A stretch of 64,000 nt of DNA from positions 62,001 to 126,000 of the forward strand of contig NZ_FNWU01000003.1 of assembly GCF_900108505.1 (NCBI RefSeq), given 5' to 3'. This DNA is from Halopenitus malekzadehii. GTDB lineage: Archaea; Halobacteriota; Halobacteria; Halobacteriales; Haloferacaceae. The position numbers and the translations under genes are program-made. Each line of letters begins with the position of its first letter. The first letter of the stretch is position 1. The notes beneath the pieces are model-generated. The model made no database searches, was not told the DNA's origin, and saw only the letters and a program-made list of their open reading frames with translations. Positions 1-64,000 of the stretch are shown piece by piece.

Positions 1-96
1 CACAACGCACACGCCGAACGCGAGGTCACGATCGGACAGCTTCGATCGGAAGTGAACGGCGACGACATTGCCGACGACTCGGCATCGGGATCGTAG
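1..96 (+). CDS. C-terminal end of an unidentified protein (5' truncated)
   Basis: The window opens inside an open frame that reads 31 codons to a TAG at 94-96. The tail is acidic and hydrophilic and ends in DDSASGS, typical of a haloarchaeal C-terminus. No domain can be recognised from so little. The stop directly abuts the stop of the opposing TrmB gene, so the two genes converge with no spacer. The start lies outside the window. That this frame is the real one is inferred from its composition and its clean end at the neighbouring gene. Confidence 0.5.
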   Translation, partial: HNAHAEREVTIGQLRSEVNGDDIADDSASGS

Positions 97-960
97 CTAC
101 CGGCCGTCGAATTCGTCACGCGATCGGAACCGATCGAGCCGCGTCGCCGCCGCCCACCGCGGTTCGAACCGGTCACGGACCTCGGCCGCGAACGTGGGAT
201 CGGTCAGATCGATCATCGCGAACGGTTCCCCCGCCGACAGCGGATGGGGGACCTCCAGACACACCTCGGTGTCGTCGAGGAGGGTACACGACCCCTCGAT
301 GCCCTCGACGGGACGGTCACCGGATCCCTCAACGACACGGGATTCGAACCGTTCGTCGTCGAGTAATCGCTCCAAAGATCGGCTGCCGCTGCCGATCCGG
401 TCCGGCAGTCGATCGACGAGGGCCGCCGACACGAGGACGCGCGTGTCGACGCCACGGTCGAGCGCATCGGCGATCGCGGCGGTCACGCGATCGCTTACTG
501 CCGGCAGATCGACGCCGGTCGCCGGCGTCCCGGCAACGATCACGATCCGGTCGTCTGCCGCCGCGAGACGGTCTAACAGGAGGGCAACCGTTTCCTCGTC
601 GCCGACCGCCGCCGTCCAAAACTCCTCGGCAACGGGGTCGTCCGCCGCAAGCTCCGCAGTAAGGGTGTCGACGACCGACTCATACCGTGTCAGCCGTTCG
701 TCGAGCTCGCGGCGCTTCTCGGCCAGCAGCCGATCGAGTGCGACGTCCGGTTCGACCGCGACGTACGTTTTCGGCCGGCTTGCGTCCTGACTCCGGACCA
801 GATCGCGATCCTCGAGTTCGTTGAGAACGTCGTAGATCCGACCCATCGGGACGTCGCTCGCCCGTGACAGATCCTTCGCGATGATCGGACCGGTTCCCAC
901 CAGCGTGCGGTAGGTCCGTGCCTCGTACTCCGACAGCCCGAGATCGCGAAGGTTCGCCAT
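97..960 (-). CDS. TrmB-family transcriptional regulator
   Basis: 287-residue DNA-binding regulator. An N-terminal winged helix (about residues 1-75, LGLSEYEARTYRTLV then VPMGRIYDVLNELEDRDLV) matches the TrmB helix-turn-helix of sugar-responsive archaeal repressors. It is followed by a short coiled coil (LAEKRRELDERLTRYESVVDTL) and a C-terminal effector-like domain. The start MANLRDLG was preferred over a longer frame because a TATA-like box lies 23-30 bp upstream, which fits leaderless transcription. The C-terminal domain is shorter than in the maltose-type TrmB of Thermococcales, so the ligand cannot be predicted. It stands alone between convergent and co-directional neighbours, with no sugar operon beside it. 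Confidence 0.88.
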   Translation of the reverse strand: MANLRDLGLSEYEARTYRTLVGTGPIIAKDLSRASDVPMGRIYDVLNELEDRDLVRSQDASRPKTYVAVEPDVALDRLLAEKRRELDERLTRYESVVDTLTAELAADDPVAEEFWTAAVGDEETVALLLDRLAAADDRIVIVAGTPATGVDLPAVSDRVTAAIADALDRGVDTRVLVSAALVDRLPDRIGSGSRSLERLLDDERFESRVVEGSGDRPVEGIEGSCTLLDDTEVCLEVPHPLSAGEPFAMIDLTDPTFAAEVRDRFEPRWAAATRLDRFRSRDEFDGR

Positions 961-982
961 ACAGGAGGTCCACACGCGACCG

Positions 983-990
983 GTATAAAC
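983..990 (-). promoter_or_regulatory. TATA-like box of the TrmB gene
   Basis: On the minus strand this reads GTTTATAC, centred about 26 bp before the ATG at 960. That is the spacing expected when transcription starts at or next to the start codon, as is common in haloarchaea. It supports the chosen start. Confidence 0.6.
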
Positions 991-1065
991 ACATCGCCGG
1001 TTTATCACACCGCGGTCCCGGAACCGGTTCCGGCAGTATAACTGCCGAAACCGTCGGTTCCGATC

Positions 1066-2718
1066 CTAGCGCATCGCTGAAACCGCGTTCAGCAACTCAT
1101 CAGGAGTTTCCACGGGGTCGGAGTGGTCAGCAGACACCACAACGATCGCGGTTCCTGCGTCGGGCGCGATCGGCGTCGGCACCTCTTCGCGGTGGGCGTT
1201 CACCACGACGACCTTCCCGTGGTCGGCCACGCGCCACGCCGCACGGTGGAGATCGGTTCCCGGTTCGGTGCCGACGAACACCGCCGGCGTCCCGTGACAC
1301 AGCCGCGCAGTGAGGCTTCCGTAACTCGCCAGCTGTACCCCGTATCGATCGGTCGCGCCGGCGAAGGCGGCCGCCGTCTCGTGGGCAACGTCGACGTATC
1401 GGTCGGTCCCGGTCGCGATGCCGAGATCCAAAAGCGCCGTGGCGACCTCGACGTTCGTGTCGAGCGGCCTGAAAGGGTGGTCGAGCAGGCCGGCGCCCTC
1501 TCGCGGGCCGTCGAGGAACGATCCGTCGACGAACAGCGTCTCGATGGCCCGATCGGCGACGGTTTGGGCCACGTCGATCCCCTCACCGAGGACGCCCTGG
1601 GCCCGGGTGAAGACGGCGATAACCCGGGCGAGATCTTCAAGGACGTCCGTCTCGCCGCCCGGCTCCTCGGTGAGGTATCGGGTTACCTCGCCCGTCGAGG
1701 CGTCGACCAGTTCGCGTTCGAGAGTCCCGAGGATCCGCTCGGCGTACTCGCGAGCGTGGTCGTCGTCGGTATACGCCGCGTAGGTCAACAGCGCGTCGGC
1801 AGCGAGGGCGTTTCCGCCCGCAAGCACGGTGTGGTCACGGCGGGGGGCGGTGCGCTCGGCACGACCGTCGGCGTCGCGGGCGTAGTAGGCCCGTCCCTCG
1901 CCCGGACCGATGGATCCGCCGACGCCGATGCCGGTCCACAGATCGTCGGTGAGGAACCCGACCGCCTCGTGAGCGATCTCCTCGTAGGCGGCGTCGCCGG
2001 TGTGGAGATAGGCGTTCGCGAACGCCCGCGTCAACGCGGCGTTCGCGTCGATCGGCTTCTCGTGGTGAACGTCGTTCCAGTCGCGGGTCCCGGCATACCG
2101 GAAGAAGCCGCCGGCGACGTCGTCCCGGAGGTTCGTCGAGATCGCATCCAGGGTCCGCAGCGCCTGTGACCGCTCGCGTTTGAGCGCGAACTCGATCGTT
2201 CGCGGCAGCGGGAACTTTGCGTCGTCCCCCCAGCCGGCGTGCTCGGCGTCGAACTGCACGTCGAGCTGTCCGGCGAGATGCTCCTCGATCGCCTCGGTGA
2301 CCTCGCCGGACGGCGGCAGGTCGCCGGCGAGCGCGCGCGGGACGCGCCCAGCCGCGTCGCCGTCCTCGGTCCACCGGTCGCGGACGGACTCGAGCACCTG
2401 TCGCATTCCGTCGGGGCCGAGGTAGCCGGCGCCGGTGAGCAGCTCGCCGCCCGGCGTGAGGAAGACGGTCGAGGGGAATCCGCCCATGTTGTAGCGTTCG
2501 CGAACCCGGGGCCAGCGGTCGACGTCGACCCGGATCGGGACGAACGACTCGTTGATGTTGGCGGCGATCCGCGGCTCGCCGTACGTCTTCGCGTCCATCT
2601 CGTGACAGCCGTCACACCACGTCGCGGTGAGCGCGAGCAGTACGGGGCGGTCGGTCTCCGCGGCCTCGGCGAAGGCGTCCGGCCCCCAGTCGCGCCACTC
2701 GACGTGCGTCTCGGTCAT
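1066..2718 (-). CDS. DUF255 thioredoxin-like / glycoside-hydrolase-fold protein (YyaL-SSP411-like)
   Basis: 550 residues. The N-terminal third is a thioredoxin fold with a CxxC-type site at Cys35-Cys38 (TWCDGCHEMD), followed by the conserved FPSTVFLTPGGE segment. The rest resembles the alpha/alpha-toroid region of the YyaL/SPATA20 family (for example GGFFRYAGTRDWNDVHHEKP and IDANAALTRAF). Known relatives run to about 650-720 residues, so this is a short haloarchaeal version. The family's function is not well defined; a redox or disulfide role is inferred from the CxxC. The ATG follows a GC-rich spacer after the XRE regulator gene transcribed in the same direction. Confidence 0.85.
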   Translation of the reverse strand: MTETHVEWRDWGPDAFAEAAETDRPVLLALTATWCDGCHEMDAKTYGEPRIAANINESFVPIRVDVDRWPRVRERYNMGGFPSTVFLTPGGELLTGAGYLGPDGMRQVLESVRDRWTEDGDAAGRVPRALAGDLPPSGEVTEAIEEHLAGQLDVQFDAEHAGWGDDAKFPLPRTIEFALKRERSQALRTLDAISTNLRDDVAGGFFRYAGTRDWNDVHHEKPIDANAALTRAFANAYLHTGDAAYEEIAHEAVGFLTDDLWTGIGVGGSIGPGEGRAYYARDADGRAERTAPRRDHTVLAGGNALAADALLTYAAYTDDDHAREYAERILGTLERELVDASTGEVTRYLTEEPGGETDVLEDLARVIAVFTRAQGVLGEGIDVAQTVADRAIETLFVDGSFLDGPREGAGLLDHPFRPLDTNVEVATALLDLGIATGTDRYVDVAHETAAAFAGATDRYGVQLASYGSLTARLCHGTPAVFVGTEPGTDLHRAAWRVADHGKVVVVNAHREEVPTPIAPDAGTAIVVVSADHSDPVETPDELLNAVSAMR

Positions 2719-2790
2719 ACCCGGCGGTCGGGTGGCCGGGAGGGTAAGGGCTTCGAGACGGGCGGCGTCGGCGCAGTCGACGAAGCGCCA

Positions 2791-3495
2791 CTAGAGGCCG
2801 CGCAGGTCCTCGAGCGTGTCGTCGATGTCGCGGTCCGCGACCGCGAGCGAGAAGCCATCGGCCCGCGCGAGGTCGCCGGCGTGGTCCCACAGGTCGTCCT
2901 CGTCGATCCCGTGCAGGACCACGGCGTTCGGGGTCGGCGTGACGACCCGGAGTGCGACGAGCGGGGACTCTCCGCGTGTCACGTTCGTGAACACGAGCGC
3001 ACGGTTCGTCGACTGACCGTAAAGCCGGTAGAACTCCTCGCTCGAGAGCCGCGAGATCGCCTGAATGGAGTTGATGACCGTGTGACCGTAGATCCGGTCG
3101 CGCTCGCCCGCAACGATCTCGGTGGCGTCCATCGCGTCGTGAAACGTCGACAGCGGGACGGCGGTCGTGTACTCCCGGAGGTCGAGAACGACGTCGCTCT
3201 CGAAACCGGCCGAGATGACGCGTGCGTACTGTCTGAGTCGGTCGCCGCCCCGGTCGGCGTCGATCGCGATCAGCGCCTCCACGGTTCGCCGAACGACGCC
3301 GATCCCGGGGCTCTCGCGGCGGCCGCTCTCGTAGTCGGAGACCACGGAGGAGGAGACGCCGAGCTGGCCGGCAAGCTCGGTCTGTGAGACGTCGAAGTCC
3401 GTGCGCCACTTGCGGAGGGTTGCGCCCGGATCGTCGCTGAGGGTGATCTCGCCGGCGATCCGCCGCGCCAACTCCTCGCGCGCGCGCTGGCTCAT
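2791..3495 (-). CDS. XRE-type helix-turn-helix transcriptional regulator
   Basis: 234 residues. A Cro/C1-type HTH spans about residues 30-75 (DFDVSQTELAGQLGVSSSVV then SDYESGRRESPG), followed by a roughly 150-residue C-terminal domain without recognisable enzyme motifs. The layout resembles archaeal regulators grouped as COG1709. ATG at 3495 was chosen because it gives the family-typical N-terminus MSQRAREELARRI; the frame stays open upstream but that sequence is basic and not protein-like. It runs in the same direction as the DUF255 gene 72 bp downstream. The regulated genes are unknown. Confidence 0.82.
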   Translation of the reverse strand: MSQRAREELARRIAGEITLSDDPGATLRKWRTDFDVSQTELAGQLGVSSSVVSDYESGRRESPGIGVVRRTVEALIAIDADRGGDRLRQYARVISAGFESDVVLDLREYTTAVPLSTFHDAMDATEIVAGERDRIYGHTVINSIQAISRLSSEEFYRLYGQSTNRALVFTNVTRGESPLVALRVVTPTPNAVVLHGIDEDDLWDHAGDLARADGFSLAVADRDIDDTLEDLRGL

Positions 3496-3604
3496 CGTCA
3501 CCACGTGCGGTCGAACCGGGCAAAAGGGTGTCGAAATCGGGGTTCGGCGATCATCGATATCCCGCGGCCGAAACCGTGAGAAAGCCGGCCGCTCGACGGC
3601 AGGT

Positions 3605-4174
3605 ATGGAGATCCGACCGTACGATCCCGACGATCCCGACGACGTTGCGGCGCTGTGGACCCACAAGCAGGCCTTCGAGCGTGGACTCGGCGCGGAAACC
3701 GGCGGCGAGGAGAAGGCGACCGCCTACGAGGCGAAGATCACCGACTCCTACCGGGCGGAGTGGCTCGAGTGGGTCGAACGGTGCGTCGCGGCGGAGGAGC
3801 GATGCGTGACGGTCGCGGACGCCGGCGACGGGTACGAGGCCGAGAACGCCGGCGACGAGTCCGAAAACGGGACCATCGGGGACGAGGGCGAGGGCGAGGA
3901 CGACGGGATCGTCGGATACGTCTTCGTCCTCCCCGAGACGCACCGATTCATCTGGGACGCGGCGGTGCTCAACGAGATCTTCGTCGCGCCCGCCTACCGC
4001 GGCGAGGGCGTCGCCGACGACCTGATGGACGCTGCACTGGCGCTGGCGACCGACCAGGACCTCCCGATCGACCGCCTGATCCTCGACGTCGATCCCGACA
4101 ACGAACGGGCACGCCGGTTCTACGACCGACACGGGTTCGAGGCGTGGGGAGAACTGGTGGCCCGACCGCTGTGA
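3605..4174 (+). CDS. GNAT-family N-acetyltransferase
   Basis: 189 residues. It has an N-terminal MEIRPYDPDD strand and the acetyl-CoA binding motif A (VLNEIFVAPAYRGEGVADDL, with the R/Q-x-x-G-x-G/A pattern). It ends in the usual DVDPDNERARRFYDRHGFE motif B. An acidic low-complexity insert (about residues 80-100, GDGYEAENAGDESENG) separates the substrate half from the acetyl-CoA half. The substrate cannot be told from sequence. It converges on another GNAT gene across a 71-bp gap filled by a 24-bp tandem repeat. Confidence 0.85.
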   Translation: MEIRPYDPDDPDDVAALWTHKQAFERGLGAETGGEEKATAYEAKITDSYRAEWLEWVERCVAAEERCVTVADAGDGYEAENAGDESENGTIGDEGEGEDDGIVGYVFVLPETHRFIWDAAVLNEIFVAPAYRGEGVADDLMDAALALATDQDLPIDRLILDVDPDNERARRFYDRHGFEAWGELVARPL

Positions 4175-4177
4175 GCC

Positions 4178-4245
4178 GGGCGAGAGCGGCCGCCGCGACC
4201 TGGGCGAGAGCGGCCGCCGCGACCTGGGCGAGAGCGGCCGCCGCG
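4178..4245. repeat. 24-bp tandem repeat, three copies, between convergent genes
   Basis: The unit gggcgagagcggccgccgcg followed by acct occurs at 4178-4201 and 4202-4225, with a third copy of 20 bases at 4226-4245. It fills the space between the stop codons of the two convergent acetyltransferase genes. Each unit contains the palindrome gcggccgc. This looks like a slippage-type local duplication; no function is implied. Confidence 0.9.
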
Positions 4246-4857
4246 TCACAGGATATCGGTGCCGCCATCGGTCGCGGTGCGCCATTCGGACCGGCTGATC
4301 GTGTAGCGGACGCGGTCGTGAACGCTCCCGTCGAGGAACGTGAGATCGTTCCGCAGCCGTCCCTCGCGGCGGCCGCCGAACCGGTCGACGTATCGTTCGA
4401 TCGCCCGCTGCGACCGGTCGTTGTCGGGATGGTGCGAGACGGCCACGACCGCCAGATCGAGCCGGTCGAAGGCGAGTTCGAGCAACGCCGCGGCGCGTTC
4501 GCCGGCGTAGCCACTCCCCTGGAACCGGTCCCGGAGCCAGATGCCGGGTTCGGCGAGGCGACGGTCCCAGTCGATCCGTAGCTCCGTACAGCCCGCGATC
4601 TCGCCGGCACCCTCCTCTCCCTCGGCGGGTCGGATGAGGTAGTTCACGGCCGACCGCTGCTCCCAGGTCGACCGCCCTCGGTCGAGAAACGCCGCGGTCT
4701 CGTCGATCGTGTCGTGGGGATCCCAGGTCACGTACTCGGTGACGGTCTCGATCCCGGGATCGGACGAACAGATCCGATACAGTTCGTGGACGTCGACCCG
4801 ATCCGGCCACAGCGGCGTGAGTCGGAGACGGTCGGTTTCGATCAGCTCGGGGAACAC
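4246..4857 (-). CDS. GNAT acetyltransferase, RimJ/RimL type
   Basis: 203 residues if begun at GTG 4857. It has the RimJ/RimL opening FPELIETDRLRLTPL, a central AEPGIWLRDRFQGSGYAGER segment (the R/Q-G-x-G-x-A/G pyrophosphate loop) and a C-terminal region with HHPDNDRSQRAIERYVDRFG. The family acetylates protein N-termini or small amines; the substrate here is unknown. The GTG start was preferred because a TATA-like element lies 24-32 bp upstream; the frame extends further but would place the promoter inside the gene. Confidence 0.8.
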   Translation of the reverse strand: MFPELIETDRLRLTPLWPDRVDVHELYRICSSDPGIETVTEYVTWDPHDTIDETAAFLDRGRSTWEQRSAVNYLIRPAEGEEGAGEIAGCTELRIDWDRRLAEPGIWLRDRFQGSGYAGERAAALLELAFDRLDLAVVAVSHHPDNDRSQRAIERYVDRFGGRREGRLRNDLTFLDGSVHDRVRYTISRSEWRTATDGGTDIL

Positions 4858-4880
4858 ATCATATCGTTGACGGCGCCAAA

Positions 4881-4889
4881 GTATAAAAC
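4881..4889 (-). promoter_or_regulatory. TATA-like box for the RimJ-type acetyltransferase
   Basis: It reads GTTTTATAC on the minus strand, centred 28 bp before the GTG at 4857. The spacing supports leaderless transcription from the GTG start. Confidence 0.6.
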
Positions 4890-5006
4890 GGGCCGCGTGG
4901 ATCCGGCAGGATCGAGGGAAACCAGTCAATCGACCGACCGTTCACGACGATGAACGGTTCGAACGGACTCGATCGTTTATGTGTGGGCGTCCCGTCCCCA
5001 CGCTTG

Positions 5007-6728
5007 ATGAGGGTTCGTGTGGCCGCGATCGCGGTCTGTCTTGCGGTCGCGGTCGGCGTCGGGGGTCTCGGGAGCGTCGCGGTCGGGGATGCGGCCGCCG
5101 AGTCGCCCGCGGAGATGGCGGTCGAGACCGTGAGCGGCGCGGACGTCGCTGCGGTACACGCGGGAGCCGATGACGCCCGACGCCCGCAAGTAGCCGGCGA
5201 CGGACCGGCAACCGAGAACGAGACGGGGGCCCGGAACGGAACGGAGTCCCAGGAGGGGACGGAATCCCGAACCGGAACCACGACCGAGCAGGAACCGACT
5301 TCGGGACCGGAAACCACTCCGACGACGAACGGGACGGCGGAAACGACCGGCGGATCCCCCAGGTTCGGGGCCAGCCTGAGCGCCTTCGTGCAGTCGACCT
5401 CAGCCGAAACCGAAACGACGGTCGATCAGGGGATGTGGGAAGCGGGCGCCGGCGAGTCAGTGGACAACGAGGAAGGAGTCGATCGCGCGACCGAGCTCGC
5501 CGAACAGGTCCGATCGATCCACGCGGAGCGTCGGACGCTCGCGTGGAACCGCTCGAACGGGACGATCGACGGGGCTCGATATCGTGCCGCCGACCGGCGA
5601 CTCGAGGCCCGTCTCGAGGCGACGCGCGCGGCCGCCGCGTCAGCACGCGAGCTGACGCCGGACGACTCCGCCTCGAGCCGGGCGTTCGCGGCCGTCGAGA
5701 ACGCCGCCGCGGCCGCCCAGGGACCGCCGGAGACTCCGAAAGACGGGAACGGACCGCCGAGTGAGAGCCCTGGGAACGCGACCGCTCCCGGAACCGTCGG
5801 TGGCGGCCCCGGAAACGGGACCGGGTTCGAAAACGCGACCGAGCGACCGAGCGAGGTGCCCGGAAACGAGGCGACGTTCCCGTGGGACGGGCCGATCCTG
5901 CCGGACGATCCCGGTCCGAACGCCGACGGTTCGGGGAGCCGGAACGCTGCGGACGGAAACGAAAGCGGGGGCGAAGCCGGTGAAAGGGGACAGCCGGGGA
6001 ACGCCGGGAATTCCGAGAACACCGGAAACGGCGGAACCGCCGGAGATGGCGGGCCCTCCGAAAGCGAACGTGACGGGGACCGTGGAACCAGCACCGACCG
6101 TGGGAAGTCGGGGGACGGCGCGCCAGGAAGCGGGAATGGACCGGAGGCCGGGAACGGGAAAAGTGACGCATCCGGAAACGACGACGCAGCCGGAAACGAC
6201 GACCGGCCGGGTGACGGGGCGGGAGACGACCACGGCAACGCGCCGGCCGATCCGGAGGCCGACGACGCCAGTGACGGTTCGAGCAGTTCCGAACCCAGCA
6301 GTCCCGAAAGCGACGGGCCAGGAAACGAGGGCGCCGGGAGCGGTAACTCGGAAAACGACGGCGCCGGAAGCGAGAGCTCCGGAACCGACGGTCCTGGGAA
6401 CGGAGACTCCGGAAACGACGAAAACTCCGGGGAGAACGCGGGTGAGAGAGCACCGTCGGACGATGGCAGCGGACCACCGTCCGATGGCGGAGCCGAAACC
6501 GATCCCGGAAACGGTGACGGCAGTGGTAGTGGTCGAAACAGCGGATCCGAAAGCAGCAGCGATACGGGCCCCGACAACAGCGGAAACGGAGACACCGACG
6601 ACCGCGATAACGCCGGCAACAACGGGAATTCCGATTCCGGGGGCTCGGACGGTAGGTCCGGAAACGGCGCCCAGCCGGCGGATCGACCGCGTCTCGCCAC
6701 GGCGAAGAGCATCGTCACGCTGGCGTGA
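5007..6728 (+). CDS. Large secreted low-complexity Asn/Gly/Ser/Asp-rich protein
   Basis: 573 residues from ATG 5007. An N-terminal Sec-type signal (MRVRVAAIAVCLAVAVGVGG) is followed by a Thr/Glu/Asn-rich segment. A helical segment of about 60 residues comes next (VDRATELAEQVRSIHAERR and ARYRAADRRLEARLEATRAA). About 270 residues of irregular GN, SGN, ENS and DGSG repeats follow. Many N-x-S/T sequons (NGTE, NETG, NATA, NGTG and others) suggest S-layer-type N-glycosylation. There is no C-terminal transmembrane helix or PGF-CTERM anchor, and no cysteine after the signal, so it may be released. A TTTATG box lies about 28 bp before the start. Function unknown; an extracellular matrix role is only an inference. 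Confidence 0.75.
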   Translation: MRVRVAAIAVCLAVAVGVGGLGSVAVGDAAAESPAEMAVETVSGADVAAVHAGADDARRPQVAGDGPATENETGARNGTESQEGTESRTGTTTEQEPTSGPETTPTTNGTAETTGGSPRFGASLSAFVQSTSAETETTVDQGMWEAGAGESVDNEEGVDRATELAEQVRSIHAERRTLAWNRSNGTIDGARYRAADRRLEARLEATRAAAASARELTPDDSASSRAFAAVENAAAAAQGPPETPKDGNGPPSESPGNATAPGTVGGGPGNGTGFENATERPSEVPGNEATFPWDGPILPDDPGPNADGSGSRNAADGNESGGEAGERGQPGNAGNSENTGNGGTAGDGGPSESERDGDRGTSTDRGKSGDGAPGSGNGPEAGNGKSDASGNDDAAGNDDRPGDGAGDDHGNAPADPEADDASDGSSSSEPSSPESDGPGNEGAGSGNSENDGAGSESSGTDGPGNGDSGNDENSGENAGERAPSDDGSGPPSDGGAETDPGNGDGSGSGRNSGSESSSDTGPDNSGNGDTDDRDNAGNNGNSDSGGSDGRSGNGAQPADRPRLATAKSIVTLA

Positions 6729-6790
6729 TCCCGGCTGATCGGGTCGCACCGGAACGCAACCTATTCGGCCGTCGGCGGCCGACGCGACGT

Positions 6791-8593
6791 ATGACCGACT
6801 ACTTCGAGGTTCACGAGCGGGACGGCGCCGCCCGCCTCGGCGAACTCCGGCTCGCGGATCCCGTCCGAACGCCGGCCCGGGCGGACCCGTTCATCGAGGA
6901 CGCCGGGAGTCTCTGGGCGGCCGACCGATCGATACCGGACTGCGGCGAGGACACGCTGACGGTGCTCCCGCACCGCGGGTTCCCGGCCGGCACCCGCGAG
7001 GAGGTTCGGGAGGCGTTTCGGGTCGAGCATCCCGACGTCGAGTTCCCCAGCGCGGCGGTCGTGAGCGCCCAGGATCCGGTTGCGTCCGGCGCCGACGCGT
7101 ACGTCATCTCGGAGGCGCCCACGCTGGTCGGGCACGCGCGGGCGTTCGTCGAGGCGATGGTGCGGATCAAACGATCCCTGCCGGCCGACACCGCCGTGCT
7201 GCTGTCCGGGGTCGCGACGCCGCTGAACGTCGCGACGCTCGCGTACGCCGGCGTCGATCTCGTCGACGGAACGCTCGCGCGGGTGAAGGGCTCACAGGGC
7301 AAGTACCTGACAGCGGACGGCGAACACTTCCTCGAGGACCTCGAGGAACTCCCGTGTGCGTGCCCGGCGTGTGCGGGCCCCCGCGACGAGTTCACCCGTC
7401 AAGACTGCGAGCAGCACAACCTGAACGCGCTCGACGCCGAGCTACGGCGGGTTCGCCACCGGATCCATCGCGGCCGGCTGCGCGATTACATCGAGGGGCA
7501 GGCGCGCCACGACCAGTGGCTCACCGCCACGTTCCGCCGGCTCGATGACGAGTGGGGGTTCCTCGAGCGGCGGACGCCGGTGATCCGCGACGCGGAGATC
7601 ACGGCCGCAAGCGCCGAGACGATGGACCGGGTCGAGATCCGGCGGTTCGCCGACCGGGTGACGAGCCGGTATCGATCGCGGTTCGACGCGCCGCTGGTGC
7701 TCGTGCCCTGCTCGGCGACGAAGCCCTACAGCGACTCCCAGAGCCACCGACAGTTCCACGACGCGATCCAGTGGCGGGGCCACATCGCCTCGATGACCTC
7801 GCCGATCGGCGTGGTGCCCCAGGAGCTCGAGACCACCTACCCGGCCCAACACTACGACTCGGTGGTGACCGGCGACTGGTCGAGCGAGGAGATCGAGTTC
7901 GTCGCGGAGGTCCTCCGGCGGTATCTGGAGCGGAACGACTACCCCCGCGTCATCGCACACGTCCCCGAGGACGGCTATCGAGAGATCTGCGCGCGCGTGG
8001 CGGGCGCGGTCGACGTCCCGTTCGAGTACACCTGCGGGGACCATCCGACGACCGACGACTCCCTGGACGCTCTCGCGGCGGCGCTCGAGGGCGAACCGGC
8101 CTACAGCAAGCGCGAGCGCGAGCACAACACGGTTCGTGCACTCGCCGACTACCAGTTCGGCCCGGTCGGAAGCACGGACGCAGGCACGGGCACGGGCGAG
8201 GACGCCGGCACAGAGATCTTCGGCGAGGACCTCCACACGACCGGCCGCTACCCGAAGCTGCAGGCGTGGTCGGGGCCGGCCGGCGACGCGGGCACGCAGT
8301 TAGCAACGATGGTGCCACAGTACGGCGTCCTCTCGCTCACGCTCGCGGGCGCGCGACGCTGGGTCGACAGCGACGTCCCGACGAAGCGGGTCGAGATCGA
8401 CGGATTCGTTCCCCAGGGGTCGGTGCTGGCGCCCGGCATCGTCGACGCCGACGACGCGATCCGCGTCGGCGACGAGGTCGTGATCGAGGGGCCGGCAGCG
8501 TTCGCCGTCGGCCGCGCCGAGATGCACGGCAGGGAGATGATCGACTCGACGCGCGGGATCGCGGTGACGGTCCGACACTGCGAGGAACGGTGA
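6791..8593 (+). CDS. arcS: Archaeosine synthase subunit alpha (ArcS)
   Basis: 600 residues. ArcS converts preQ0 at position 15 of tRNA into archaeosine, acting after TgtA, which lies at 37-39 kb here. The N-terminal half is a TGT-like domain without the transglycosylase catalytic pattern but with LPCACPACAGPRDEF. The central domain carries the ArcS signature LVPCSATKPYSDSQSHRQF. The C-terminal about 80 residues form a PUA RNA-binding domain (EIDGFVPQGSVLAPGIVDAD). An acidic linker (about residues 460-475, STDAGTGTGEDAGTEIFG) is a halophile-style insert. The ATG at 6791 matches the conserved MTDYFEVHERDG start, and an AT-rich CCTATTCGG element lies about 28 bp upstream. Confidence 0.95.
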   Translation: MTDYFEVHERDGAARLGELRLADPVRTPARADPFIEDAGSLWAADRSIPDCGEDTLTVLPHRGFPAGTREEVREAFRVEHPDVEFPSAAVVSAQDPVASGADAYVISEAPTLVGHARAFVEAMVRIKRSLPADTAVLLSGVATPLNVATLAYAGVDLVDGTLARVKGSQGKYLTADGEHFLEDLEELPCACPACAGPRDEFTRQDCEQHNLNALDAELRRVRHRIHRGRLRDYIEGQARHDQWLTATFRRLDDEWGFLERRTPVIRDAEITAASAETMDRVEIRRFADRVTSRYRSRFDAPLVLVPCSATKPYSDSQSHRQFHDAIQWRGHIASMTSPIGVVPQELETTYPAQHYDSVVTGDWSSEEIEFVAEVLRRYLERNDYPRVIAHVPEDGYREICARVAGAVDVPFEYTCGDHPTTDDSLDALAAALEGEPAYSKREREHNTVRALADYQFGPVGSTDAGTGTGEDAGTEIFGEDLHTTGRYPKLQAWSGPAGDAGTQLATMVPQYGVLSLTLAGARRWVDSDVPTKRVEIDGFVPQGSVLAPGIVDADDAIRVGDEVVIEGPAAFAVGRAEMHGREMIDSTRGIAVTVRHCEER

Positions 8594-8633
8594 CCGGCCG
8601 CGAGGTCACATCACTGCATCTCGATCCCGCGTC

Positions 8634-8960
8634 TCACCACGTCTCGATCCGGTCCTCGCGAACGTCCTCGAGACAGCCGGCACAGTCGGGGTGGTCGGCA
8701 TCGAAGCAGGCCGGCGTCCCGTCCTCGGCGACCGGAACCGCTCGGGTCTCGGCGTGTCGCCGGCAGACGATCCGGGCGTTCCCGTCCGCGTCCGTGGGGA
8801 GGTCGAACCGGTCGGCTCCCGTCCGGTCCGTCCCGGATCGGTCGGACTCGGCGCCGTCGCCGTCCTCGAGTCCCGACCGATAGGCGCGTTTGGCCGACTC
8901 AAACTCCCGGCCCGCGCGCCGCAGACCCCGGCGAAGCGCGCGCTCGATGCCCTCGTCCAT
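8634..8960 (-). CDS. Small haloarchaeal protein with clustered Cys/His
   Basis: 108 residues, not assigned to a known function. The N-terminal third is basic and helical (RALRRGLRRAGREFESAKRA), followed by an acidic linker. The C-terminal half contains VCRRH, PACFDADHPDCAGC and several acids, a Cys/His arrangement that could bind one zinc ion. It lies 40 bp from the convergent arcS stop and runs in the same direction as the UbiB and Hsp20 genes upstream of it. Confidence 0.65.
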   Translation of the reverse strand: MDEGIERALRRGLRRAGREFESAKRAYRSGLEDGDGAESDRSGTDRTGADRFDLPTDADGNARIVCRRHAETRAVPVAEDGTPACFDADHPDCAGCLEDVREDRIETW

Positions 8961-9029
8961 ATCGGGGGATCGGGGCGGCGAGCCAATCAGTCTTCGGCAT
9001 CGATCGACGCCGGGGATGGCGTCCGATCG

Positions 9030-10703
9030 CTATTCGTCCCGCCGCTCGCGCATGCTCTGCCGGGTGAACTGCGGGCGGGCGCGGATCCCCTTTCGCGAGC
9101 GGAACGACCGGTACAACGCGATCGCGAGCGGGGCCGAGAGACCGAGCGAGAGCGCCGCGAGTTCCCAGGCGTTCGCGAACGAGTAGAGGATCGTCGCGGA
9201 GAGGACGCCGACGGCCAGCAACACCGAGTAGGCGATCCGCATCGCCAGTTTGTCGAGCACGTGGGTGTCGTCCTCGATGGTGACGTTGAGGTGGACGTCG
9301 CCGCGCTCGGCCCGGTCGAGGACGCGATCGAGTTTCGGCGGAACGGTGATGAGCGATCGGGCGGTCTCCTGGATCTGATCGCCCGCTTCGGCGGCCATAT
9401 CCCGTGCGGTCTGCTCGTAGTAGCCCTCCTCGCGGAGGTAGTCGGTCGCCGTCTCGATGAAGTCGAACTCCGGATCGAGGGTGACGCAGACCCCCTCGAC
9501 CACGGTCGCGACCCGGAGCACCAGCGCGAGGTTCCGGGGCAGTCGCAGCGGGAACTCGTAGATCGTCGACTCGACCTGCTCGATGATCTGGTTCACCCGA
9601 TACTGTTCGATGTCTTCGCCGCGGGCGTCGGCGATCGCCAGCTCCATCACCTCGCCCATCACCTCACGGTCGGCCTCCGGCGAGAGGGTCCCGATCGCGA
9701 TCAGCGTGTCGAGGATCGCGTCGATGTCCTGGTTCGCGACGGCGACGTAGAACTCGACGATCTGCTCCTGTACGTACGGATCGACGCGGCCGGACATCCC
9801 GAAGTCGTAGAAGACGATCGAGCCGTCCTCGGCGACCGCGAGGTTCCCCGGGTGCGGGTCGGCGTGGAAGACGCCGTCGTCGATGATCATCCGGAGGTAC
9901 GCACGCTGGAGCGTCTCGGCGACCGCGGTCGGATCGTGGCCGGCCGCCTCCAGGTCGTCGATCCGGTCGATCTTGGTCCCCGGGATGTACTCCATCGTGA
10001 GGACGCGCTCGCCGGACGCCTCGGGATAGGCTGCGGGGATCCGGACCGAGTCGTCGTCCGCGAAGTTCCCGCGGATCTCCGCGAGCATCTCGCGCTCGCG
10101 GTCGTAGTCCATCTCCTGGCGGATCGTCTTGGCAAACTCCTCGGAGAGGTTCTCCAGCGAGAAGGCTCGCCCGCTGTCGATGAACCGCTTGACGATCGGC
10201 AGCGACCACCGGATCACGCGCAGGTCGGCGTTCACGAGCGGTTCGATCCCGGGACGGCGGACCTTGACCGCGACGGGATCCCCCTCGTAGGTGGCAGTAT
10301 ACACCTGCCCCAGGCTCGCACCGCTTATCGGGTCGGCGTCGAAGTCGTCGAAGACCGCGTCGACGGACCCGAACTCGGCCTCGAGCACCTCGCGTGCCTC
10401 CGTCCACGGCGCCGGCGGCACGTCGTCCTGGAGCTGTGAGAGGACGTCGATGTAGGCCGGCGGCAGGACGTCGGGTCGGGTCGACAGCAGCTGTCCGAGC
10501 TTGATGAACGTCGGGCCGAGCGTGAGCAGGACATCGAGCAGGGTGGCTGCGCGGTCGCGTTGTGTCTCGGCGTCGACCTCGCGGGAACCGCCGAACAGGA
10601 AGAACCGTCGTCGGTCGCGCCAGTACGCGATGATGAGCGGCGAAAAACGCCGCAGAACGACCCAAAACCGCCAGTATGCGCGGAGAGTGACCAGCGTGAT
10701 CAC
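9030..10703 (-). CDS. ABC1/UbiB (AarF)-family atypical kinase, membrane-anchored
   Basis: 557 residues from a GTG at 10703. It has the family's N-terminal KxGQ motif (FIKLGQLLSTRPDVLP, Lys68 to Gln71), the Ala/Ser-rich loop SGASLGQVYTA, an ATP-binding VAVKV lysine, HADPHPGN at residues 280-287 and YDFGMSG for metal binding. Two hydrophobic helices near the C-terminus (LAMRIAYSVLLAVGVLSATI and ELAALSLGLSAPLAIALY) anchor it. Homologues support isoprenoid-lipid or quinone biosynthesis as ATPases or kinases. The start lies 3 bp after the Hsp20 stop, so the two genes form an operon. Confidence 0.92.
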   Translation of the reverse strand: MITLVTLRAYWRFWVVLRRFSPLIIAYWRDRRRFFLFGGSREVDAETQRDRAATLLDVLLTLGPTFIKLGQLLSTRPDVLPPAYIDVLSQLQDDVPPAPWTEAREVLEAEFGSVDAVFDDFDADPISGASLGQVYTATYEGDPVAVKVRRPGIEPLVNADLRVIRWSLPIVKRFIDSGRAFSLENLSEEFAKTIRQEMDYDREREMLAEIRGNFADDDSVRIPAAYPEASGERVLTMEYIPGTKIDRIDDLEAAGHDPTAVAETLQRAYLRMIIDDGVFHADPHPGNLAVAEDGSIVFYDFGMSGRVDPYVQEQIVEFYVAVANQDIDAILDTLIAIGTLSPEADREVMGEVMELAIADARGEDIEQYRVNQIIEQVESTIYEFPLRLPRNLALVLRVATVVEGVCVTLDPEFDFIETATDYLREEGYYEQTARDMAAEAGDQIQETARSLITVPPKLDRVLDRAERGDVHLNVTIEDDTHVLDKLAMRIAYSVLLAVGVLSATILYSFANAWELAALSLGLSAPLAIALYRSFRSRKGIRARPQFTRQSMRERRDE

Positions 10704-10706
10704 CCG

Positions 10707-11063
10707 TCAGTGCTCGTCGATCGCGATCGGTTGTCCGTCGGCCGAACGACGCTTCGGAACCGTGAGCTCGAGCACGCCGCGGTCCATCGTCGCCGCCGCC
10801 TCCGAGCCGACGCCATCGGGCGGTAACGGGAGATCCACGTCGAGGAACAGCGGACGGTCCTCCCGGAGGTACCGGTAGCCGTCTGGGGTCGTCTTCTCCC
10901 GGCGAGCCTCGATGTCGATCCGACCGGACTCGGCGACGACCTCGGTCGTCTCGCTGGTCGCGCCAGGCAGGTCGACGACGAGGACGTAGGCGTCCGCCGA
11001 CTCGAGGAGGTCAGCGAACACCGCCTCGGGGAGGTCCCGAAGCGCATCGCGGAGCGCGGACAT
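10707..11063 (-). CDS. Hsp20/alpha-crystallin small heat-shock protein
   Basis: 118 residues. An alpha-crystallin domain covers most of the length: DAYVLVVDLPGATSE opens it, with YRYLREDRPLFLDVDLP and the closing MDRGVLELTVPKR. The terminal arms are short. It is a holdase-type chaperone by family. ATG 11063 was chosen for a domain-length protein; the frame continues upstream through non-protein-like sequence. It is first in a two-gene operon with the UbiB-type kinase 3 bp downstream. Confidence 0.88.
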   Translation of the reverse strand: MSALRDALRDLPEAVFADLLESADAYVLVVDLPGATSETTEVVAESGRIDIEARREKTTPDGYRYLREDRPLFLDVDLPLPPDGVGSEAAATMDRGVLELTVPKRRSADGQPIAIDEH

Positions 11064-11205
11064 ACCCACTGGTACGCGGGGGAGGTCGAAAAAGGGTGTG
11101 GTCGCGATCGGCAGACGTTCGAGGGTCACGAGATCGGGTGGATCGGTGGACCCGATGGGATCGACGCGGAGACGGCCTTTTGCCCCCCGAGCGGAAAGGG
11201 GGCGT

Positions 11206-12495
11206 ATGGACACGAAGCGACACGAGGCGGGGTTCAAGGACCGAACCCGCGTTTCGGCCGCGCGATCGACGCTGCTGGAGGCCGTTCGGAGCCACGGGCG
11301 AACCGAACGGGTCCCGGTGGGTGAGGCCGACGGGCGAACCGTCGCGGAGCCGATCACCGCACCGAGTCCGGTTCCGGGGTACGACCGGGCGGCGATGGAC
11401 GGCTACGCGGTCCGCGCCAGTGATACCTTCGGGGCAAGCGATCGGTCGCCGGCGGTACTCCGGGAAACGACCGAAACGGTCGGGCGCGAGGAGGCCGCAC
11501 GCGTCCACACCGGGAGCGATCTCCCGGCGGGCGCCGACGCCGTCGTGATGATCGAGCAGGTCGAGACCGTCGATTCGACCGACGAGATCGAGGCCTTCGA
11601 CGCTGTCGCTGAGGGGGAAAACGTCGGCGCGGCCGGCGAGGACGTCGCCGAGGGGGCACACCTCTACGACCCCGGTCACCGGCTTCGACCATCCGATCTC
11701 GGCCTCCTGAAGTCGGTCGGCCTCGAGTCGGTGCCGGTCGTCGAGCCGCCGCAGGTCGCGGTGATCCCGACCGGCGAGGAGCTCGTGCAGTCGGATCCGG
11801 ATCCGGGGGAGGTGATCGAGACGAACGGTCTCACGGTCTCCCGGCTCGTCGAGCGGTGGGGCGGTGATGCGCGGTACCACGACGTCGTCACCGACGACGA
11901 ATCGCTGCTCCGGACGGCGATCGACGACGCGATCGGGGCGGGCGCCGACGTCGTCGTCACGACCGGCGGATCGTCGGTCGGGGAGCGCGACCTCCTGCCG
12001 GAGGTGATCGACGATCTCGGCGAGGTACTCGTCCACGGGGTCGCGCTCAAACCCGGCCATCCGGTCTGTCTGGGGGCCGTGTCTGAGACGCCCGTGGTCT
12101 CGCTGCCGGGGTATCCCGTGGCCTGCATCGTCAACGCGGTGCAGTTCCTCCGGCCGGCGGTGGCGCGGTCGCTCGGCACAACGGTCGATCCCCATCCGAC
12201 GCGGCGAGCCCGACTCACCCGCAAGATCGCCAGCGAGCCCGGAACGCGGACGTTCGCTCGGGTCCGCGTCGAGGAGTCGGCCGATGGAGATGGGCAGGAA
12301 TCGGACGCCGAGAACGGGTCGGCGTCGACGTCACCGGCCGACTCGCTTCCCGAGGCGACGCCGACGCGCGCGAGCGGCTCCGGCGTGCTCTCGAGCGTCG
12401 CGCTCGCGGACGGCTGGGTCGTCGTTCCCGAGGACCGCGAGGGGATCGACGCCGGAACCGCCGTCGACGTGGAGTACTGGGAGGTGACCGAATGA
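11206..12495 (+). CDS. moeA: Molybdopterin molybdenumtransferase MoeA (first copy)
   Basis: 429 residues. It inserts molybdate (or tungstate) into adenylated molybdopterin in Moco biosynthesis. Signatures: PGYDRAAMDGYAVRASDTF near residue 60, IPTGEELV, the MoaB/Mog-like VVTTGGSSVGERDLL, HGVALKPGHPV and LPGYPVACIVNAVQFL. An acidic insert (about residues 362-390) interrupts the C-terminal MoeA domain IV. The next gene, a second MoeA, overlaps by 4 bp (ATGA), indicating translational coupling. A TTTTG-containing AT-rich box lies about 28 bp before the start. Confidence 0.93.
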   Translation: MDTKRHEAGFKDRTRVSAARSTLLEAVRSHGRTERVPVGEADGRTVAEPITAPSPVPGYDRAAMDGYAVRASDTFGASDRSPAVLRETTETVGREEAARVHTGSDLPAGADAVVMIEQVETVDSTDEIEAFDAVAEGENVGAAGEDVAEGAHLYDPGHRLRPSDLGLLKSVGLESVPVVEPPQVAVIPTGEELVQSDPDPGEVIETNGLTVSRLVERWGGDARYHDVVTDDESLLRTAIDDAIGAGADVVVTTGGSSVGERDLLPEVIDDLGEVLVHGVALKPGHPVCLGAVSETPVVSLPGYPVACIVNAVQFLRPAVARSLGTTVDPHPTRRARLTRKIASEPGTRTFARVRVEESADGDGQESDAENGSASTSPADSLPEATPTRASGSGVLSSVALADGWVVVPEDREGIDAGTAVDVEYWEVTE

Positions 12496-14549
12496 CGGAC
12501 CGCAAGGAGTTCCGCGATCTCGCGACGCCGGCGGCCGCCCACGACGCGATCGCGTCGCTCGATCTCGACCCGGGCGTCGAGGCGGTCCCGCTGTCCGACT
12601 CGCGGGGGCGGATCCTCGCCGAGCGGATCGACGCGGACCTCGACGTCCCGGGGTTCGACCGCGCCTCGATGGACGGCTACGCGGTCCGCGCCCGCGACAC
12701 CTTCGGGGCCGACGAGGCAGATCCAGTCGAACTCGAGCGCGTCGGGGCGGTCCACGCCGGGGAGGAGCCGGGCGTGGCCGTCGAGCCCGGAACGTGTGCC
12801 GAGGTCTCGACCGGCGCGGTGCTGCCCGAAGGCGCCGACGCAGTCGTGATGGTCGAACGGACCGACGTTATCGGCGGCGAGAACGATGCGAACGACGAAG
12901 ACACCCGAATCGCGGTCCGGACGTCGGTCGCACCGGGCGACCACGTGATGGTGGCCGGTGCGGACATCGCCGCGGGTGCCAGAGCGCTCGGGCCGGGGAC
13001 GCAACTGACGCCCCGCGAGATCGGCCTTCTGTCGGCGCTGGGCGTCGAAACCGTTCCGGTTCGACGGCGTCCGCGCGTCGGGATCGTCTCGACGGGCGAC
13101 GAGCTCGTCCGTCCCGGCGAGACGCTCGACAGCGCTCGGGGGCAGATCTACGACGTGAACTCGACGACGATCGCGGCCGGCGTCGAGGATGCGGGCGGCG
13201 AGCCGGTGTTGTACCCACACGCCGGCGACGACTACGACGAGATGGAGCGGTTGCTGCTCAAAGCGGCCGACGAGTGCGACCTGGTCGTCTCCTCGGGGTC
13301 GACCTCCGCGAGCGCCGTCGACGTCATCTACCGCGTGATCGAGGACCGCGGTGAGCTGCTGTTACACGGCGTCGCGGTAAAACCCGGCAAGCCGATGCTC
13401 GTCGGCCGACTCGAACGATCGTCGGACGCGAGCACGACGACTGACGCCACCACCGCGACGGACGCCGACGACGAGCGACGTGGGGAATCGGCCTACATCG
13501 GGCTGCCCGGCTACCCGGTGTCCGCGCTCACCATCTTCCGGACGTTCGTCGCGCCGGCGATCCGCGAGGCCGCCGGCCAGCCCGAACCCCGGACCGCGAC
13601 GATCGAGGGCGAGATGGCCGTCCGCGAGCGGTACGGGGAGGGGCGGCTCCGCCTGATGCCGGTCGGGCTACTCGAGCGTGACGGGCGTCTCGACCACGGA
13701 ATGACGGCGGACGGGAGCGGCGACCGTCCGCTCGTCCATCCCGTCGACAAGGGATCGGGCGCGACGACGAGCCTGGTCGAGGCCGACGGCGTGGTGGCCG
13801 TCGACCCCGATACGGACTATCTCGAGGCTGGCGAACCGGTCACCGTCCAGCTGTTCTCGCCGGACGTGCGGCCGCCAACGCTGCTCGGCGTCGGCGAGGA
13901 CGATCCGGCGCTCAACCGGCTGCTCGACCGGATCGATCGGCCGCGATACCTGCCGGTCGGAACCCGAGAGGGACTCCGACGGCTGCGTGACGGACTGCCG
14001 GACGTCGCCGTCGCAGCCGGACCGATCGACCGGGACGTCGAGGCCGTCTCGCTCGGCGGCTGGACACGCGAGTGGGGGCTGATCGTGCCCGCGGGAAATC
14101 CCGCGGACGTGACGGAACTGGCCGACCTCGTGGACCGGGAGGTACGGTTCGTGAATCGGGGGACGGACTCGGGATTGCGAGCGAGTCTTGACGACGCACT
14201 CGAGGACCTCGCGGCGGAGCGAGGGACCGACCGCAGGGAGCTGGCGGACGCGATCGACGGCTACGACCTGACGGTTCGCGCCTTCGAGAGCCCGGCGCGG
14301 CGAGTGCTCGCGGGAGAAGCGGACGTCGGCCTCGGACTTCGGACGACGGCGGAGCGGCTCGGAACCGGATTCTGCCCGCTCGGCGTCCAGGACGTTCGGG
14401 TGCTCGCGAACGCTGAGCGGACCGATACGGACGGGGTGTGCGCCCTCCGTGAGGCGCTCGACGACGTGCTCGGCGGCGCGGGCGGGGAGACATCGTCCGT
14501 TCTCGATGGCCTCGCGGGGTACGACGGCGGAACCGACGGAGAGCTCTAG
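12492..14549 (+). CDS. moeA: MoeA with C-terminal periplasmic-binding-protein-like domain
   Basis: 685 residues. Residues 1 to about 440 are a complete MoeA (PGFDRASMDGYAVRARDTFG, VSTGDELVRPGE, VVSSGSTSASAVDV, HGVAVKPGKP, LPGYPVSALTIFR). About 230 further residues form a PBP-like/ModE-substrate-type domain (LPVGTREGLRRLRDGLPDVAV and GLIVPAGNPADVTELADLVD), seen in archaeal and clostridial MoeA fusions and presumed to sense molybdate or a Moco precursor. It overlaps the upstream moeA by 4 bp. Two MoeA paralogues are common in archaea, perhaps for Mo versus W selection, but the split of roles here is inference. Confidence 0.92.
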   Translation: MTDRKEFRDLATPAAAHDAIASLDLDPGVEAVPLSDSRGRILAERIDADLDVPGFDRASMDGYAVRARDTFGADEADPVELERVGAVHAGEEPGVAVEPGTCAEVSTGAVLPEGADAVVMVERTDVIGGENDANDEDTRIAVRTSVAPGDHVMVAGADIAAGARALGPGTQLTPREIGLLSALGVETVPVRRRPRVGIVSTGDELVRPGETLDSARGQIYDVNSTTIAAGVEDAGGEPVLYPHAGDDYDEMERLLLKAADECDLVVSSGSTSASAVDVIYRVIEDRGELLLHGVAVKPGKPMLVGRLERSSDASTTTDATTATDADDERRGESAYIGLPGYPVSALTIFRTFVAPAIREAAGQPEPRTATIEGEMAVRERYGEGRLRLMPVGLLERDGRLDHGMTADGSGDRPLVHPVDKGSGATTSLVEADGVVAVDPDTDYLEAGEPVTVQLFSPDVRPPTLLGVGEDDPALNRLLDRIDRPRYLPVGTREGLRRLRDGLPDVAVAAGPIDRDVEAVSLGGWTREWGLIVPAGNPADVTELADLVDREVRFVNRGTDSGLRASLDDALEDLAAERGTDRRELADAIDGYDLTVRAFESPARRVLAGEADVGLGLRTTAERLGTGFCPLGVQDVRVLANAERTDTDGVCALREALDDVLGGAGGETSSVLDGLAGYDGGTDGEL

Positions 14550-14586
14550 GCCGCAGGGCGAGGACCGGGAGCGACGGGACCGACGC

Positions 14587-14979
14587 TCACTCCCGCGGAA
14601 CGGCGACGACCGGACGATCGGCGTCGGCGAGGATCCGTCGAGCGACGCTGCCGAACAGGGCCTCCTCGACCGGCGATCGGTCGCGCAACGAGATCACGAT
14701 CTCGTCGGCGCCGAACGACTCGGCGGCGGCACGGACGTCCTCGGCGGGGTCGTTGCCGCGAACGAACTGATGGGTCTCGACGGTCGCGGCCGCGAGCCTG
14801 ACGGCGACGACGTTGAGTGCCTCCTCGCCGTCCCGGACGTCCCGAGCGCTCGTGTCGTCGCCGCCGAGCAGGGAGTTGACGGCGTGAACGGTGTCGTCGG
14901 CATCGACCCGATCGGCCAGATAGTCACAGCTCGCGGCGCTGGCGTGAACCGAGTTCGTGGGACACAGGAAGGTGGTCAC
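14587..14979 (-). CDS. Universal stress protein (UspA family)
   Basis: 130 residues. It ends in the usual Usp nucleotide-loop region (VEEALFGSVARRILADADRP then VVAVP), and a central beta-alpha segment (GADEIVISLRDRSPV) fits the fold. The glycine-rich ATP-binding loop is only partly preserved, as SRDRSPVEEALFGS-like, so ATP binding is uncertain. It is convergent with the MoeA-PBP gene. Confidence 0.78.
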   Translation of the reverse strand: MTTFLCPTNSVHASAASCDYLADRVDADDTVHAVNSLLGGDDTSARDVRDGEEALNVVAVRLAAATVETHQFVRGNDPAEDVRAAAESFGADEIVISLRDRSPVEEALFGSVARRILADADRPVVAVPRE

Positions 14980-15042
14980 GACTCGGATCCGTCGCCGAGC
15001 CCGCTTAACCGTTTCCGCGGGTGGGTCCCGGCTCGGCCGCCG

Positions 15043-15396
15043 TCACTCCTCGGGCAAGTCGTCGGCCGAAGTCGGCACCTCCTCGACCTGGCCGGCCAAC
15101 GTGGCCGCGTCGCCCGCGACCGTCGACGGGTCGACGCCCGCCTCGTTGGAGACGAGCCGGAGATGGGCGGCAAGCAACGCGAGCGGTTGCAGCGCCTCCT
15201 GTTCGCGATCGTCGGCGTGCTGTGAGAAGGTCGTCTCGACCTCGCCGTCCCGAACGACGCCCGCAAAGAGCGCGTCGACGTCCGCATCGAGAAGGTCGCG
15301 TGCGTGTTCGACCTCGCGTGCGAACGCATCGTCGTCCGTCGCGGCATCCGTCTCGCCGTCGTCATCGACTCCGTCGCCGGCATCGGGCGTGGGCAT
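15043..15396 (-). CDS. Hypothetical acidic helical protein
   Basis: 117 residues, no recognised family. An acidic N-terminus (about 25 residues) is followed by helices rich in Asp, Glu, Ala and Leu (FAREVEHARDLLDADVDALF and LQPLALLAAHLRLVSNEAG). There are no cysteines or membrane segments. The start MPTPDAGD was chosen because upstream sequence in the frame is basic and unlike haloarchaeal protein. It lies between the Usp and Rieske genes, all on the minus strand; no function can be inferred. Confidence 0.6.
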   Translation of the reverse strand: MPTPDAGDGVDDDGETDAATDDDAFAREVEHARDLLDADVDALFAGVVRDGEVETTFSQHADDREQEALQPLALLAAHLRLVSNEAGVDPSTVAGDAATLAGQVEEVPTSADDLPEE

Positions 15397-15493
15397 ACCG
15401 ATCGGTGGCGGGCGAGAGGACAAAAGGGCGCGGGTCGGGCGGAGCGTGGGCCTGGAGGCTGGCCGATCGGGGCCACCCGAATCGACGTCGACG

Positions 15494-16330
15494 TCAGTTC
15501 GGGCGCGGGCGCGCAATGAACAGCGTCTGGACGATGTTGAACGGGTCGTACACCGACTGGTGACACTGACAGTAGACGCCGTCGGCGGCGTCATAGCGGG
15601 AAGACTCCTCGTTCTTTTTGTACCCCGGAACACAGCAGAAATGGGTACAGACGTTGAGCCAGGCGAGGAAGCCGTTCTCCGTCGAGGCGGCAAGCCACTC
15701 GTCCTCCTGTGCCGCCTCCTCGATCAGCGGCGATCGAATGACCGTCGCTGTGAGCGTGTCCTCCGCGTCCTGGGACCGCCAGTTCGCGCTTGCAGGTTTG
15801 CCCATTCCATCCTGTCCGATGCCGTTACCCCACTCCTCGTAGTCGTCGAAGGAGTCGACGTGGAGCTGTTCGCCGGTTTCGTACTCCTCGCTTTGCCAGT
15901 CGTAGCCGCCGGGGGCGGACCGAAAGAGGTTGTCGGACTCGTACTCGGGCTGGATGTTCTCATACCCCTCCATCCCGCAGTACTGGAACCACTCGCCGGA
16001 GTAGGTCACGTCGCCCGCCATATCCTCCTGGGCGACGGTGATCTCGACGCCGTTTTGGGTGATCGTCGTCACTTCCGGCCACTTTCCGCGGAGGTAGCCG
16101 TCATCGGTGATCTCGATCGGGATCTGGGGCATCCCACGAGGGGCCGGGCCACCGGTGAGCTCGATGGCCATCGCGGTCGTCTGCCCACCGCCCGTCCCGG
16201 TGGAACTCGTCAGGGAGTTAACCGTCGCTGATCCCGTCGCGCCGACGCCCGCGAGGGCGCCTCCGCCGACGACGCCTTTCACGAACCGTCGTCGTCCGGA
16301 CTCGGGTGGGTACTTATCATCCGCGCTCAT
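15494..16330 (-). CDS. Rieske [2Fe-2S] protein, Tat-exported
   Basis: 278 residues. The N-terminus carries a twin-arginine motif (SGRRRFVKGVV) and a hydrophobic stretch, so it is probably a Tat-inserted, membrane-anchored subunit. The cluster-binding boxes are CTHFCCVPGY (Cys228, His230) and CQCHQSVYDPF (Cys254, His257). Cys233 and Cys256 fit the stabilising disulfide of cytochrome bc-type Rieske proteins. The family transfers electrons from quinol to halocyanin-like carriers. No cytochrome b gene is adjacent, which is unusual for a bc subunit; it may partner with a distant complex. Confidence 0.9.
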   Translation of the reverse strand: MSADDKYPPESGRRRFVKGVVGGGALAGVGATGSATVNSLTSSTGTGGGQTTAMAIELTGGPAPRGMPQIPIEITDDGYLRGKWPEVTTITQNGVEITVAQEDMAGDVTYSGEWFQYCGMEGYENIQPEYESDNLFRSAPGGYDWQSEEYETGEQLHVDSFDDYEEWGNGIGQDGMGKPASANWRSQDAEDTLTATVIRSPLIEEAAQEDEWLAASTENGFLAWLNVCTHFCCVPGYKKNEESSRYDAADGVYCQCHQSVYDPFNIVQTLFIARPRPN

Positions 16331-16455
16331 ACGCGAAACCTCGCTCGCGCCGGTGAAAAGCGTGACGAACCGCCCGCCACGTCACCGGCTGTCCTGACAC
16401 GGCCGTACACGCGCTTTCTGAATACAGTTAAAAGGGTGCGGCCGGTAGCGTCCGT

Positions 16456-17079
16456 ATGTTCGAGGACCGGCCAAATCGCGACGCGGAAGTCGTTCTCGTC
16501 GGGCGGTCGAACGTCGGGAAGTCGACGGTGATGCGGGAGCTAACCGGCCACGACGTCTCGACCGGCGGGAAGCCGGGCGTCACGCGCCAACCGAACCACT
16601 TCGACTGGACGGCACAGGACTTCATGTTCACCGACCTTCCCGGGTTCGGCTTCATGTCCGGCGTCAAGGACGAGCGGCGAGAGCAGATACAGACCGACAT
16701 CGTCCACTATCTCGAGGAGTATGCGGACCACATCCTGGCCGGCGTACTCGTGCTGGACGGCAACAGCGCGGTGGAGATCATCGACCGCCACGCGGACCGC
16801 GGCGAGGTGCCACACGACGTCGAGATGTTCGGGTTCCTCCGGGAGGTCGGGATCGAGCCGATCGTCGCCGTCAACAAGATGGACAAGGTCGACGACGAGG
16901 ACGAGCGGCTGAACGCGATCTGTGACCGGCTCGGGGTCTACCCGCCCTGGCAGCAGTGGCAGGGGGAGACGATCGCGCCGATCTGCGCCAAACGGGGCTC
17001 GATGGAGCCGCTGTATGAGTGCCTGCGAACCCGGTTTCACGAGGCGAAGCGTGACGACCTCCTCGGGTTCGTGAGCTGA
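16456..17079 (+). CDS. engB: GTP-binding protein EngB/YsxC
   Basis: 207 residues. P-loop GTPase with G1 GRSNVGKST (residues 16-24), G3 DLPGFGF, G4 NKMD and G5 near CAKRGS. The family assists large ribosomal subunit assembly. The G2 region [14 protein letters not shown] is typical. The start at 16456 lies about 27 bp after a GTTAAAAG box, consistent with leaderless expression. It converges with the FNT transporter gene 21 bp away. Confidence 0.92.
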
Positions 17080-17100
17080 GACCGTCCGTCGATCGTCCGG

Positions 17101-17877
17101 TCAGTTTCCGCCGCGAACGACGTGTCCGTACTTCAGCAGCGCGACGAACACCCCGCCGCCGACGAGGTTCCCGACGGTCGCCAACGAGAGGAACGCGAGG
17201 TAGTCGAGAACGGAGATCGACGGCGACATAAACACGCCGAAGAGGACCTCCACGTTGCCCGCGATCGAGTGCGGGAGATGCAGGATCCCGATGGTCGCGG
17301 TCACGATCCAGATGATGAGGATCCGGCTCGTCGTCTCCTGTGCGGCCGTGATCAGCCAGGCGAGCAGCCCCATCAACCATCCGGCGAAGACCCCGGCGAC
17401 GAACAGCCAGCCGAGGTCGTGCGTGACGAGTTTGAGCGCGATCGCCTCGAAGGCGGCCGGCGTCACCACGCCGAGCCCGGGCATCAAAAGCACCGCGAGC
17501 AGGGTGAACAGGAACCCGCCGACGACGTTTCCGACGTACACGAGCCCCCACAACCGAAGCAACCCACGTATCGACGCCTGACCGTCCAGCACCGGAACCA
17601 CCGCCAGTGTGGTGTGTTCGGTGAACAGCTCGGAGCGACCCAGGATGACGAAGACGAAGCCGACCGAATACGCACTGGCGAGCAGCAACTCGGTGGCGAG
17701 ATCGCCGAACCCGCCCGCCGAAAGCGTGAGAATTGTCGCCATCAGCAATGGGCCGAAGCCGATGTCGAGCCCCGCCGAGATCCCCGAGAGCAGCAGTCCC
17801 GATCGCTCCCGGTTGATTTCGTGCAGACCGCTCTCGATCAGCGAATCGAGGACGTCCCGGGTCGGTTTCTGCTCCAT
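17101..17877 (-). CDS. Formate/nitrite transporter (FNT) family protein
   Basis: 258 residues with about six hydrophobic helices. Family features include the N-terminal SGISAGLDIGFGPLL helix, GRSELFTEHTTLAVVPVLDG (the Omega-loop region), GLVYVGNVVGGFLF and the closing LATVGNLVGGGVFVALLKYG. The channel exports or imports monovalent acids such as formate, nitrite or hydrosulfide; the substrate cannot be decided from sequence. ATG 17877 gives MEQKPTRDVLDSL, a plausible cytoplasmic N-terminus; the longer upstream frame is not credible protein. Confidence 0.88.
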   Translation of the reverse strand: MEQKPTRDVLDSLIESGLHEINRERSGLLLSGISAGLDIGFGPLLMATILTLSAGGFGDLATELLLASAYSVGFVFVILGRSELFTEHTTLAVVPVLDGQASIRGLLRLWGLVYVGNVVGGFLFTLLAVLLMPGLGVVTPAAFEAIALKLVTHDLGWLFVAGVFAGWLMGLLAWLITAAQETTSRILIIWIVTATIGILHLPHSIAGNVEVLFGVFMSPSISVLDYLAFLSLATVGNLVGGGVFVALLKYGHVVRGGN

Positions 17878-18024
17878 CACGGCCGTGTTGGTTGCGTCGC
17901 GGTCGGACACGAGGGAGGCTCTCCCATCTCGGACATCGACCCGCCGGTATGCAAACGTTTCCCCGCGACGATACGGTCGATCACCGATCCCAACCACTAT
18001 GCCGGTCGACGCCACGGATGAGGT

Positions 18025-19071
18025 ATGTACGCGACGGCACCCGATCTGCTCCGCCTGGCGATCGTGCCGGTCTTCGCGTGGGCTGCGCTCCGCGATATCC
18101 GGACGCGGCGACTCCCGAACCGGCTGTGGCCCCCGGTGTATCTCTTCGGCGCGGTGCTGTTGGCGGTCGACCTCCTGATCCGCTGGCCGATCGGCGGCGT
18201 CGCCGACCGGCTGTTCCTCGTTCGGGTCGCGATCAGTCTCCTGTTCATCGCGCCGCTTGGCGTCGCGTTCTGGTACGTCGGCGGGTTCGGCGGCGCCGAC
18301 GCCAAGGCGCTCGTGGCGCTGGCGATCGTCTACCCGACGTTTCCGACGTACGTGCTCCCGATCGCGGGGATCCCGGCGCTGCCGGCGGTCGAGCCGGCGC
18401 TCGGCGTGTTCTCCCTGACGATCCTCACGAACACCGTCCTCGTCGGTGCCTGCTACCCGGTCGGACTCGGGATCTACAACGCCCTCCGCGGCCGGCGGTC
18501 TCCCGTGATGGTCCTCGCACGACCGGTCGCCATCCACCGACTGCTGGCGGTCCACGGTCGACTCTTCGAGACGCGCGGGGGCTACACCCGGAACGGGCTC
18601 GACCTCGACGCGCTCCGGATGTACCTCCGGTGGCGCGGGACGACGCTGACCGCGGTGCGTGAGGACCCCGACCGCTATCGCGACCCGGAAAGCGTGACCG
18701 AGACGTACGCGCCGACCGACGGCGCAGCCCATCTCGAACCGGTGACTGACGGTTCCGAGGGATCCGCGACTGGCGACGCCGAGAGACCCGCGGCTGACGC
18801 CGAACCGATGGACATCGAACCGCCGGACGACGGATCGGCCGACGATCCGTGGGCGGCCGCCCGGTTTCTCGAGTCGATCGAGGGAACGGCCTACGGCACC
18901 GATCCGGAAACGCTGCACGAGGGGCTCGAGACCGTCGCCGACCCCGACCGGGATCGCGTGTGGGTCTCGCCGGGAATGCCGTTCGTCGTCCCGATGTTCC
19001 TCGGGATCGTCGTCTCGCTCACCTACGGCGACGTCCTCTTTGCGGTCCTGCGGGCGATCGGGCTGGCGTGA
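18025..19071 (+). CDS. pibD: Archaeal prepilin/prearchaellin peptidase (A24 family, PibD-like)
   Basis: 348 residues. Membrane aspartic peptidase that cleaves class III signal peptides of archaellins and pilins. The two catalytic aspartates are visible: Asp24 in ALRDIRTRRLPN and Asp92 in the GGFGGADAKAL motif (the family GxGD). There are about six membrane segments, with a long hydrophilic acidic loop (about residues 175-310) before a final C-terminal helix. That insertion is large compared with bacterial prepilin peptidases. No pilin gene was seen nearby. Confidence 0.88.
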   Translation: MYATAPDLLRLAIVPVFAWAALRDIRTRRLPNRLWPPVYLFGAVLLAVDLLIRWPIGGVADRLFLVRVAISLLFIAPLGVAFWYVGGFGGADAKALVALAIVYPTFPTYVLPIAGIPALPAVEPALGVFSLTILTNTVLVGACYPVGLGIYNALRGRRSPVMVLARPVAIHRLLAVHGRLFETRGGYTRNGLDLDALRMYLRWRGTTLTAVREDPDRYRDPESVTETYAPTDGAAHLEPVTDGSEGSATGDAERPAADAEPMDIEPPDDGSADDPWAAARFLESIEGTAYGTDPETLHEGLETVADPDRDRVWVSPGMPFVVPMFLGIVVSLTYGDVLFAVLRAIGLA

Positions 19072-19122
19072 GCGGGCGGCCATCCGTGCCCATCGACGAC
19101 TCACTCTCCGGTCAAAACCGAC

Positions 19123-20064
19123 TCACTCCCCGGTCCGAATCGCGACGTCGTGTGACCGATCTCCGTCGCGCCAGTGGATCCGGAGCCGCAGCGTCGGCCC
19201 CTCCTGCTCGGCGATTTCGGGGTCGGTGACTGCGTGTTCGTAGGTGTGGGTGGCGGTCTCGCCGGCCGGAACCGACAGGCTGACCGCCGCCTCGGGCGCG
19301 TAGGCGATGCGCGGCCCGATCCGGTTGATCGCGGCGACGAAGGTCCCGTCGACGTCGCCGACGTTCTCGACGGCGATCGTCGCGGTGACGGTCTCGCCCA
19401 GCGTGATCGCGTCCGGCGCGTCGACCGAGACCGCGAAGTCGGTGGGGCCGCGCTCAAGCGCCGCCGTCGTGTCGGCAGCAAGCACGTGAGCACCGGCGGA
19501 TCCGTCACCGTCACCCTCGCCAGTTCCGTCGTCGGTTCCCCAGACGAGTCGAGCGTCGGAGGCAGCAGGGATCGGGTTCGGAACCGGGACTGCGACCCAG
19601 CCGCGCTCGGCCGGATCGGGCTCGGGCCACCCGTACGCCTCGCCGAAGTCGACGAGGGTCCCCGGCGACGGGCCGATCCCGGTCGTCGCCGGGAACGTCT
19701 CCGCCGGCGTCTCGAGCGCGAAGGAGTCAGGCGGGGACGACGTCGGGTCTTCGACGGCGACGTCGGCGACCACGTACTGCGACCCGCGGCCGCCATAGAC
19801 GCCGTAGGAGTCAGGCGAGTCCATCGCGACGAGCTCCGGACGAACGGTCAGGTCGTGCACGGTGACGCCGGTCGCGTCGGATCCGCCGGGCGTGTCGGGT
19901 CCATCCGTCGGTTTCCCGTCGTCAGTGCCGGTTGAGGTTCCGGTGACTGAGGGATCGATCCCGTTTCCGCCGCCGTCACTGAGGACGTCACCCAGACAGC
20001 CGCCGACGGAGGCGATCGCCGGGAGTGCGATCCCGACGAGCACCCGTCGTCGAGTCGGATCCAT
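19123..20064 (-). CDS. Tat-exported lipoprotein with C-terminal CARDB-like domain
   Basis: 313 residues. MDPTRRRVLVGIALPAIASVGGC is a twin-arginine signal ending in a lipobox, so Cys23 is the likely lipidated residue. A Gly/Thr/Asp-rich spacer follows. The C-terminal about 110 residues (DAITLGETVTATIAVENVGD and SLSVPAGETATHTYEHAVTD) have the beta-rich pattern of CARDB/Ig-like domains. It is probably an extracellular membrane-anchored protein; ligand and role are unknown. It converges on pibD. Confidence 0.8.
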   Translation of the reverse strand: MDPTRRRVLVGIALPAIASVGGCLGDVLSDGGGNGIDPSVTGTSTGTDDGKPTDGPDTPGGSDATGVTVHDLTVRPELVAMDSPDSYGVYGGRGSQYVVADVAVEDPTSSPPDSFALETPAETFPATTGIGPSPGTLVDFGEAYGWPEPDPAERGWVAVPVPNPIPAASDARLVWGTDDGTGEGDGDGSAGAHVLAADTTAALERGPTDFAVSVDAPDAITLGETVTATIAVENVGDVDGTFVAAINRIGPRIAYAPEAAVSLSVPAGETATHTYEHAVTDPEIAEQEGPTLRLRIHWRDGDRSHDVAIRTGE

Positions 20065-20238
20065 ACTACCAGTACGAAACCGTCTCCGAAAAGATCACGA
20101 TTGGAACAAAGGCCCGTTTGAGCCATCTCGACCGCGGATTCCGGGCGAACAGACCGAATGTCGAGCGTGATGAGTCGCCGGATCGACCTCCGGATGGGGC
20201 TGCACAACGACTACGTCGTTCGCCGCCAACGGCGTCAT

Positions 20239-20733
20239 ATGGATCCGGTCAACCAGGCGGATCTGGAGTGGACCGAACTGGACCGCGAGGACACGACGTT
20301 CCGCAGGAAGCAGCTCGGCGAGGCGGCCGGCGGCGCGGATCTCGGCTGTAGCCTCTACGAGCTTCCGGCCGCGGGACGGTCGTGGCCATACCACTACCAC
20401 ACCGCGAACGAGGAGGCGATATACGTGCTCGCGGGAGCCGGAACGCTGCGTCTCGGCGAGGAGACGCATTCGATCGAGGCGGGCGATTACGTCGCCCTCC
20501 CGGCCGACGCGTCCGGCGGCCATCGCGTGGTCAACGACGGCGACGATCCCCTTCGATATCTGGTCGTGTCGACGATGCGAGAGCCGGACGTGACGGTGTA
20601 TCCGGACCGGGACCGGGTCGGCGTGTTCGTGGGATCGCCGCCGGGCGGACGCGACGGACGATCGCTGCACGGATACTACCCGATCGACGGTGACGTCGAC
20701 TACTGGGAGGACACGACATCCGATGGCGAGTGA
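20239..20733 (+). CDS. Cupin-domain protein
   Basis: 164 residues from ATG 20239. A single cupin barrel is visible. Motif 1 is [20 protein letters not shown] (His-x-His plus Glu as metal ligands) and motif 2 is [20 protein letters not shown] (a final His). The family includes mannose-6-phosphate isomerase-like and dioxygenase-like proteins; the reaction is not predictable. The frame is open upstream to 20158, but [11 protein letters not shown] is the first family-like start. hisI follows 46 bp downstream in the same direction. Confidence 0.8.
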
Positions 20734-20779
20734 GCGAGCCCCCAAAAGGCCTATTCGACCGCTCCGCCTCGATCGGAGT

Positions 20780-21208
20780 ATGAGTGAGGCCGCAGACCGA
20801 GACACGGAGGCCGCGGACGGCAGCGACCGAGAATCCGGAGGCCCTGACGCGATGATCGACGTCGACTTCGGCGAGGACGGGCTCGTCCCCGCGATCGCCC
20901 AGGACGTCGACTCCGGCGAGGTGTTGATGCTCGCGTACGTCACCGAGGAGGCACTCGACCGGACGCTCGAGACGGGCGAGGCGCACTACTACTCCCGGTC
21001 CCGCGAGGAACTGTGGCACAAAGGCGGGACCTCCGGACACACCCAGGACATCGCCGAGGTTCGCGTCGACTGTGACGCCGACACGCTCCTGTATCTCGTC
21101 GACCAGACGGGCGGCGCCTGCCACACCGGCCATCGATCGTGTTTCCACCGGACGGTCGAGGGCGAGCACGTCGGCGAGCGCGTCTTCGATCCCGACGAGG
21201 TGTACTGA
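20780..21208 (+). CDS. hisI: Phosphoribosyl-AMP cyclohydrolase HisI
   Basis: 142 residues. It catalyses the third step of histidine biosynthesis, opening the adenine ring of PR-AMP. Conserved blocks: [32 protein letters not shown] and the zinc site [12 protein letters not shown] then [13 protein letters not shown]. It is the stand-alone HisI form (no HisE fusion). An acidic N-terminal extension of about 30 residues precedes the domain. A CCTATTCG box about 28 bp upstream of 20780 suggests its own promoter. Confidence 0.95.
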
Positions 21209-21251
21209 CGATGGTCGCCGTCGCGACGCCGAAACCACGGGGGACGATGGC

Positions 21252-22397
21252 GTGAACGACGCCGTCACGAACGTCGAGCCGGTTGCGGCGGCCGCGACGG
21301 CGGCCGCGGAACTGCGCGAACGATACGACGAACGCCGCTCGATCGAGTCGCGGATCGACGAGGTGGGTCGCGACCGCGTCGAGGCCGCCGCGGACGCATA
21401 TCGACGGGCCGTCCGGGTGCTCGACCGGTACGAGGAGGACGCGACCGGCACCGGCGATTTCGGCTCCTACGTCCGCTTCGAGGGCGAGTTCGAGGCGGCC
21501 ACCGACGTCGACGACGACGTGCCTGCGGGCGAGGCGTTCGCAGCCGCGAACGAGGCAGTCGACAAGCGGCGTCTCTCTGAGTCCGACTTTGACGCCGCCC
21601 GGGAGGCGCTCGAACCGGCCGGCGAGTACGTCTCGCTGCTCGAGGAGCGCGACGAGGCGGTCGACGAATATCGGCGGGCAAGACACGACGCCAGCGAGGC
21701 TCGCGACCAACTGGCCGATCACCTGGCGGACCGCGAGGCGGTCGCGGACCGGGACCACGTCGACCTCGACGCGCCGGTCGACCGCATCCGCGAGCCGGTC
21801 GAGCGCTACAACGAGGCCATCCAGGACGACTTCGAGGAGTTCCTGAAAACCGAAAGCACGCGCGAGGTCTTCGCCCTGCTCGAGACGGCCGACCGCTATC
21901 CGCTCGTCGAGATCGACCAACCGCCCCGGGATCTTCGGGAGTACGCCGCCGACCACGCCGCCGGCGAGGAGCCGCTGCCGACGCTGCTCGAGTACGCCGA
22001 CTACTCGCAGTCGAAACTGGACCACTACGTCGACGACCCCGGCGCACTCCGGACCGCGGTGGCGGTCCACCGGACCTGGATCGACCGCCTCGACGGCGAA
22101 CCGTTCACGCTCGCGTGGCCGCCGGCGCCGGCCGAAGAGCTCCGCTACCGGATCAAGGAACTGACCCCGCTCGCTTCGCGGTTCGCGGACGAGGAGACGG
22201 TCGCGCTCCTGCGCACGGTCCGCGACCGGACGCGCGAGGACGACTACGAGCGAACACGCGAGGCGGCAGTGACGCGGGCCGAACTCGACGAAATCGACAG
22301 GGAGATGCTCGCCTCGGGCGAGATCCACGATCGGGTTGCGGCCGCCCGCGACGTGCTCGATCTGATCGAGACGGTGCTCGCGGAGACCGCAGAGTAG
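21252..22397 (+). CDS. Conserved haloarchaeal coiled-coil protein
   Basis: 381 residues from GTG 21252. It is almost entirely helical with heptad-like charged segments (ERYDERRSIESRIDEVGRDR, AVDEYRRARHDASEARDQLA and DEIDREMLASGEIHDRVAAA). There is no signal, membrane segment, nucleotide-binding motif or cysteine. It is a cytoplasmic structural or scaffold-type protein by appearance; function unknown. It follows hisI by 43 bp in the same direction and may be cotranscribed. Confidence 0.75.
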   Translation: MNDAVTNVEPVAAAATAAAELRERYDERRSIESRIDEVGRDRVEAAADAYRRAVRVLDRYEEDATGTGDFGSYVRFEGEFEAATDVDDDVPAGEAFAAANEAVDKRRLSESDFDAAREALEPAGEYVSLLEERDEAVDEYRRARHDASEARDQLADHLADREAVADRDHVDLDAPVDRIREPVERYNEAIQDDFEEFLKTESTREVFALLETADRYPLVEIDQPPRDLREYAADHAAGEEPLPTLLEYADYSQSKLDHYVDDPGALRTAVAVHRTWIDRLDGEPFTLAWPPAPAEELRYRIKELTPLASRFADEETVALLRTVRDRTREDDYERTREAAVTRAELDEIDREMLASGEIHDRVAAARDVLDLIETVLAETAE

Positions 22398-22430
22398 GAC
22401 GTCGAAACGAGGAGTGAATGGCCGGAGTCG

Positions 22431-23789
22431 TTACCGTGCGTCCTCGAGCGCCGCAAGCACCCCGTCCGCAAGTTCCTCGGCGCGGTCGGCTGACCGGGCC
22501 TCGGCGTAGACGCGGACCTTCGGCTCGGTCCCCGAGGGGCGGACCAGGACCCAGGCGTCGCCGTAATCGAGCCGGTAGCCGTCCGTGGTGTTCGGCTCGG
22601 CAGCCGCCTCGCGGACGTACGCTTCGGCGGCACCCAACAGGCGATCGAGTTCGGCGTCGGAGTCGTAGGAGACGTTGTGGCGGACGTTGACGTAGTCGGC
22701 GTAGGGGACGACGACCTCGCTGGCGGGGCGGCCGTCCGCGAGCAGTTCGAGGAACCGCGCCGCGATGTAGGCGCCGTCCCGCGAGAGCCGATACTCCGGG
22801 AAGAAGACGCCGCCGTTGCCCTCGCCGGCGATCGGGACCCGTTTCCCGGCTGCTTGGAGCTCTCGGACCCGAGTGATGATGTTCGTCGCACCGATGGGCG
22901 TCAACTCGAGGTCGGCGCCGACGTCCTCGCACACGTCGACGAGCCGCTGAGAGACGTTGACCGCCGAGACCGCAGCGTCACCCGCCGAGAGAGCATCGGC
23001 AGCCAGCGCCGCGAGCGAGGCGTCGCCCTCGATGTACGCACCGGTCTCGTCGACGAAGACGGCCCGATCCGCGTCGCCGTCGTGCGCGATCCCGAGATCG
23101 GCGTCGCTCGAGCGGACGAGCCGCTGGAGATCCCCGAGATGTTCCGGAACCGGTTCCGGGAGCCGTCCGGGAAACCGGCCGTCCGGCTGGGCGTTCACGG
23201 TGCGGACCGAACAGCCGAGACGACGGTAGATCGCCGGATTGGTCAGCGATCCGGCCCCGTGGCCCGGGTCGACGGCGACGGTGAGGTCGGCATCGGCGAT
23301 GGCCGCCCGGTCGACGGCATCGACGACGGACTCGACGTAGGCATCGTTCACGCCGTCGATGTGGGTCGTTTGGCCGGCGCCCCGCCAGTCAGCCTCATCG
23401 AACTCCTCGCCGAGAACGTGGTTCTCGACGCGCTCAAGGGCGTCGACCTGAAGTTCGACGCCGTCATCCCCGACCAGCTTGATGCCGTTGAACTCCGGCG
23501 GGTTGTGGGAGGCGGTCACGAGGACGCACGGAGTCTCCCGGACCGCACAGTACCGGCCGACTGCGGGCGTCGGGACCTCGCCGAGCCGGTCGACGTCACA
23601 GCCGACCGCCGCGATCCCGGCCGCGGCGGCGTTACAGAGCAACTCGCCGGTCGTCCGGGTGTCCCGTGCGACCGCGACGCGGTCGGTCTCCCACACCGTG
23701 CCCGCCGCCTTCGCCACCCGCAGCGCAAACTCCGGCGACAGGTCGGCGATCGCGACCCCGCGCGTCCCGCTCGAGCCGAACAGCTTCAT
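22431..23789 (-). CDS. glmM: Phosphohexomutase, GlmM-like phosphoglucosamine mutase
   Basis: 452 residues of the alpha-D-phosphohexomutase family. The N-terminus MKLFGSSGTRGVA begins domain 1. The phosphoserine loop is VTASHNPPEFNGIK. The metal loop is IAHDGDADRAVFVDE, the sugar-binding loop GEGNGGVFFPEYRLSRDG and the phosphate-binding loop VRPSGTEPKVRVYAEA. The GEGNGG sugar loop and the FGSSGTRG start favour phosphoglucosamine or phosphoglucose mutase over phosphomannomutase. The role would be UDP-GlcNAc supply for S-layer glycans. It converges with the coiled-coil gene. Confidence 0.9.
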   Translation of the reverse strand: MKLFGSSGTRGVAIADLSPEFALRVAKAAGTVWETDRVAVARDTRTTGELLCNAAAAGIAAVGCDVDRLGEVPTPAVGRYCAVRETPCVLVTASHNPPEFNGIKLVGDDGVELQVDALERVENHVLGEEFDEADWRGAGQTTHIDGVNDAYVESVVDAVDRAAIADADLTVAVDPGHGAGSLTNPAIYRRLGCSVRTVNAQPDGRFPGRLPEPVPEHLGDLQRLVRSSDADLGIAHDGDADRAVFVDETGAYIEGDASLAALAADALSAGDAAVSAVNVSQRLVDVCEDVGADLELTPIGATNIITRVRELQAAGKRVPIAGEGNGGVFFPEYRLSRDGAYIAARFLELLADGRPASEVVVPYADYVNVRHNVSYDSDAELDRLLGAAEAYVREAAAEPNTTDGYRLDYGDAWVLVRPSGTEPKVRVYAEARSADRAEELADGVLAALEDAR

Positions 23790-23821
23790 ACCGGGTGCAC
23801 GGACGCACCGGGGAAAGCGAT

Positions 23822-23865
23822 TCCGAAGCCACCCCACTCGAGGTCCGAAGCCACCCCACTCGAGG
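23822..23865. repeat. 22-bp direct tandem repeat, two copies
   Basis: The 22-bp unit beginning tccgaagccaccccactcg occurs twice back to back at 23822-23843 and 23844-23865. It lies between the divergent glmM and lipoprotein genes, 33 bp upstream of the glmM start codon, so it could affect promoter spacing. There is no other evidence of function. Confidence 0.85.
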
Positions 23866-23921
23866 GGATAGACGATGGCGATGTCGGGACGTTCATACGA
23901 CCGCGGCGGCTACGCGAACGT

Positions 23922-24521
23922 ATGACGCTGTCACGACGGGCGTTGCTCTCGAGCGTCGGGACCGCCGGGACCATCGCGGTTGCTGGCTGTCTCGACTTCG
24001 CCGCCGGAGAGGGGCCACAGGGACCGTCGGGGGAGATCGACGAGTTGTCGTGTGACGACGACTCCTTCCGGCGACTCGACCAGCGGTTTCCCGAGGACGG
24101 GGCGAGCTACGTCTCGGCATACACCGCCGACGACGTCCGGTTCGAGCTCGCGCTCCAGGGGGCCGAGAAGACCTACGGCAGCGATCTCAGAGTGGTGCTC
24201 CGCTGTCTCGATCAGGACGTCGACGCCGAGATCGCAAGCGACGAACACATCGCGGTGCAGCGGCGAACGGCGTCCGGGTGGCAGGACGTCCGTGGAACAC
24301 CCGACGGCAGCGAGGTGACGTATCCGGAGACGACGAAGGTCGTCAACTCCGGCGGGGGATACACGTGGTCGCTTACGCTTCGGGAGGAGGCGGTCGCGGA
24401 CACGCTGTCGACCGCCGATCTCAAAGTCTGTCCCGCTCTCGGCGCCGGAACGCACCGATTCGTCTACTGGGGACTTCCCGGTGACGTCGCCATCGGCAGG
24501 CAGTTCGAGATCATCGGCTAG
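23922..24521 (+). CDS. Tat-exported lipoprotein of unknown function
   Basis: 199 residues. MTLSRRALLSSVGTAGTIAV then AGC is a twin-arginine signal with a lipobox cysteine at residue 23. The mature part is about 175 residues, beta-rich, with conserved cysteines in ELSCDDDS, LRCLDQ and LKVCPAL. No enzyme motif was seen. It is probably anchored to the outer face of the membrane. The stop is 48 bp from the convergent lipA stop. Confidence 0.8.
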   Translation: MTLSRRALLSSVGTAGTIAVAGCLDFAAGEGPQGPSGEIDELSCDDDSFRRLDQRFPEDGASYVSAYTADDVRFELALQGAEKTYGSDLRVVLRCLDQDVDAEIASDEHIAVQRRTASGWQDVRGTPDGSEVTYPETTKVVNSGGGYTWSLTLREEAVADTLSTADLKVCPALGAGTHRFVYWGLPGDVAIGRQFEIIG

Positions 24522-24569
24522 TCAGCGGTTCGATCGTCGAAGTCGACGGTTCGATCGCCACGACCGGCG

Positions 24570-25508
24570 TCAGGAACCGCCGACCGCACGAGCACGCTGA
24601 CGGGCCGCCTCGATCGAGGTGCCCTCACGAAGGAGTGCGTCGACGAACAGCTCGCCGGCCTTGTAGGAGGACCGGACCATCGGCCCCGACGCGCAGTACA
24701 GGAAGCCGAACTCTTCCTCGGCAACCCGTCGCCACGTCTCGAAGACGTCGGGATGGACGTACTCGAAGACGTCGAGATGTGACCGGGAGGGCTGGAGGTA
24801 CTGCCCGAAGGTAACGATGTCGACGTCGATCTCGCGGAGATCCGACAGCGTCCGGTAGACCTCGTGGTCGTACTCGCCGACGCCGAGCATCAGGCTCGTC
24901 TTGGTGTGGATGTCCGAGGCTCGGTTCACGCGATCGAGCACCGACAGCGACTGTTCATAGCCCGCGCGGCGGTCACGTACCGGCCACTGGAGCCGTTCGA
25001 CCGTCTCGACGTTGTGGGCGATCACGTCGGGATCCGCATCGATGATCCGGTCGATCGCGTCGGGGTCGCCCCCGAAATCGGGGATCAACACCTCGACGAG
25101 AATTTCGGGATCGCGGTCGTTGATCGCCCGGATCGTCTCCGCGAAGTGTGCCGATCCGCCGTCGGCGAGGTCGTCGCGATCGACGGACGTCAACACGACG
25201 TACTCGAGCCCGATCTCGGCGACTGCGTCGGCGACGTTCTCGGGCTCGGTGGGGTCGAGCGGCTCCATCCCACCCGTTTCGACGTCACAGAAGTTGCACC
25301 CGCGCGAGCAGCGATCCCCCATCAGCATAAACGTCGCCGTTCCGGGCCCGTCGCGGCCGGACCAACACTCGCCGAGATTCGGACAGTTGGCCTCCTCACA
25401 GACCGTATTAAGGTTCCGGTCGCGGAGGGTGGATTTGATCTCGGTGAACCGCGTGCCGGCCGGTGGCTGCGTCTTGAGCCAGTTCGGTTTCCGCCGCCTC
25501 GATGCCAT
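24570..25508 (-). CDS. lipA: Lipoyl synthase LipA
   Basis: 312 residues. Radical-SAM enzyme inserting two sulfurs into octanoyl groups on lipoyl domains. The auxiliary cluster site is CEEANCPNLGEC and the SAM cluster site CSRGCNFCDV. The C-terminal RSSYKAGE motif supplies the serine ligand. Conserved VLTSVDRDDLADGGSAHFAE is also present. ATG 25508 (MASRRRKPNWLK) is preferred; ATGs at 25517 and 25526 would add only a few residues. An AT-rich CGTTTTTGCC box lies about 28 bp upstream. Lipoate attachment genes are not in the window. Confidence 0.95.
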   Translation of the reverse strand: MASRRRKPNWLKTQPPAGTRFTEIKSTLRDRNLNTVCEEANCPNLGECWSGRDGPGTATFMLMGDRCSRGCNFCDVETGGMEPLDPTEPENVADAVAEIGLEYVVLTSVDRDDLADGGSAHFAETIRAINDRDPEILVEVLIPDFGGDPDAIDRIIDADPDVIAHNVETVERLQWPVRDRRAGYEQSLSVLDRVNRASDIHTKTSLMLGVGEYDHEVYRTLSDLREIDVDIVTFGQYLQPSRSHLDVFEYVHPDVFETWRRVAEEEFGFLYCASGPMVRSSYKAGELFVDALLREGTSIEAARQRARAVGGS

Positions 25509-25621
25509 ACCGGTCATTGGACGCAAGCCGGCAAAAACGTGGGGATCGATCCGTCCAGGGCGGTCGGTTCGCGGCGTTTGGGTTCGGCACGCTTTAGCAT
25601 CTTCACCGAGTATATGCGTGT

Positions 25622-26494
25622 ATGGAGTGGAGCACCGACTGGGGCCTCAGGGGCAGAATGGCGTTCACGATGTTCCTGCTGTTCGCCCTCTATCTGGCGT
25701 TCGTTGGGGTCCTCGTGTCCGTATTCAACGCGGGAATCTTCGTCACCCTCCTGCTACTTGGCGGCTTCTCGCTTGCACAGTACTTTTTCAGCGACAAACT
25801 CGCCCTCCGAAGTATGGGCGCCCGAACGGTGGAGCCCGACGAGGCGCCGGAGCTACATCGGTCGATCGAGCGACTGAGCCAGCAGGCGGACCTCCCGAAG
25901 CCGACGGTGGCGATCGCCGACACCCAAGTTCCGAACGCGTTCGCGACCGGGCGCAACCAGCAGAACGCGACGGTCTGTGTCACGACGGGACTGTTGAACA
26001 CCCTCGATCAGGACGAACTCGACGGCGTGCTCGCCCACGAGCTCGCACACGTCAAGAACCGCGACGTGATGGTGATGACCATCGCATCGTTCCTCTCGAC
26101 CATCGCGTTCTTCATCGTCCGGTGGGGCTGGCTGTTCGCCGGTAACGACCGAAACGCCCCGCCCGTGTGGGTCGCGATCGTGGTGTCCCTGCTCGTCTGG
26201 GTCGTCTCCTTCCTGCTCATCCGCGCGCTCTCGCGGTACCGGGAGTTCGCGGCGGACCGCGGCGCGGCCAGCATCACCGGGAATCCGAGCGCGCTCGCGT
26301 CAGCGCTGCAGCGGATCAACGGGCGGATGGATCGAGTCCCCAGCGAGGACCTCCGGCAGGAGGCGGAGATGAACGCGTTCTTCATCATCCCGATCCGGTC
26401 GGGGCTCATCGGGAAGCTCGCCAGCACGCACCCGCCGATGGAGCGACGTGTCGAGCGGCTCCGCGAGCTCGAGCGCGAGCTGGAAACCGCGTGA
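25622..26494 (+). CDS. htpX: Membrane zinc metalloprotease HtpX
   Basis: 290 residues. M48 peptidase. The active site is HELAHVKNRD (HExxH) with the downstream glutamate in SRYREFAADRGA. There are two N-terminal hydrophobic helices (MAFTMFLLFALYLAFVGVL) and two more between the HExxH and the EFAAD motif. It degrades damaged membrane proteins. It is followed 41 bp later by PspAB, an HtpX partner in haloarchaea and actinobacteria. A CTTTAGC box lies about 28 bp before the start. Confidence 0.94.
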   Translation: MEWSTDWGLRGRMAFTMFLLFALYLAFVGVLVSVFNAGIFVTLLLLGGFSLAQYFFSDKLALRSMGARTVEPDEAPELHRSIERLSQQADLPKPTVAIADTQVPNAFATGRNQQNATVCVTTGLLNTLDQDELDGVLAHELAHVKNRDVMVMTIASFLSTIAFFIVRWGWLFAGNDRNAPPVWVAIVVSLLVWVVSFLLIRALSRYREFAADRGAASITGNPSALASALQRINGRMDRVPSEDLRQEAEMNAFFIIPIRSGLIGKLASTHPPMERRVERLRELERELETA

Positions 26495-26535
26495 GAAAGG
26501 CCCTAATCCCTCCGGGCCCTACGCCGGGACAGTAG

Positions 26536-27141
26536 ATGGGACTCTTCGAGACGATCCGGTCCGTGTTCGGCACGAACGCGGAGTCGGACGCCACGCGTGC
26601 CGCCGATCCCGAGGACCTGTTCGGGATGTCGACGGCCTATATGACGATGGAGGCTGACCTCGGGTACGACCACGTCGGGGAGGCAGCGCTGTGTTTCTCC
26701 GGCGTCGACTCGACGGCGTTCGCCGACGCCGTCGACGACGTGGAGGCCATCCTCGACGCCGGCGAGGCGGAGACGGGGACCGGCTTCCACCAGCACGAGG
26801 ACGACCACGGCTATCGCTGGTTCGTCCTCGAGGATGACGATCCGGAGGACCTCGTGACGAGCGTCCACTTCGCGGCCGACACGTTCGTGGAGGCGGGATT
26901 CGGGTCGCGACTGCTTGCGGCCGTGTTCGGCTTCGAGACGGCTGATCGACGTGCGTACTGGATCTACTCCTTCCGCCGAGGGGCGTATTACCCGTTCGTC
27001 CCGACCGGATCCAGCGAGCGTGACGAGCGCGTCGAGTTCAAGCTTCGGTCGGTGCTCGAGTCCGAACTCGACGTCGAGGACGACGAGTCCTACTGGTACC
27101 CACTGTGGCCGGACGCGTCCGGCGATCATCCCTGGGAGTGA
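26536..27141 (+). CDS. pspAB: PspA-associated protein PspAB
   Basis: 201 residues. The acidic protein begins MGLFETIRSVFGTNAESDAT and contains DLFGMSTAYMTMEADLGYD and YWIYSFRRGAYYPFVPTG. I recognise these as conserved in haloarchaeal PspAB proteins encoded beside HtpX. There is no membrane segment or catalytic motif. The family is linked to envelope stress through phage-shock-type systems. Its place directly after htpX on the same strand supports the call; the mechanism is not known. Confidence 0.75.
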   Translation: MGLFETIRSVFGTNAESDATRAADPEDLFGMSTAYMTMEADLGYDHVGEAALCFSGVDSTAFADAVDDVEAILDAGEAETGTGFHQHEDDHGYRWFVLEDDDPEDLVTSVHFAADTFVEAGFGSRLLAAVFGFETADRRAYWIYSFRRGAYYPFVPTGSSERDERVEFKLRSVLESELDVEDDESYWYPLWPDASGDHPWE

Positions 27142-27146
27142 CCCGG

Positions 27147-27689
27147 ATGGGCGAACCAACCGAGAGCCCTGCTGAAGCCGGGACGGCGGAGGACGGCGCA
27201 ACCGACGATGACGGGATCGGTCGACGGGGAGACTCGCCTCGGGACGACACCCGGTATGGCGGTCGAGACCGCTCCCCGAAGCCGGTGCTTCGATCGATCG
27301 CGGTCCAAGCGGCGGTCCTCTCGGCGGCGGCGCATATCCTCTGGGCGTGGCCGCGTTTCGGTACGGACACCGACCCGCGCCCCGCCACGTTCCTCCTGGC
27401 GGCGGCGTTCACCGTGCTTATCGCGGTTGCGACGGTTCGAGGCGGAGAGTACCGCCGGCTGTATGCCCTCGGTGCCGGGACGCTGGCGGCGTTTCTCGTC
27501 GGCTTCCTCCTGTGGCATCGGACGGCCCCGATCGAGGCGCTGGTCGGCGACCCGTACGCGCTCGTCGGGAAGGCTGCTGAGGGCGTCGGCGTCATCGCGT
27601 TCGTCGCGCTGTACCGACTTGCACCGCCGACGGCGGTCGCGCTTGAGCGTCTCCGAGAAGATGCTGAGCGGACAGGACCGGAGGAATGA
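27147..27689 (+). CDS. Haloarchaeal integral membrane protein, unknown function
   Basis: 180 residues from ATG 27147, 5 bp after the pspAB stop. A polar acidic N-terminal tail of about 45 residues precedes four probable membrane helices (SIAVQAAVLSAAAHILWAW, FLLAAAFTVLIAVATV, YALGAGTLAAFLVGFLLW, VGVIAFVALYRL). No transport or enzyme motif. The tight spacing with pspAB and the 4-bp overlap with the next gene mean the four genes from htpX are probably one transcript. Confidence 0.72.
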   Translation: MGEPTESPAEAGTAEDGATDDDGIGRRGDSPRDDTRYGGRDRSPKPVLRSIAVQAAVLSAAAHILWAWPRFGTDTDPRPATFLLAAAFTVLIAVATVRGGEYRRLYALGAGTLAAFLVGFLLWHRTAPIEALVGDPYALVGKAAEGVGVIAFVALYRLAPPTAVALERLREDAERTGPEE

Positions 27690-28336
27690 CCGATCCGGAC
27701 CCGTACCTGACGGTCGCCGAACGGGCACGGGCCGCCTTCGAGGTGCGGGGGTCGGAGTTCATCGGGCACGTCGGGCCGGTATCGTCCGTCGAGGGGGCGG
27801 AGACGTTCGTCGACGCGATCCGGACCGAATACGACGACGCGACCCACAACGTCCCGGCGTACCGTGTGCCGGCGACACCACCGGAGGAACGGTCGTCGAA
27901 TGGGCACGGAGACGCTTCCGTGATGATCCGGGAATACGCGAGCGACGACGGCGAACCGTCCGGATCCGCCGGAAAGCCGGCGCTGAACGTCCTCCAGGGC
28001 CGTGATCTCCGCAACGTGGTCGTCGTGATCACGCGCTATTACGGCGGGACGAACCTCGGCGTCGGCGGGCTCGTACGGGCGTACGGACGTGCCACGAAGG
28101 AGGCGATCGAGGCGGCCGGCATCCGTGAAGAAGTCCCACACAGGCAACTAACGGTGACGACGTCCTACGACGACTCCGGGACCGTTCGAGGGATCCTGGA
28201 GTCGGTGGGCGTGGATTTCGAGGCCAACTACGACGTCGACGTGCGCTTCGCGGTTCGGGTTCCGGTCGTGGACGTCGCGGAGATCGAGGACCGGCTTCGG
28301 AGCGCGACCAGCGGACGCGTCTCGATCGATGGGTGA
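27686..28336 (+). CDS. YigZ/IMPACT-family protein (UPF0029)
   Basis: 216 residues. The N-terminal IMPACT domain shows FEVRGSEFIGHVGPV, DDATHNVPAYRV, ASDDGEPSGSAGKPALNVL and VVVITRYYGGTNLGVGGLVR. A C-terminal EF-G domain V-like ferredoxin fold follows (TSYDDSGTVRGILESVGVD). Bacterial and eukaryotic relatives bind ribosomes or modulate translation; the archaeal role is unproven. Start and upstream stop overlap by 4 bp (ATGA). Confidence 0.88.
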   Translation: MTDPDPYLTVAERARAAFEVRGSEFIGHVGPVSSVEGAETFVDAIRTEYDDATHNVPAYRVPATPPEERSSNGHGDASVMIREYASDDGEPSGSAGKPALNVLQGRDLRNVVVVITRYYGGTNLGVGGLVRAYGRATKEAIEAAGIREEVPHRQLTVTTSYDDSGTVRGILESVGVDFEANYDVDVRFAVRVPVVDVAEIEDRLRSATSGRVSIDG

Positions 28337-28611
28337 TCGACTGCGGCCGAGGACTGATCGAGCTGTTCGGCGGAAATCGATCGGACGAGCCAGCTGGCGC
28401 CGGCGCCGGATCGATCCCGAGCGTCGGAATGGCGAACAGGCGATGAAAGCTGGAACCGAACGTGAGGGTGTCGCTCGGCAGAGAACAGAGATCCCACGGC
28501 GGACATCGCGCACCCGCCTCGCCGGCCGTGGGACAGGCAGTCAGGACATACGGCGGCTGGAGCGGTATCAGGTATATATCTCCGGACGGATCTCGACTCG
28601 AAACGTGGTGT

Positions 28612-28830
28612 TCAGTCGACGATGATGTCGGAGTTGTTCCCGGCGACGCCGCCGGAATCTGGCTCCATCTCCCGCTGATACCGGTCGATCCACTCGGCGA
28701 AGCAGTCGGGGCAGAGCCGCTGGGTGTCGATGTTCGCGCGGTCGACGCTCAGCCGGATCGTTCGGGCGAGCGCGTCCGGCGTCGGGTCCCCGCAGGCGCT
28801 ACAGGGCTCGTCTGGCTCCGCATCGGTCAT
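28612..28830 (-). CDS. Small CxxC zinc-ribbon-type protein
   Basis: 72 residues. Two CxxC knuckles (PCSACGD near residue 10 and LCPDCFAE near residue 40) separated by about 26 residues fit a single zinc site, as in the many small haloarchaeal zinc-finger proteins. The rest is acidic. It is too short for a domain call beyond this. A TATA-like box at the correct spacing supports it as a real gene. Confidence 0.72.
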   Translation of the reverse strand: MTDAEPDEPCSACGDPTPDALARTIRLSVDRANIDTQRLCPDCFAEWIDRYQREMEPDSGGVAGNNSDIIVD

Positions 28831-28853
28831 ACCGGTAGCTCATCGGGCAGTCT

Positions 28854-28860
28854 CTTAAAA
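28854..28860 (-). promoter_or_regulatory. TATA-like box for the small zinc-ribbon gene
   Basis: TTTTAAG on the minus strand, centred about 27 bp before the ATG at 28830, as for leaderless transcripts. Confidence 0.55.
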
Positions 28861-28911
28861 TGGATGGGGCGATCGTCGTCCGGAGGCGTACCAGTCCGAT
28901 CGGAAACGGAA

Positions 28912-29589
28912 TCAGGTCGTGCGGAACGCCCGATCGCCGGCGTCGCCGAGTCCCGGGACGATGAAGCCGTCATCGTCGAGGTGGTCGTCGATGGAGACGG
29001 TGAGCAGGTCGGCCTGGGGGGCGGCGTCGCCGACTCGAACGAGGCCATCGGGTGCCGAGACCGCCGACAGGACGAACAGGTTCTCGTAGCCGTCTGCCTC
29101 CGAGAGCACGTGGTCGAGGACGGCACACATCGTCGACCCGGTCGCGAGCATCGGGTCGGCGATGATGACCGTGTCGTCCTCGGTGATCTCGGGGAGCTTC
29201 ACGTAGTCGATCGTGATCGGGAACTCGCCGGCGTCGTTCATCCCGGCGTCCTCGTCGCGCCCCGCGGAGATGACGCCCTGTTTGGCCCGCGGGAACGCCT
29301 TGAGCAGGCCCTCGACGAACGGGGTGGCGGCGCGCAGCACGTTGATTATCACGACGTCGTCGAGGCCCTTCACGCGCTCGCCGGTCGTCTCGGCAAGCGG
29401 CGTCGTGACGGGGACGAACTCGGTGTCCATCGCGCCGTCGATGATCTCGTAGCCACAGATGCGGCCGAGTTTGACGAGTCCCTTCCGGAAGGCGACCTGT
29501 TCGGTCTCGACGTCCCGGAGCCGCGAGAGGGTATCCTTCGCCAGCGCGTGTGTGATCAGGTAGGCGTCGTCGCGGTCTTCGATCGTCAT
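28912..29589 (-). CDS. upp: Uracil phosphoribosyltransferase
   Basis: 225 residues. It salvages uracil to UMP with PRPP. The PRPP loop is [20 protein letters not shown]. Other family blocks are [33 protein letters not shown] and the C-terminal [15 protein letters not shown] uracil-binding segment. ATG 29589 was chosen over a longer frame because the domain starts with [14 protein letters not shown] and a strong TATA box lies about 28 bp upstream. Confidence 0.95.
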
Positions 29590-29613
29590 TGTCGGCGATA
29601 TCGGCCGCCGAAT

Positions 29614-29622
29614 CTTTAAAAA
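29614..29622 (-). promoter_or_regulatory. TATA-like box for upp
   Basis: TTTTTAAAG on the minus strand, centred 28-29 bp before the upp ATG. It is one of the clearest archaeal promoter elements in the window. Confidence 0.65.
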
Positions 29623-29708
29623 CCCGGTTTCGTCGTCCCCGACCGCGAGGGTGACCGTCCCCGAGTCCACGAACCGCTTCGGTCCCCGATCAGTTCCGTC
29701 GAGGGTTC

Positions 29709-29761
29709 ACCAGTTTGGTCGAGAGGCTACCAGTTTCACTGAGGTACCCGACCCCTTTTAG
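29709..29761 (+). promoter_or_regulatory. Promoter region of the XPD-like gene with two accagttt direct repeats
   Basis: The octamer accagttt occurs at 29709-29716 and 29729-29736, exactly 20 bp apart. A CCTTTTAG TATA-like box follows at 29754-29761, before the GTG at 29785. Repeats two helical turns apart just upstream of the TATA box would suit an activator or repressor site, but this is inference from spacing alone. Confidence 0.35.
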
Positions 29762-29784
29762 CCGATGACGCCGAACCATCGACC

Positions 29785-31989
29785 GTGTCAGATCCGGCGT
29801 ATCTGCGGTTCTTTCCGTACGAGGAACCCTATCCGAACCAGCGCGAAGCGATGGATAGGGTCGCGAACGCGCTCTCACGCGGCCAGGACGTCCTCTTCGA
29901 GGGCGCGCCCGGAACGGGGAAGACCCTCTCGGCGCTGGTTCCCGCGCTCGAGCACGCACGCGAGCACGATCGGACGGTCGTCATCACCACGAACGTTCAC
30001 CAGCAGATGCGCCAGTTCGTCGAGGACGCGCGGGCGATCACGCGAACGGAAGCGATCCGAGCGGTGGTATTCAAAGGAAAGTCGTCGATGTGCCACATCG
30101 ACGTCGACTACCAGGAGTGTCAAACGCTGCGGGACACGACGCGGTCGCTCGTCGAGACCGAGGCGGACAAGGGCGAGCTCGAGCGCCGCCAACGCGAACT
30201 GCTGGCGGAGAGTCGCGACGGCGACGCCGCGGCCGCGGAGGCGCGCGAGGTCGTGATGGAGGAACTGGACGATCTGGACGAGGAGATCGCGGAGATCGAC
30301 TCGGCGAACGTCTGTGACCACTACTACAACAATCTCACGCGGGACACGGACGCGTTCTTCGAGTGGCTCTTCGAGGACGTCCGAACGCCCGAAGACGTCT
30401 ACGAATACGCCGAGGAGCGCGACCTGTGCGGCTACGAACTGCTGAAGGAGGGGATGGAGGGCGTCGACCTCGTCGTCTGCAACTATCACCACCTGCTCGA
30501 TCCGACGATCCGTGAGCAGTTCTTCCGCTGGATCGACCGGGATCCCTCGGAGATCATCACCGTGTTCGACGAGGCACACAACGTCGAGGACGCCGCACGC
30601 GAGCACGCGACGCGAACGCTCACCGAGAACACCCTCGAGTCGGCGCTCGAGGAGATCGACGGGAGCGACGACTCCCGAGCCGAGGCCGCCGAGAACGTCG
30701 TCTCGGCGTTCCACGAGGCGCTCGTCGAGACGTACGATTCGGCCCTGGGGTTCGGGGAGCGAGAGTCGGTCGGCGATCGCTGGGAGGACGTCTCGATAGC
30801 CAACGAGGACCGTCGCGACGACCTCACGCTCGCGTTCCTCGACCGATACGCGGGTCGCGGGATCGACGTCGAGGCCGAGCTCGCGGTCCAGCTCGGGCGG
30901 GCGTTCGACGAGGAGTACGACCGCCAATATCGGGAGGGTGAGACGACGAGCCGGAAGGAATCGGGAACCCTACAGGCCGCACAGTTCATCGCGACGTGGA
31001 TGGAGGAGGGAGCCGAGTTCGGCCAGTACCCGGTCGTCTCCGTGCGACGCAACGAGGCCACCGACGAGGTCTACGGCCGGGCGGAGCTGTACACCTGTAT
31101 CCCGCGAACGGTCACGAGCGAGCTGTTCGAGGAGGTCGCCGCGTCGGTCCTGATGAGCGCGACGCTGCGCCCCTTCGACGTGACCGCCGACGTGCTCGGG
31201 CTCGAGGACGTCGCGAGTTTGGCCTACGAACTCGCGTATCCGGCGTCGAACCGCGTCACCTACGCCGTCGACACGCCGCCGCTTTTCGCCTCGGACCGAT
31301 CGGACCCGGAGGTTCAGGGGACGGTCGGCGAACTCCTCCGGGACGCCATTCGGTTCACGCCGGGGAACACGCTGGTCTTCTTCCCGTCGTATGCCGAGGC
31401 CGAACGGTACTATGAACGACTCCAAAGCGGGATCGACGGACGCCCGGAACCGGATCGATCCGGTCCGCTGGGGACGCTCCTCCTCGACGGTTCGAGCGTG
31501 GAGACGGAGACCCTCCGCCGCCGCCTCGTCGACGGCGACGACTGTACGCTTTTCACCTCGCTGTGGGGAACGCTCGCTGAGGGCGTGAGTTTCGACGACG
31601 ACGCGGCACGAACCGTGATCGTCGTCGGCGTCCCGTACCCACACCTCTCCGACCGAATGGAGGCGGTCCAGGCGGCCTACGACCGTGCGTTCGCCGACGG
31701 CTCCGGAACCCGCGACCCGGGGTGGACCTACGCCGTGGAAGTCCCGACGGTCAGGAAGACGCGGCAGGCGCTCGGTCGGGTCATTCGGGGCCCCGACGAC
31801 TTCGGGGCCCGGATCCTCGCCGACCGACGCTACACCGGTGCCGATATGGGCAAGTATTCGGTCAGGGATCGGTTCCCGCCCGAGGAGCGTTCGGAGCTCA
31901 TCGACATCGCACCGGAGAAGGTGAAGTTCGGGATGTTGAACTTCTTCACGGACCACGACGCCTACGACGGGGATCCGCCGAGCCCGTAG
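29785..31989 (+). CDS. XPD/Rad3-like superfamily 2 DNA helicase with Fe-S cysteines
   Basis: 734 residues from GTG 29785. Walker A is EGAPGTGKT (residues 39-47) and the DEAH box is VFDEAHN (Asp262-His265). Four cysteines between motifs Ia and II (Cys103, Cys112, Cys177, Cys215) fit the XPD 4Fe-4S domain. C-terminal helicase motifs include LFTSLWGTLAEGVSFDDDAA, VVGVPYPHL and QALGRVIRG. XPD is a 5'-3' helicase; in archaea its repair role is inferred rather than proven. The GTG lies about 28-31 bp after a CCTTTTAG box. Confidence 0.92.
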   Translation: MSDPAYLRFFPYEEPYPNQREAMDRVANALSRGQDVLFEGAPGTGKTLSALVPALEHAREHDRTVVITTNVHQQMRQFVEDARAITRTEAIRAVVFKGKSSMCHIDVDYQECQTLRDTTRSLVETEADKGELERRQRELLAESRDGDAAAAEAREVVMEELDDLDEEIAEIDSANVCDHYYNNLTRDTDAFFEWLFEDVRTPEDVYEYAEERDLCGYELLKEGMEGVDLVVCNYHHLLDPTIREQFFRWIDRDPSEIITVFDEAHNVEDAAREHATRTLTENTLESALEEIDGSDDSRAEAAENVVSAFHEALVETYDSALGFGERESVGDRWEDVSIANEDRRDDLTLAFLDRYAGRGIDVEAELAVQLGRAFDEEYDRQYREGETTSRKESGTLQAAQFIATWMEEGAEFGQYPVVSVRRNEATDEVYGRAELYTCIPRTVTSELFEEVAASVLMSATLRPFDVTADVLGLEDVASLAYELAYPASNRVTYAVDTPPLFASDRSDPEVQGTVGELLRDAIRFTPGNTLVFFPSYAEAERYYERLQSGIDGRPEPDRSGPLGTLLLDGSSVETETLRRRLVDGDDCTLFTSLWGTLAEGVSFDDDAARTVIVVGVPYPHLSDRMEAVQAAYDRAFADGSGTRDPGWTYAVEVPTVRKTRQALGRVIRGPDDFGARILADRRYTGADMGKYSVRDRFPPEERSELIDIAPEKVKFGMLNFFTDHDAYDGDPPSP

Positions 31990-32029
31990 GGGCGAGGAAC
32001 GTCGAGCCCGAAGACCGGCTTTCGGCACC

Positions 32030-32488
32030 TCAACTCGGGTTCTTGCGGGTCAGATCGCTCCCGCAGACCGGACATCGATCCCGGTCGTCGTCGAACGTCC
32101 GGCCGCAGCCGGCACACTGAAACAGCCACTCGCGCTCCTCGGTGATTCCCTCGCGGGCGATGGGATCGACGGCGACGTCAAGCCGCTCGGCGACGTTCTG
32201 CATCGCGTAGTCGTCGGTGACGAGCGTGGCGTCGAGTTCGACGGCCGCGGCGATCAGGCGAACGTCGGTCTCCGAGAGCGTGTCGGCGTCGCCGGAGTTC
32301 CGGGCGGCGCGTTCGACGCGCGCGATGACGTCCGCGTCGGGAACGTGCACGTGCATTCCCGACCCCTCCATCGCGTCGAACCGGAGGGCGTGACCGCCGT
32401 CGAGCTCCTCGTGGACCGCGGGAATCGACGCCGTGGGGCCGTCGACGTCGTACTCGTGGATGAATGCCGACGAGTCGAGAACGAACAT
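32030..32488 (-). CDS. nob1: Ribosome-maturation endonuclease Nob1
   Basis: 152 residues. The N-terminal PIN domain begins MFVLDSSAFIHEY with the catalytic Asp5, followed by acidic residues in SETDVRLIAAAVELDATLVT and DDYAMQNVAERL. A C-terminal zinc ribbon (FQCAGCGRTF and RCPVCGSDL) completes it. Nob1 makes the final 3' cut of 16S rRNA. It overlaps the upstream PRC-barrel stop by one base (TAATG), so the two are translationally coupled. It is next to aIF5B, a ribosome-linked context. Confidence 0.92.
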   Translation of the reverse strand: MFVLDSSAFIHEYDVDGPTASIPAVHEELDGGHALRFDAMEGSGMHVHVPDADVIARVERAARNSGDADTLSETDVRLIAAAVELDATLVTDDYAMQNVAERLDVAVDPIAREGITEEREWLFQCAGCGRTFDDDRDRCPVCGSDLTRKNPS

Positions 32489-32733
32489 TACCGCGAAACG
32501 ACGATGTAGTCCTTGACGGCCTGCACGTTCCCGACCGGGATCTCGATCCGTCCTCGGTCGTCGGCCGAGAAGCCCACGCGACCGGGGTCGAGCTGTTCGT
32601 GCGGCGAGACCAGGAGGTTTCGCAGCTCGCCGGTTTTGAGGTTCATCGTGATGTTGTACAGGTCGCCGAGTTCGGTACCGTCGGCGCCCATCACGGCTTT
32701 ACCCGAGAGGTTCTCCGCGAGGATGTCGGCCAT
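32488..32733 (-). CDS. PRC-barrel domain protein
   Basis: 81 residues, one PRC-barrel (MADILAENLSGKAVMGADG, LGDLYNITMNLKTGELRNLL and RIEIPVGNVQAVKDYIVV). Small archaeal PRC-barrel proteins are thought to act in RNA metabolism; RimM carries the same domain for 30S maturation. Coupling with nob1 supports an rRNA-processing role by inference. ATG 32733 was chosen for domain length and for the promoter 24-32 bp upstream. Confidence 0.88.
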   Translation of the reverse strand: MADILAENLSGKAVMGADGTELGDLYNITMNLKTGELRNLLVSPHEQLDPGRVGFSADDRGRIEIPVGNVQAVKDYIVVSR

Positions 32734-32756
32734 ACGTCGATCGATCCGGGGCGTCA

Positions 32757-32765
32757 CCTTAAACG
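32757..32765 (-). promoter_or_regulatory. TATA-like box for the PRC-barrel/nob1 operon
   Basis: CGTTTAAGG on the minus strand, centred 28 bp before the ATG at 32733. It supports the start and a two-gene leaderless operon. Confidence 0.6.
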
Positions 32766-32915
32766 CCACGGGCCGTCAGACGGTCGGCGGACGGGACCGA
32801 TCGGTCCGTGGTCGGGAGCGCCCCGAAACGGGCGAGATCGCCCCTTCGCGTTTTGAAACACTTAACTGGCGTCCACGACTCGAACACGGTAAGTAACCTT
32901 CTCGGGGGCATTCCG

Positions 32916-34709
<1,794 letters not shown>

Positions 34710-34745
34710 AGAATGGATCCGGTCGCTACGCGTCGGTGAGGGCGG

Positions 34746-35129
34746 TCACTTCGCCGTTGGCGTGATCTCGCCGACGGCGTCCATTACTTGGAGGGCCGCA
34801 CTCGCCGCGAGCCCCTTGGCGACCTCCTCGGTGTCGGTGTCGGCCAGCCCCGTCTCGAGGTCCTCGACGTCGGGGGAGAACCCGGCGGAGACGGGATGTC
34901 CGGCGGGCGGGTTTACCGCGACGGTTGCCTGCGGGCCGTTGCTCCCGACGGAGAGTTCCGATCCGACGACGTAGCTGTCGGGGAGGTACGATTCCGTCCG
35001 CGAGACGATCCCGGCAACCGCGGTTCGAAGCTCGCGTTCCTGTGTCGCGGACAGCTCGATGGCCGCCCGGTCCGGTTCGCCGGCTGGGGTGACGCCCGGT
35101 GATCCCGCGTACGGGTTATTGCCGTTCAT
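34746..35129 (-). CDS. Conserved haloarchaeal protein (DUF5811-like)
   Basis: 127 residues. It begins MNGNNPYAGSPG and contains LRTAVAGIVSRTESYLPDSY, VGSELSVGSNGPQATVAVNP and VSAGFSPD, a pattern I associate with the DUF5811 family of haloarchaea. No membrane segment, cysteine or catalytic motif. Function unknown. It converges with infB 36 bp away. ATG 35129 was chosen over an in-frame ATG 33 bp upstream because it matches the family's MNGN start. Confidence 0.7.
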   Translation of the reverse strand: MNGNNPYAGSPGVTPAGEPDRAAIELSATQERELRTAVAGIVSRTESYLPDSYVVGSELSVGSNGPQATVAVNPPAGHPVSAGFSPDVEDLETGLADTDTEEVAKGLAASAALQVMDAVGEITPTAK

Positions 35130-35225
35130 TGAGGATGGGATCGATAGGGCCACCGCGTTCAAAAAGGCGTCGGCGATCGCGGAGCGGAACGGGAGATCGA
35201 TCGGATCAACGGTTCGGTCAATCGG

Positions 35226-35264
35226 CAGAGCCGGTCAGCGGATCCGGTCAGCAGAGCCGGTCAG
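35226..35264. repeat. 13-bp tandem repeat, three copies, overlapping a gene 3' end
   Basis: cagagccggtcag occurs at 35226-35238 and 35252-35264, with the variant cggatccggtcag at 35239-35251. The last copy covers the stop codon of the arginine decarboxylase gene at 35261-35263, so the repeat appears to be a local duplication of the gene's 3' end. Confidence 0.8.
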
Positions 35265-35761
35265 CAGATCGGTTCCGACTCCCCATAGGCCGCGATTACG
35301 ACGACGCAGGTGTGTGCGTCCGGGGCCGGCTCCGCCGACTCGACGAGAGTCGTCCGGTCCCGCAAGTCCCAGTCGCGGAGTTGGGCGCCCGCATCGAGAC
35401 CGTCGTCGATCCCCGCCCGGACCGCCGTCGGGTCGTCGCCGGTCACCTCGTAGAACAATCCGGGACCCGGGCCGGTCGCCCACCCGAGCCCGGCCGCGAT
35501 CGTCCCGGAGTCACCCTCGGCGGCGCCGGTCGCCGAGTCGGGCCCGACGAGGCGTTTCGCCTGCACGACGAACAGACGGTTGCCGGCCGGACCGAGGTCG
35601 GGGGCCCGGTCGACGATCTCGACGGTCGCATCGGCCGGAACGACCGAGGAGACGGTGACGAGGTTGTAGTTGTGCAGGTTCGCGTCCGCGAGGGCCGCGT
35701 CGTACGCCGCCATCGCCGTCGGGGCGACGCCGACGCCGGCGGCGACGTGGATCGATGCCAT
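35261..35761 (-). CDS. Pyruvoyl-dependent arginine decarboxylase
   Basis: 166 residues. The proenzyme is self-cleaved at a Ser-Ser bond to give beta and alpha chains, the latter carrying the N-terminal pyruvoyl group. The expected site is seen in NLVTVSSVVPADATV (about residues 33-47). The active-site glutamate region is GPGLFYEVTGDD. It makes agmatine from arginine, the first step toward archaeal polyamines and the agmatidine of tRNA-Ile. Length is normal. The 3' end is embedded in a 13-bp tandem repeat. Confidence 0.82.
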   Translation of the reverse strand: MASIHVAAGVGVAPTAMAAYDAALADANLHNYNLVTVSSVVPADATVEIVDRAPDLGPAGNRLFVVQAKRLVGPDSATGAAEGDSGTIAAGLGWATGPGPGLFYEVTGDDPTAVRAGIDDGLDAGAQLRDWDLRDRTTLVESAEPAPDAHTCVVVIAAYGESEPIC

Positions 35762-35872
35762 CGTCGATGATCGGCGGGCGACGTGCTAAGGGATTTCGAA
35801 ACCGATCGGCGGACGGGTCCGGTCGGCGGATGGTGGCCCCGGATGAAGAACCGATCGGGGCACGCGAGACGG

Positions 35873-37096
35873 TCAGTATTGGTAGTGGATGTTGCGGTCC
35901 GCGGTTTCCTCCGCCGAGTCGAGCTTCTCCACGGCGTCCTCGAAGTCGGATCGGGTCACCTCGGTTCGGCCGTCGCGGATCGCGAACATCCCGGCCTCGG
36001 TGGCCAGCGAGGCGAGGTCCGCGCCGCTAAACTCCTCGAGGTCCGTGACGAGCCCGGAGAGGTCGAGGTCGTCGGCGACGTTCATTCCCTCGGTGTGGAT
36101 CTCGAGGATCCGTTCGCGGGCCTCGGCGTCGGGCTTGGGGACCTCGATGAGGCGGTCGAAGCGGCCCGGCCGGAGGATCGCCTCGTCGAGCATATCGAAC
36201 CGGTTAGTCGCGGCCATGATCCGGATCTCGCCGCGGTCGTCAAAGCCGTCCATCTCGGAGAGTAACTGCATCATCGTCCGCTGGACCTCGGCGTCGCCGG
36301 AGGTCTTCGAGTCCGTCCGCTTGGCCGCGACGGCGTCGATTTCGTCGATGAAGATCACGGCGGGCTCGCGGTCGGCCGCGAGCTCGAAGAGGTCACGAAC
36401 CAACCGTGACCCCTCGCCGATGAACTTCCGGACGAGCTCGGAGCCGGCCATCTTGATGAAGGTGGCATCGGACTCGTTGGCAACGGCCTTCGCGAGCATC
36501 GTCTTGCCGGTGCCCGGCGGCCCGTGCAACAGGACGCCGCTTGGCGGCTCGACGCCGACCGTTTCGAACGTTTCGGGGTTTTCAAGGGGATCCTCGACGG
36601 CCTCACGGACGTCACGGATCTGGTCGTCGATGCCGCCGATGTCCTCGTAGGTCACGTCCGGCGAGGCGTCAACCTCCATCGCCTGTGCCCGCGCGTCGGT
36701 TTCGTCGTCGAGCACGGTCTGGATGGCGAAGGAGTCGTTGATCGCCACGCGGTCACCGGGGTCGAGATCGGCCGACACCGAGGAGGCCGCCTCGGTGAGC
36801 ACCTCCTGGTTGTTGCCGTGCTGTTTGATCACGACGCCGTCCTCTGTGGACTCCTCGACGGAGGCGATGTACAGCGAGGAGGTCTTCAGGACCTCGTTCT
36901 CCCGTTTGAGTTCGTCGACGTCGCGCTGGAGTTCCGACCGGCGGCTTTCGGCGTCCTCGAGCCGCTGTTCGATCTCGTCGTTTACCTGCACGATCCGCCG
37001 GAAGTGCTTGCGGATCGCTTCGAGCCGTTCCCCATCGCTCATCTCGGGATCGAGTTCGAGGCGGGGACGGTCCGGCAGTGACGGACTGTGGGACAT
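35873..37096 (-). CDS. pan: Proteasome-activating nucleotidase (PAN)
   Basis: 407 residues. An N-terminal coiled coil (about 22-70) is followed by an OB domain (72-130) and an AAA+ ATPase with Walker A GPPGTGKT (192-199), Walker B VIFIDEIDA (247-255), sensor AATNRFD and arginine fingers in RPGRFDR. It unfolds proteins for the 20S proteasome. The C-terminus reads NIHYQY: Tyr is last and third from last but not at the penultimate site of the usual HbYX docking motif. The start MSHSPSLPD is the most upstream good ATG. Confidence 0.95.
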   Translation of the reverse strand: MSHSPSLPDRPRLELDPEMSDGERLEAIRKHFRRIVQVNDEIEQRLEDAESRRSELQRDVDELKRENEVLKTSSLYIASVEESTEDGVVIKQHGNNQEVLTEAASSVSADLDPGDRVAINDSFAIQTVLDDETDARAQAMEVDASPDVTYEDIGGIDDQIRDVREAVEDPLENPETFETVGVEPPSGVLLHGPPGTGKTMLAKAVANESDATFIKMAGSELVRKFIGEGSRLVRDLFELAADREPAVIFIDEIDAVAAKRTDSKTSGDAEVQRTMMQLLSEMDGFDDRGEIRIMAATNRFDMLDEAILRPGRFDRLIEVPKPDAEARERILEIHTEGMNVADDLDLSGLVTDLEEFSGADLASLATEAGMFAIRDGRTEVTRSDFEDAVEKLDSAEETADRNIHYQY

Positions 37097-37239
37097 TCGT
37101 TGCCGGTGGTACGGTTTCGGCGTACATGTGCCTTTGGGTCACGGCCCGTTTTCCGGACGGACCAGGCGTAGAATGTGACCAGTGCGACGATCGGTGCGAC
37201 GATCGTCGTGAGTCAGCGTCCGTGCGACGAGCGGTTGGA

Positions 37240-38721
37240 TCAGCGTCCGATCGTCGCGAGGTTCTCGAGTGCGACCGATTCGGGGAGCCGGTCGAGCACC
37301 GTCTCCTCCCAGCCGTCGTGTGCGAACGTGATCGCGGTGTCGGGGTGGTCCGTCGCGAGTCGAGCGACGCCGTCGACGGCGGCGCGTCGCAGCGCGGCGT
37401 TCGGACGGGATGGTGTCTCAGCGGTCAACGGATAGATCTCCGACAGCGCCGGCGGGATGGGTCCGAACGGGGGCCTAACTCGCCACACGGCGTCGTAGTC
37501 GTGGTCCGAGGGTGGCTTCGAGACGGTCAGGAGGAGCGATTCGGGAACCGACAATCGCCCGAGTCGATCGTGGTGGCGTACGATCTCGGGGCGACGGGCG
37601 GAGTCGGCCGAGAGCGAGAAGAACGTCCCCTTCGAGACGGGGTCGGTCGCCTCGAGTTGGTCACGGTGGTCGAGCAGCGCCCGATAGCCGTCCCACATCG
37701 CCGGGTGACCCCGGGCACGGCGTTCGACGAGTTCGAGGAGGGTGCCGGACCGAACGGCCTCCTTGACCCGGCGGAGCTCCTCGAGGGTGACGTGGAGGTT
37801 GTGTTCGGCAAGCAGTCGTTCCCGCCGTGCGTCCTCGGCGTCACGGAGGGACGCGGGCGTGTGCTCGGCACAGATCGGGCAGGAACACGGCAGGTACGTG
37901 AGCTCCTCGAGGTGTTCGGTACCCGAAACCGTTAGATAACGACCATCGCGAGCCATCAGCGCGTAGGCCGCCGAGTCGAACAGGTCACAGCCGCAGGCGA
38001 CCGCGAGCGCGAGCATCATCGGGTGGCCGGCGCCGAACAGGTGCACCGGACAGTCCGGGTCGAGCCCGCGTTTCGCCCCCATCACCACGTCGACGACGTC
38101 GGCGTACCGATAGCCGTTCATCAGGGGGACGACCGCGCCGATCGGAAAGACGTCGAGGCCCGTCGCGGCGGCGTGGCGGCCGGCGCGTTCACGGAGGTCG
38201 GGGTGCGTCGACCCCTGAACCGGGGCGTTGACGAGCATCTCCCCGGTATCAATGGCGGCAGCGTCCGCCAGTGCCGTCTCGGTCGTCTCCAGGTCGGCTT
38301 CGGCACGATCGCGGTCGACGTCGGGGGGCGTCGGGACGTCGACCGGCGTGGCGATGTCGGAGCCGATCGCGTGCTGGAACTCGACGATCTCGGCGGTCGT
38401 GACGTCGATGTCGCCGTACTCCGCGAGCTGGAACGACCCGGAATCGGTCATGATCGCGCCGTCGAACCCCAGCATATCGTGGAGCCCCTCCTCGAGCGCT
38501 CGTTCGCGAACGCGGTCGGTGCTATGGATGATGTAGGAGTTGGTGATCAGGGCATCGACGCCGAACGTCGACTGGAGGCGGCCGGTATCGATCGTGAGCA
38601 CGTTCGGGTTGATCACCGGCAGGAGGGCCGGGGTTTCGACGGTCACGCCGGCCCGCGGAACGGCAAGGCGGCCGAGACGGCCGGCGCCGTCGTGGTCCCG
38701 GATCTCGAACTGCTCGCGCAT
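37240..38721 (-). CDS. tgtA: tRNA-guanine(15) transglycosylase TgtA
   Basis: 493 residues. It exchanges guanine-15 in the D-loop for preQ0, the first committed step of archaeosine. The catalytic domain has [30 protein letters not shown] (active-site Asp) and the zinc site [13 protein letters not shown] with a downstream His. An archaeal C-terminal extension follows from about residue 340. ATG 38721 ([12 protein letters not shown]) was chosen over a long upstream frame of basic low-quality sequence. ArcS, the next enzyme, is at 6.8-8.6 kb. Confidence 0.94.
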
Positions 38722-38771
38722 ATCGCGTCTGCGTCGGGGCGGGCGGTAAGGGTTGCGTTCGGCGCTCCCGA

Positions 38772-40643
38772 TTAGCCGAGCACCACGGGGCCGAACAGCA
38801 TCACGAGCAGGGCGACGAGCATCGTCACGCCGATACCGGTGGTGATCGTCCGGGTGAGACGGGGCTTTGCGTCCACGGGGAGCCGCGAAACGACCGCCTC
38901 GGTCGCGGTCCGGAGGATCCGACCGCCATCGAGCGGGAAGGCCGGGATGCAGTTGAAGAAGGCCAGCTGGAGGTTGATCCACCCGGTCCAGAAGAGCACG
39001 TTCGCGCCGAGGAAGACGGCGGGATCGCCGAGCGCCGACAGCGGCCCGGTCACATCGTAAAACTGGACGTTCGTCCCGACGAAGCCCGCGAAGTTGTACT
39101 GCACGCTCGGATCGACGATGGAGTAGAACGGCAACACGGTGATCAACAGCAGCGTGCCGAGGAACGTGTCGCTCGCCGTGCCGGTCAACATCGAGAGGTA
39201 CTGAGCAGCCGGGTAGTCGGTCACGCCGAGGCTATCGATCGACACGCCTGAGAATCCGGCCGCGATCTGGACCCCGAGGTAGGCATCGCCCGTCGACCGG
39301 TCGCCAGCCGACGCGTCATCGGGCGACGATTCACCCGTCGGTGCATCCCCGCCGGCCGGCGTCGCGTTCTCATCAGTTCCCGCTGCGGCGCCGTCGCCGA
39401 CGTTCGATCCCAGCGTGACCGTGAACTCCTCGCGGTCATCGTCGACATAGCCGACGATCGTGACCGTCTCGCCGGGATCCCGCGCATCGATCGCCGCGCT
39501 GAGGTCTGCCCCATCGACGACGCGATCGTCACCGACGGCGGTGATGACGACGTCCTCGCCGGCCGGGGCGCCCGCGGTGGCGTTGAGCGGTCCATCGGGA
39601 ACGACGACGGTGAGCGCGCCGATCGGACCCTCGACGGTCGTTCCGTTTGCCGTCTCGATGGTCGCGACGTGGTCGTCGCCGACGGCCTCACGGAACGCCG
39701 CTTCAGTGGTGACCGGATCGCCGTCGACGGCCGTGATCGTGTCGTTGACGGCCAGCCCCCCATCGCCGGCAAGCGGCGACGTCTCCGCGACGCCGGTGAC
39801 GAGCAGCGATCGATCGATGGTCCGGTCGGTGCCGTCGTGTAGCGTGACGGTGATGCGGTCGTCGGTGTTCTCGGAGAGCTGACGGGAGAGGTCGGTGGCG
39901 TTGTCGACCGGAGCGCCGCCCACGGCGACGATCCGATCGCCCGGACCGATACCGGCCTCCGCAGCGGGCGATCCGGGATACGCGCCGCCGATCGCCGCGC
40001 CGGGTGCGACCGAGACGGCACCCGCAACGGGACCGAACAGCAGTCCGAAGGTCACGAGCACGACGATGAAGTTCGCGGTGACGCCGGCCGCGAACATCCG
40101 GGTCCGACTGCCGCGGTTCGCCCGCCCGGTCGACTCCTCGTCTGGTTCGACGAACGCCCCGACCGGAACGAGGGTGAACAAGGCGAGTCCCATCGAGTCG
40201 ATGTCGATGTCCTCGACGCGGCAGACGAGTCCGTGTGCCCCCTCGTGAACGACGAGGGCGACGAGCAGCCCGCAGACGATCTCGAGGGCGACCGAGAGCG
40301 GGAGGAAGTCGTTGACCCCGGGGATGATGAGGACGTTCTGGGGGGTGTTGATGCCGGTCGGTTCCGGCGGGTTCGAGAGCACGCTAAGCGCGTTCGCGAT
40401 CAGCAGGAGAAACGTCCCGACCATAATCACGAGCGCGACGCCGACGCCGACGTTCGCGACCGCTCGCCAGAGACGTTTCGGCGCGGACAGTCGGTCGAGG
40501 ATGGCCTTCCCGCGTTTCGTGTGGATCGTCGTCATCGGCCCGGAAACCCGCACCGACTCGGGGAGCAGCCCACGGTTGTCCAGCCACGCCGCCGCCGCGG
40601 TGTACGCGAGCACCCCCAAGAGGATCCACAACAGGGAACTCAT
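38772..40643 (-). CDS. Site-2 protease (M50 family) with PDZ domains
   Basis: 623 residues. Intramembrane zinc protease. The active site is [14 protein letters not shown] (HExxH) and the C-terminal metal motif is [13 protein letters not shown]. Two PDZ-like domains lie in the large extracytoplasmic part ([20 protein letters not shown] and a second near [20 protein letters not shown]). An acidic Ala/Gly/Asp-rich linker separates them from the C-terminal membrane helices. The family releases membrane-bound regulators; the substrate is unknown. ATG 40643 begins the first hydrophobic helix. Confidence 0.9.
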
Positions 40644-40795
40644 TGGCGAGTGTTCGGATGCGTCCCGGGTAAGGGGTTCGATCGCCGACACGGGTCGACT
40701 GGAACGAACGGTCGGAACGGACCGTGCGGACACCGCTTCCGAGGCCGCCGTGCCCATCAACAACACCCAAATACCCCACCGCCATAGCGTGAGAT

Positions 40796-41014
40796 ATGAC
40801 ACCGGTCGAGTTCCTCGCGGAACTGGTCTTCGGCGTGTACCAACTGGCAAGCATCTTCATCGAGAACGTGGTGGCCGGCGGCGACCCGCTCTCGATCGTC
40901 GCGTTCCTCGTGGGACAGGTGCTGATCGTCGGATCGATCGCCGCGATCGCCTACCTCGCTGTCGGCGCGCTGGCGAGCACGGTCGGCATACAGATCCCGT
41001 CCCCGAGAAAGTAA
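40796..41014 (+). CDS. Small two-helix membrane protein
   Basis: 72 residues. Two hydrophobic segments (ELVFGVYQLASIFIENVV and SIVAFLVGQVLIVGSIAAIA) and a short basic C-terminal tail. No known domain. ATG 40796 is preceded by an AT-containing CCACCGCCATAGCG region but no clear TATA box. The stop codon lies inside an 18-bp tandem duplication. Confidence 0.6.
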   Translation: MTPVEFLAELVFGVYQLASIFIENVVAGGDPLSIVAFLVGQVLIVGSIAAIAYLAVGALASTVGIQIPSPRK

Positions 41015-41037
41015 CCGTTCCCGAGAAAGTAACCGTT
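41002..41037. repeat. 18-bp tandem repeat, two copies, spanning a stop codon
   Basis: cccgagaaagtaaccgtt occurs at 41002-41019 and 41020-41037. The first copy contains the TAA stop of the small membrane protein gene, so the last codons and stop have been duplicated. Confidence 0.9.
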
Positions 41038-41079
41038 CCCGACAGGCATCGTCACCGCAGTCGGTTCACGTTCGCCGAG

Positions 41080-42069
41080 TCACTCTGAAAAGACGTTTCG
41101 AAGTGCCGCCGCGGCGTCGGAGACCGCTGCGTCGACGTGCGGACCGATCGGCGATCCAACGACGAGTCCGTCAGCGTACTCCGCGATTTCGTCCGCGCGT
41201 TCACGAAGCTCCGCCGGCGATCCGGCGAGGCTGAACGCGTCGATCATCGACGGCGTCACCGTCTCGAAGGCTTCGGAGAACTGTCCGGCACTGACGAGGG
41301 TGCCGATCGTGTCGGCCGTTCCGTGGTCGATCCCGTGTCGATCGAGCACCGGCGGCGCCGCGCCGGCGGTGATGAACGCGACCGCGGGGCGGGCGGCGTC
41401 CCGAGCTGCGTCGGGATCGGCGTCGACGCTCACGCTTGCGTAGCCGATCAGATCGAACTCGCCGCGATCGGCTGGGCGATCCGCAAGCCCCCGTTCGACC
41501 TGATCACGTGCCCAGCGGAAGTCGTCGGGGTGCGAGCCGTTGAACAGCAGGCCGTCGGCGTGTTTCGCGGCCATACGGCACATATGCGGCCCCTCGCCGC
41601 CGACGTAGACCGGCAGGTCCGACCCCTGTGGCGGCTCGTAGTTGAGGCCGGCGTCGGTCGCCTCGAAGGTCCCCTCATGATCGATCCGGTCGCCATCCCA
41701 GAGTCGCCGTGCCGCCGTGAACGCCTCGAGCACCGGCCGGAGGCCGCGTTGGTCGCCGAGGCCGAGGTTCGCGAGCGTGGACGGATCGCCGGGACCGATC
41801 CCGAAGACCGCGCGGCCGTCCGAAACCTCATCGAGCGTCGCGACCCGCGAGGCGAGAGTGACCGGATGCGTCTCGAGCGGGTTGACGACTCCGGGGCCGA
41901 TCCGAACCGTCGTCGTCTCGGCCGCCAGCCGGGACAGGAACGCCCACGGGTCGCGGTTGTTGTAGTGACACGTCGAGAAGACGGCGTCGTAGCCGGCAGC
42001 CTCCGCTGCGACGCCGCGGTCGATGAGTCGATCCAGTTCCTCCTCCGGAGTGAGTTCGATTCCAAGCAT
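41080..42069 (-). CDS. mer: F420-dependent reductase of the Mer type (5,10-methylene-H4MPT reductase-like)
   Basis: 329 residues. Luciferase-like monooxygenase fold. The N-terminus MLGIELTPEEELDRLIDRG, the STCHYNNRDPWAFLSR segment and the glycine-rich VRIGPGVVNPLETHPVTLAS match Mer enzymes, which use reduced F420 on a folate-like C1 carrier. Haloarchaea lack methanogenesis, so the product may serve folate-type C1 metabolism. It follows cofE, which makes F420 side chains, with 19 bp between them. The ATG was preferred to a TTG two codons upstream. Confidence 0.82.
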   Translation of the reverse strand: MLGIELTPEEELDRLIDRGVAAEAAGYDAVFSTCHYNNRDPWAFLSRLAAETTTVRIGPGVVNPLETHPVTLASRVATLDEVSDGRAVFGIGPGDPSTLANLGLGDQRGLRPVLEAFTAARRLWDGDRIDHEGTFEATDAGLNYEPPQGSDLPVYVGGEGPHMCRMAAKHADGLLFNGSHPDDFRWARDQVERGLADRPADRGEFDLIGYASVSVDADPDAARDAARPAVAFITAGAAPPVLDRHGIDHGTADTIGTLVSAGQFSEAFETVTPSMIDAFSLAGSPAELRERADEIAEYADGLVVGSPIGPHVDAAVSDAAAALRNVFSE

Positions 42070-42088
42070 AATCAATCACGAGCCGGGA

Positions 42089-42931
42089 TCAGTCGCCACC
42101 TTCGCCGCCACCGCCGTCCTCACCACCAGTCCCATCGTCACCGCCAGTCGTATCGTCACTGCCGGCTCCACCGTTCCCGCCGTCGTACGTCCAGTCGCGA
42201 AGCGCCTGCCGGACCAGATCGTCTTCGACGTCCCGAAAGTGCGCGTCGGATCCGTCGTGGTCGCCGAACGTGAAGTCGCGAACGACCACCACCGGCGTTC
42301 CGCCGTCCCCCTCGCCCGCGATGAGGTTCGCCGCCGCCGCCAGCTCGTCGACCACGTTTTGCACCGTCACACCGAGTTCACGCCCGTCCCGGTCGGATTC
42401 GCCCCGCCAGTCGCGGCTGGCGGGCAGTCCCGCCCACCCGATCGCGACACCCCGCTGGCCGTGTCGAAACGGACGACCACAGGTATCGGTGACGACGACG
42501 CGATCGGCGGGCAGCCCATCGCGGATCCGGTCCGCGCTGGCGGCGGGCCGCTTCGGAAGCAACAGGAGGTCGCCGGCGGGAACGTTCGACCGATCGATGC
42601 CGGCGTTGACCCCGATGTGGCCGAACCGGGTCGCCGTGAGCAGGAACGGTTCCTCGAGAATCATCTCGGTCGACTCCTCGAGGACCGCCTGCGCGAAGCG
42701 CGGGTCCTTCGACTCGCCGGTCGCTGCTTCGAGCCTGTCGGCGATCTCCCTGGCCCGCGGTCCCGGCGGGAAGTCATCAAAGTCGTAGACGCGACCTTCC
42801 GCCTTCGAGACGACCGTGCTGGCTACACAGACGACGTCGCCGGGGCGGAGGTCGACTCGGTCGCGGATCAAGGCGGCGAGGTCGTCTCCCTCCCGTATCT
42901 CGGGCAGACCGGGGACCGCAAACACGTCCAT
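42089..42931 (-). CDS. cofE: Coenzyme F420-0:L-glutamate ligase CofE
   Basis: 280 residues. It adds gamma-glutamates to F420-0 with GTP. Family blocks: MDVFAVPGLPEIREGDDLA, PGDVVCVASTVVSKAEGRVY, HIGVNAGIDRSNVPAG and VVVTDTCGRPFRHGQRGVAI. A Gly/Asp-rich tail of about 30 residues (SDDTTGGDDGTGGEDGGGG) follows the domain. ATG 42931 starts the domain exactly. It forms an operon with the Mer-like gene. Confidence 0.93.
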   Translation of the reverse strand: MDVFAVPGLPEIREGDDLAALIRDRVDLRPGDVVCVASTVVSKAEGRVYDFDDFPPGPRAREIADRLEAATGESKDPRFAQAVLEESTEMILEEPFLLTATRFGHIGVNAGIDRSNVPAGDLLLLPKRPAASADRIRDGLPADRVVVTDTCGRPFRHGQRGVAIGWAGLPASRDWRGESDRDGRELGVTVQNVVDELAAAANLIAGEGDGGTPVVVVRDFTFGDHDGSDAHFRDVEDDLVRQALRDWTYDGGNGGAGSDDTTGGDDGTGGEDGGGGEGGD

Positions 42932-43016
42932 ACGGTTCCGTATCGGCCGGGCGAGGGGAAAACCTCGACGGTACTGGCGGAGGCAGCCGGAATCGCCACC
43001 GCGTATCAACTGCCCG

Positions 43017-43027
43017 AAATTTATAAG
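43017..43027 (+). promoter_or_regulatory. TATA-like box for the zinc-ribbon membrane protein pair
   Basis: AAATTTATAAG, ending 31 bp before the ATG at 43059. The spacing suggests a short leader of about 10 nt. Confidence 0.55.
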
Positions 43028-43058
43028 TGCGGGTCGAAAGCGTATGTAATCAACGGCG

Positions 43059-44096
43059 ATGCCAGGGAACGACAGGGACGACTCGGATCGGGACGAGGAG
43101 TCCAACGACGGTGAGTGGCAGTTTGGGTCGGGCGACGATGGTGGGGGAGACCGGTCCGATGGCCGGTCCCGGTCCGGTCGATCCGACCGGTCGCACCGAT
43201 CGAGAACGCGACGCAACGCCGACGAATCGGACGATCGTGGCCGATCCGGGCGGCGATCGAGGCGACCGTCGACGGCCGAGGGACGGAACGACGATCCGAA
43301 TCGTCGGCGGACTGCGGATCGAAACCGGCCCGGAGGGGCCAGCGGAACGGGACCACACGGCGGTACGGGTACGGGATCGAATCGCACCACCGGTTCCGAG
43401 TCGAACGGAGACTCCGTCACGGATTCGGCCGGGGGAACCGGCGGCAACGGGGGAGAGACGAACGCGTCGTCGACGGCGGGAGACGCACGCCCGCAGGGGA
43501 CGACGACTGACGACGGACCGAACGGACAGTCGGCCGATACGGGACCCGGGACCGGCGGGACCGGCGGCGCCCAAGCCGGCACGGCGGCTGACAGCGTCGA
43601 TCGAACCGACAACGGGCAACCGGCAGCAGCCGATCGGACGGGCAGTCAGCTCGGACCGGACGAGGTCTACTGCACGAGTTGCGGAGAGGTGATCAAGGAG
43701 ATGGCGGAGATCTGTCCGAGCTGCGGCGTTCGACAGCAGGCCGCTACGGCACCGGCCGGAGGCGGCGTACCGGCGGGCGGGGGTGCTCCGGGTGGGGGTG
43801 CCCGGGGTGGGGGCGCTCCGGCTGGCGGCGGGATGGCCGGCGGCGCCGCAGCGATATCGGATATGCGGAGACACGAACTCGAGAAGGTCGCCAGAAAGAA
43901 CAAGGGTACCGTGATGCTCGTGAGCTTCATCCTTCCCTGGGCGGGCTATCTGATGATCGACGAGACCGTCTTCGCGGCGTTGAGCTTCCTGAGTGGACAC
44001 TACTTCCTGTTGGGTCACCTCATCGTTCCGTTCCACGCCAAGGCGATCATCGATAACGCCCGACAAGAACTCGATCAGGCGGGAGCAACTTGGTGA
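43059..44096 (+). CDS. Zinc-ribbon membrane protein with long disordered N-terminal region
   Basis: 345 residues. The first about 200 residues are Ser/Arg/Gly/Asp-rich and disordered. They are followed by a zinc ribbon (EVYCTSCGEVIKEMAEICPS then CGVRQQ) and a Gly/Ala/Pro linker. Two C-terminal hydrophobic helices follow (TVMLVSFILPWAGYLMI and FAALSFLSGHYFLLGHLIV). The DZANK-like ribbon plus membrane layout suggests a regulatory or adaptor protein; function unknown. The next gene, 10 bp away, carries the same ribbon, so the pair may act together. Confidence 0.75.
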   Translation: MPGNDRDDSDRDEESNDGEWQFGSGDDGGGDRSDGRSRSGRSDRSHRSRTRRNADESDDRGRSGRRSRRPSTAEGRNDDPNRRRTADRNRPGGASGTGPHGGTGTGSNRTTGSESNGDSVTDSAGGTGGNGGETNASSTAGDARPQGTTTDDGPNGQSADTGPGTGGTGGAQAGTAADSVDRTDNGQPAAADRTGSQLGPDEVYCTSCGEVIKEMAEICPSCGVRQQAATAPAGGGVPAGGGAPGGGARGGGAPAGGGMAGGAAAISDMRRHELEKVARKNKGTVMLVSFILPWAGYLMIDETVFAALSFLSGHYFLLGHLIVPFHAKAIIDNARQELDQAGATW

Positions 44097-44106
44097 GTGA
44101 TGGAGA

Positions 44107-44730
44107 ATGAGCGTTACCGAAGTCTACTGTCGGAGCTGTGGCGAACGGATCAAAGCTGACGCAGAGATCTGCCCGAACTGCGGGGTCCGCAACCAGGCCC
44201 ACCAGGGCGCCCAGCCGGCTCGCGGCGGCGGTCGGCGGCGCGGTGCTGGCGGGCAACAACGCGCACAGGGCGGCGCGGCTACGCAACGCTCCCCGCCGTC
44301 CGATAGCTGGGTCTACGGCGTCGGCGTCGGCACCGCTCTCTGGGTGATCGTCGCGATCCTCCAGCTCCGTGCAATGTCGGCTGTTCAGGGCATTCAGGGT
44401 GGCGGATCCCCGCTTGCGGCCGGGGGCCAGGCGCTCACCTCACTGCTCGTTGGCGGCCCCATTCAGCTCATCGCGTGGGTCGTGTTACCGATCGCGTTCT
44501 ACTACGACAGCAAGTACGTCGCCTACGCGACCGACTGGAACCCCTCGACCGGACTGTTCGTCGGGATCGCGGCGCTGGCGCCGATCCTGAGCAGCCTCGT
44601 CGGAATGGTGGCGATGGTCGCGATGGGGATCCAGGGGATGTTCGTCGGCAGCATCCTGGTCCCGCTCGTCGTCGCCGGGCTCGCGGCCTACTACCTCAAA
44701 CGCCGGTACGATCTGGTCCCGAGCGAGTGA
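44107..44730 (+). CDS. Zinc-ribbon multi-helix membrane protein
   Basis: 207 residues. The N-terminal ribbon EVYCRSCGERIKADAEICPN then CGVRNQ is nearly the same as in the preceding protein. An Arg/Gly/Gln-rich linker leads to about four membrane helices (VGVGTALWVIVAILQL, LLVGGPIQLIAWVVLPIAFY, GLFVGIAALAPILSSL and GMFVGSILVPLVVAGL). It ends KRRYDLVPSE. No catalytic motif. Cotranscription with the upstream gene is likely. Confidence 0.75.
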   Translation: MSVTEVYCRSCGERIKADAEICPNCGVRNQAHQGAQPARGGGRRRGAGGQQRAQGGAATQRSPPSDSWVYGVGVGTALWVIVAILQLRAMSAVQGIQGGGSPLAAGGQALTSLLVGGPIQLIAWVVLPIAFYYDSKYVAYATDWNPSTGLFVGIAALAPILSSLVGMVAMVAMGIQGMFVGSILVPLVVAGLAAYYLKRRYDLVPSE

Positions 44731-45217
44731 CGCAGGCGGCCGGGACCATCTCGCCTCGATCGGGGAACTCAAGCCTCGCCGGCCTCTAGCGACGACGGGC
44801 GGCGGTGACGAGGGGTTACCCCCACCGAGCCCCGTGTGACGATCGGTTTTCTTCCGAGCCGCCCGTTTTGCGACGACCCGGACCAGCCCGGTCCGCAGTG
44901 CGACGACCCGGACCAGCCCGGTCCGCGGTGCGACGATCGTGAACGGTCGGCCGACACCGTCTCAAGGATCGCGGCGGGCCGACGGCCCCGGAGTGGAAGT
45001 GAACTTGATGCGATCACCACCGTCGCAGTCATCCGGTTTCGACTCGAACACATCGGGATGGGACCGGCCGGGACTCTGCCAGTCGTTTATAGCGGATCAC
45101 GAACCACCGCGTCGCGTGACGTAGCCGATCACCCACGTCGGTCGAGGCGGGAGCCCGGCACGCCGTCGTGGGGTCCGCCCGAGGTACCGGCTGTTCGCCA
45201 GCCCGATCGAACGGCAC
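44731..45217. other. 487-bp intergenic region with a 30-bp duplication
   Basis: Lies between convergent genes. It holds the 30-bp repeat at 44869-44928 and otherwise GC-rich sequence. Open frames here are low-complexity artefacts of the repeat and are not called. No tRNA, promoter or structured RNA was recognised. Confidence 0.5.
44869..44928. repeat. 30-bp tandem repeat, two copies
   Basis: The unit beginning tgcgacgacccggaccagcc and ending cggtccgcag occurs at 44869-44898 and, with one base change (cgg for cag), at 44899-44928. It lies in the gap between the zinc-ribbon gene and the aldo/keto reductase gene. Confidence 0.88.
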
Positions 45218-46279
45218 TCAGTAGGAGGCAGCTCGCTTGTCGAGACCCGCAGCCTCAATGTCGTCGCCGTCGACGGAGGTTCGAAGCTCGTCCATCCCGT
45301 CGAACCGGTCGATCTCGAAGTTCTCCGCGTACAGCTCCTGGACGCGATCGTACTCCTCGTCCGACAGCGACGGAACCTCGCTCGCCGCCGCCCACTCGTC
45401 GATGTCGTCGGTCGTCCGGAAGGTGGGCGTGACCGAGGCGACCTCGTCGTGGTACAGCAGCCACTGGATGGCGGCCTGGCTCATCGTCCGGTCACCGTCG
45501 CGTTCGAGGAACCGGATCGCGTCCAGCTTCTCCCAGCCGGCCTCGTACCACTCGTCCGGGCGGTAGGACCGGTGGTCGCCGTCGCCGAGCTCCGTGTCGG
45601 GCGTGACCTGTTCGTTGAGCAGTCCCGAGGAGTGGGGAACGCGTGCGAGCACCGACGTGTCGGCGTCGAGATCGCGGATCGTCTCGACGAAGTGCATCCC
45701 GGGGTCCTGCTCGAGGAGGTTGAAGACCGTCTGGACCGCGTCGAAGACGTCGTATTCGGCCGCCGCATCGCCCTCGGCCAGCCAGCCGATCGAGGGCCCG
45801 AGCGCCCAGCCGATCGACTCGGCTCGACCGTCGGCTTTGAACTCCCGAAGGACGTCGAGGACCTCCGGCGTCACCTCGTCGACGTTGGCGTTGTGCAGCT
45901 GGAGGAACTCGACGTGGTCGGTGTCGAGCCGGTCAAGCGACCGGTCGAACGCCTCCCGAAGATACTCGGAGGACAGGTCCTTCGGCAGCTCGCCGTGGCC
46001 GGCCTGCGGATTGTTGTAGAAGTCGTAGCCGATCTTGGTGGCAAGCGTCACCTCTTCGCGGTGTTCGGCGATCGCGCGCCCGAGGAGGTCCTCGGAATTC
46101 CCGTGACCGTAGACGTCGCCGGTGTCGAAGTAGGTGATCCCGCGATCGAGGGCGTGTTGCACCATCTCGACCGCCTGGTCCTCGGTGCGGTCACCCCACC
46201 AGTCGGTCCCGATGACCCAGGCGCCGAAGCCGATCTCGCTCACTGCCACGCCGGAGTTCCCGAGTTCGCGGTCGTGCAT
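45218..46279 (-). CDS. Aldo/keto reductase
   Basis: 353 residues. NADPH-dependent oxidoreductase with a TIM barrel. The tetrad is visible: Asp in ITYFDTGDVYGHGNSE, Tyr in the same segment, Lys in VTLATKIGYDF and His in HVEFLQLHNAN. The cofactor-binding end is AIQWLLYHDEVASVTPTFRT. The substrate is unknown. ATG 46279 starts MHDRELGNSGVAVSEIGFG, typical of the family. The next gene upstream is divergent across a 168-bp spacer. Confidence 0.9.
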   Translation of the reverse strand: MHDRELGNSGVAVSEIGFGAWVIGTDWWGDRTEDQAVEMVQHALDRGITYFDTGDVYGHGNSEDLLGRAIAEHREEVTLATKIGYDFYNNPQAGHGELPKDLSSEYLREAFDRSLDRLDTDHVEFLQLHNANVDEVTPEVLDVLREFKADGRAESIGWALGPSIGWLAEGDAAAEYDVFDAVQTVFNLLEQDPGMHFVETIRDLDADTSVLARVPHSSGLLNEQVTPDTELGDGDHRSYRPDEWYEAGWEKLDAIRFLERDGDRTMSQAAIQWLLYHDEVASVTPTFRTTDDIDEWAAASEVPSLSDEEYDRVQELYAENFEIDRFDGMDELRTSVDGDDIEAAGLDKRAASY

Positions 46280-46447
46280 ATCGCGGGGTTGGGGTGCGTC
46301 CCACTTAGCGCGTGTGGTTCGACCGTCGATCGCGGCGATCGCGTGGTGGTCGCCACGATCGGGCGTCGGTGGACGCGAGCGAAGCAGGGTCGATCGACGG
46401 TTGCGCACAACCGAATCCCTTTGTGGATCCCCGGCCAACGATCGGCG

Positions 46448-47359
46448 ATGACAAAGCGACACGTGTCCCTCCCCGACGACGCGGAGGCCGGGGTTCAAGG
46501 GTTCATCGGCGAGGTGGACGACCGCCTCTCATCGTCGGAGGACACCTGTGACGTCGTCAGGGACGTCCTGATTGATCTCCACGGGGATCGTGAAGCGTGG
46601 GACGCCTGGCAGGCCGGCGAGGACGTCTCGAAAGCCGAGCAGGTACGGCTCCAGAGCTATGACCCGTGTAACGCGACGCTCGAGTCGGAGTATTACGCGG
46701 AGAAGGACGAGGAGGCCTTCGAGCGCTCGAAACATCTCCAGTGGCTTTGGCGACAGTTCGACGCGACGCCGATGGCCGACAACATCCATTTCGCGCTTCG
46801 GTTCCGGCAGATGCTTGGCACGCATCTCTTCGCGGAGTGTGGCGAGAACTGTCGATTCTTCAAGGGTATCTCGTTCACCTACGGACACAACATCGAGGTC
46901 GGGGACAACGTCGTGATCCACGACGACGTCCACCTCGACGATCGCGGCAAGCTGACGATCGGCGATCGCGTCTCGGTCTCCGACGGCGCCCATATCTACA
47001 GCCACGACCACGACATCGGCGACCAGACGTCGATCCGAAACTTCCACACGATCGTCGAGGACGACGCCCGAGTCACCTACGACTCGATGGTGCGTGCCGG
47101 GTGTCGGATCGGCGAGAACAGCGTCGTCGGCGCACGAGCGGTGGTGCAGGGCGACGTGCCGGCACACCACGTCGTCGTCGGGATGCCGGCAAAGAGCGTC
47201 CGCGTCAAACCCGGCTGGGAATCGGTCGCAACGGAACTCGACGATGGACGCCTCGAAACCCGACAGGACGACCGCGAAATCCCGGTCGAACTCCCGCCGG
47301 ATCTCGAGCAGTTCGACGAGTTCGAGCGCGATCTCACCCCACCGGACGCCGAGGAGTGA
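46448..47359 (+). CDS. Left-handed beta-helix acyltransferase (maltose O-acetyltransferase-like)
   Basis: 303 residues. The second half carries hexapeptide repeats (NIEVGDNVVIHDDVHLDDRG, GDRVSVSDGAHIYSHDHDIG and VRAGCRIGENSVVGARAVVQ) with the family HDH and a closing VVVGMPAKSVRVKPGW. The N-terminal half is helical with EYYAEKDEEAFERSKHLQWL and a Cys-containing ECGENCRFFKGI. The family transfers acetyl groups to sugars or glycans; the acceptor is unknown. No sugar-related gene is adjacent. Confidence 0.85.
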   Translation: MTKRHVSLPDDAEAGVQGFIGEVDDRLSSSEDTCDVVRDVLIDLHGDREAWDAWQAGEDVSKAEQVRLQSYDPCNATLESEYYAEKDEEAFERSKHLQWLWRQFDATPMADNIHFALRFRQMLGTHLFAECGENCRFFKGISFTYGHNIEVGDNVVIHDDVHLDDRGKLTIGDRVSVSDGAHIYSHDHDIGDQTSIRNFHTIVEDDARVTYDSMVRAGCRIGENSVVGARAVVQGDVPAHHVVVGMPAKSVRVKPGWESVATELDDGRLETRQDDREIPVELPPDLEQFDEFERDLTPPDAEE

Positions 47360-47415
47360 CGGCGCGCTCATAACGGGCGCCTCGGTGTTCACGAACCGCT
47401 TCGCGCCGAGGCATA

Positions 47416-47465
47416 CCGCTCGCGAACCTGCTCGCGGCGCGAATGCGGGAGAAGGGATTTGAACC
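47416..47465. repeat. 50-bp att-like direct repeat (copy A, with tRNA-Leu 3' fragment)
   Basis: Identical over 50 bp to 47536-47585. The right-hand 21 bp (gcgggagaagggatttgaacc) equal the 3' end of the tRNA-Leu gene, T-arm half plus acceptor strand, in the same orientation. The left 29 bp equal the sequence immediately downstream of the tRNA. A partial tRNA copy flanked like this is the classic signature of an attachment site pair. Confidence 0.85.
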
Positions 47466-47535
47466 ACGTGACGACGATCGCCTCGCTTCCGCTCGGCGCT
47501 GCGACGTCTCTGATACAAATCCCCGCCGAAACCCG

Positions 47536-47585
47536 CCGCTCGCGAACCTGCTCGCGGCGCGAATGCGGGAGAAGGGATTTGAACC
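47536..47585. repeat. 50-bp att-like direct repeat (copy B, contiguous with tRNA-Leu)
   Basis: Same 50 bp as 47416-47465 at a period of exactly 120 bp. This copy runs into the intact tRNA-Leu gene from 47565. The 70 bp between the copies show no gene. Confidence 0.85.
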
Positions 47586-47648
47586 CTCGAACCCCTACGG
47601 GAGCGGATCTTAAGTCCGCCGCTTTTGGCCAGGCTCAGCCACCCCCGC
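47565..47648 (-). tRNA. tRNA-Leu (anticodon UAA)
   Basis: On the minus strand the 84-nt gene starts gcgggggtggctgagcctgg and ends ggttcaaatcccttctcccgc, with no encoded CCA. The acceptor stem pairs GCGGGGG with CUCCCGC (one G-U). The anticodon loop is CUUAAGA, giving UAA. A variable arm (gctcccgtaggggttcg region) of the long class II type fits leucine. No intron. The T-arm and acceptor strand are duplicated 120 bp away at 47445-47465. Confidence 0.93.
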
Positions 47649-47900
47649 GCGTCCTGCGGCTTTTCCGGGCGGGCACAAACCACTTTCGGTGAGCCCAGCC
47701 CATCGATCGGTCTCCTCGACGTCGATCGGTTCGAGTAGTAGTGTGGGGCACCTCCGCCGATCGAAATATTCGACAAACGATCAAGATATATCGGAATTAT
47801 ACCCATATATAAACATCAATTCCGGACATCATCTAATGACTTATAGGTATATCAGGGATGAAACTATCCGTCCGGATCCTCCGTCGACAGACGACTCACG
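47649..47900. other. AT-rich spacer upstream of the HTH regulator
   Basis: Begins with the GC-rich tRNA upstream region, then becomes strongly AT-rich from about 47765 to 47860 (gatatatcggaattatac, catatataaacatcaatt, cttataggtatatc). Several TATA-like elements are present; the closest to the HTH gene is cttataggtat at 47841-47851. Runs of this composition are unlike the rest of the chromosome and fit a regulated or acquired junction. Confidence 0.5.
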
Positions 47901-48494
47901 ATGTCCCCGAACACGCTCACACGGAGCCAGACCGAGATCCTCGACGCAGTCGTCGATCTCATCGCCACCCGCGAGGACGCGGTGTGCACGGACGAGATCG
48001 CCGACCGTATCGATCGAAATCCGTACACGATCCGGACGGAGATGCAACAACTCACCGCGCTCCAACTGCTCGAGGGGATTCCCGGACCACGGGGCGGCTA
48101 CAAGCCGACCGTCGACGCCTACCGAACTCTCGACACGCAGGACCTCGAGGAGGTCGCCGTCGTCCCGATAGAGCACGACGGGATCACGACGGACGCCGTG
48201 GTGGAGTCGATCGACTTCCGTTCGGTCAACGACCCCGAACGATGCCGGGCGACCGTCACCGCTCGAGCTGGAGCGTCGTCGCTGTCTCGCGGCGAGACGG
48301 TCTCGATCGGACCGACGCCGAACACCGGATTGACCCTTGCGGGTACGATCGAGTCGCTCGAGAACGCGGGATCGACCGCCACGTTCACCCTCACGATCGA
48401 CGAGTTGACGACGGACGCCATCGAGAACACCCCGACGACGACGGCAACGGCCGCCGCGGATCGCGCCATACCGGCTGACTCAACCGCTGATTGA
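47901..48494 (+). CDS. Winged-helix DNA-binding regulator (Rrf2-like N-terminus)
   Basis: 197 residues. N-terminal winged helix about residues 5-70: RSQTEILDAVVDLIATREDA, TDEIADRIDRNPYTIRTEMQ and LEGIPGPRGGYKPT. The glycine-rich wing GPRGGYKPT resembles Rrf2/ArsR-type domains. The remaining 120 residues are beta-rich with RATVTARAGASSLSRGETVS but no ligand motif. The target is unknown. The AT-rich leader suggests strong or regulated expression. Another ATG at 47858 is in a different frame that encodes an Arg-rich artefact. Confidence 0.78.
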   Translation: MSPNTLTRSQTEILDAVVDLIATREDAVCTDEIADRIDRNPYTIRTEMQQLTALQLLEGIPGPRGGYKPTVDAYRTLDTQDLEEVAVVPIEHDGITTDAVVESIDFRSVNDPERCRATVTARAGASSLSRGETVSIGPTPNTGLTLAGTIESLENAGSTATFTLTIDELTTDAIENTPTTTATAAADRAIPADSTAD

Positions 48495-48530
48495 GGCAGC
48501 GACGCTTCCGTCGATCGGCCGCAGCGATCG

Positions 48531-48656
48531 CCAGTCGACCGACAGCGTCCCGTCGCCAGTCGACCGACAGCGTCCCGTCGCCAGTCGACCGACAGCGTCC
48601 CGTCGCCAGTCGACCGACAGCGCAGCGATCACCAGTCGACCGACAGCGTCCCGTCG
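48531..48656. repeat. 25-bp tandem repeat, five copies, overlapping the ferredoxin gene 3' end
   Basis: The 25-bp unit beginning ccagtcgaccgacagcgtcc occurs at 48531, 48556 and 48581, with a shortened copy at 48606. A full copy at 48632-48656 encodes the last codons of the ferredoxin gene (stop 48629-48631). A 9-bp interruption (cagcgatca) separates the last two. The array appears to have grown outward from the gene's 3' end. Confidence 0.9.
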
Positions 48657-48970
48657 CCGTGCGGATCCGGGGCGATCTCCTCGTCGGTCCGCCGGTCAAC
48701 CACGTGGATGATGCCGTCGCCCTTCTTGGCGGGACACAGCCGCGCCGCTTCGACGTTTGCCGCGAGTTCGTCCTCGCCGATGTAGTAGGATCGGGGTTTG
48801 GCGAGCCCGGTCCCGATGTCCATCTCCCAGTTGTCGGCCGCCTCCGCACACCGCCCCGCGCCGAAGCACTTGTTCGCCTCGAAGACGATCTTATATGGCT
48901 TCTCCTCGATCGGGGGGCCCTCACCGCCGATGTCGCTCGGGCGAACCACATCCTCGCGCTCGTCGCTCAT
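48629..48970 (-). CDS. Small ferredoxin (three-cysteine, likely [3Fe-4S] or modified [4Fe-4S])
   Basis: 113 residues. Cluster motifs CFGAGRCAEAADNWEM and ARLCPAKKGDG supply three cysteines in the usual ferredoxin positions, while the second of the standard four is Gly/Ala-rich. This is the pattern of single-cluster actinobacterial-like ferredoxins. Likely partners are oxidoreductases or P450-like enzymes, but none is adjacent. The last residues GDGTLSVDW are encoded by one unit of the 25-bp repeat, so the C-terminus may be a recent addition. Confidence 0.82.
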   Translation of the reverse strand: MSDEREDVVRPSDIGGEGPPIEEKPYKIVFEANKCFGAGRCAEAADNWEMDIGTGLAKPRSYYIGEDELAANVEAARLCPAKKGDGIIHVVDRRTDEEIAPDPHGDGTLSVDW

Positions 48971-49050
48971 AGGTGTAGATCAGGGCGCGATCGCCTTTCG
49001 TCTATCGGTCGCCGGGCGCCGACAGCCTTAGGAAACGTCCGCCGGTACTT

Positions 49051-49818
49051 ATGGTCGTGATCGTCGTCGCGACTGCAGACTTTCAGCTCTACCACACCGT
49101 CCTGGAGGAGCTGCGCGATCGCGGCGTCACCTTCACCACGATCGAGCCGGACGCGACGGTCAACAACGGCCTCCCTGACCGCACATCGGTGGTGATCGCG
49201 ACGCCCGAGGATCGAGTCAGCCTCGGCGACCGGGACGACATCGCGTTCGTCGCCGCCGATCCCGAGGATCCCCGCGCCGCCGTCGACGAGGCGCTGGCCG
49301 CGCTCCGCGGTGGCGGCGGCCGGACCGTGGTCGGCGTCGATCCGGGCCCCTCGCCCGGGATCGCGGTCCTCGTCGGGGACACCGTCGTGGCCGCCTTTCG
49401 GGTTCCGCTGTCCGAGGCAGTCGAGACGATCGGCTCGGAGACGACAGGCGAACCCGATGCGCTGGTGCGAGTCGGGGACGGTGACCGGCTGAAAGGCGCC
49501 CGGATCGTCAACGACCTCCCGGAGGACCTCGCGGTCGAACTCGTCGACGAATCCGGCACGACCCCGTACCTCGGGGCCGGCGTTCGTGGGATGGGCGACG
49601 TCCTCGCCGCGGTCAACATCGCCCGGATCGAGGGGGAGCCCACGGCTCGGCGGGAGATCGAACCCACGGCGGGCGAACTCCAGCGGATCAAGGACGAATC
49701 CCGGAAGCGGTCGGCGGGCGACCGCACCATCGACGAAGTCCTCGCACGTCGGGTCGCTGCCGGCGAGTTGACGCTTGAGGAAGCGATCGACGAGCACCGA
49801 TCCGACGATTCCTCGTGA
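49051..49818 (+). CDS. RNase H-fold predicted nuclease-like protein
   Basis: 255 residues. A central strand with VVGVDPGPSPGIAVLVGDTV (an Asp in the first beta strand followed by small residues) is the first motif of RNase H-like nucleases. Further acids (DALVRVGDGDRLKGARIVND, YLGAGVRGMGDVLAAVNIAR) could supply the remaining metal ligands. An N-terminal Rossmann-like region of about 80 residues precedes it. Assignment to a nuclease is moderate; the substrate is unknown. An AGCCTTAGG box lies about 25 bp upstream of the ATG. Confidence 0.62.
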   Translation: MVVIVVATADFQLYHTVLEELRDRGVTFTTIEPDATVNNGLPDRTSVVIATPEDRVSLGDRDDIAFVAADPEDPRAAVDEALAALRGGGGRTVVGVDPGPSPGIAVLVGDTVVAAFRVPLSEAVETIGSETTGEPDALVRVGDGDRLKGARIVNDLPEDLAVELVDESGTTPYLGAGVRGMGDVLAAVNIARIEGEPTARREIEPTAGELQRIKDESRKRSAGDRTIDEVLARRVAAGELTLEEAIDEHRSDDSS

Positions 49819-49920
49819 GATCGGTGCAGTATGGGTGAGACTGTTACGGGACTGTTACTGGTCACCCCACGTCGATCGACGCGGACGCATCGCTGACCGG
49901 TGGTGAAAACGAAAGGGGAG

Positions 49921-49945
49921 CGCCCGAGCCGAAACGGCCCGGGCG
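49921..49945. terminator. GC-rich inverted repeat, possible terminator or RNA hairpin
   Basis: cgcccgagcc, spacer gaaac, then ggcccgggcg: a 10-bp arm with one mismatch. Read on the minus strand it is followed within a few bases by the pyrimidine-rich ctcccctttcgttttc, as in archaeal T-rich termination sites. Terminator use is inferred. Confidence 0.4.
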
Positions 49946-49969
49946 TGCCGCCCTAAATAGGTCCCCGCT

Positions 49970-49997
49970 GACGCTTCGGCCCTCCAAGCGAAGCGTC
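49970..49997. other. Perfect 9-bp inverted repeat with 10-nt loop
   Basis: gacgcttcg (49970-49978) and cgaagcgtc (49989-49997) form a perfect hairpin. A weaker pair (cacgt/acgtg) follows immediately, and gccgccc near 49947 can pair with gggcggc near 50036, hinting at a larger fold of about 100 nt. Confidence 0.5.
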
Positions 49998-50175
49998 ACG
50001 TGAACCCAATGGCTACGTGAACTTAAGCGTGCCGGGGGCGGCAGCAATCCCCTGTCCAATCGGTCAGTTGATGCGGACGCAGTCGGTCGATCCGCTGGGA
50101 CGCTGATTCGTCGTGTATTGGGACGCTGATCCTCTGGAGCGGCGAATCACCGACGCACTCTCGACCGGCCGATCC

Positions 50176-51552
50176 TCACTGCTTTGCCGGATGGTCGGCA
50201 CGCAGGTGCGAGTTCCCGGGGCCGTGCAGGCGCTCGCGGAGGGTACCGCTACCGCGTGACCCGCCGTCGTCATCGTCGGTCGTCGAGAGGAGTCCGCGTT
50301 CGCGAAGTTCCGGAACGACCAGATCGACGAAGTCCTGGAGCGAATCGGGACGGACGACCTCCTTGACGTTGAATCCGTGGACGCCGACCTCCTCGTGCCA
50401 GTAGGCCAGTTCGTCGGCAACCTCGCTCGGCGTGCCGACGATCGTCGGGGACGTGGTTCCAAGTCCGCAAAACTGGGCGACCTCACGAACCGTCCACTCG
50501 CGGTCGGGTTGGGACTTCGTGAACGCGTTCATCGTTCCCTGGATCGCGTCGGTCTCGATGTGTTCGACCTTCTGGTCGGGATCGAGTTCGGAGAGGTCCA
50601 TGTCGAGGAATCCGGACAGCAGCGCCAGCGTCGCATCGACGTCGACGTGGTCACGGTACGCGTCGTGTTTCGCCTCGGCGATCGCCTCGGTCTCGCCGAC
50701 GATCGGGACGACGCCGATGAAAAAGCGCAGGCCCCCGGGATCACGACCGTGGTCGGCTGCGCGGGACTTCACGTCCGACATATACTCCCGGATCCCCTCC
50801 TCGGTGGGCTGGCTCGCGAAGACGGCCTCGGCGTTCGCGGCCGCGAACTCCCGCCCGCGGTCGGAGGAGCCGGCCTGGTAGATGACCGGCGTGCGCTGCG
50901 GTGAGGGCTCACAGCCGTGCGGGCCTGGCACCGAAAAGTGCTCGCCCTCGTGGTCGATCGCATGGACCTTCTCGGGGTCGGTATACCGGCGCGCCTCGCG
51001 ATCGATCTCGACCGCGTCGTCCTCCCAGGAGTCCTCCCAGAGGGCGTAGCAGACGTCGAGAAACTCGTCGGCACGGTCGTAGCGCGTTTGCTTGTCCATC
51101 CGCTCCGCGAGCCCGAGGTTCTCCGCAGCCGACTCGAGGTAGGAGGTCACGACGTTCAACGCCACGCGGCCGTCGGTGAGATGGTCGAGCGTACTGAACT
51201 CGCGGGCGAGCTGGTAGGGGTGGGTGTAGGTCGTCGATCGGGTGATCGCGAAGCCCAACTCGTCGGTGACCTCGGCCATCGCGGGCACGACGAGCTGTGG
51301 ATCGTTGGCCGGCGTCTGGACCGCCTTGTGGACGGCGGTCTCGCGATCGTCGCCGTAGACGTCGTAGACGCCGCGGACGTCGGCGAAGAAAACCGCGTCG
51401 AACCCGCCGCGTTCGGCCGTTCGCGCGACCTCGGTCCAGTATTCCCGGTCCGTATATCGGTGTGACTGGTCGCCCGGGACCGTCCACGAACCCGGCGAGA
51501 CGTGTTCTACCGAGTTCATCGTGAAGAGGTTGAGGTGGATACCCTCGGACAT
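50176..51552 (-). CDS. LLM-class flavin monooxygenase (NtaA/SnaA/DmoA family)
   Basis: 458 residues. Luciferase-like TIM barrel with the NtaA-type opening HLNLFTMNSVEHVSPGSWTV, then FDAVFFADVRGVYDVYG, HPYQLAREFSTLDHLTDGRV and ALNVVTSYLESAAENLGL. Also typical are QAGSSDRGREFAAANAEAVF and PTIVGTPSEVADEL. The family uses reduced FMN to attack nitrilotriacetate, EDTA, dimethyl sulfide and similar compounds; the substrate here is not predictable. No flavin reductase is adjacent. ATG 51552 gives MSEGIHLN. Confidence 0.88.
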   Translation of the reverse strand: MSEGIHLNLFTMNSVEHVSPGSWTVPGDQSHRYTDREYWTEVARTAERGGFDAVFFADVRGVYDVYGDDRETAVHKAVQTPANDPQLVVPAMAEVTDELGFAITRSTTYTHPYQLAREFSTLDHLTDGRVALNVVTSYLESAAENLGLAERMDKQTRYDRADEFLDVCYALWEDSWEDDAVEIDREARRYTDPEKVHAIDHEGEHFSVPGPHGCEPSPQRTPVIYQAGSSDRGREFAAANAEAVFASQPTEEGIREYMSDVKSRAADHGRDPGGLRFFIGVVPIVGETEAIAEAKHDAYRDHVDVDATLALLSGFLDMDLSELDPDQKVEHIETDAIQGTMNAFTKSQPDREWTVREVAQFCGLGTTSPTIVGTPSEVADELAYWHEEVGVHGFNVKEVVRPDSLQDFVDLVVPELRERGLLSTTDDDDGGSRGSGTLRERLHGPGNSHLRADHPAKQ

Positions 51553-51648
51553 ACCGCTTGCTACCACCTCGACGTGTAATAGCCCGTAGGTAGTGGCGGG
51601 GTTTGTGGCTACCTCGGACCGGTCACGGTGTCCGGTTCGCGACGATCG

Positions 51649-52446
51649 CTAGTCCGTCAGCCCGTAGCCACGCCGGAACAGCGCGACGTCGATCAGCACG
51701 ACGCCGGCGGTCAGCCCCGACAGCACGACCAGCGAGAACCGCGGGTCGACCTCGGCGGTTCCCAGGAAGCCGTACCGAACGCCGTTGACCATGTACACCA
51801 TCGGGTTCACGAGCGAGACGTCGCGCAACAGCGGTGTGAGGTCCTCAAGCGAATAAAAGACCGCCCCGAAGAAAACGAGCGGCCGGAGGATGAACTGATT
51901 CATCACCGTGAGGTCGTCGAAGTCGGTCGCGACGAGTCCGCCGATGACGCCGAAGCTCGCGAACAGCAGCGTGATCACGATCATAAAGGCGAGCAGATAG
52001 ACCGGCTCCTCAACGGGGACGGGTCGATAGAGTCCGGAGATGATCCCCCAACCGATGACGCCGATCAGGCCGCCGACGATCAGGCCTCGGGTCGCCGCCG
52101 ACAGGATGTACGCCCAGACCATCCCGGTGTACGACAGCGGCGAGGTGAGAACCTCGTGAATGTACTCGTTCCACCGGCCGTGGAAGATCGAGAAGGAGGC
52201 GTTCTCGAAGCTGTTCGAGACCGCTCCGAGCACGATCAACCCGGGAAGGATGAACAGGATGTAGGGGACGTCCGCGATCGTCCCGACGCGCTGGCCCAGG
52301 ATGACGCCGAAGACCGAGAAGTAGAGCACGTTCGTGATGAACGGCGGCGCGAACGTGTTCCGGGGTCGCCGGATGAACCGGAGGATCTCCCGCTTCGTCA
52401 GCGTGAGGAAGCCGGTGAGGTCGATCCGTGAGTCCTCGGTGGCCAT
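51649..52446 (-). CDS. ABC-2 type transporter permease
   Basis: 265 residues, about six membrane helices. ABC-2 family segments: KREILRFIRRPRNTFAPPFI, FSVFGVILGQRVGTIADVPY, ILPGLIVLGAVSNSFENASF and DLTVMNQFILRPLVFFGAVF. Paired with the ATPase gene, whose stop overlaps its ATG by one base (TAATG). It is probably an exporter of a drug, lipid or polymer; the cargo is unknown. Confidence 0.92.
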   Translation of the reverse strand: MATEDSRIDLTGFLTLTKREILRFIRRPRNTFAPPFITNVLYFSVFGVILGQRVGTIADVPYILFILPGLIVLGAVSNSFENASFSIFHGRWNEYIHEVLTSPLSYTGMVWAYILSAATRGLIVGGLIGVIGWGIISGLYRPVPVEEPVYLLAFMIVITLLFASFGVIGGLVATDFDDLTVMNQFILRPLVFFGAVFYSLEDLTPLLRDVSLVNPMVYMVNGVRYGFLGTAEVDPRFSLVVLSGLTAGVVLIDVALFRRGYGLTD

Positions 52447-53624
52447 TATCGCCCTCCCTCCCGGTCGACTGACCCGCCGACCGACCCGCCATCCCCGATC
52501 AGGGGTTCGACTTCGGATTCGGCGTCGTCGGTGCCGGAGTCCTCAGCGTCGGTGCCGGAGTCTTCAGTGTCGGTGCCGGAGTCTTCAGTGTCGGCACCGT
52601 CGCCATTAACGTCGGCACCGGCAGCACGTTCGATGTCGCCCGCATCGTCGGCGTCGGCGGCAGTATTTTCCGCGCCACCGCCGGTCGCCTCCGCCTGGCG
52701 TGTGAGGTCGACGAACACCTCTTCGAGGGAGGTCCGTTTGATCTCCAGATCGAGGATCTCGTGGCCGGCGCCGTCGAGTTCCCGGACGAGGTCCGGCGCG
52801 ACCAGCCCGCCCCGTCGAGCGGTCACGACGAGGCGGTCGTCCTCGGCGGTCACCTCGTCGACGCGATCGTCGTCGCTTCTGACCGAGGCGGCGATCGTTT
52901 CGAGGGGTGCGGCGTCGTCCCGCAGCGTGACGACGATCCGGTCGTTGCCCCGGTCCATCAGCTCCTCGGGGGAGGCCACGGTCACGACCTCGCCCGAATC
53001 GAGGATCGCGACCTCGTCGCACAGCCGCTCGGCCTCCTCGATGTAGTGGGTGGTGAGCAGGATCGTGGTTCCGCGGTCGTTGAGGTCGGTGACGAGGTCC
53101 CACAGGTCCCGCCGCAGCTGGACGTCGACGCCGGCGGTCGGCTCGTCGAGGATGAGCAGGTCCGGCTGGGTCACGAGCGCCCGCGCGAGCATGAACCGGC
53201 GCTTCATCCCGCCGGAGAGCCAGTCGAACCGCGTGTCGCGTTTGTCCCAGATCCCGACCTCCTTAAGCGCCTCGTCCGCGCGCCGGCTGGCTTCCTCGGG
53301 CGGAACGCCGTGGTAGCCCGCCTTGTGCTCGAGCACCTCGCGGATCGGGAAGAACCGGTCGACGTTGAACTCCTGGGGCGCGAGCCCGATCCGGTCGCGG
53401 GCCTCCCGGTAGTCGTCCTCGACGTCGTGGCCGAAGACGGACGCCTCCCCGCCCGACGCCCGGACCAAACCGACCAGGACGTTGATGAACGTCGTCTTGC
53501 CCGCCCCGTTCGGGCCCAACAGGCCGAAGAAGGAGCCCTCGGGCACCGACAGCGACACCCCCTGCAACGCCTCCACGTCCCCGTAGCTCTTGCGGAGATC
53601 GTGGATCTCCAGCGCGTTCGTCAT
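52446..53624 (-). CDS. ABC-2 transporter ATP-binding protein
   Basis: 392 residues. Nucleotide-binding domain with Walker A GLLGPNGAGKTTFINVLVG, the Q-loop region IGLAPQEFNVDRFFP, signature DWLSGGMKRRFMLARALV, Walker B DLLILDEPTAGVD and the H-loop LLTTHYIEEAERL. A DUF4162-type C-terminal domain follows, then an acidic tail with three 7-residue repeats of EDSGTD type encoded by a 21-bp tandem repeat. It is translationally coupled to the permease. Confidence 0.93.
   Translation of the reverse strand: MTNALEIHDLRKSYGDVEALQGVSLSVPEGSFFGLLGPNGAGKTTFINVLVGLVRASGGEASVFGHDVEDDYREARDRIGLAPQEFNVDRFFPIREVLEHKAGYHGVPPEEASRRADEALKEVGIWDKRDTRFDWLSGGMKRRFMLARALVTQPDLLILDEPTAGVDVQLRRDLWDLVTDLNDRGTTILLTTHYIEEAERLCDEVAILDSGEVVTVASPEELMDRGNDRIVVTLRDDAAPLETIAASVRSDDDRVDEVTAEDDRLVVTARRGGLVAPDLVRELDGAGHEILDLEIKRTSLEEVFVDLTRQAEATGGGAENTAADADDAGDIERAAGADVNGDGADTEDSGTDTEDSGTDAEDSGTDDAESEVEPLIGDGGSVGGSVDREGGR
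52527..52589. repeat. 21-bp in-frame tandem repeat, three copies, in the ABC ATPase tail
   Basis: Unit gtcggtgccggagtcttcag plus t, at 52527-52547 (with base changes), 52548-52568 and 52569-52589. In frame on the minus strand it encodes TEDSGTD-type heptads. Being a multiple of three, it extends the acidic tail without a frameshift. Confidence 0.85.
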
Positions 53625-53931
53625 ACCCGGATCGACGCCGTGCGCGTGGTTAAACGCCGCGAACGCCGCCCTCCGTGGGGATGTTCGACACTCGCCACGT
53701 TTCGGATTCGACCAAGCGGGAGTCGGTCGCTGACCAATCTGGCACCTATATGGCGTGAAAAATGTGGTAGACGGTCCGGAGAGGGGGATCCCATATATCG
53801 ATGCCATCATTCCAATGGAGGATCGTTGTAACTACTTTCTTATTAAATATATTATATTATGCTGCTAACGAACCGTTGGAATCGGGCGAGGTACCGCTAG
53901 AGTTTTCAGACTGTTTCCTAATAGGAATCGT
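53625..53931. other. Low-GC intergenic region, left edge of an AT-rich island
   Basis: GC-rich up to about 53780, then strongly AT-rich (cttattaaatatattatatt near 53840-53860). It is the control region of the MNT/HEPN gene pair. No other gene is recognised. Composition change suggests an acquired segment beginning here. Confidence 0.5.
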
Positions 53932-53945
53932 ATGCCTAATAGGAA
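53917..53945 (+). promoter_or_regulatory. Direct repeats over the start of the HTH-MNT gene, possible operator
   Basis: cctaataggaa occurs at 53917-53927 and 53935-53945, 18 bp apart. Each lies in a near-palindrome (ttcctaataggaa). The second copy covers the codons just after the ATG at 53932. Because the encoded protein has its own HTH, these are good candidates for autoregulatory binding sites; no binding is shown. Confidence 0.5.
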
Positions 53946-54597
53946 AGAGTCGATCTCGATAGAGTTGCGGTATCCGTTTCCGGAGGAACGGGTGTTCCGA
54001 TATCAGGCAATGCAGGACGTCCTCGACGTGCTCATCGACCAACCGTATGCGGCGTACTCGATGACCGATCTCGCGACCGTCACGGGGGCAAATAAAGGAA
54101 CGATCTCGAAGGCGGTCAGGCTGCTGTCCGAACTCGAGATCGTCGAGACGACGCGGGACGGGCGGACCCAGAAGGTCCGGATCAACCGTGACCGGCTCAC
54201 GAAACCGGACCCGATTCTCTCGATCCCGCAAAGCGAGTTTCACCGTCCAATTCGAGCATTCCTGCAACGAATCCGGGACGAGTTGGATGAGTTGGTCGGA
54301 GTCGTCCTGTTCGGCAGCGTCGCTCGGGGTGAGGCGGACAGGGTCAGCGACATCGATCTGTTAGTGATCGTCGACGACGACAAGACGGCAGCTCGTCGGA
54401 CCATCCAGGCGATCGTCAGCGATCTCGAGGACCACCGGTTCGAGGGGAACCGATACACGTTCCAGCCGCTCGTCGAATCGACTGACAGCGTTCGACGAAT
54501 CGGTGACCAGCTCCGCCCCCAGTTCGACGCCGGGATCACGTTGATCGGCTCCGACCAACTCTCCGAGCTTCGGACCGAGGTGTACACGGATGAATGA
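53932..54597 (+). CDS. Winged-helix/MNT nucleotidyltransferase fusion (MntA-like antitoxin)
   Basis: 221 residues. N-terminal winged helix at about 27-90 (YSMTDLATVTGANKGTISKA and VRLLSELEIVETTRDGRTQK). A minimal nucleotidyltransferase domain follows with GSVARGEADRVSDIDLLV at 128-145 (Gly-Ser plus Asp140 and Asp142). MNT proteins neutralise HEPN RNases, in MntA/HepT by polyadenylylation. The fused HTH would add transcriptional autocontrol. The HEPN gene overlaps it by 8 bp. It is at the start of an AT-rich segment. Confidence 0.8.
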   Translation: MPNRKESISIELRYPFPEERVFRYQAMQDVLDVLIDQPYAAYSMTDLATVTGANKGTISKAVRLLSELEIVETTRDGRTQKVRINRDRLTKPDPILSIPQSEFHRPIRAFLQRIRDELDELVGVVLFGSVARGEADRVSDIDLLVIVDDDKTAARRTIQAIVSDLEDHRFEGNRYTFQPLVESTDSVRRIGDQLRPQFDAGITLIGSDQLSELRTEVYTDE

Positions 54598-55078
54598 CGA
54601 TATCCGAGACCAATTGGTCGACGCCGAGCGGACCTTCGAGGGCAGTCCCGGAACGATCGAGGAGGGGTTGGATGTGGACGACGCGGAGTTGGTCCAACTT
54701 TGCCGTGCATGCCGGCTATTGGACGTCGGAGCAAATCTCCCCGAACGAGGGTACTACACGGTCGTGATCGAGTCGGCGTTCGTCGCCATCGAGCGAACCA
54801 TCCAGTTCCGGTTGATCCACGACGGGGCGATGTCTCCCGAGGAGGTCATCAGTAGCCACCGACGGCTCTACCAACGTGGTGCCGAGATCGGTCTTTATGA
54901 CGACACGTTCGGGGACGACCTCGCCGAGCTGTGGACCCGGAACCGAACGAAGACCTACTACAGGCTTGGCATCGCAACGAAGGAACAGGCCGAGGCGATG
55001 TACCGGCTTGCCGACGACATTCACCGGCACCTCGTCGATATGACTCGGGTATCATACGAGTGTCTCTGTCAAGGCTAA
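54590..55078 (+). CDS. HEPN-domain protein, putative toxin partner of the MNT gene
   Basis: 162 residues, all-helical with LVQLCRACRLLDVGANLPER, ESAFVAIERTIQFRLIHDGA and YRLADDIHRHLVDMTRV. The position of the usual HEPN RNase motif R-x4-6-H reads LWTRNRTKTYYRLG (residues 115-127): the arginine is present but the histidine is replaced by Tyr-Tyr. Either the active site differs or the RNase is dead. Overlap with the MNT gene and the pairing itself support a toxin-antitoxin-like module. Confidence 0.75.
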   Translation: MNDDIRDQLVDAERTFEGSPGTIEEGLDVDDAELVQLCRACRLLDVGANLPERGYYTVVIESAFVAIERTIQFRLIHDGAMSPEEVISSHRRLYQRGAEIGLYDDTFGDDLAELWTRNRTKTYYRLGIATKEQAEAMYRLADDIHRHLVDMTRVSYECLCQG

Positions 55079-55241
55079 CTGATGGATACTCAATAGATAG
55101 GTGCCGGCCACTGATCCACTGGTAGAACGGACACTCTGTCGGCTCGGCCGTCGGACTTCGGATCTGAGAGTACGAGCTCCGTTGAAATCCTCCGTAGTCG
55201 ATAGCTTGCAACGCCCTCAATCGCTCAGTACAGACGACTTA

Positions 55242-55661
55242 CTAATTGCATCCTTTAAATTCAGACTCAGATGGCATATCTCTAAATCTACCGTCTGTTC
55301 CAATACGAACAGTTACTGAATAACAGTCTCCGCCTTTCGTCGGATACGTTCTCTCTATCGAATCCTCTCCATCATTGAGCGTAGCAGAAATTGTGTAGTT
55401 TCGGGGTTCGGTCGGCAATCCGCCGTCCTGTGTAATAACAGGCTGTTCCTCTTCTGCTGGGGGGACTGCTGTACTGGCATCGTAGTGTATGTCTTCTGAT
55501 GATTGGACCTGTACTCGAACAGTGTGGGAACGATCGCTCCTATTTAATAATACGATCTCGCCGATACGAGTTTGAGGCTGCTGACGGCGAGCGGAACAAC
55601 CTGCAAGGGAAGGTAGACCGGCACTCAACCCGACGAGGAACGTACGACGGGGCGGGGACAT
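55242..55661 (-). CDS. Small Tat-exported lipoprotein
   Basis: 139 residues. MSPPRRTFLVGLSAGLPSLA then GCS is a twin-arginine signal with a lipobox cysteine at residue 22. The mature part is polar with conserved-looking RIGEIVLLNRSDRSHTVRVQ and GGDCYSVTVRIGTDGR, and ends FKGCN. Short beta-rich secreted proteins of this type are common in haloarchaea; function unknown. Codon usage is more AT-rich than in flanking housekeeping genes. Confidence 0.75.
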   Translation of the reverse strand: MSPPRRTFLVGLSAGLPSLAGCSARRQQPQTRIGEIVLLNRSDRSHTVRVQVQSSEDIHYDASTAVPPAEEEQPVITQDGGLPTEPRNYTISATLNDGEDSIERTYPTKGGDCYSVTVRIGTDGRFRDMPSESEFKGCN

Positions 55662-55766
55662 AACTGTCGAAACGGTCTCAATCGTGTAATGTCTTCCTAT
55701 TTATAAGAAATTAAACTGATAATTATCGAAGTATATATACTATACCTTGTGTGAAATATAATATAA

Positions 55767-56459
55767 CTATTGAGTTTGTAATTCTGGTGATTCTGCAGAA
55801 ACAGATAGCTGTTGGCTTTGCGTACTATCGATATGAATTGTCAGTACGATCGATCGTGGAGCAGGGTCCGCACCTCGTCCATCCGGATATACGTCAGCTA
55901 TATTCTGATACGTATATCTGCCTGCGGGGAGACAGGCAGACACAGTAGCAGCGGTATACACGGAATACCGTTCTGTAATGTTATCTGATGGATCAATAGT
56001 ATTATATTTGAGAATACTTTGGATAGATCGAGTTCCGTCTTCGGGAAAGCGCCAACAGTCATCCCCAGTTTGTACGGGATCGCTCCATGGGCCGACGTCG
56101 GTGTCTGGGTCGATGATGAGTTTGTCTGCCCACGTAGGATTCTCCTCAGAGCCGGTATCTGAAATCATCAGCGCGGGGCCCATACCGGTTGTGATAGCCT
56201 CAGGCCCTCTGTTTGCGAGTGTCGCTTCAAAACGAGCTGGTGTGTCAGCTGATTGTTGGGAGAGCATCTCGGCATTGAAACTCAGATTTTGGATTTGTTG
56301 GTCAAGAGTCGATGTCGGAGATTGCGTTTCGCTCGCAGTTCCATCCGCAGATGATGGCGTCTTCCCGTCAGATCCGGATGACGACAAACACCCTGCGAGT
56401 CCACAGGCCGTAATGCCAACTAACTGGAGAGCTGAACGGCGCGAGCGGGAGTACGACAT
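55767..56459 (-). CDS. Tat-exported lipoprotein, AT-rich gene
   Basis: 230 residues. MSYSRSRRSALQLVGITACG then LAGC is a twin-arginine lipoprotein signal. A Ser/Thr-rich spacer is followed by a domain with FNAEMLSQQSADTPARFEAT, LANRGPEAITTGMGPAL and SVYTAATVSACLPAGRYTY. Function unknown. It has clearly lower GC than the housekeeping genes and lies in the same orientation as the preceding small lipoprotein gene, so the pair may be related decorations of one island. Confidence 0.75.
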   Translation of the reverse strand: MSYSRSRRSALQLVGITACGLAGCLSSSGSDGKTPSSADGTASETQSPTSTLDQQIQNLSFNAEMLSQQSADTPARFEATLANRGPEAITTGMGPALMISDTGSEENPTWADKLIIDPDTDVGPWSDPVQTGDDCWRFPEDGTRSIQSILKYNTIDPSDNITERYSVYTAATVSACLPAGRYTYQNIADVYPDGRGADPAPRSIVLTIHIDSTQSQQLSVSAESPELQTQ

Positions 56460-56744
56460 AGTTCAGGTACATCTTACAACTGTACATGTCTTGTGATGAG
56501 ACTGTACTGCACGATCGTCACACTCCTCCCATCTGTCTTTTTATATAATGAATATATGCCCTATATATTTCATATATTCCAGAAATATGTGAATTATAAT
56601 AATTCACCGTAAAATAAGAGAAATCTTCAGCAATCGATCGTTTCACCTCTTTCGTGTTCGCCAAATCGGCTTTCAACGAAGCCGATCCACGTCGCCACGC
56701 ACCCGGATCCGCACGCTTTAGCGGCACCACGCCCTCGATCGGGT
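56460..56744. other. AT-rich intergenic region, right edge of the island
   Basis: From about 56530 to 56640 it is strongly AT-rich (tatataatgaatatatgccc and catatattccagaaatatgt); then GC rises abruptly at the Pus10 promoter. A 70-codon minus-strand frame here is not convincing. No att site, tRNA or recombinase was seen. Confidence 0.5.
56714..56722 (+). promoter_or_regulatory. TATA-like box for pus10
   Basis: CGCTTTAGC, centred about 28 bp before the ATG at 56745, the usual leaderless spacing. Confidence 0.55.
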
Positions 56745-58154
56745 ATGGACGTACTCGAGGTCGCCGCCGACGCGGTCGCGACGGGGCCGGTCTGTGACGC
56801 CTGCCTCGGCCGGCTCGTCGCCGACCGGAGCTTCGGGCTCACCAACGCCGATCGCGGACGCTCGCTGCGGACGGCGCTGGCGCTCGCCCGCGACGAGCCC
56901 TTCGAACCACCCGAGCCGGACGACTGTTGGGTGTGCGAGGGTCGCTGCACCGAGTTCGACGACTGGGCCGACCGCGCCGCGGCGGCCGTGGAGGGGATCG
57001 CGTTCGACACCTACAACGTGGGCACCCGAGCGCCGCCGCTGATCGAGGAGAACGACCGGTTCCTTCGGGAGGAATGCGGGCTCGACCCCGACGCCGGCGA
57101 GGCGTTCAACTCCGAGTTCAACCGCGAGGTCGGCAAGCGCGTCGGGCGGCTGACGGACGCCGAGGTCTCCTTCGACCGGCCACACGTCCAGTTCACGATC
57201 GATCTGGCCGAGGACCGGATCGACGCGAAGGTCAACTCCGCGTTCGTGTACGGACGCTACCGGAAGCTGGAGCGCGACATCCCGCAGACCGAGTGGCCCT
57301 GCCGGGAGTGTCACGGGTCCGGCCGTGACGGGCGGGAGCCCTGCGAGCACTGTGGCGGGACCGGTTACCTCTACGAGCACAGCGTCGAGGAGTACGTCGC
57401 CCCGATCGTCGAGGACGTGATGGACGGGACCGACGCCGTCTTCCACGGCGCCGGCCGCGAGGACGTCGACGCCCGGATGCTCGGCACCGGCCGGCCGTTC
57501 GTGGTCGAGGTCGAGGAGCCGCGTCGTCGCCGGGTCGACGTCGAGCGGCTCGAGTCCGACGTCAACGCCTTCGCGGAGGGGGCCGTCGAGGTCGAGGGGC
57601 TCCGGCTCGCCACCTATGAGATGGTCGAGCGCGTCAAGCAGCTCGATGCCTCCAAGCGCTATCGGGCGTTCGTCGCGTTCGATGAGGCCGTCGACCCCGA
57701 GGACCTCCGCGCAGCCGCCACGGAGCTTGAGGGGTCCACGATCGAACAGTACACGCCGAACCGCGTCGACCACCGGCGGGCCTCTCTGACGCGCGAGCGC
57801 GAGGTCTACGACGTCACCGTCCACGAGTCGCTTGCGGACCTCCCGGACCGTTCGGATCCCACGGACGGCACCTCGGTGGACGACACGATCGACACCGCCG
57901 TTCCGAGATCGCGTGCAGAGGAGGCGCTCCCCGATTTCGATCCCGACGATCCCCGCCACGCGATCGTCGACATTCACGGCGAAGGTGGACTCTACATCAA
58001 GGAGCTCGTCTCGAGCGATGAGGGCCGTACCGAGCCGAGCCTCGCCGGTCTGCTCGATGTCGGGGCCACGGTGATCCACCTCGACGTTCTCGCCGTGGCG
58101 GGCGAGGAGGAGCCGTTCGCCGCTGACGACTACTTCCTCGATCCGGAACCCTGA
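56745..58154 (+). CDS. pus10: tRNA pseudouridine(54/55) synthase Pus10
   Basis: 469 residues. It makes pseudouridine at T-loop positions 54 and 55. The N-terminal zinc-binding THUMP part contains VCDACLGRLVADRS and CWVCEGRC. The catalytic block is GAGREDVDARMLGTGRPFVV with the active-site Asp in GREDVDARM. A Cys-rich insertion WPCRECHGSGRDGREPCEHC then GGTG resembles a small zinc knuckle common in archaeal Pus10. C-terminal block: ADRVIHLDVLAV-like segment. Length is typical. Confidence 0.94.
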   Translation: MDVLEVAADAVATGPVCDACLGRLVADRSFGLTNADRGRSLRTALALARDEPFEPPEPDDCWVCEGRCTEFDDWADRAAAAVEGIAFDTYNVGTRAPPLIEENDRFLREECGLDPDAGEAFNSEFNREVGKRVGRLTDAEVSFDRPHVQFTIDLAEDRIDAKVNSAFVYGRYRKLERDIPQTEWPCRECHGSGRDGREPCEHCGGTGYLYEHSVEEYVAPIVEDVMDGTDAVFHGAGREDVDARMLGTGRPFVVEVEEPRRRRVDVERLESDVNAFAEGAVEVEGLRLATYEMVERVKQLDASKRYRAFVAFDEAVDPEDLRAAATELEGSTIEQYTPNRVDHRRASLTREREVYDVTVHESLADLPDRSDPTDGTSVDDTIDTAVPRSRAEEALPDFDPDDPRHAIVDIHGEGGLYIKELVSSDEGRTEPSLAGLLDVGATVIHLDVLAVAGEEEPFAADDYFLDPEP

Positions 58155-58285
58155 CGCCGCCCCGACCATCCCGGACAGACGGATCCATCCCGACGTTGGT
58201 CGTTCGACGAAGCCGTGTGCCACCGCGGAGAACCGCCATCCGGCAGCAGCTTTATGCCCTTGTTTCACAACCACACAGGTACCGA

Positions 58286-59980
58286 ATGAGTCGCGCACAC
58301 ACGATCGCGAACGTGTCCGGTGAGATCGACGGCGACGAGGCGTTGACGCACAACGTCTCCGCCGCCGCCGCGCTCGCGGACGTGGTACGGACGACGCTCG
58401 GGCCCGTCAGCCGCGACAAGATGGTCGTCAGCAACGGCGAGGTGCTGGTGACGAACGACGGGTCCCACATCGTGGACCGGCTCGACGTCGAGGCGCCGGC
58501 CGCGCGGATCGTCGCCGACCTCGCCCGTGCACAGGGCGTCGATCTCGGCGACGGTGCCACGTCCGCCATCGTCCTCGCGGGCGCCCTGCTCCGGGAGGCC
58601 GAACCCCTGCTCGAGGACGGTCTCCATCCGACGACGATCGTGAACGGCTACACGGCCGCGGCCGACCGCGCCAGGGAGCGGGCGGCTGCGGTTGCCGACT
58701 CGCGGCGCGTCGACGATGAAGAGGCGCTCCGAGACGTCGTCGCGACCGCGATCACCGGACGGTGGGACGCGGAGCGAACGGCCTTCCTGTCGGCCCTCAC
58801 CGTTCGCGGCTATCGGTCGACGCTGACCGGCGACCGCGACGGAACCACCCGATCCGAACGCCTGACGATCCAGCGCGCGCCGGGCGGGGAGACAACTGAC
58901 TCGGCGCTGATCGACGGGCTCGTCGTGGACACCGGCCGATCCTCGACGTCGCAATCGGACGTGCCGGCGGCCCTTCCGGACCGGCTCTCGGATCCGCGGA
59001 TCGCGATCGTCGACGACGAGATCGCCCTCGAACCCGACGGCTCCGCGGCACGGGTCTCGATCGAGACCGCCGACCAGCGTCGACGTCTTCAGGAGTTCGA
59101 ATCCGAGGCCTACGACGAGATCATCGAAACGCTTCGCGGGCTCGAGGTCGGCGTGCTCTTCACACAGAAGTCGATCGACGACCGACTCCGGTCCCGGCTT
59201 GCGCAGGCGGGCATCGTGTCCGTCGAGCGAACCCGACAGGACGAGATCCACAAGCTCTCGCGCGCGACCGGCGCGGAGCCGGTGATGCGGGTCGACGACC
59301 TCACGTCGGCAGCCCTCGGACGCGCGGACCTGGTGGAGCGTCGCTCCCTCGGCGGGTCGACGTTCGTGATCGTTCGTGCTGCAACGTCCACGCAGACCTC
59401 GTTGCTCCTCCGGGGCAGCCCCGAACACGTCGTCGAGGAGACCGAGCGCATCGTCGCCGACGGGCTCCGCCTGCTCGAGGGGTTCGGCCGCCGGCCGGCG
59501 CTGCTTCCGGGCGGTGGAGGGGCCGAAATCGCGCTTGCCCGTGACCTTCGCGAGTGGAGTCCGACGATCCACACCCGCGAACAGCTCGCGGCCGGTCGGT
59601 TCGCCGACGCGCTCGAGACGATCCCGGCCGCGCTCGCGCGAAACGCCGGCGCCGACGCGCTCGAGATCGTCCTCGAGCTGCGACGACGACACGATGCGGG
59701 CGATCGATCCGTCGGCTTCGACGCGACCACCGGAACGGTGACGGACGTTCTGGACGAGGGCATCGTCGATCCCCTTCCGTTGAAGGCGCGGATCATCTCC
59801 AACGCGACCCAGGCGGCGTGTGCGATCCTCCGGATCGATGGGATCATCCGGATCGCCGGGTCGATCGGTGACGCCGGACCTCACGACGCGGATGGGCTCG
59901 AAGGACACGACCACGATCACGGAAGCGGTGGCGGTCACCAACCCTCCACCCACGGGTATCCGTGGGCGATCGGCCACTGA
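58286..59980 (+). CDS. Divergent thermosome (group II chaperonin) subunit
   Basis: 564 residues. Chaperonin signatures are present but altered: LGPVSRDKMVVSNGEVLVTN and DGSH (usually LGPKGMDKML and NDGATI), DLGDGATSAIVLAGALL (usually GDGTT), and the conserved LLPGGGGAEIALARDLREWS. The hydrolysis-region Asp seems kept in ERIVADGLRLLEG. The C-terminus is His/Gly-rich (HDHDHGSGGGHQPSTHGYPW) instead of the GGM tail common in main subunits. It resembles the third, divergent thermosome gene of haloarchaea. A GCTTTATGC box lies about 35 bp upstream. Confidence 0.85.
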   Translation: MSRAHTIANVSGEIDGDEALTHNVSAAAALADVVRTTLGPVSRDKMVVSNGEVLVTNDGSHIVDRLDVEAPAARIVADLARAQGVDLGDGATSAIVLAGALLREAEPLLEDGLHPTTIVNGYTAAADRARERAAAVADSRRVDDEEALRDVVATAITGRWDAERTAFLSALTVRGYRSTLTGDRDGTTRSERLTIQRAPGGETTDSALIDGLVVDTGRSSTSQSDVPAALPDRLSDPRIAIVDDEIALEPDGSAARVSIETADQRRRLQEFESEAYDEIIETLRGLEVGVLFTQKSIDDRLRSRLAQAGIVSVERTRQDEIHKLSRATGAEPVMRVDDLTSAALGRADLVERRSLGGSTFVIVRAATSTQTSLLLRGSPEHVVEETERIVADGLRLLEGFGRRPALLPGGGGAEIALARDLREWSPTIHTREQLAAGRFADALETIPAALARNAGADALEIVLELRRRHDAGDRSVGFDATTGTVTDVLDEGIVDPLPLKARIISNATQAACAILRIDGIIRIAGSIGDAGPHDADGLEGHDHDHGSGGGHQPSTHGYPWAIGH

Positions 59981-60043
59981 CGGTTCGAGTTCCCGTGGAC
60001 GGGCCGAGGTCCTACTGAGGACCACTCATCGATCGATCGTCAG

Positions 60044-60409
60044 TCAGACGACCCCGACCACGATCCGGGCGAGGCCGAGCGCGGCGAGCGCGCCCACGAG
60101 GTTCACCGCGGCGTACCAGCCGGCACGCAGCCGCCGGCCCGCCTCCCACAGCCGCACCGTCTCGACGGAGAACGAGGAGAACGTGGTGTAGGCGCCGCAG
60201 GCGCCGGTGCCGACGAGAAACTGGACCGACGTGCTCGCGCCGGCGAACGCCACGAGTCCGAGGACGAACGAGCCGACGACGTTGACGGTGAACGTTCCGT
60301 ACGGGAGGTCGCGATCGCCCAGACGGGCCGCAACGACCGAGCCGGTTCCGTGACGGAGTAGTGCCCCGACCGCAGCCCCGAGCCCGACGAGCAGCGATGG
60401 GTCGACCAT
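60044..60409 (-). CDS. crcB: Fluoride channel subunit FluC/CrcB (first)
   Basis: 121 residues, four membrane helices. FluC motifs: GTFTVNVVGSFVLG (the polar Asn) and GACGAYTTFSSFSVE (the phenylalanine box with Thr/Ser). Single FluC genes form antiparallel homodimers; here a second gene lies 7 bp away, so an obligate heterodimer is likely. It expels fluoride. Confidence 0.93.
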   Translation of the reverse strand: MVDPSLLVGLGAAVGALLRHGTGSVVAARLGDRDLPYGTFTVNVVGSFVLGLVAFAGASTSVQFLVGTGACGAYTTFSSFSVETVRLWEAGRRLRAGWYAAVNLVGALAALGLARIVVGVV

Positions 60410-60416
60410 CCCCGTC

Positions 60417-60827
60417 TCACCCCTCCGTGACCGTCATCGCGGCCGATCGACCCAGGAGCACGGCGATCGCTCCGAGCCCGTAGTTGGCGACGACGTTGCC
60501 GGCGCCCAGGAGGGGCGCCGACTGCATCGTCTCGAGCGCGAACGTGCTGTAGGTCGTGAACGAGGAGAGGAATCCGGTCGAGAGCACGTATCCCGTCTCC
60601 TCGGACAGCGTCCCCGCGAGCTCGGCCTCGTAGGTCAGGAACCCGAGCGCGAGACAGCCGAGGACGTTGGCCACGAGCGTGCCGCCTGGCGCGGCGACCA
60701 CGCCCGCGATCGCGTGTCTGAGGGTGCCGCCGACGAATCCCCCGATCGCGATCAGCAGCGCAACCTCCATCGTCCGGCCCCATCCGTTTCCCGCGAACAT
60801 ATCACCGAGAGTGGGTGGAACGTACAT
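60417..60827 (-). CDS. crcB: Fluoride channel subunit FluC/CrcB (second)
   Basis: 136 residues from ATG 60827, or 117 from an internal ATG at 60770 that starts at the first helix (MEVALLIAIGGFVGG). FluC motifs GGTLVANVLGCLALGF and GFLSSFTTYSTFALE are kept. The first 19 residues are polar and may be untranslated. Seven bases separate it from the other FluC gene, implying cotranscription and a heterodimeric channel. Confidence 0.92.
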   Translation of the reverse strand: MYVPPTLGDMFAGNGWGRTMEVALLIAIGGFVGGTLRHAIAGVVAAPGGTLVANVLGCLALGFLTYEAELAGTLSEETGYVLSTGFLSSFTTYSTFALETMQSAPLLGAGNVVANYGLGAIAVLLGRSAAMTVTEG

Positions 60828-60963
60828 ACCTCTACCGACGGAGCGAACGGTTCACGGTGGGCGGTCCCACGCACCGATAGAGTAATGTGTCAGATGTCCG
60901 TAGGTCTTTGTGGAATGATGACAACCAACACGAAACGTGGCATCGCGGATCGGTATCGGGGTG

Positions 60964-61491
60964 ATGCTGATGGTGTATAGCGTCCTGGGAATGGGCCTAC
61001 TGTTCGTGGGCGGGGTGCTCTTCGTCAACGGGCTGTGGCTGTTGGGATACGGTTCCGACGACGACGTCGCCGTATTCAACTTTCTGACCGGGTTGATCAC
61101 GTTCCTGATCGTCCTGTATTGGGCCTTCGGCGGCGACGCCTCCCTCGGAACGCCGTTCAACGCGGCCGGAACGATGCTCTTCTCCTTCACGTACCTCTGG
61201 ATCGGCGCCAACGCGTATCGGGGCATCGAGGACCAGCGATCGTTCGGGTGGTACTGTTTCTTCGTCGCGCTCACGGCGATCCCAACCGGATACCTCGTCC
61301 TGCTCACTGGCGACGTCGGATTGACGGGACTGTGGTGGGTGTGGGCGGTCCTTTGGGCGGCGTTCTTCGTGCTGCTCGGGCTCGAGCGCGATGAGTTCAC
61401 TGCCCCGGTCGGCTGGTTCACGGCGGCGACCGGTGTTCTCACCGCCGTCGCCGGGTACCTGATGGCCGCCGGCTACTGGCCGTGGGGGTGA
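60964..61491 (+). CDS. amiS: AmiS/UreI-family amide/urea channel
   Basis: 175 residues, about six membrane helices. AmiS/UreI features: LGMGLLFVGGVLFVNGLWLL, AAGTMLFSFTYLWIGANAYR and LWWVWAVLWAAFFVLLGLER, ending GWFTAATGVLTAVAGYL. These channels pass urea or short-chain amides. The start is uncertain: GTG 60937 is further upstream and ATG 60970 is slightly downstream. It lies 103 bp before formamidase, so formamide is the probable cargo. Confidence 0.85.
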   Translation: MLMVYSVLGMGLLFVGGVLFVNGLWLLGYGSDDDVAVFNFLTGLITFLIVLYWAFGGDASLGTPFNAAGTMLFSFTYLWIGANAYRGIEDQRSFGWYCFFVALTAIPTGYLVLLTGDVGLTGLWWVWAVLWAAFFVLLGLERDEFTAPVGWFTAATGVLTAVAGYLMAAGYWPWG

Positions 61492-61594
61492 TCGAACGTC
61501 CACGTTTTACGGCAATATTCCGTGTTCACCGCTACCAAACCTCTAAGTACGATTCACGAGTAGACACGGACGGGTCATATGGCCCACGATACCA

Positions 61595-62866
61595 ATGCCC
61601 GAGGTAAAGTTCGAAGTCGACGTCGACAGTCCCCCTGACGAACAGCCCGGTGCCAACCCGTTCAACCGGTGGCACCCAGACATCCCCGCCGTGGTCGAGG
61701 TCGACCCCGGCGAGACGGCCCGTCTCGAAGCCCTCGACTGGACCGGCGGCCAGATATCCGACAACGACGACCCGAACGAGGTCCGCGACGTGGACCTCAA
61801 TCAGGTCCACTATCTGGCCGGTCCCGTCCACGTGAACGGCGCCTCACCGGGTGACCTCCTGAAGGTGGAGTTCCTCGATATGGGGCCGCTCAACGGGCGC
61901 TCGGAGTTCGGATTCACCGGCACCTTCTCCCAGCAGAACGGCGGCGGGTTCCTCACCGACCACTTCTCGAAGGCGGCGAAGTCGATCTGGGACCTCGACG
62001 GCTATACCGTCTCCTCTCGACACGTTCCCGACGTCCGGTATGAGGGCAAGATCCATCCCGGACTCGCCGGATGTGCCCCCAGCCAGGAGCTCCTCGAAGA
62101 ATGGAACGAACGAGAACAGGAGCTCATCGACAAACACGCCGAGGACCCCGAGTCCATCCCGAACCACCCGACCGGCGAGGCCGAACCCGGCGTCGCGAAC
62201 CCGCCGACGAAGGACGGCGCGCAGATGGGCGAGATGGATCCCGAGGAAGCCGACGCGGCCGCCGAAGAGGCTGCCCGAACGGTACCGCCGCGTGAACACG
62301 GCGGCAACCACGACATCAAGGACCTCTCGATCGGCTCCACGGTCTACTTCCCGGTCTACGTCGACGGCGCCAAGTTCGGCATCGGCGACTTCCACGCCTC
62401 CCAGGGCGACGGGGAGATAACCTTCTGTGGCGCCATCGAGATGGCGGCCTACGTGGACCTCAAATTCGAGGTGATCGAGAACGGGATGGAGGAACACGGG
62501 GTTTCCCATCCGATCTTCGAGCCCGGCCACCGCGGGCCGAACTTCGAGAATTACGTGACGTTCTGCGGCTACTCGGTCACCGAGGACGGCGAGCAGAAGT
62601 ACATCGACTCCCACACCGCCTATCGGCGGGCCTGTCTGCAGGCCATCGACTACCTGAAGAAGTTCGGGTACACCGGCCAGCAGGCGTTGCACATCCTCGG
62701 CACGGTCCCGATCGAGGGTCGCCAGAGCGGCGTCGTCGACGTGCCGAACGCGTGCTCGACGCTGGCGCTGCCGACCGGCGCCTTCGAGTTCGACCTCTCG
62801 CCCGGCAGCCTCGGAAACGCCGAGGACCGCGGCAACCTGGTCGTCACCGACGATCCGCTGAGGTGA
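61595..62866 (+). CDS. fmdA: Formamidase (acetamidase/formamidase family)
   Basis: 423 residues. It hydrolyses formamide to formate and ammonia. Family blocks: NRWHPDIPAVVEVDPGETAR, FLTDHFSKAAKSIWDLDGYT, IHPGLAGCAPSQELLEEWNE, FGIGDFHASQGDGEITFCGA and YIDSHTAYRRACLQAIDYLK. An acidic insert (PEEADAAAEEAARTVPPRE) is halophile-like. The length matches the FmdA family. The AmiS-type channel gene upstream on the same strand gives a transport-plus-hydrolysis pair for nitrogen scavenging. Confidence 0.95.
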   Translation: MPEVKFEVDVDSPPDEQPGANPFNRWHPDIPAVVEVDPGETARLEALDWTGGQISDNDDPNEVRDVDLNQVHYLAGPVHVNGASPGDLLKVEFLDMGPLNGRSEFGFTGTFSQQNGGGFLTDHFSKAAKSIWDLDGYTVSSRHVPDVRYEGKIHPGLAGCAPSQELLEEWNEREQELIDKHAEDPESIPNHPTGEAEPGVANPPTKDGAQMGEMDPEEADAAAEEAARTVPPREHGGNHDIKDLSIGSTVYFPVYVDGAKFGIGDFHASQGDGEITFCGAIEMAAYVDLKFEVIENGMEEHGVSHPIFEPGHRGPNFENYVTFCGYSVTEDGEQKYIDSHTAYRRACLQAIDYLKKFGYTGQQALHILGTVPIEGRQSGVVDVPNACSTLALPTGAFEFDLSPGSLGNAEDRGNLVVTDDPLR

Positions 62867-62894
62867 TCCATCGGCTGCTCCCCTCGAAAGCGGC

Positions 62895-63269
62895 TCACTC
62901 GCGATCCGCGACACGATCGACGTCGTCGACCGCGTCGTGGATCGCGGCCGTCAACGCGGCGATATCCGCTCGATCGGCCTCCTTCTGATCGTCTTCCGTC
63001 CGATCGCCATCTGCACGGTCGTCTTCCGTCCGATCCACCCCATCCGTGAGCTCATGCTGCCGCGCGGCCGCCTGCAGGGCCAGCCGGACGACGTCGTCGG
63101 TGTCAACCACCGTGTGGCCGATCCGGTCGTTCAGGTCGTCACGGATCGCGCTCAGGGTGTTTCGCGTATCCAGCGACATCGACACCGAGGTCCGGAACGC
63201 GTGGGTCGTCTCCTCGTGAAGTCGTCGTGCCTGCCGTTCGAGGTCGTCAGCCGTGTCGGCGTCGGTCAT
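62895..63269 (-). CDS. Hypothetical acidic haloarchaeal protein
   Basis: 124 residues. The N-terminal 75 residues include AFRTSVSMSLDTRNTLSAIR and DDLNDRIGHTVVDTDDVVRL, a weakly ribbon-helix-helix-like pattern; the rest is Asp-rich with a repeated RTEDDRADGDRTEDDQKEAD run. No known function. It converges with fmdA 28 bp away. ATG 63269 is supported by a TATA-like box 22-30 bp upstream. Confidence 0.65.
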   Translation of the reverse strand: MTDADTADDLERQARRLHEETTHAFRTSVSMSLDTRNTLSAIRDDLNDRIGHTVVDTDDVVRLALQAAARQHELTDGVDRTEDDRADGDRTEDDQKEADRADIAALTAAIHDAVDDVDRVADRE

Positions 63270-63290
63270 ACGGTGAGTCTCGCCGGGCAG

Positions 63291-63299
63291 CCTCTTAAA
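63291..63299 (-). promoter_or_regulatory. TATA-like box for the gene starting at 63269
   Basis: TTTAAGAGG on the minus strand, centred 26 bp before the ATG. Confidence 0.55.
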
Positions 63300-63393
63300 C
63301 GTCCCCGCGCTTCCGGCGTCGATCGGGCGTGGCGCCGCGGATCCGTGTCGCGATCCCCGGGACGTTTTTTCGGCTGCGGATCCCACACCGGGT

Positions 63394-63777
63394 ATGAGCG
63401 AGATCTCACTCGCGATCCCGCAGGGTGTCATCGACGGCCTCCCCGAGGACAGCCAGGCGACGAAACAGGACGTCCAACGGGCGGTTTCCGGGATCGAATC
63501 CCGGTTGAACGCCGAGATCGAGGCGGCGGAGGGGACCGCCGAGGCGGCGAGCATCGTCGTCGACGCCGTCGAGTTCCTCGAGGACCGGATGGAGCGATAC
63601 GACTCGTTCGTCCCGGAGCTGCGTGCGTGGGGGCAGTCGCCGATCTACGCCATCACCTGGCGCAACCTGTACGCGGAGCTGATCGCGCAGTTGTACGACC
63701 ACGAGTGGCTCGCCGAGGAGCTCGACCGCGAGCGGAACTACCGGATCGTCGAGGACGGGATCCGATTCGGCGGTTGA
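63394..63777 (+). CDS. Conserved hypothetical helical protein
   Basis: 127 residues. Fully helical and acidic: IPQGVIDGLPEDSQATKQDV, ESRLNAEIEAAEGTAEAASI, VELRAW-like SFVPELRAWGQSPIYAITWR and AELIAQLYDHEWLAEELDRE. No signal, cysteine or catalytic motif. It is followed directly by an IS605-like terminal palindrome. Unknown function. Confidence 0.68.
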   Translation: MSEISLAIPQGVIDGLPEDSQATKQDVQRAVSGIESRLNAEIEAAEGTAEAASIVVDAVEFLEDRMERYDSFVPELRAWGQSPIYAITWRNLYAELIAQLYDHEWLAEELDRERNYRIVEDGIRFGG

Positions 63778-63835
63778 CATCCTCCCCGCCCTGAGGGCGG
63801 GGTTTGAGTATTGAATCCTCCATAACCGACGACGT
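63775..63835 (+). mobile_element. Solitary IS200/IS605 (IS1341)-type end sequence, remnant
   Basis: ttgacatcctccccgccctg followed by agggcggggtttgag, with a perfect ccccgccc / gggcgggg hairpin (loop tga) at 63785-63803. Haloarchaeal IS605/IS1341 elements end in very similar palindromes with the tcctccccgccct core. No tnpA or tnpB is present, so this is at most a relic or a MITE-like end. It lies immediately after a stop codon and just before the MoaD/SAMP promoter. Confidence 0.5.
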
Positions 63836-63844
63836 CCACCGCCC

Positions 63845-63853
63845 GTATTTAAG
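63845..63853 (+). promoter_or_regulatory. TATA-like box for the MoaD/SAMP gene
   Basis: GTATTTAAG, centred 28 bp before the ATG at 63877, typical for leaderless transcripts. Confidence 0.6.
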
Positions 63854-63876
63854 CATCCACCGGCCCGTGATCGGGT

Positions 63877-64000
63877 ATGGAACTCGAGTTGCGGTTCTTC
63901 GCCACGTTTCGGGAGGCCGCCGGGTCGAAGACGGTTCACTACGAGGTCGACGGCGACGATGTGATCGTCGGCGACGTGCTCGCGGCCCTCGAGGAGGACT
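63877..64000 (+). CDS. MoaD/ubiquitin-like small modifier (SAMP-type), 3' truncated by window
   Basis: 41 residues visible: MELELRFFATFREAAGSKTV and the beta-grasp start typical of MoaD and haloarchaeal SAMP1. The C-terminal Gly-Gly lies outside the window. It could supply sulfur for molybdopterin or act as a protein modifier; the two MoeA genes in the window fit molybdopterin use, but SAMP function is equally possible. Confidence 0.8.
   Translation, partial: MELELRFFATFREAAGSKTVHYEVDGDDVIVGDVLAALEED

Follow-up and report, generated by a model that had tools for sequence, protein, structure and literature searches.

What does a second copy of a tRNA 3' end, lying a short distance behind the intact gene, record? 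The question is raised by tRNA-Leu(UAA), an intact gene on the minus strand (47648-47564; ARAGORN; Rfam RF00005, 53.9 bits) and the sole tRNA of the 64-kb stretch of DNA analysed here (the window). The genes around the locus are ordinary and encode an aldo/keto reductase, a hexapeptide transferase and a winged-helix regulator. An earlier note on this DNA had described a 50-bp repeat with an offset of 120 bp, and this repeat is real and exact: copies A (47416-47465) and B (47536-47585) are identical at 50 of 50 bp, they are 120 bp apart from start to start, and their ungapped likeness stretches to 62 bp at 92%. An exact 50-bp match beside tRNA-Leu is far beyond what chance would give. The note took the repeat as a signature of integration at a tRNA 3' end and suggested that an integrative element had perhaps been lost from here, leaving a scar, or that the repeat might be a vacant nested att site. 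We favour a different reading, to which we assign a probability of roughly 0.6: the feature is probably a single member of a haloarchaeal family, so far undescribed, of tRNA-tail foldback cassettes, rtT-like in build, arising by copying that duplicates the tail and held in check by a fold that sequesters it.

In the sense of the tRNA, the locus reads as tRNA, linker hairpin, foldback hairpin, tail copy, and the first 28 nucleotides of the linker again, all on the minus strand. The final 22 nucleotides of the tRNA (47564-47585), the template of the tail, form copy B of the repeat search together with the first 28 nucleotides of the linker. The earlier note had divided the repeat into 21 bp of tRNA and 29 bp of flank; with the 3' end placed by ARAGORN, discriminator included, the division becomes 22 and 28. 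The linker (47523-47563) carries a GC-rich hairpin, GCCGCGAGCAGGTTCGCGAGCGGC. The foldback hairpin (47455-47522, 68 nucleotides) consists of an antisense arm, GGATTTGTA (47522-47514), an inner hairpin, and the TTCAAATCC of the tail copy. Both the repeat search and a tail inventory place this direct copy of the tRNA-Leu tail (GGTTCAAATCCCTTCTCCCGCA) at 47444-47465, identical at 22 of 22 positions, and the repeat search places the second copy of the linker's first 28 nucleotides, with no further hairpin, at 47416-47443. Arrays in the sister genomes and in Halorubrum likewise terminate in a tail and a partial linker. The 70 bp between the two copies of the repeat folds with the second tail, since the G at 47523 and the antisense arm provide GGGATTTG (47523-47516, minus strand), which is complementary to, and pairs with, CAAATCCC in copy A. 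The predicted fold of the entire 233-nucleotide stretch (47416-47648), linker hairpin included, beats 200 of 200 shuffles (z = -3.5). A search of the window with Rfam 15 families returned nothing except the tRNA.

The arrangement recurs at other tRNA genes of the same genome. Counting as an own-tail copy at least 13 nucleotides within 250 bp downstream of the tRNA, we inventoried all tRNA genes and found such copies at 10 of 42 genes in the window genome and 14 of 43 in a sister genome, compared with 0 of 39 in an outgroup that is AT-rich (33% GC) and thus a soft control. Pairing tRNAs of the window genome with the tails of other tRNAs gives 0.8%. In all 24 own-tail cases from the window and sister genomes an inverted arm precedes the tail copy. 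Roughly one tRNA gene in three or four is thus followed by the cassette in the two surveyed Halopenitus genomes. Within each unit a linker hairpin comes first, followed by the tRNA tail in antisense, an inner hairpin and finally the local tail copied in direct orientation; two types can be distinguished. In the T-arm type, tRNA-specific antisense sequence outside the T-loop box is not clearly above chance (SW 7.98 vs 7.53 +/- 0.19). The acceptor type is exemplified by GTGCGCCGTCCG ... CGGACGGCGCA at tRNA-Gly(CCC) and by CGTCCTGAC ... GTCAGGACG at tRNA-Arg(GCG); the purine-rich inner strand of its modules lies on the opposite strand.

Units are widespread among haloarchaea. The exact T-arm hairpin GGATTTGAA-N30-60-TTCAAATCC (the A-U arm form) is present in 118 of 170 genomes of the family, and the G-C arm form in 128 of 167, with no match to the reversed control in either case. 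In a phylum-wide sample of 393 genomes, the T-arm form occurs in 63 of 81 haloarchaea and in only 1 of 312 others. Units that are mostly 90-170 bp long were found in more than 150 haloarchaeal genomes, at many tRNA types per genome. At the loci retrieved, hairpins are situated 3' of a tRNA and in its sense direction, the first unit as a rule being about 33-90 bp away; the few exceptions are a locus with no tRNA or a contig edge. Among the genome-contig matches listed for the hairpin-pattern scan, those outside haloarchaea fit chance (about 116 expected by our own estimate), with the exception of a set of alphaproteobacterial palindromes. The same scan of viral contigs yielded unrelated palindromes only, with no haloarchaeal-type match recognised. 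We found no description of this cassette family in the open-access papers searched.

The nearest architectural parallel is the rtT repeat of E. coli tyrT/tyrV, which is catalogued as RttR RNA (RF00391). Behind the tyrV tRNA of E. coli K-12 stand 178-bp units, each with a tRNA-Tyr tail at its end, and GGGGAAGGAT, the antisense arm of that tail, precedes its copy, ATCCTTCCCC. The haloarchaeal units likewise lie directly 3' of a tRNA, may be arranged in tandem and end in that tRNA's own 3' end, with the antisense arm folding on the tail copy. In contrast to rtT, they are found at many tRNA types per genome, are mostly 90-170 bp in length, and show no sequence match to RF00391. The RF00391 covariance model gave no match in the window genome, with a positive E. 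coli control, and RtT did not match any of 15 unit-bearing loci at E <= 1. Moreover, no Rfam family scored above its gathering score on the units of these 15 loci, where the matches at E <= 1 were limited to tRNAs, S15 leaders and noise. On this analysis we consider the haloarchaeal units rtT-like in working and yet not members of RtT, because the RF00391 model does not match them. A second comparison is with REP and BIME elements, which are short interspersed intergenic palindromes that fall into shared classes and have covarying stems. All of these properties are also seen in the haloarchaeal units, but the latter nearly always adjoin a tRNA 3' end and are joined to a duplicate of the local tail. 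One computational study pointed out a likeness between rtT and BIMEs and linked the rtT transcript to BIME repeats (PMC2965389), and RtT is reported to be an RNA that tRNA transcripts release (PMC4986893).

The hairpins show compensatory changes at paired positions. At the A/G position of the T-loop, arm and tail match at about 633 sites and mismatch at 46 (sums over tables): GGATTTGAA occurs with TTCAAATCC at about 308 sites, GGATTCGAA occurs with TTCGAATCC at about 325, and 46 are mixed. Within the inner helix of the 58-nucleotide class, 10 of 21 pairs have undergone double changes, a value reached by 0 of 500 shuffles, and sliding the partner strand along reduces pairing from 90% to at most 43%. 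Columns of tandem G.A are nearly invariant in this alignment, with five of six being G.A or A.G in at least 30 of 32 sequences. In addition, the tRNA-sense strand folds more stably than the antisense strand in 40 of 46 hairpins. Because of this covariation, the G.A columns and the strand bias of folding, the unit appears to be a folded single strand of tRNA polarity. Mismatches in the outer arm do not favour G.U over A.C (11 vs 20; the corresponding counts in the 58-nucleotide class are 29 vs 18), and therefore the arm pairing may be maintained at the level of DNA rather than RNA; taken together, the counts are compatible with either.

These features bear on the possibility that the unit is a functional structured RNA, transcribed with the tRNA, excised, and active either as a small RNA or as an element of the 3' trailer, as has been claimed for RtT, with its fold under selection. 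The strong helix covariation, the near-invariant G.A positions in the tRNA sense, the greater stability of the sense fold and the placement of nearly all hairpins downstream of a tRNA in sense direction speak for such an RNA. However, close species have empty sites at a conserved tRNA, which speaks against an essential role, and neither the mismatches without a preference for G.U nor the acceptor-type modules, with their purine-rich inner strand on the opposite strand, are easily accommodated. We hold a functional RNA to be possible but rather improbable.

Comparison of orthologous loci is informative about how units come and go. The closest relatives compared were two Halopenitus-level sister genomes, each of which has two units at the orthologous tRNA-Leu where the window genome has one, and the inner stems differ by paired changes. 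At tRNA-Ser in 30 Halorubrum genomes, some sites are empty, the next gene lying about 60-135 bp away, while one unit is present at many sites and two at several; an empty site of 68 bp corresponds to an occupied orthologous site of 206 bp (68 + 138). Two Halorubrum tRNA-Ser loci retain a tail and partial linker only, as recombination between tails predicts. The part of the earlier proposal that something was inserted at the tRNA 3' end is borne out by these empty and occupied sites, which differ by the clean gain or loss of a unit with its tail. The acceptor part of the tail fits the upstream tRNA at 10 or more of 11 positions in 69 of 91 units from 19 tRNA types, compared with 0.7% for other tRNAs, although some tails are decayed or mismatched to the local tRNA. 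Halorubrum tRNA-Asp and tRNA-Ser(GGA) have linker and hairpin in common, each with its own tail, and linker types and hairpin types vary among species in both combination and order. As judged from these comparisons, tRNA genes have gained and lost units, multiplied them and shared them with one another, and the tail is local while the cassette is not.

Such patterns could also be produced by a mobile mini-cassette with a dedicated enzyme that duplicates the tRNA tail as a long target site, either in the manner of a casposase or Cas1 or through arm-guided single-strand transposition of the HUH kind. Local tails flanking a shared cassette and clean empty and occupied sites are consistent with this, as is the resemblance of the arrays to repeat-spacer arrays. 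Furthermore, where arm and tail disagree it is the tail that is local in 24 of 32 mixed sites and the arm in 8. Against it, the separate recombination of linkers and hairpins fits plain recombination, and terminal tails are not clearly more decayed, the polarity of tail decay along arrays being weak (perfect tails 64/99 vs 20/35). A dedicated transposition mechanism is thus conceivable, though we doubt it. We are similarly hesitant about the broader notion of a minimal class of mobile cassettes, in which the palindrome arm would pair with the near-universal T-loop and a putative host enzyme would insert the element at tRNA 3' ends, duplicating more than 20 bp of local tail and building exchangeable arrays.

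In the foldback-cassette reading that we prefer, a tail-less cassette composed of linker, foldback arm and inner hairpin would be copied to a tRNA 3' end, and the local tail would be duplicated in the process, either because the cassette inserts with a target duplication or because arrays undergo gene conversion with one another. Arrays would then grow or shrink as their tail copies recombine. In a run-through transcript of the tRNA, the antisense arm would pair with the surplus tail, keeping it sequestered and leaving the tRNA body to the true 3' end. We infer movement of the cassette from the patterns described above, and its sharing could be explained by conversion between existing arrays with no transposition. 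On balance we regard the cassette as a REP-like repeat that is mostly selfish or neutral and is checked by its fold, and not as a provirus scar.

A scar would arise if an element with a tyrosine integrase had once occupied the tRNA 3' end and was later deleted, leaving a vacant att site. Archaeal att sites are often at tRNA 3' ends and may reach past the gene (PMC8371274), and the directly repeated tRNA 3' end is the arrangement expected of tyrosine-recombinase attL and attR. The locus shares a direct repeat of this kind beside an intact gene with known tRNA-targeted elements (PMC8371274), including the Haloferax gibbonsii IGEs (PMC7921747). Unlike these elements, the haloarchaeal units have neither integrase nor cargo, are tandem, fold back, and have two local tails. 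The copies are separated by 70 bp only, and similar foldback units stand behind about 20 tRNA types and are present in most haloarchaea. The contig of the window (C21) has no Phage_integrase match, and the integrase matches of the genome lie elsewhere, not beside unit-bearing tRNAs. Both tails flanking the shared cassette belong to the local tRNA, an outcome that an attP x attB crossover does not give. The earlier note had proposed looking for an element bounded by the 50-bp repeat; none of kilobase scale was found in relatives, phage or plasmid records, where the phage matches came from SSV-type viruses, in att regions that resemble tRNAs, and from one provirus end, and the best-covered plasmid match was another unit, behind tRNA-Gly on a Natronorubrum megaplasmid. 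We consequently regard the scar as very improbable. The note would have given up this interpretation for a simple tandem duplication present in many genomes with no integration at the tRNA, which is largely what we observe, but the feature exceeds a simple tandem duplication. Replication slippage, acting independently at each locus, would account for the exact repetition of tail and linker in the window and for the different copy numbers in sister genomes, but it is still less credible, as it leaves unexplained the antisense arm, the covarying inner hairpin and the tail-swapped cassettes shared by different tRNAs, the last of which contradict it outright.

Accounts of rtT-type repeats usually concern E. 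coli and its relatives. That haloarchaea have an abundant family of like architecture, seemingly of independent origin, suggests that foldback copies of tRNA 3' ends arise recurrently at these ends. The empty and occupied sites and the tail swaps constitute hundreds of natural replicates for testing how the repeats arose and what they do. Where haloarchaeal annotation lists a partial tRNA next to an intact one, the fragment would often not be a provirus scar; one Haloferax study counted partial tRNAs directly adjoining full ones and left them unexplained (PMC7921747).

Several other structures were encountered during the searches. A Woesearchaeota MAG (DUFX01000036.1, locus L100, 7115-7342), a DPANN bin with 43% GC, has the same foldback unit behind tRNA-Ser(GCT), for which transfer, convergence and mis-binning are alternative explanations. 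Rhizobiales and relatives have a recurrent palindrome of 52-55 nucleotides, GGATTTGAAGTTCCTA ... TAGGAACTTCAAATCC, at loci L069, L095, L105, L080, L085, L090, L099, L121 and others, most of which have no tRNA; its half-sites look FRT-like, and it has no relation to the haloarchaeal unit. Viral contigs L210, L225, L237, L240, L263 and L272, which are high-GC and proviral, contain perfect palindromes (for example GGATTTGAACCGTGGACCTCTGG ... CCAGAGGTCCACGGTTCAAATCC) that apparently repeat a tRNA 3' half in inverted orientation. A dozen tRNA-like genes, several of them low scoring, are densely clustered on one strand at G002:C1:1153325-1154999, probably as a viral or proviral tRNA array. Finally, at the Halorubrum tRNA-Ser loci L310, L312, L313, L317 and L319 a second palindrome (GCGAGGTGCGAGCGAAGCGAGCACCTCG) is nested in the apical loop of some unit hairpins, as if hairpins had inserted into hairpins.
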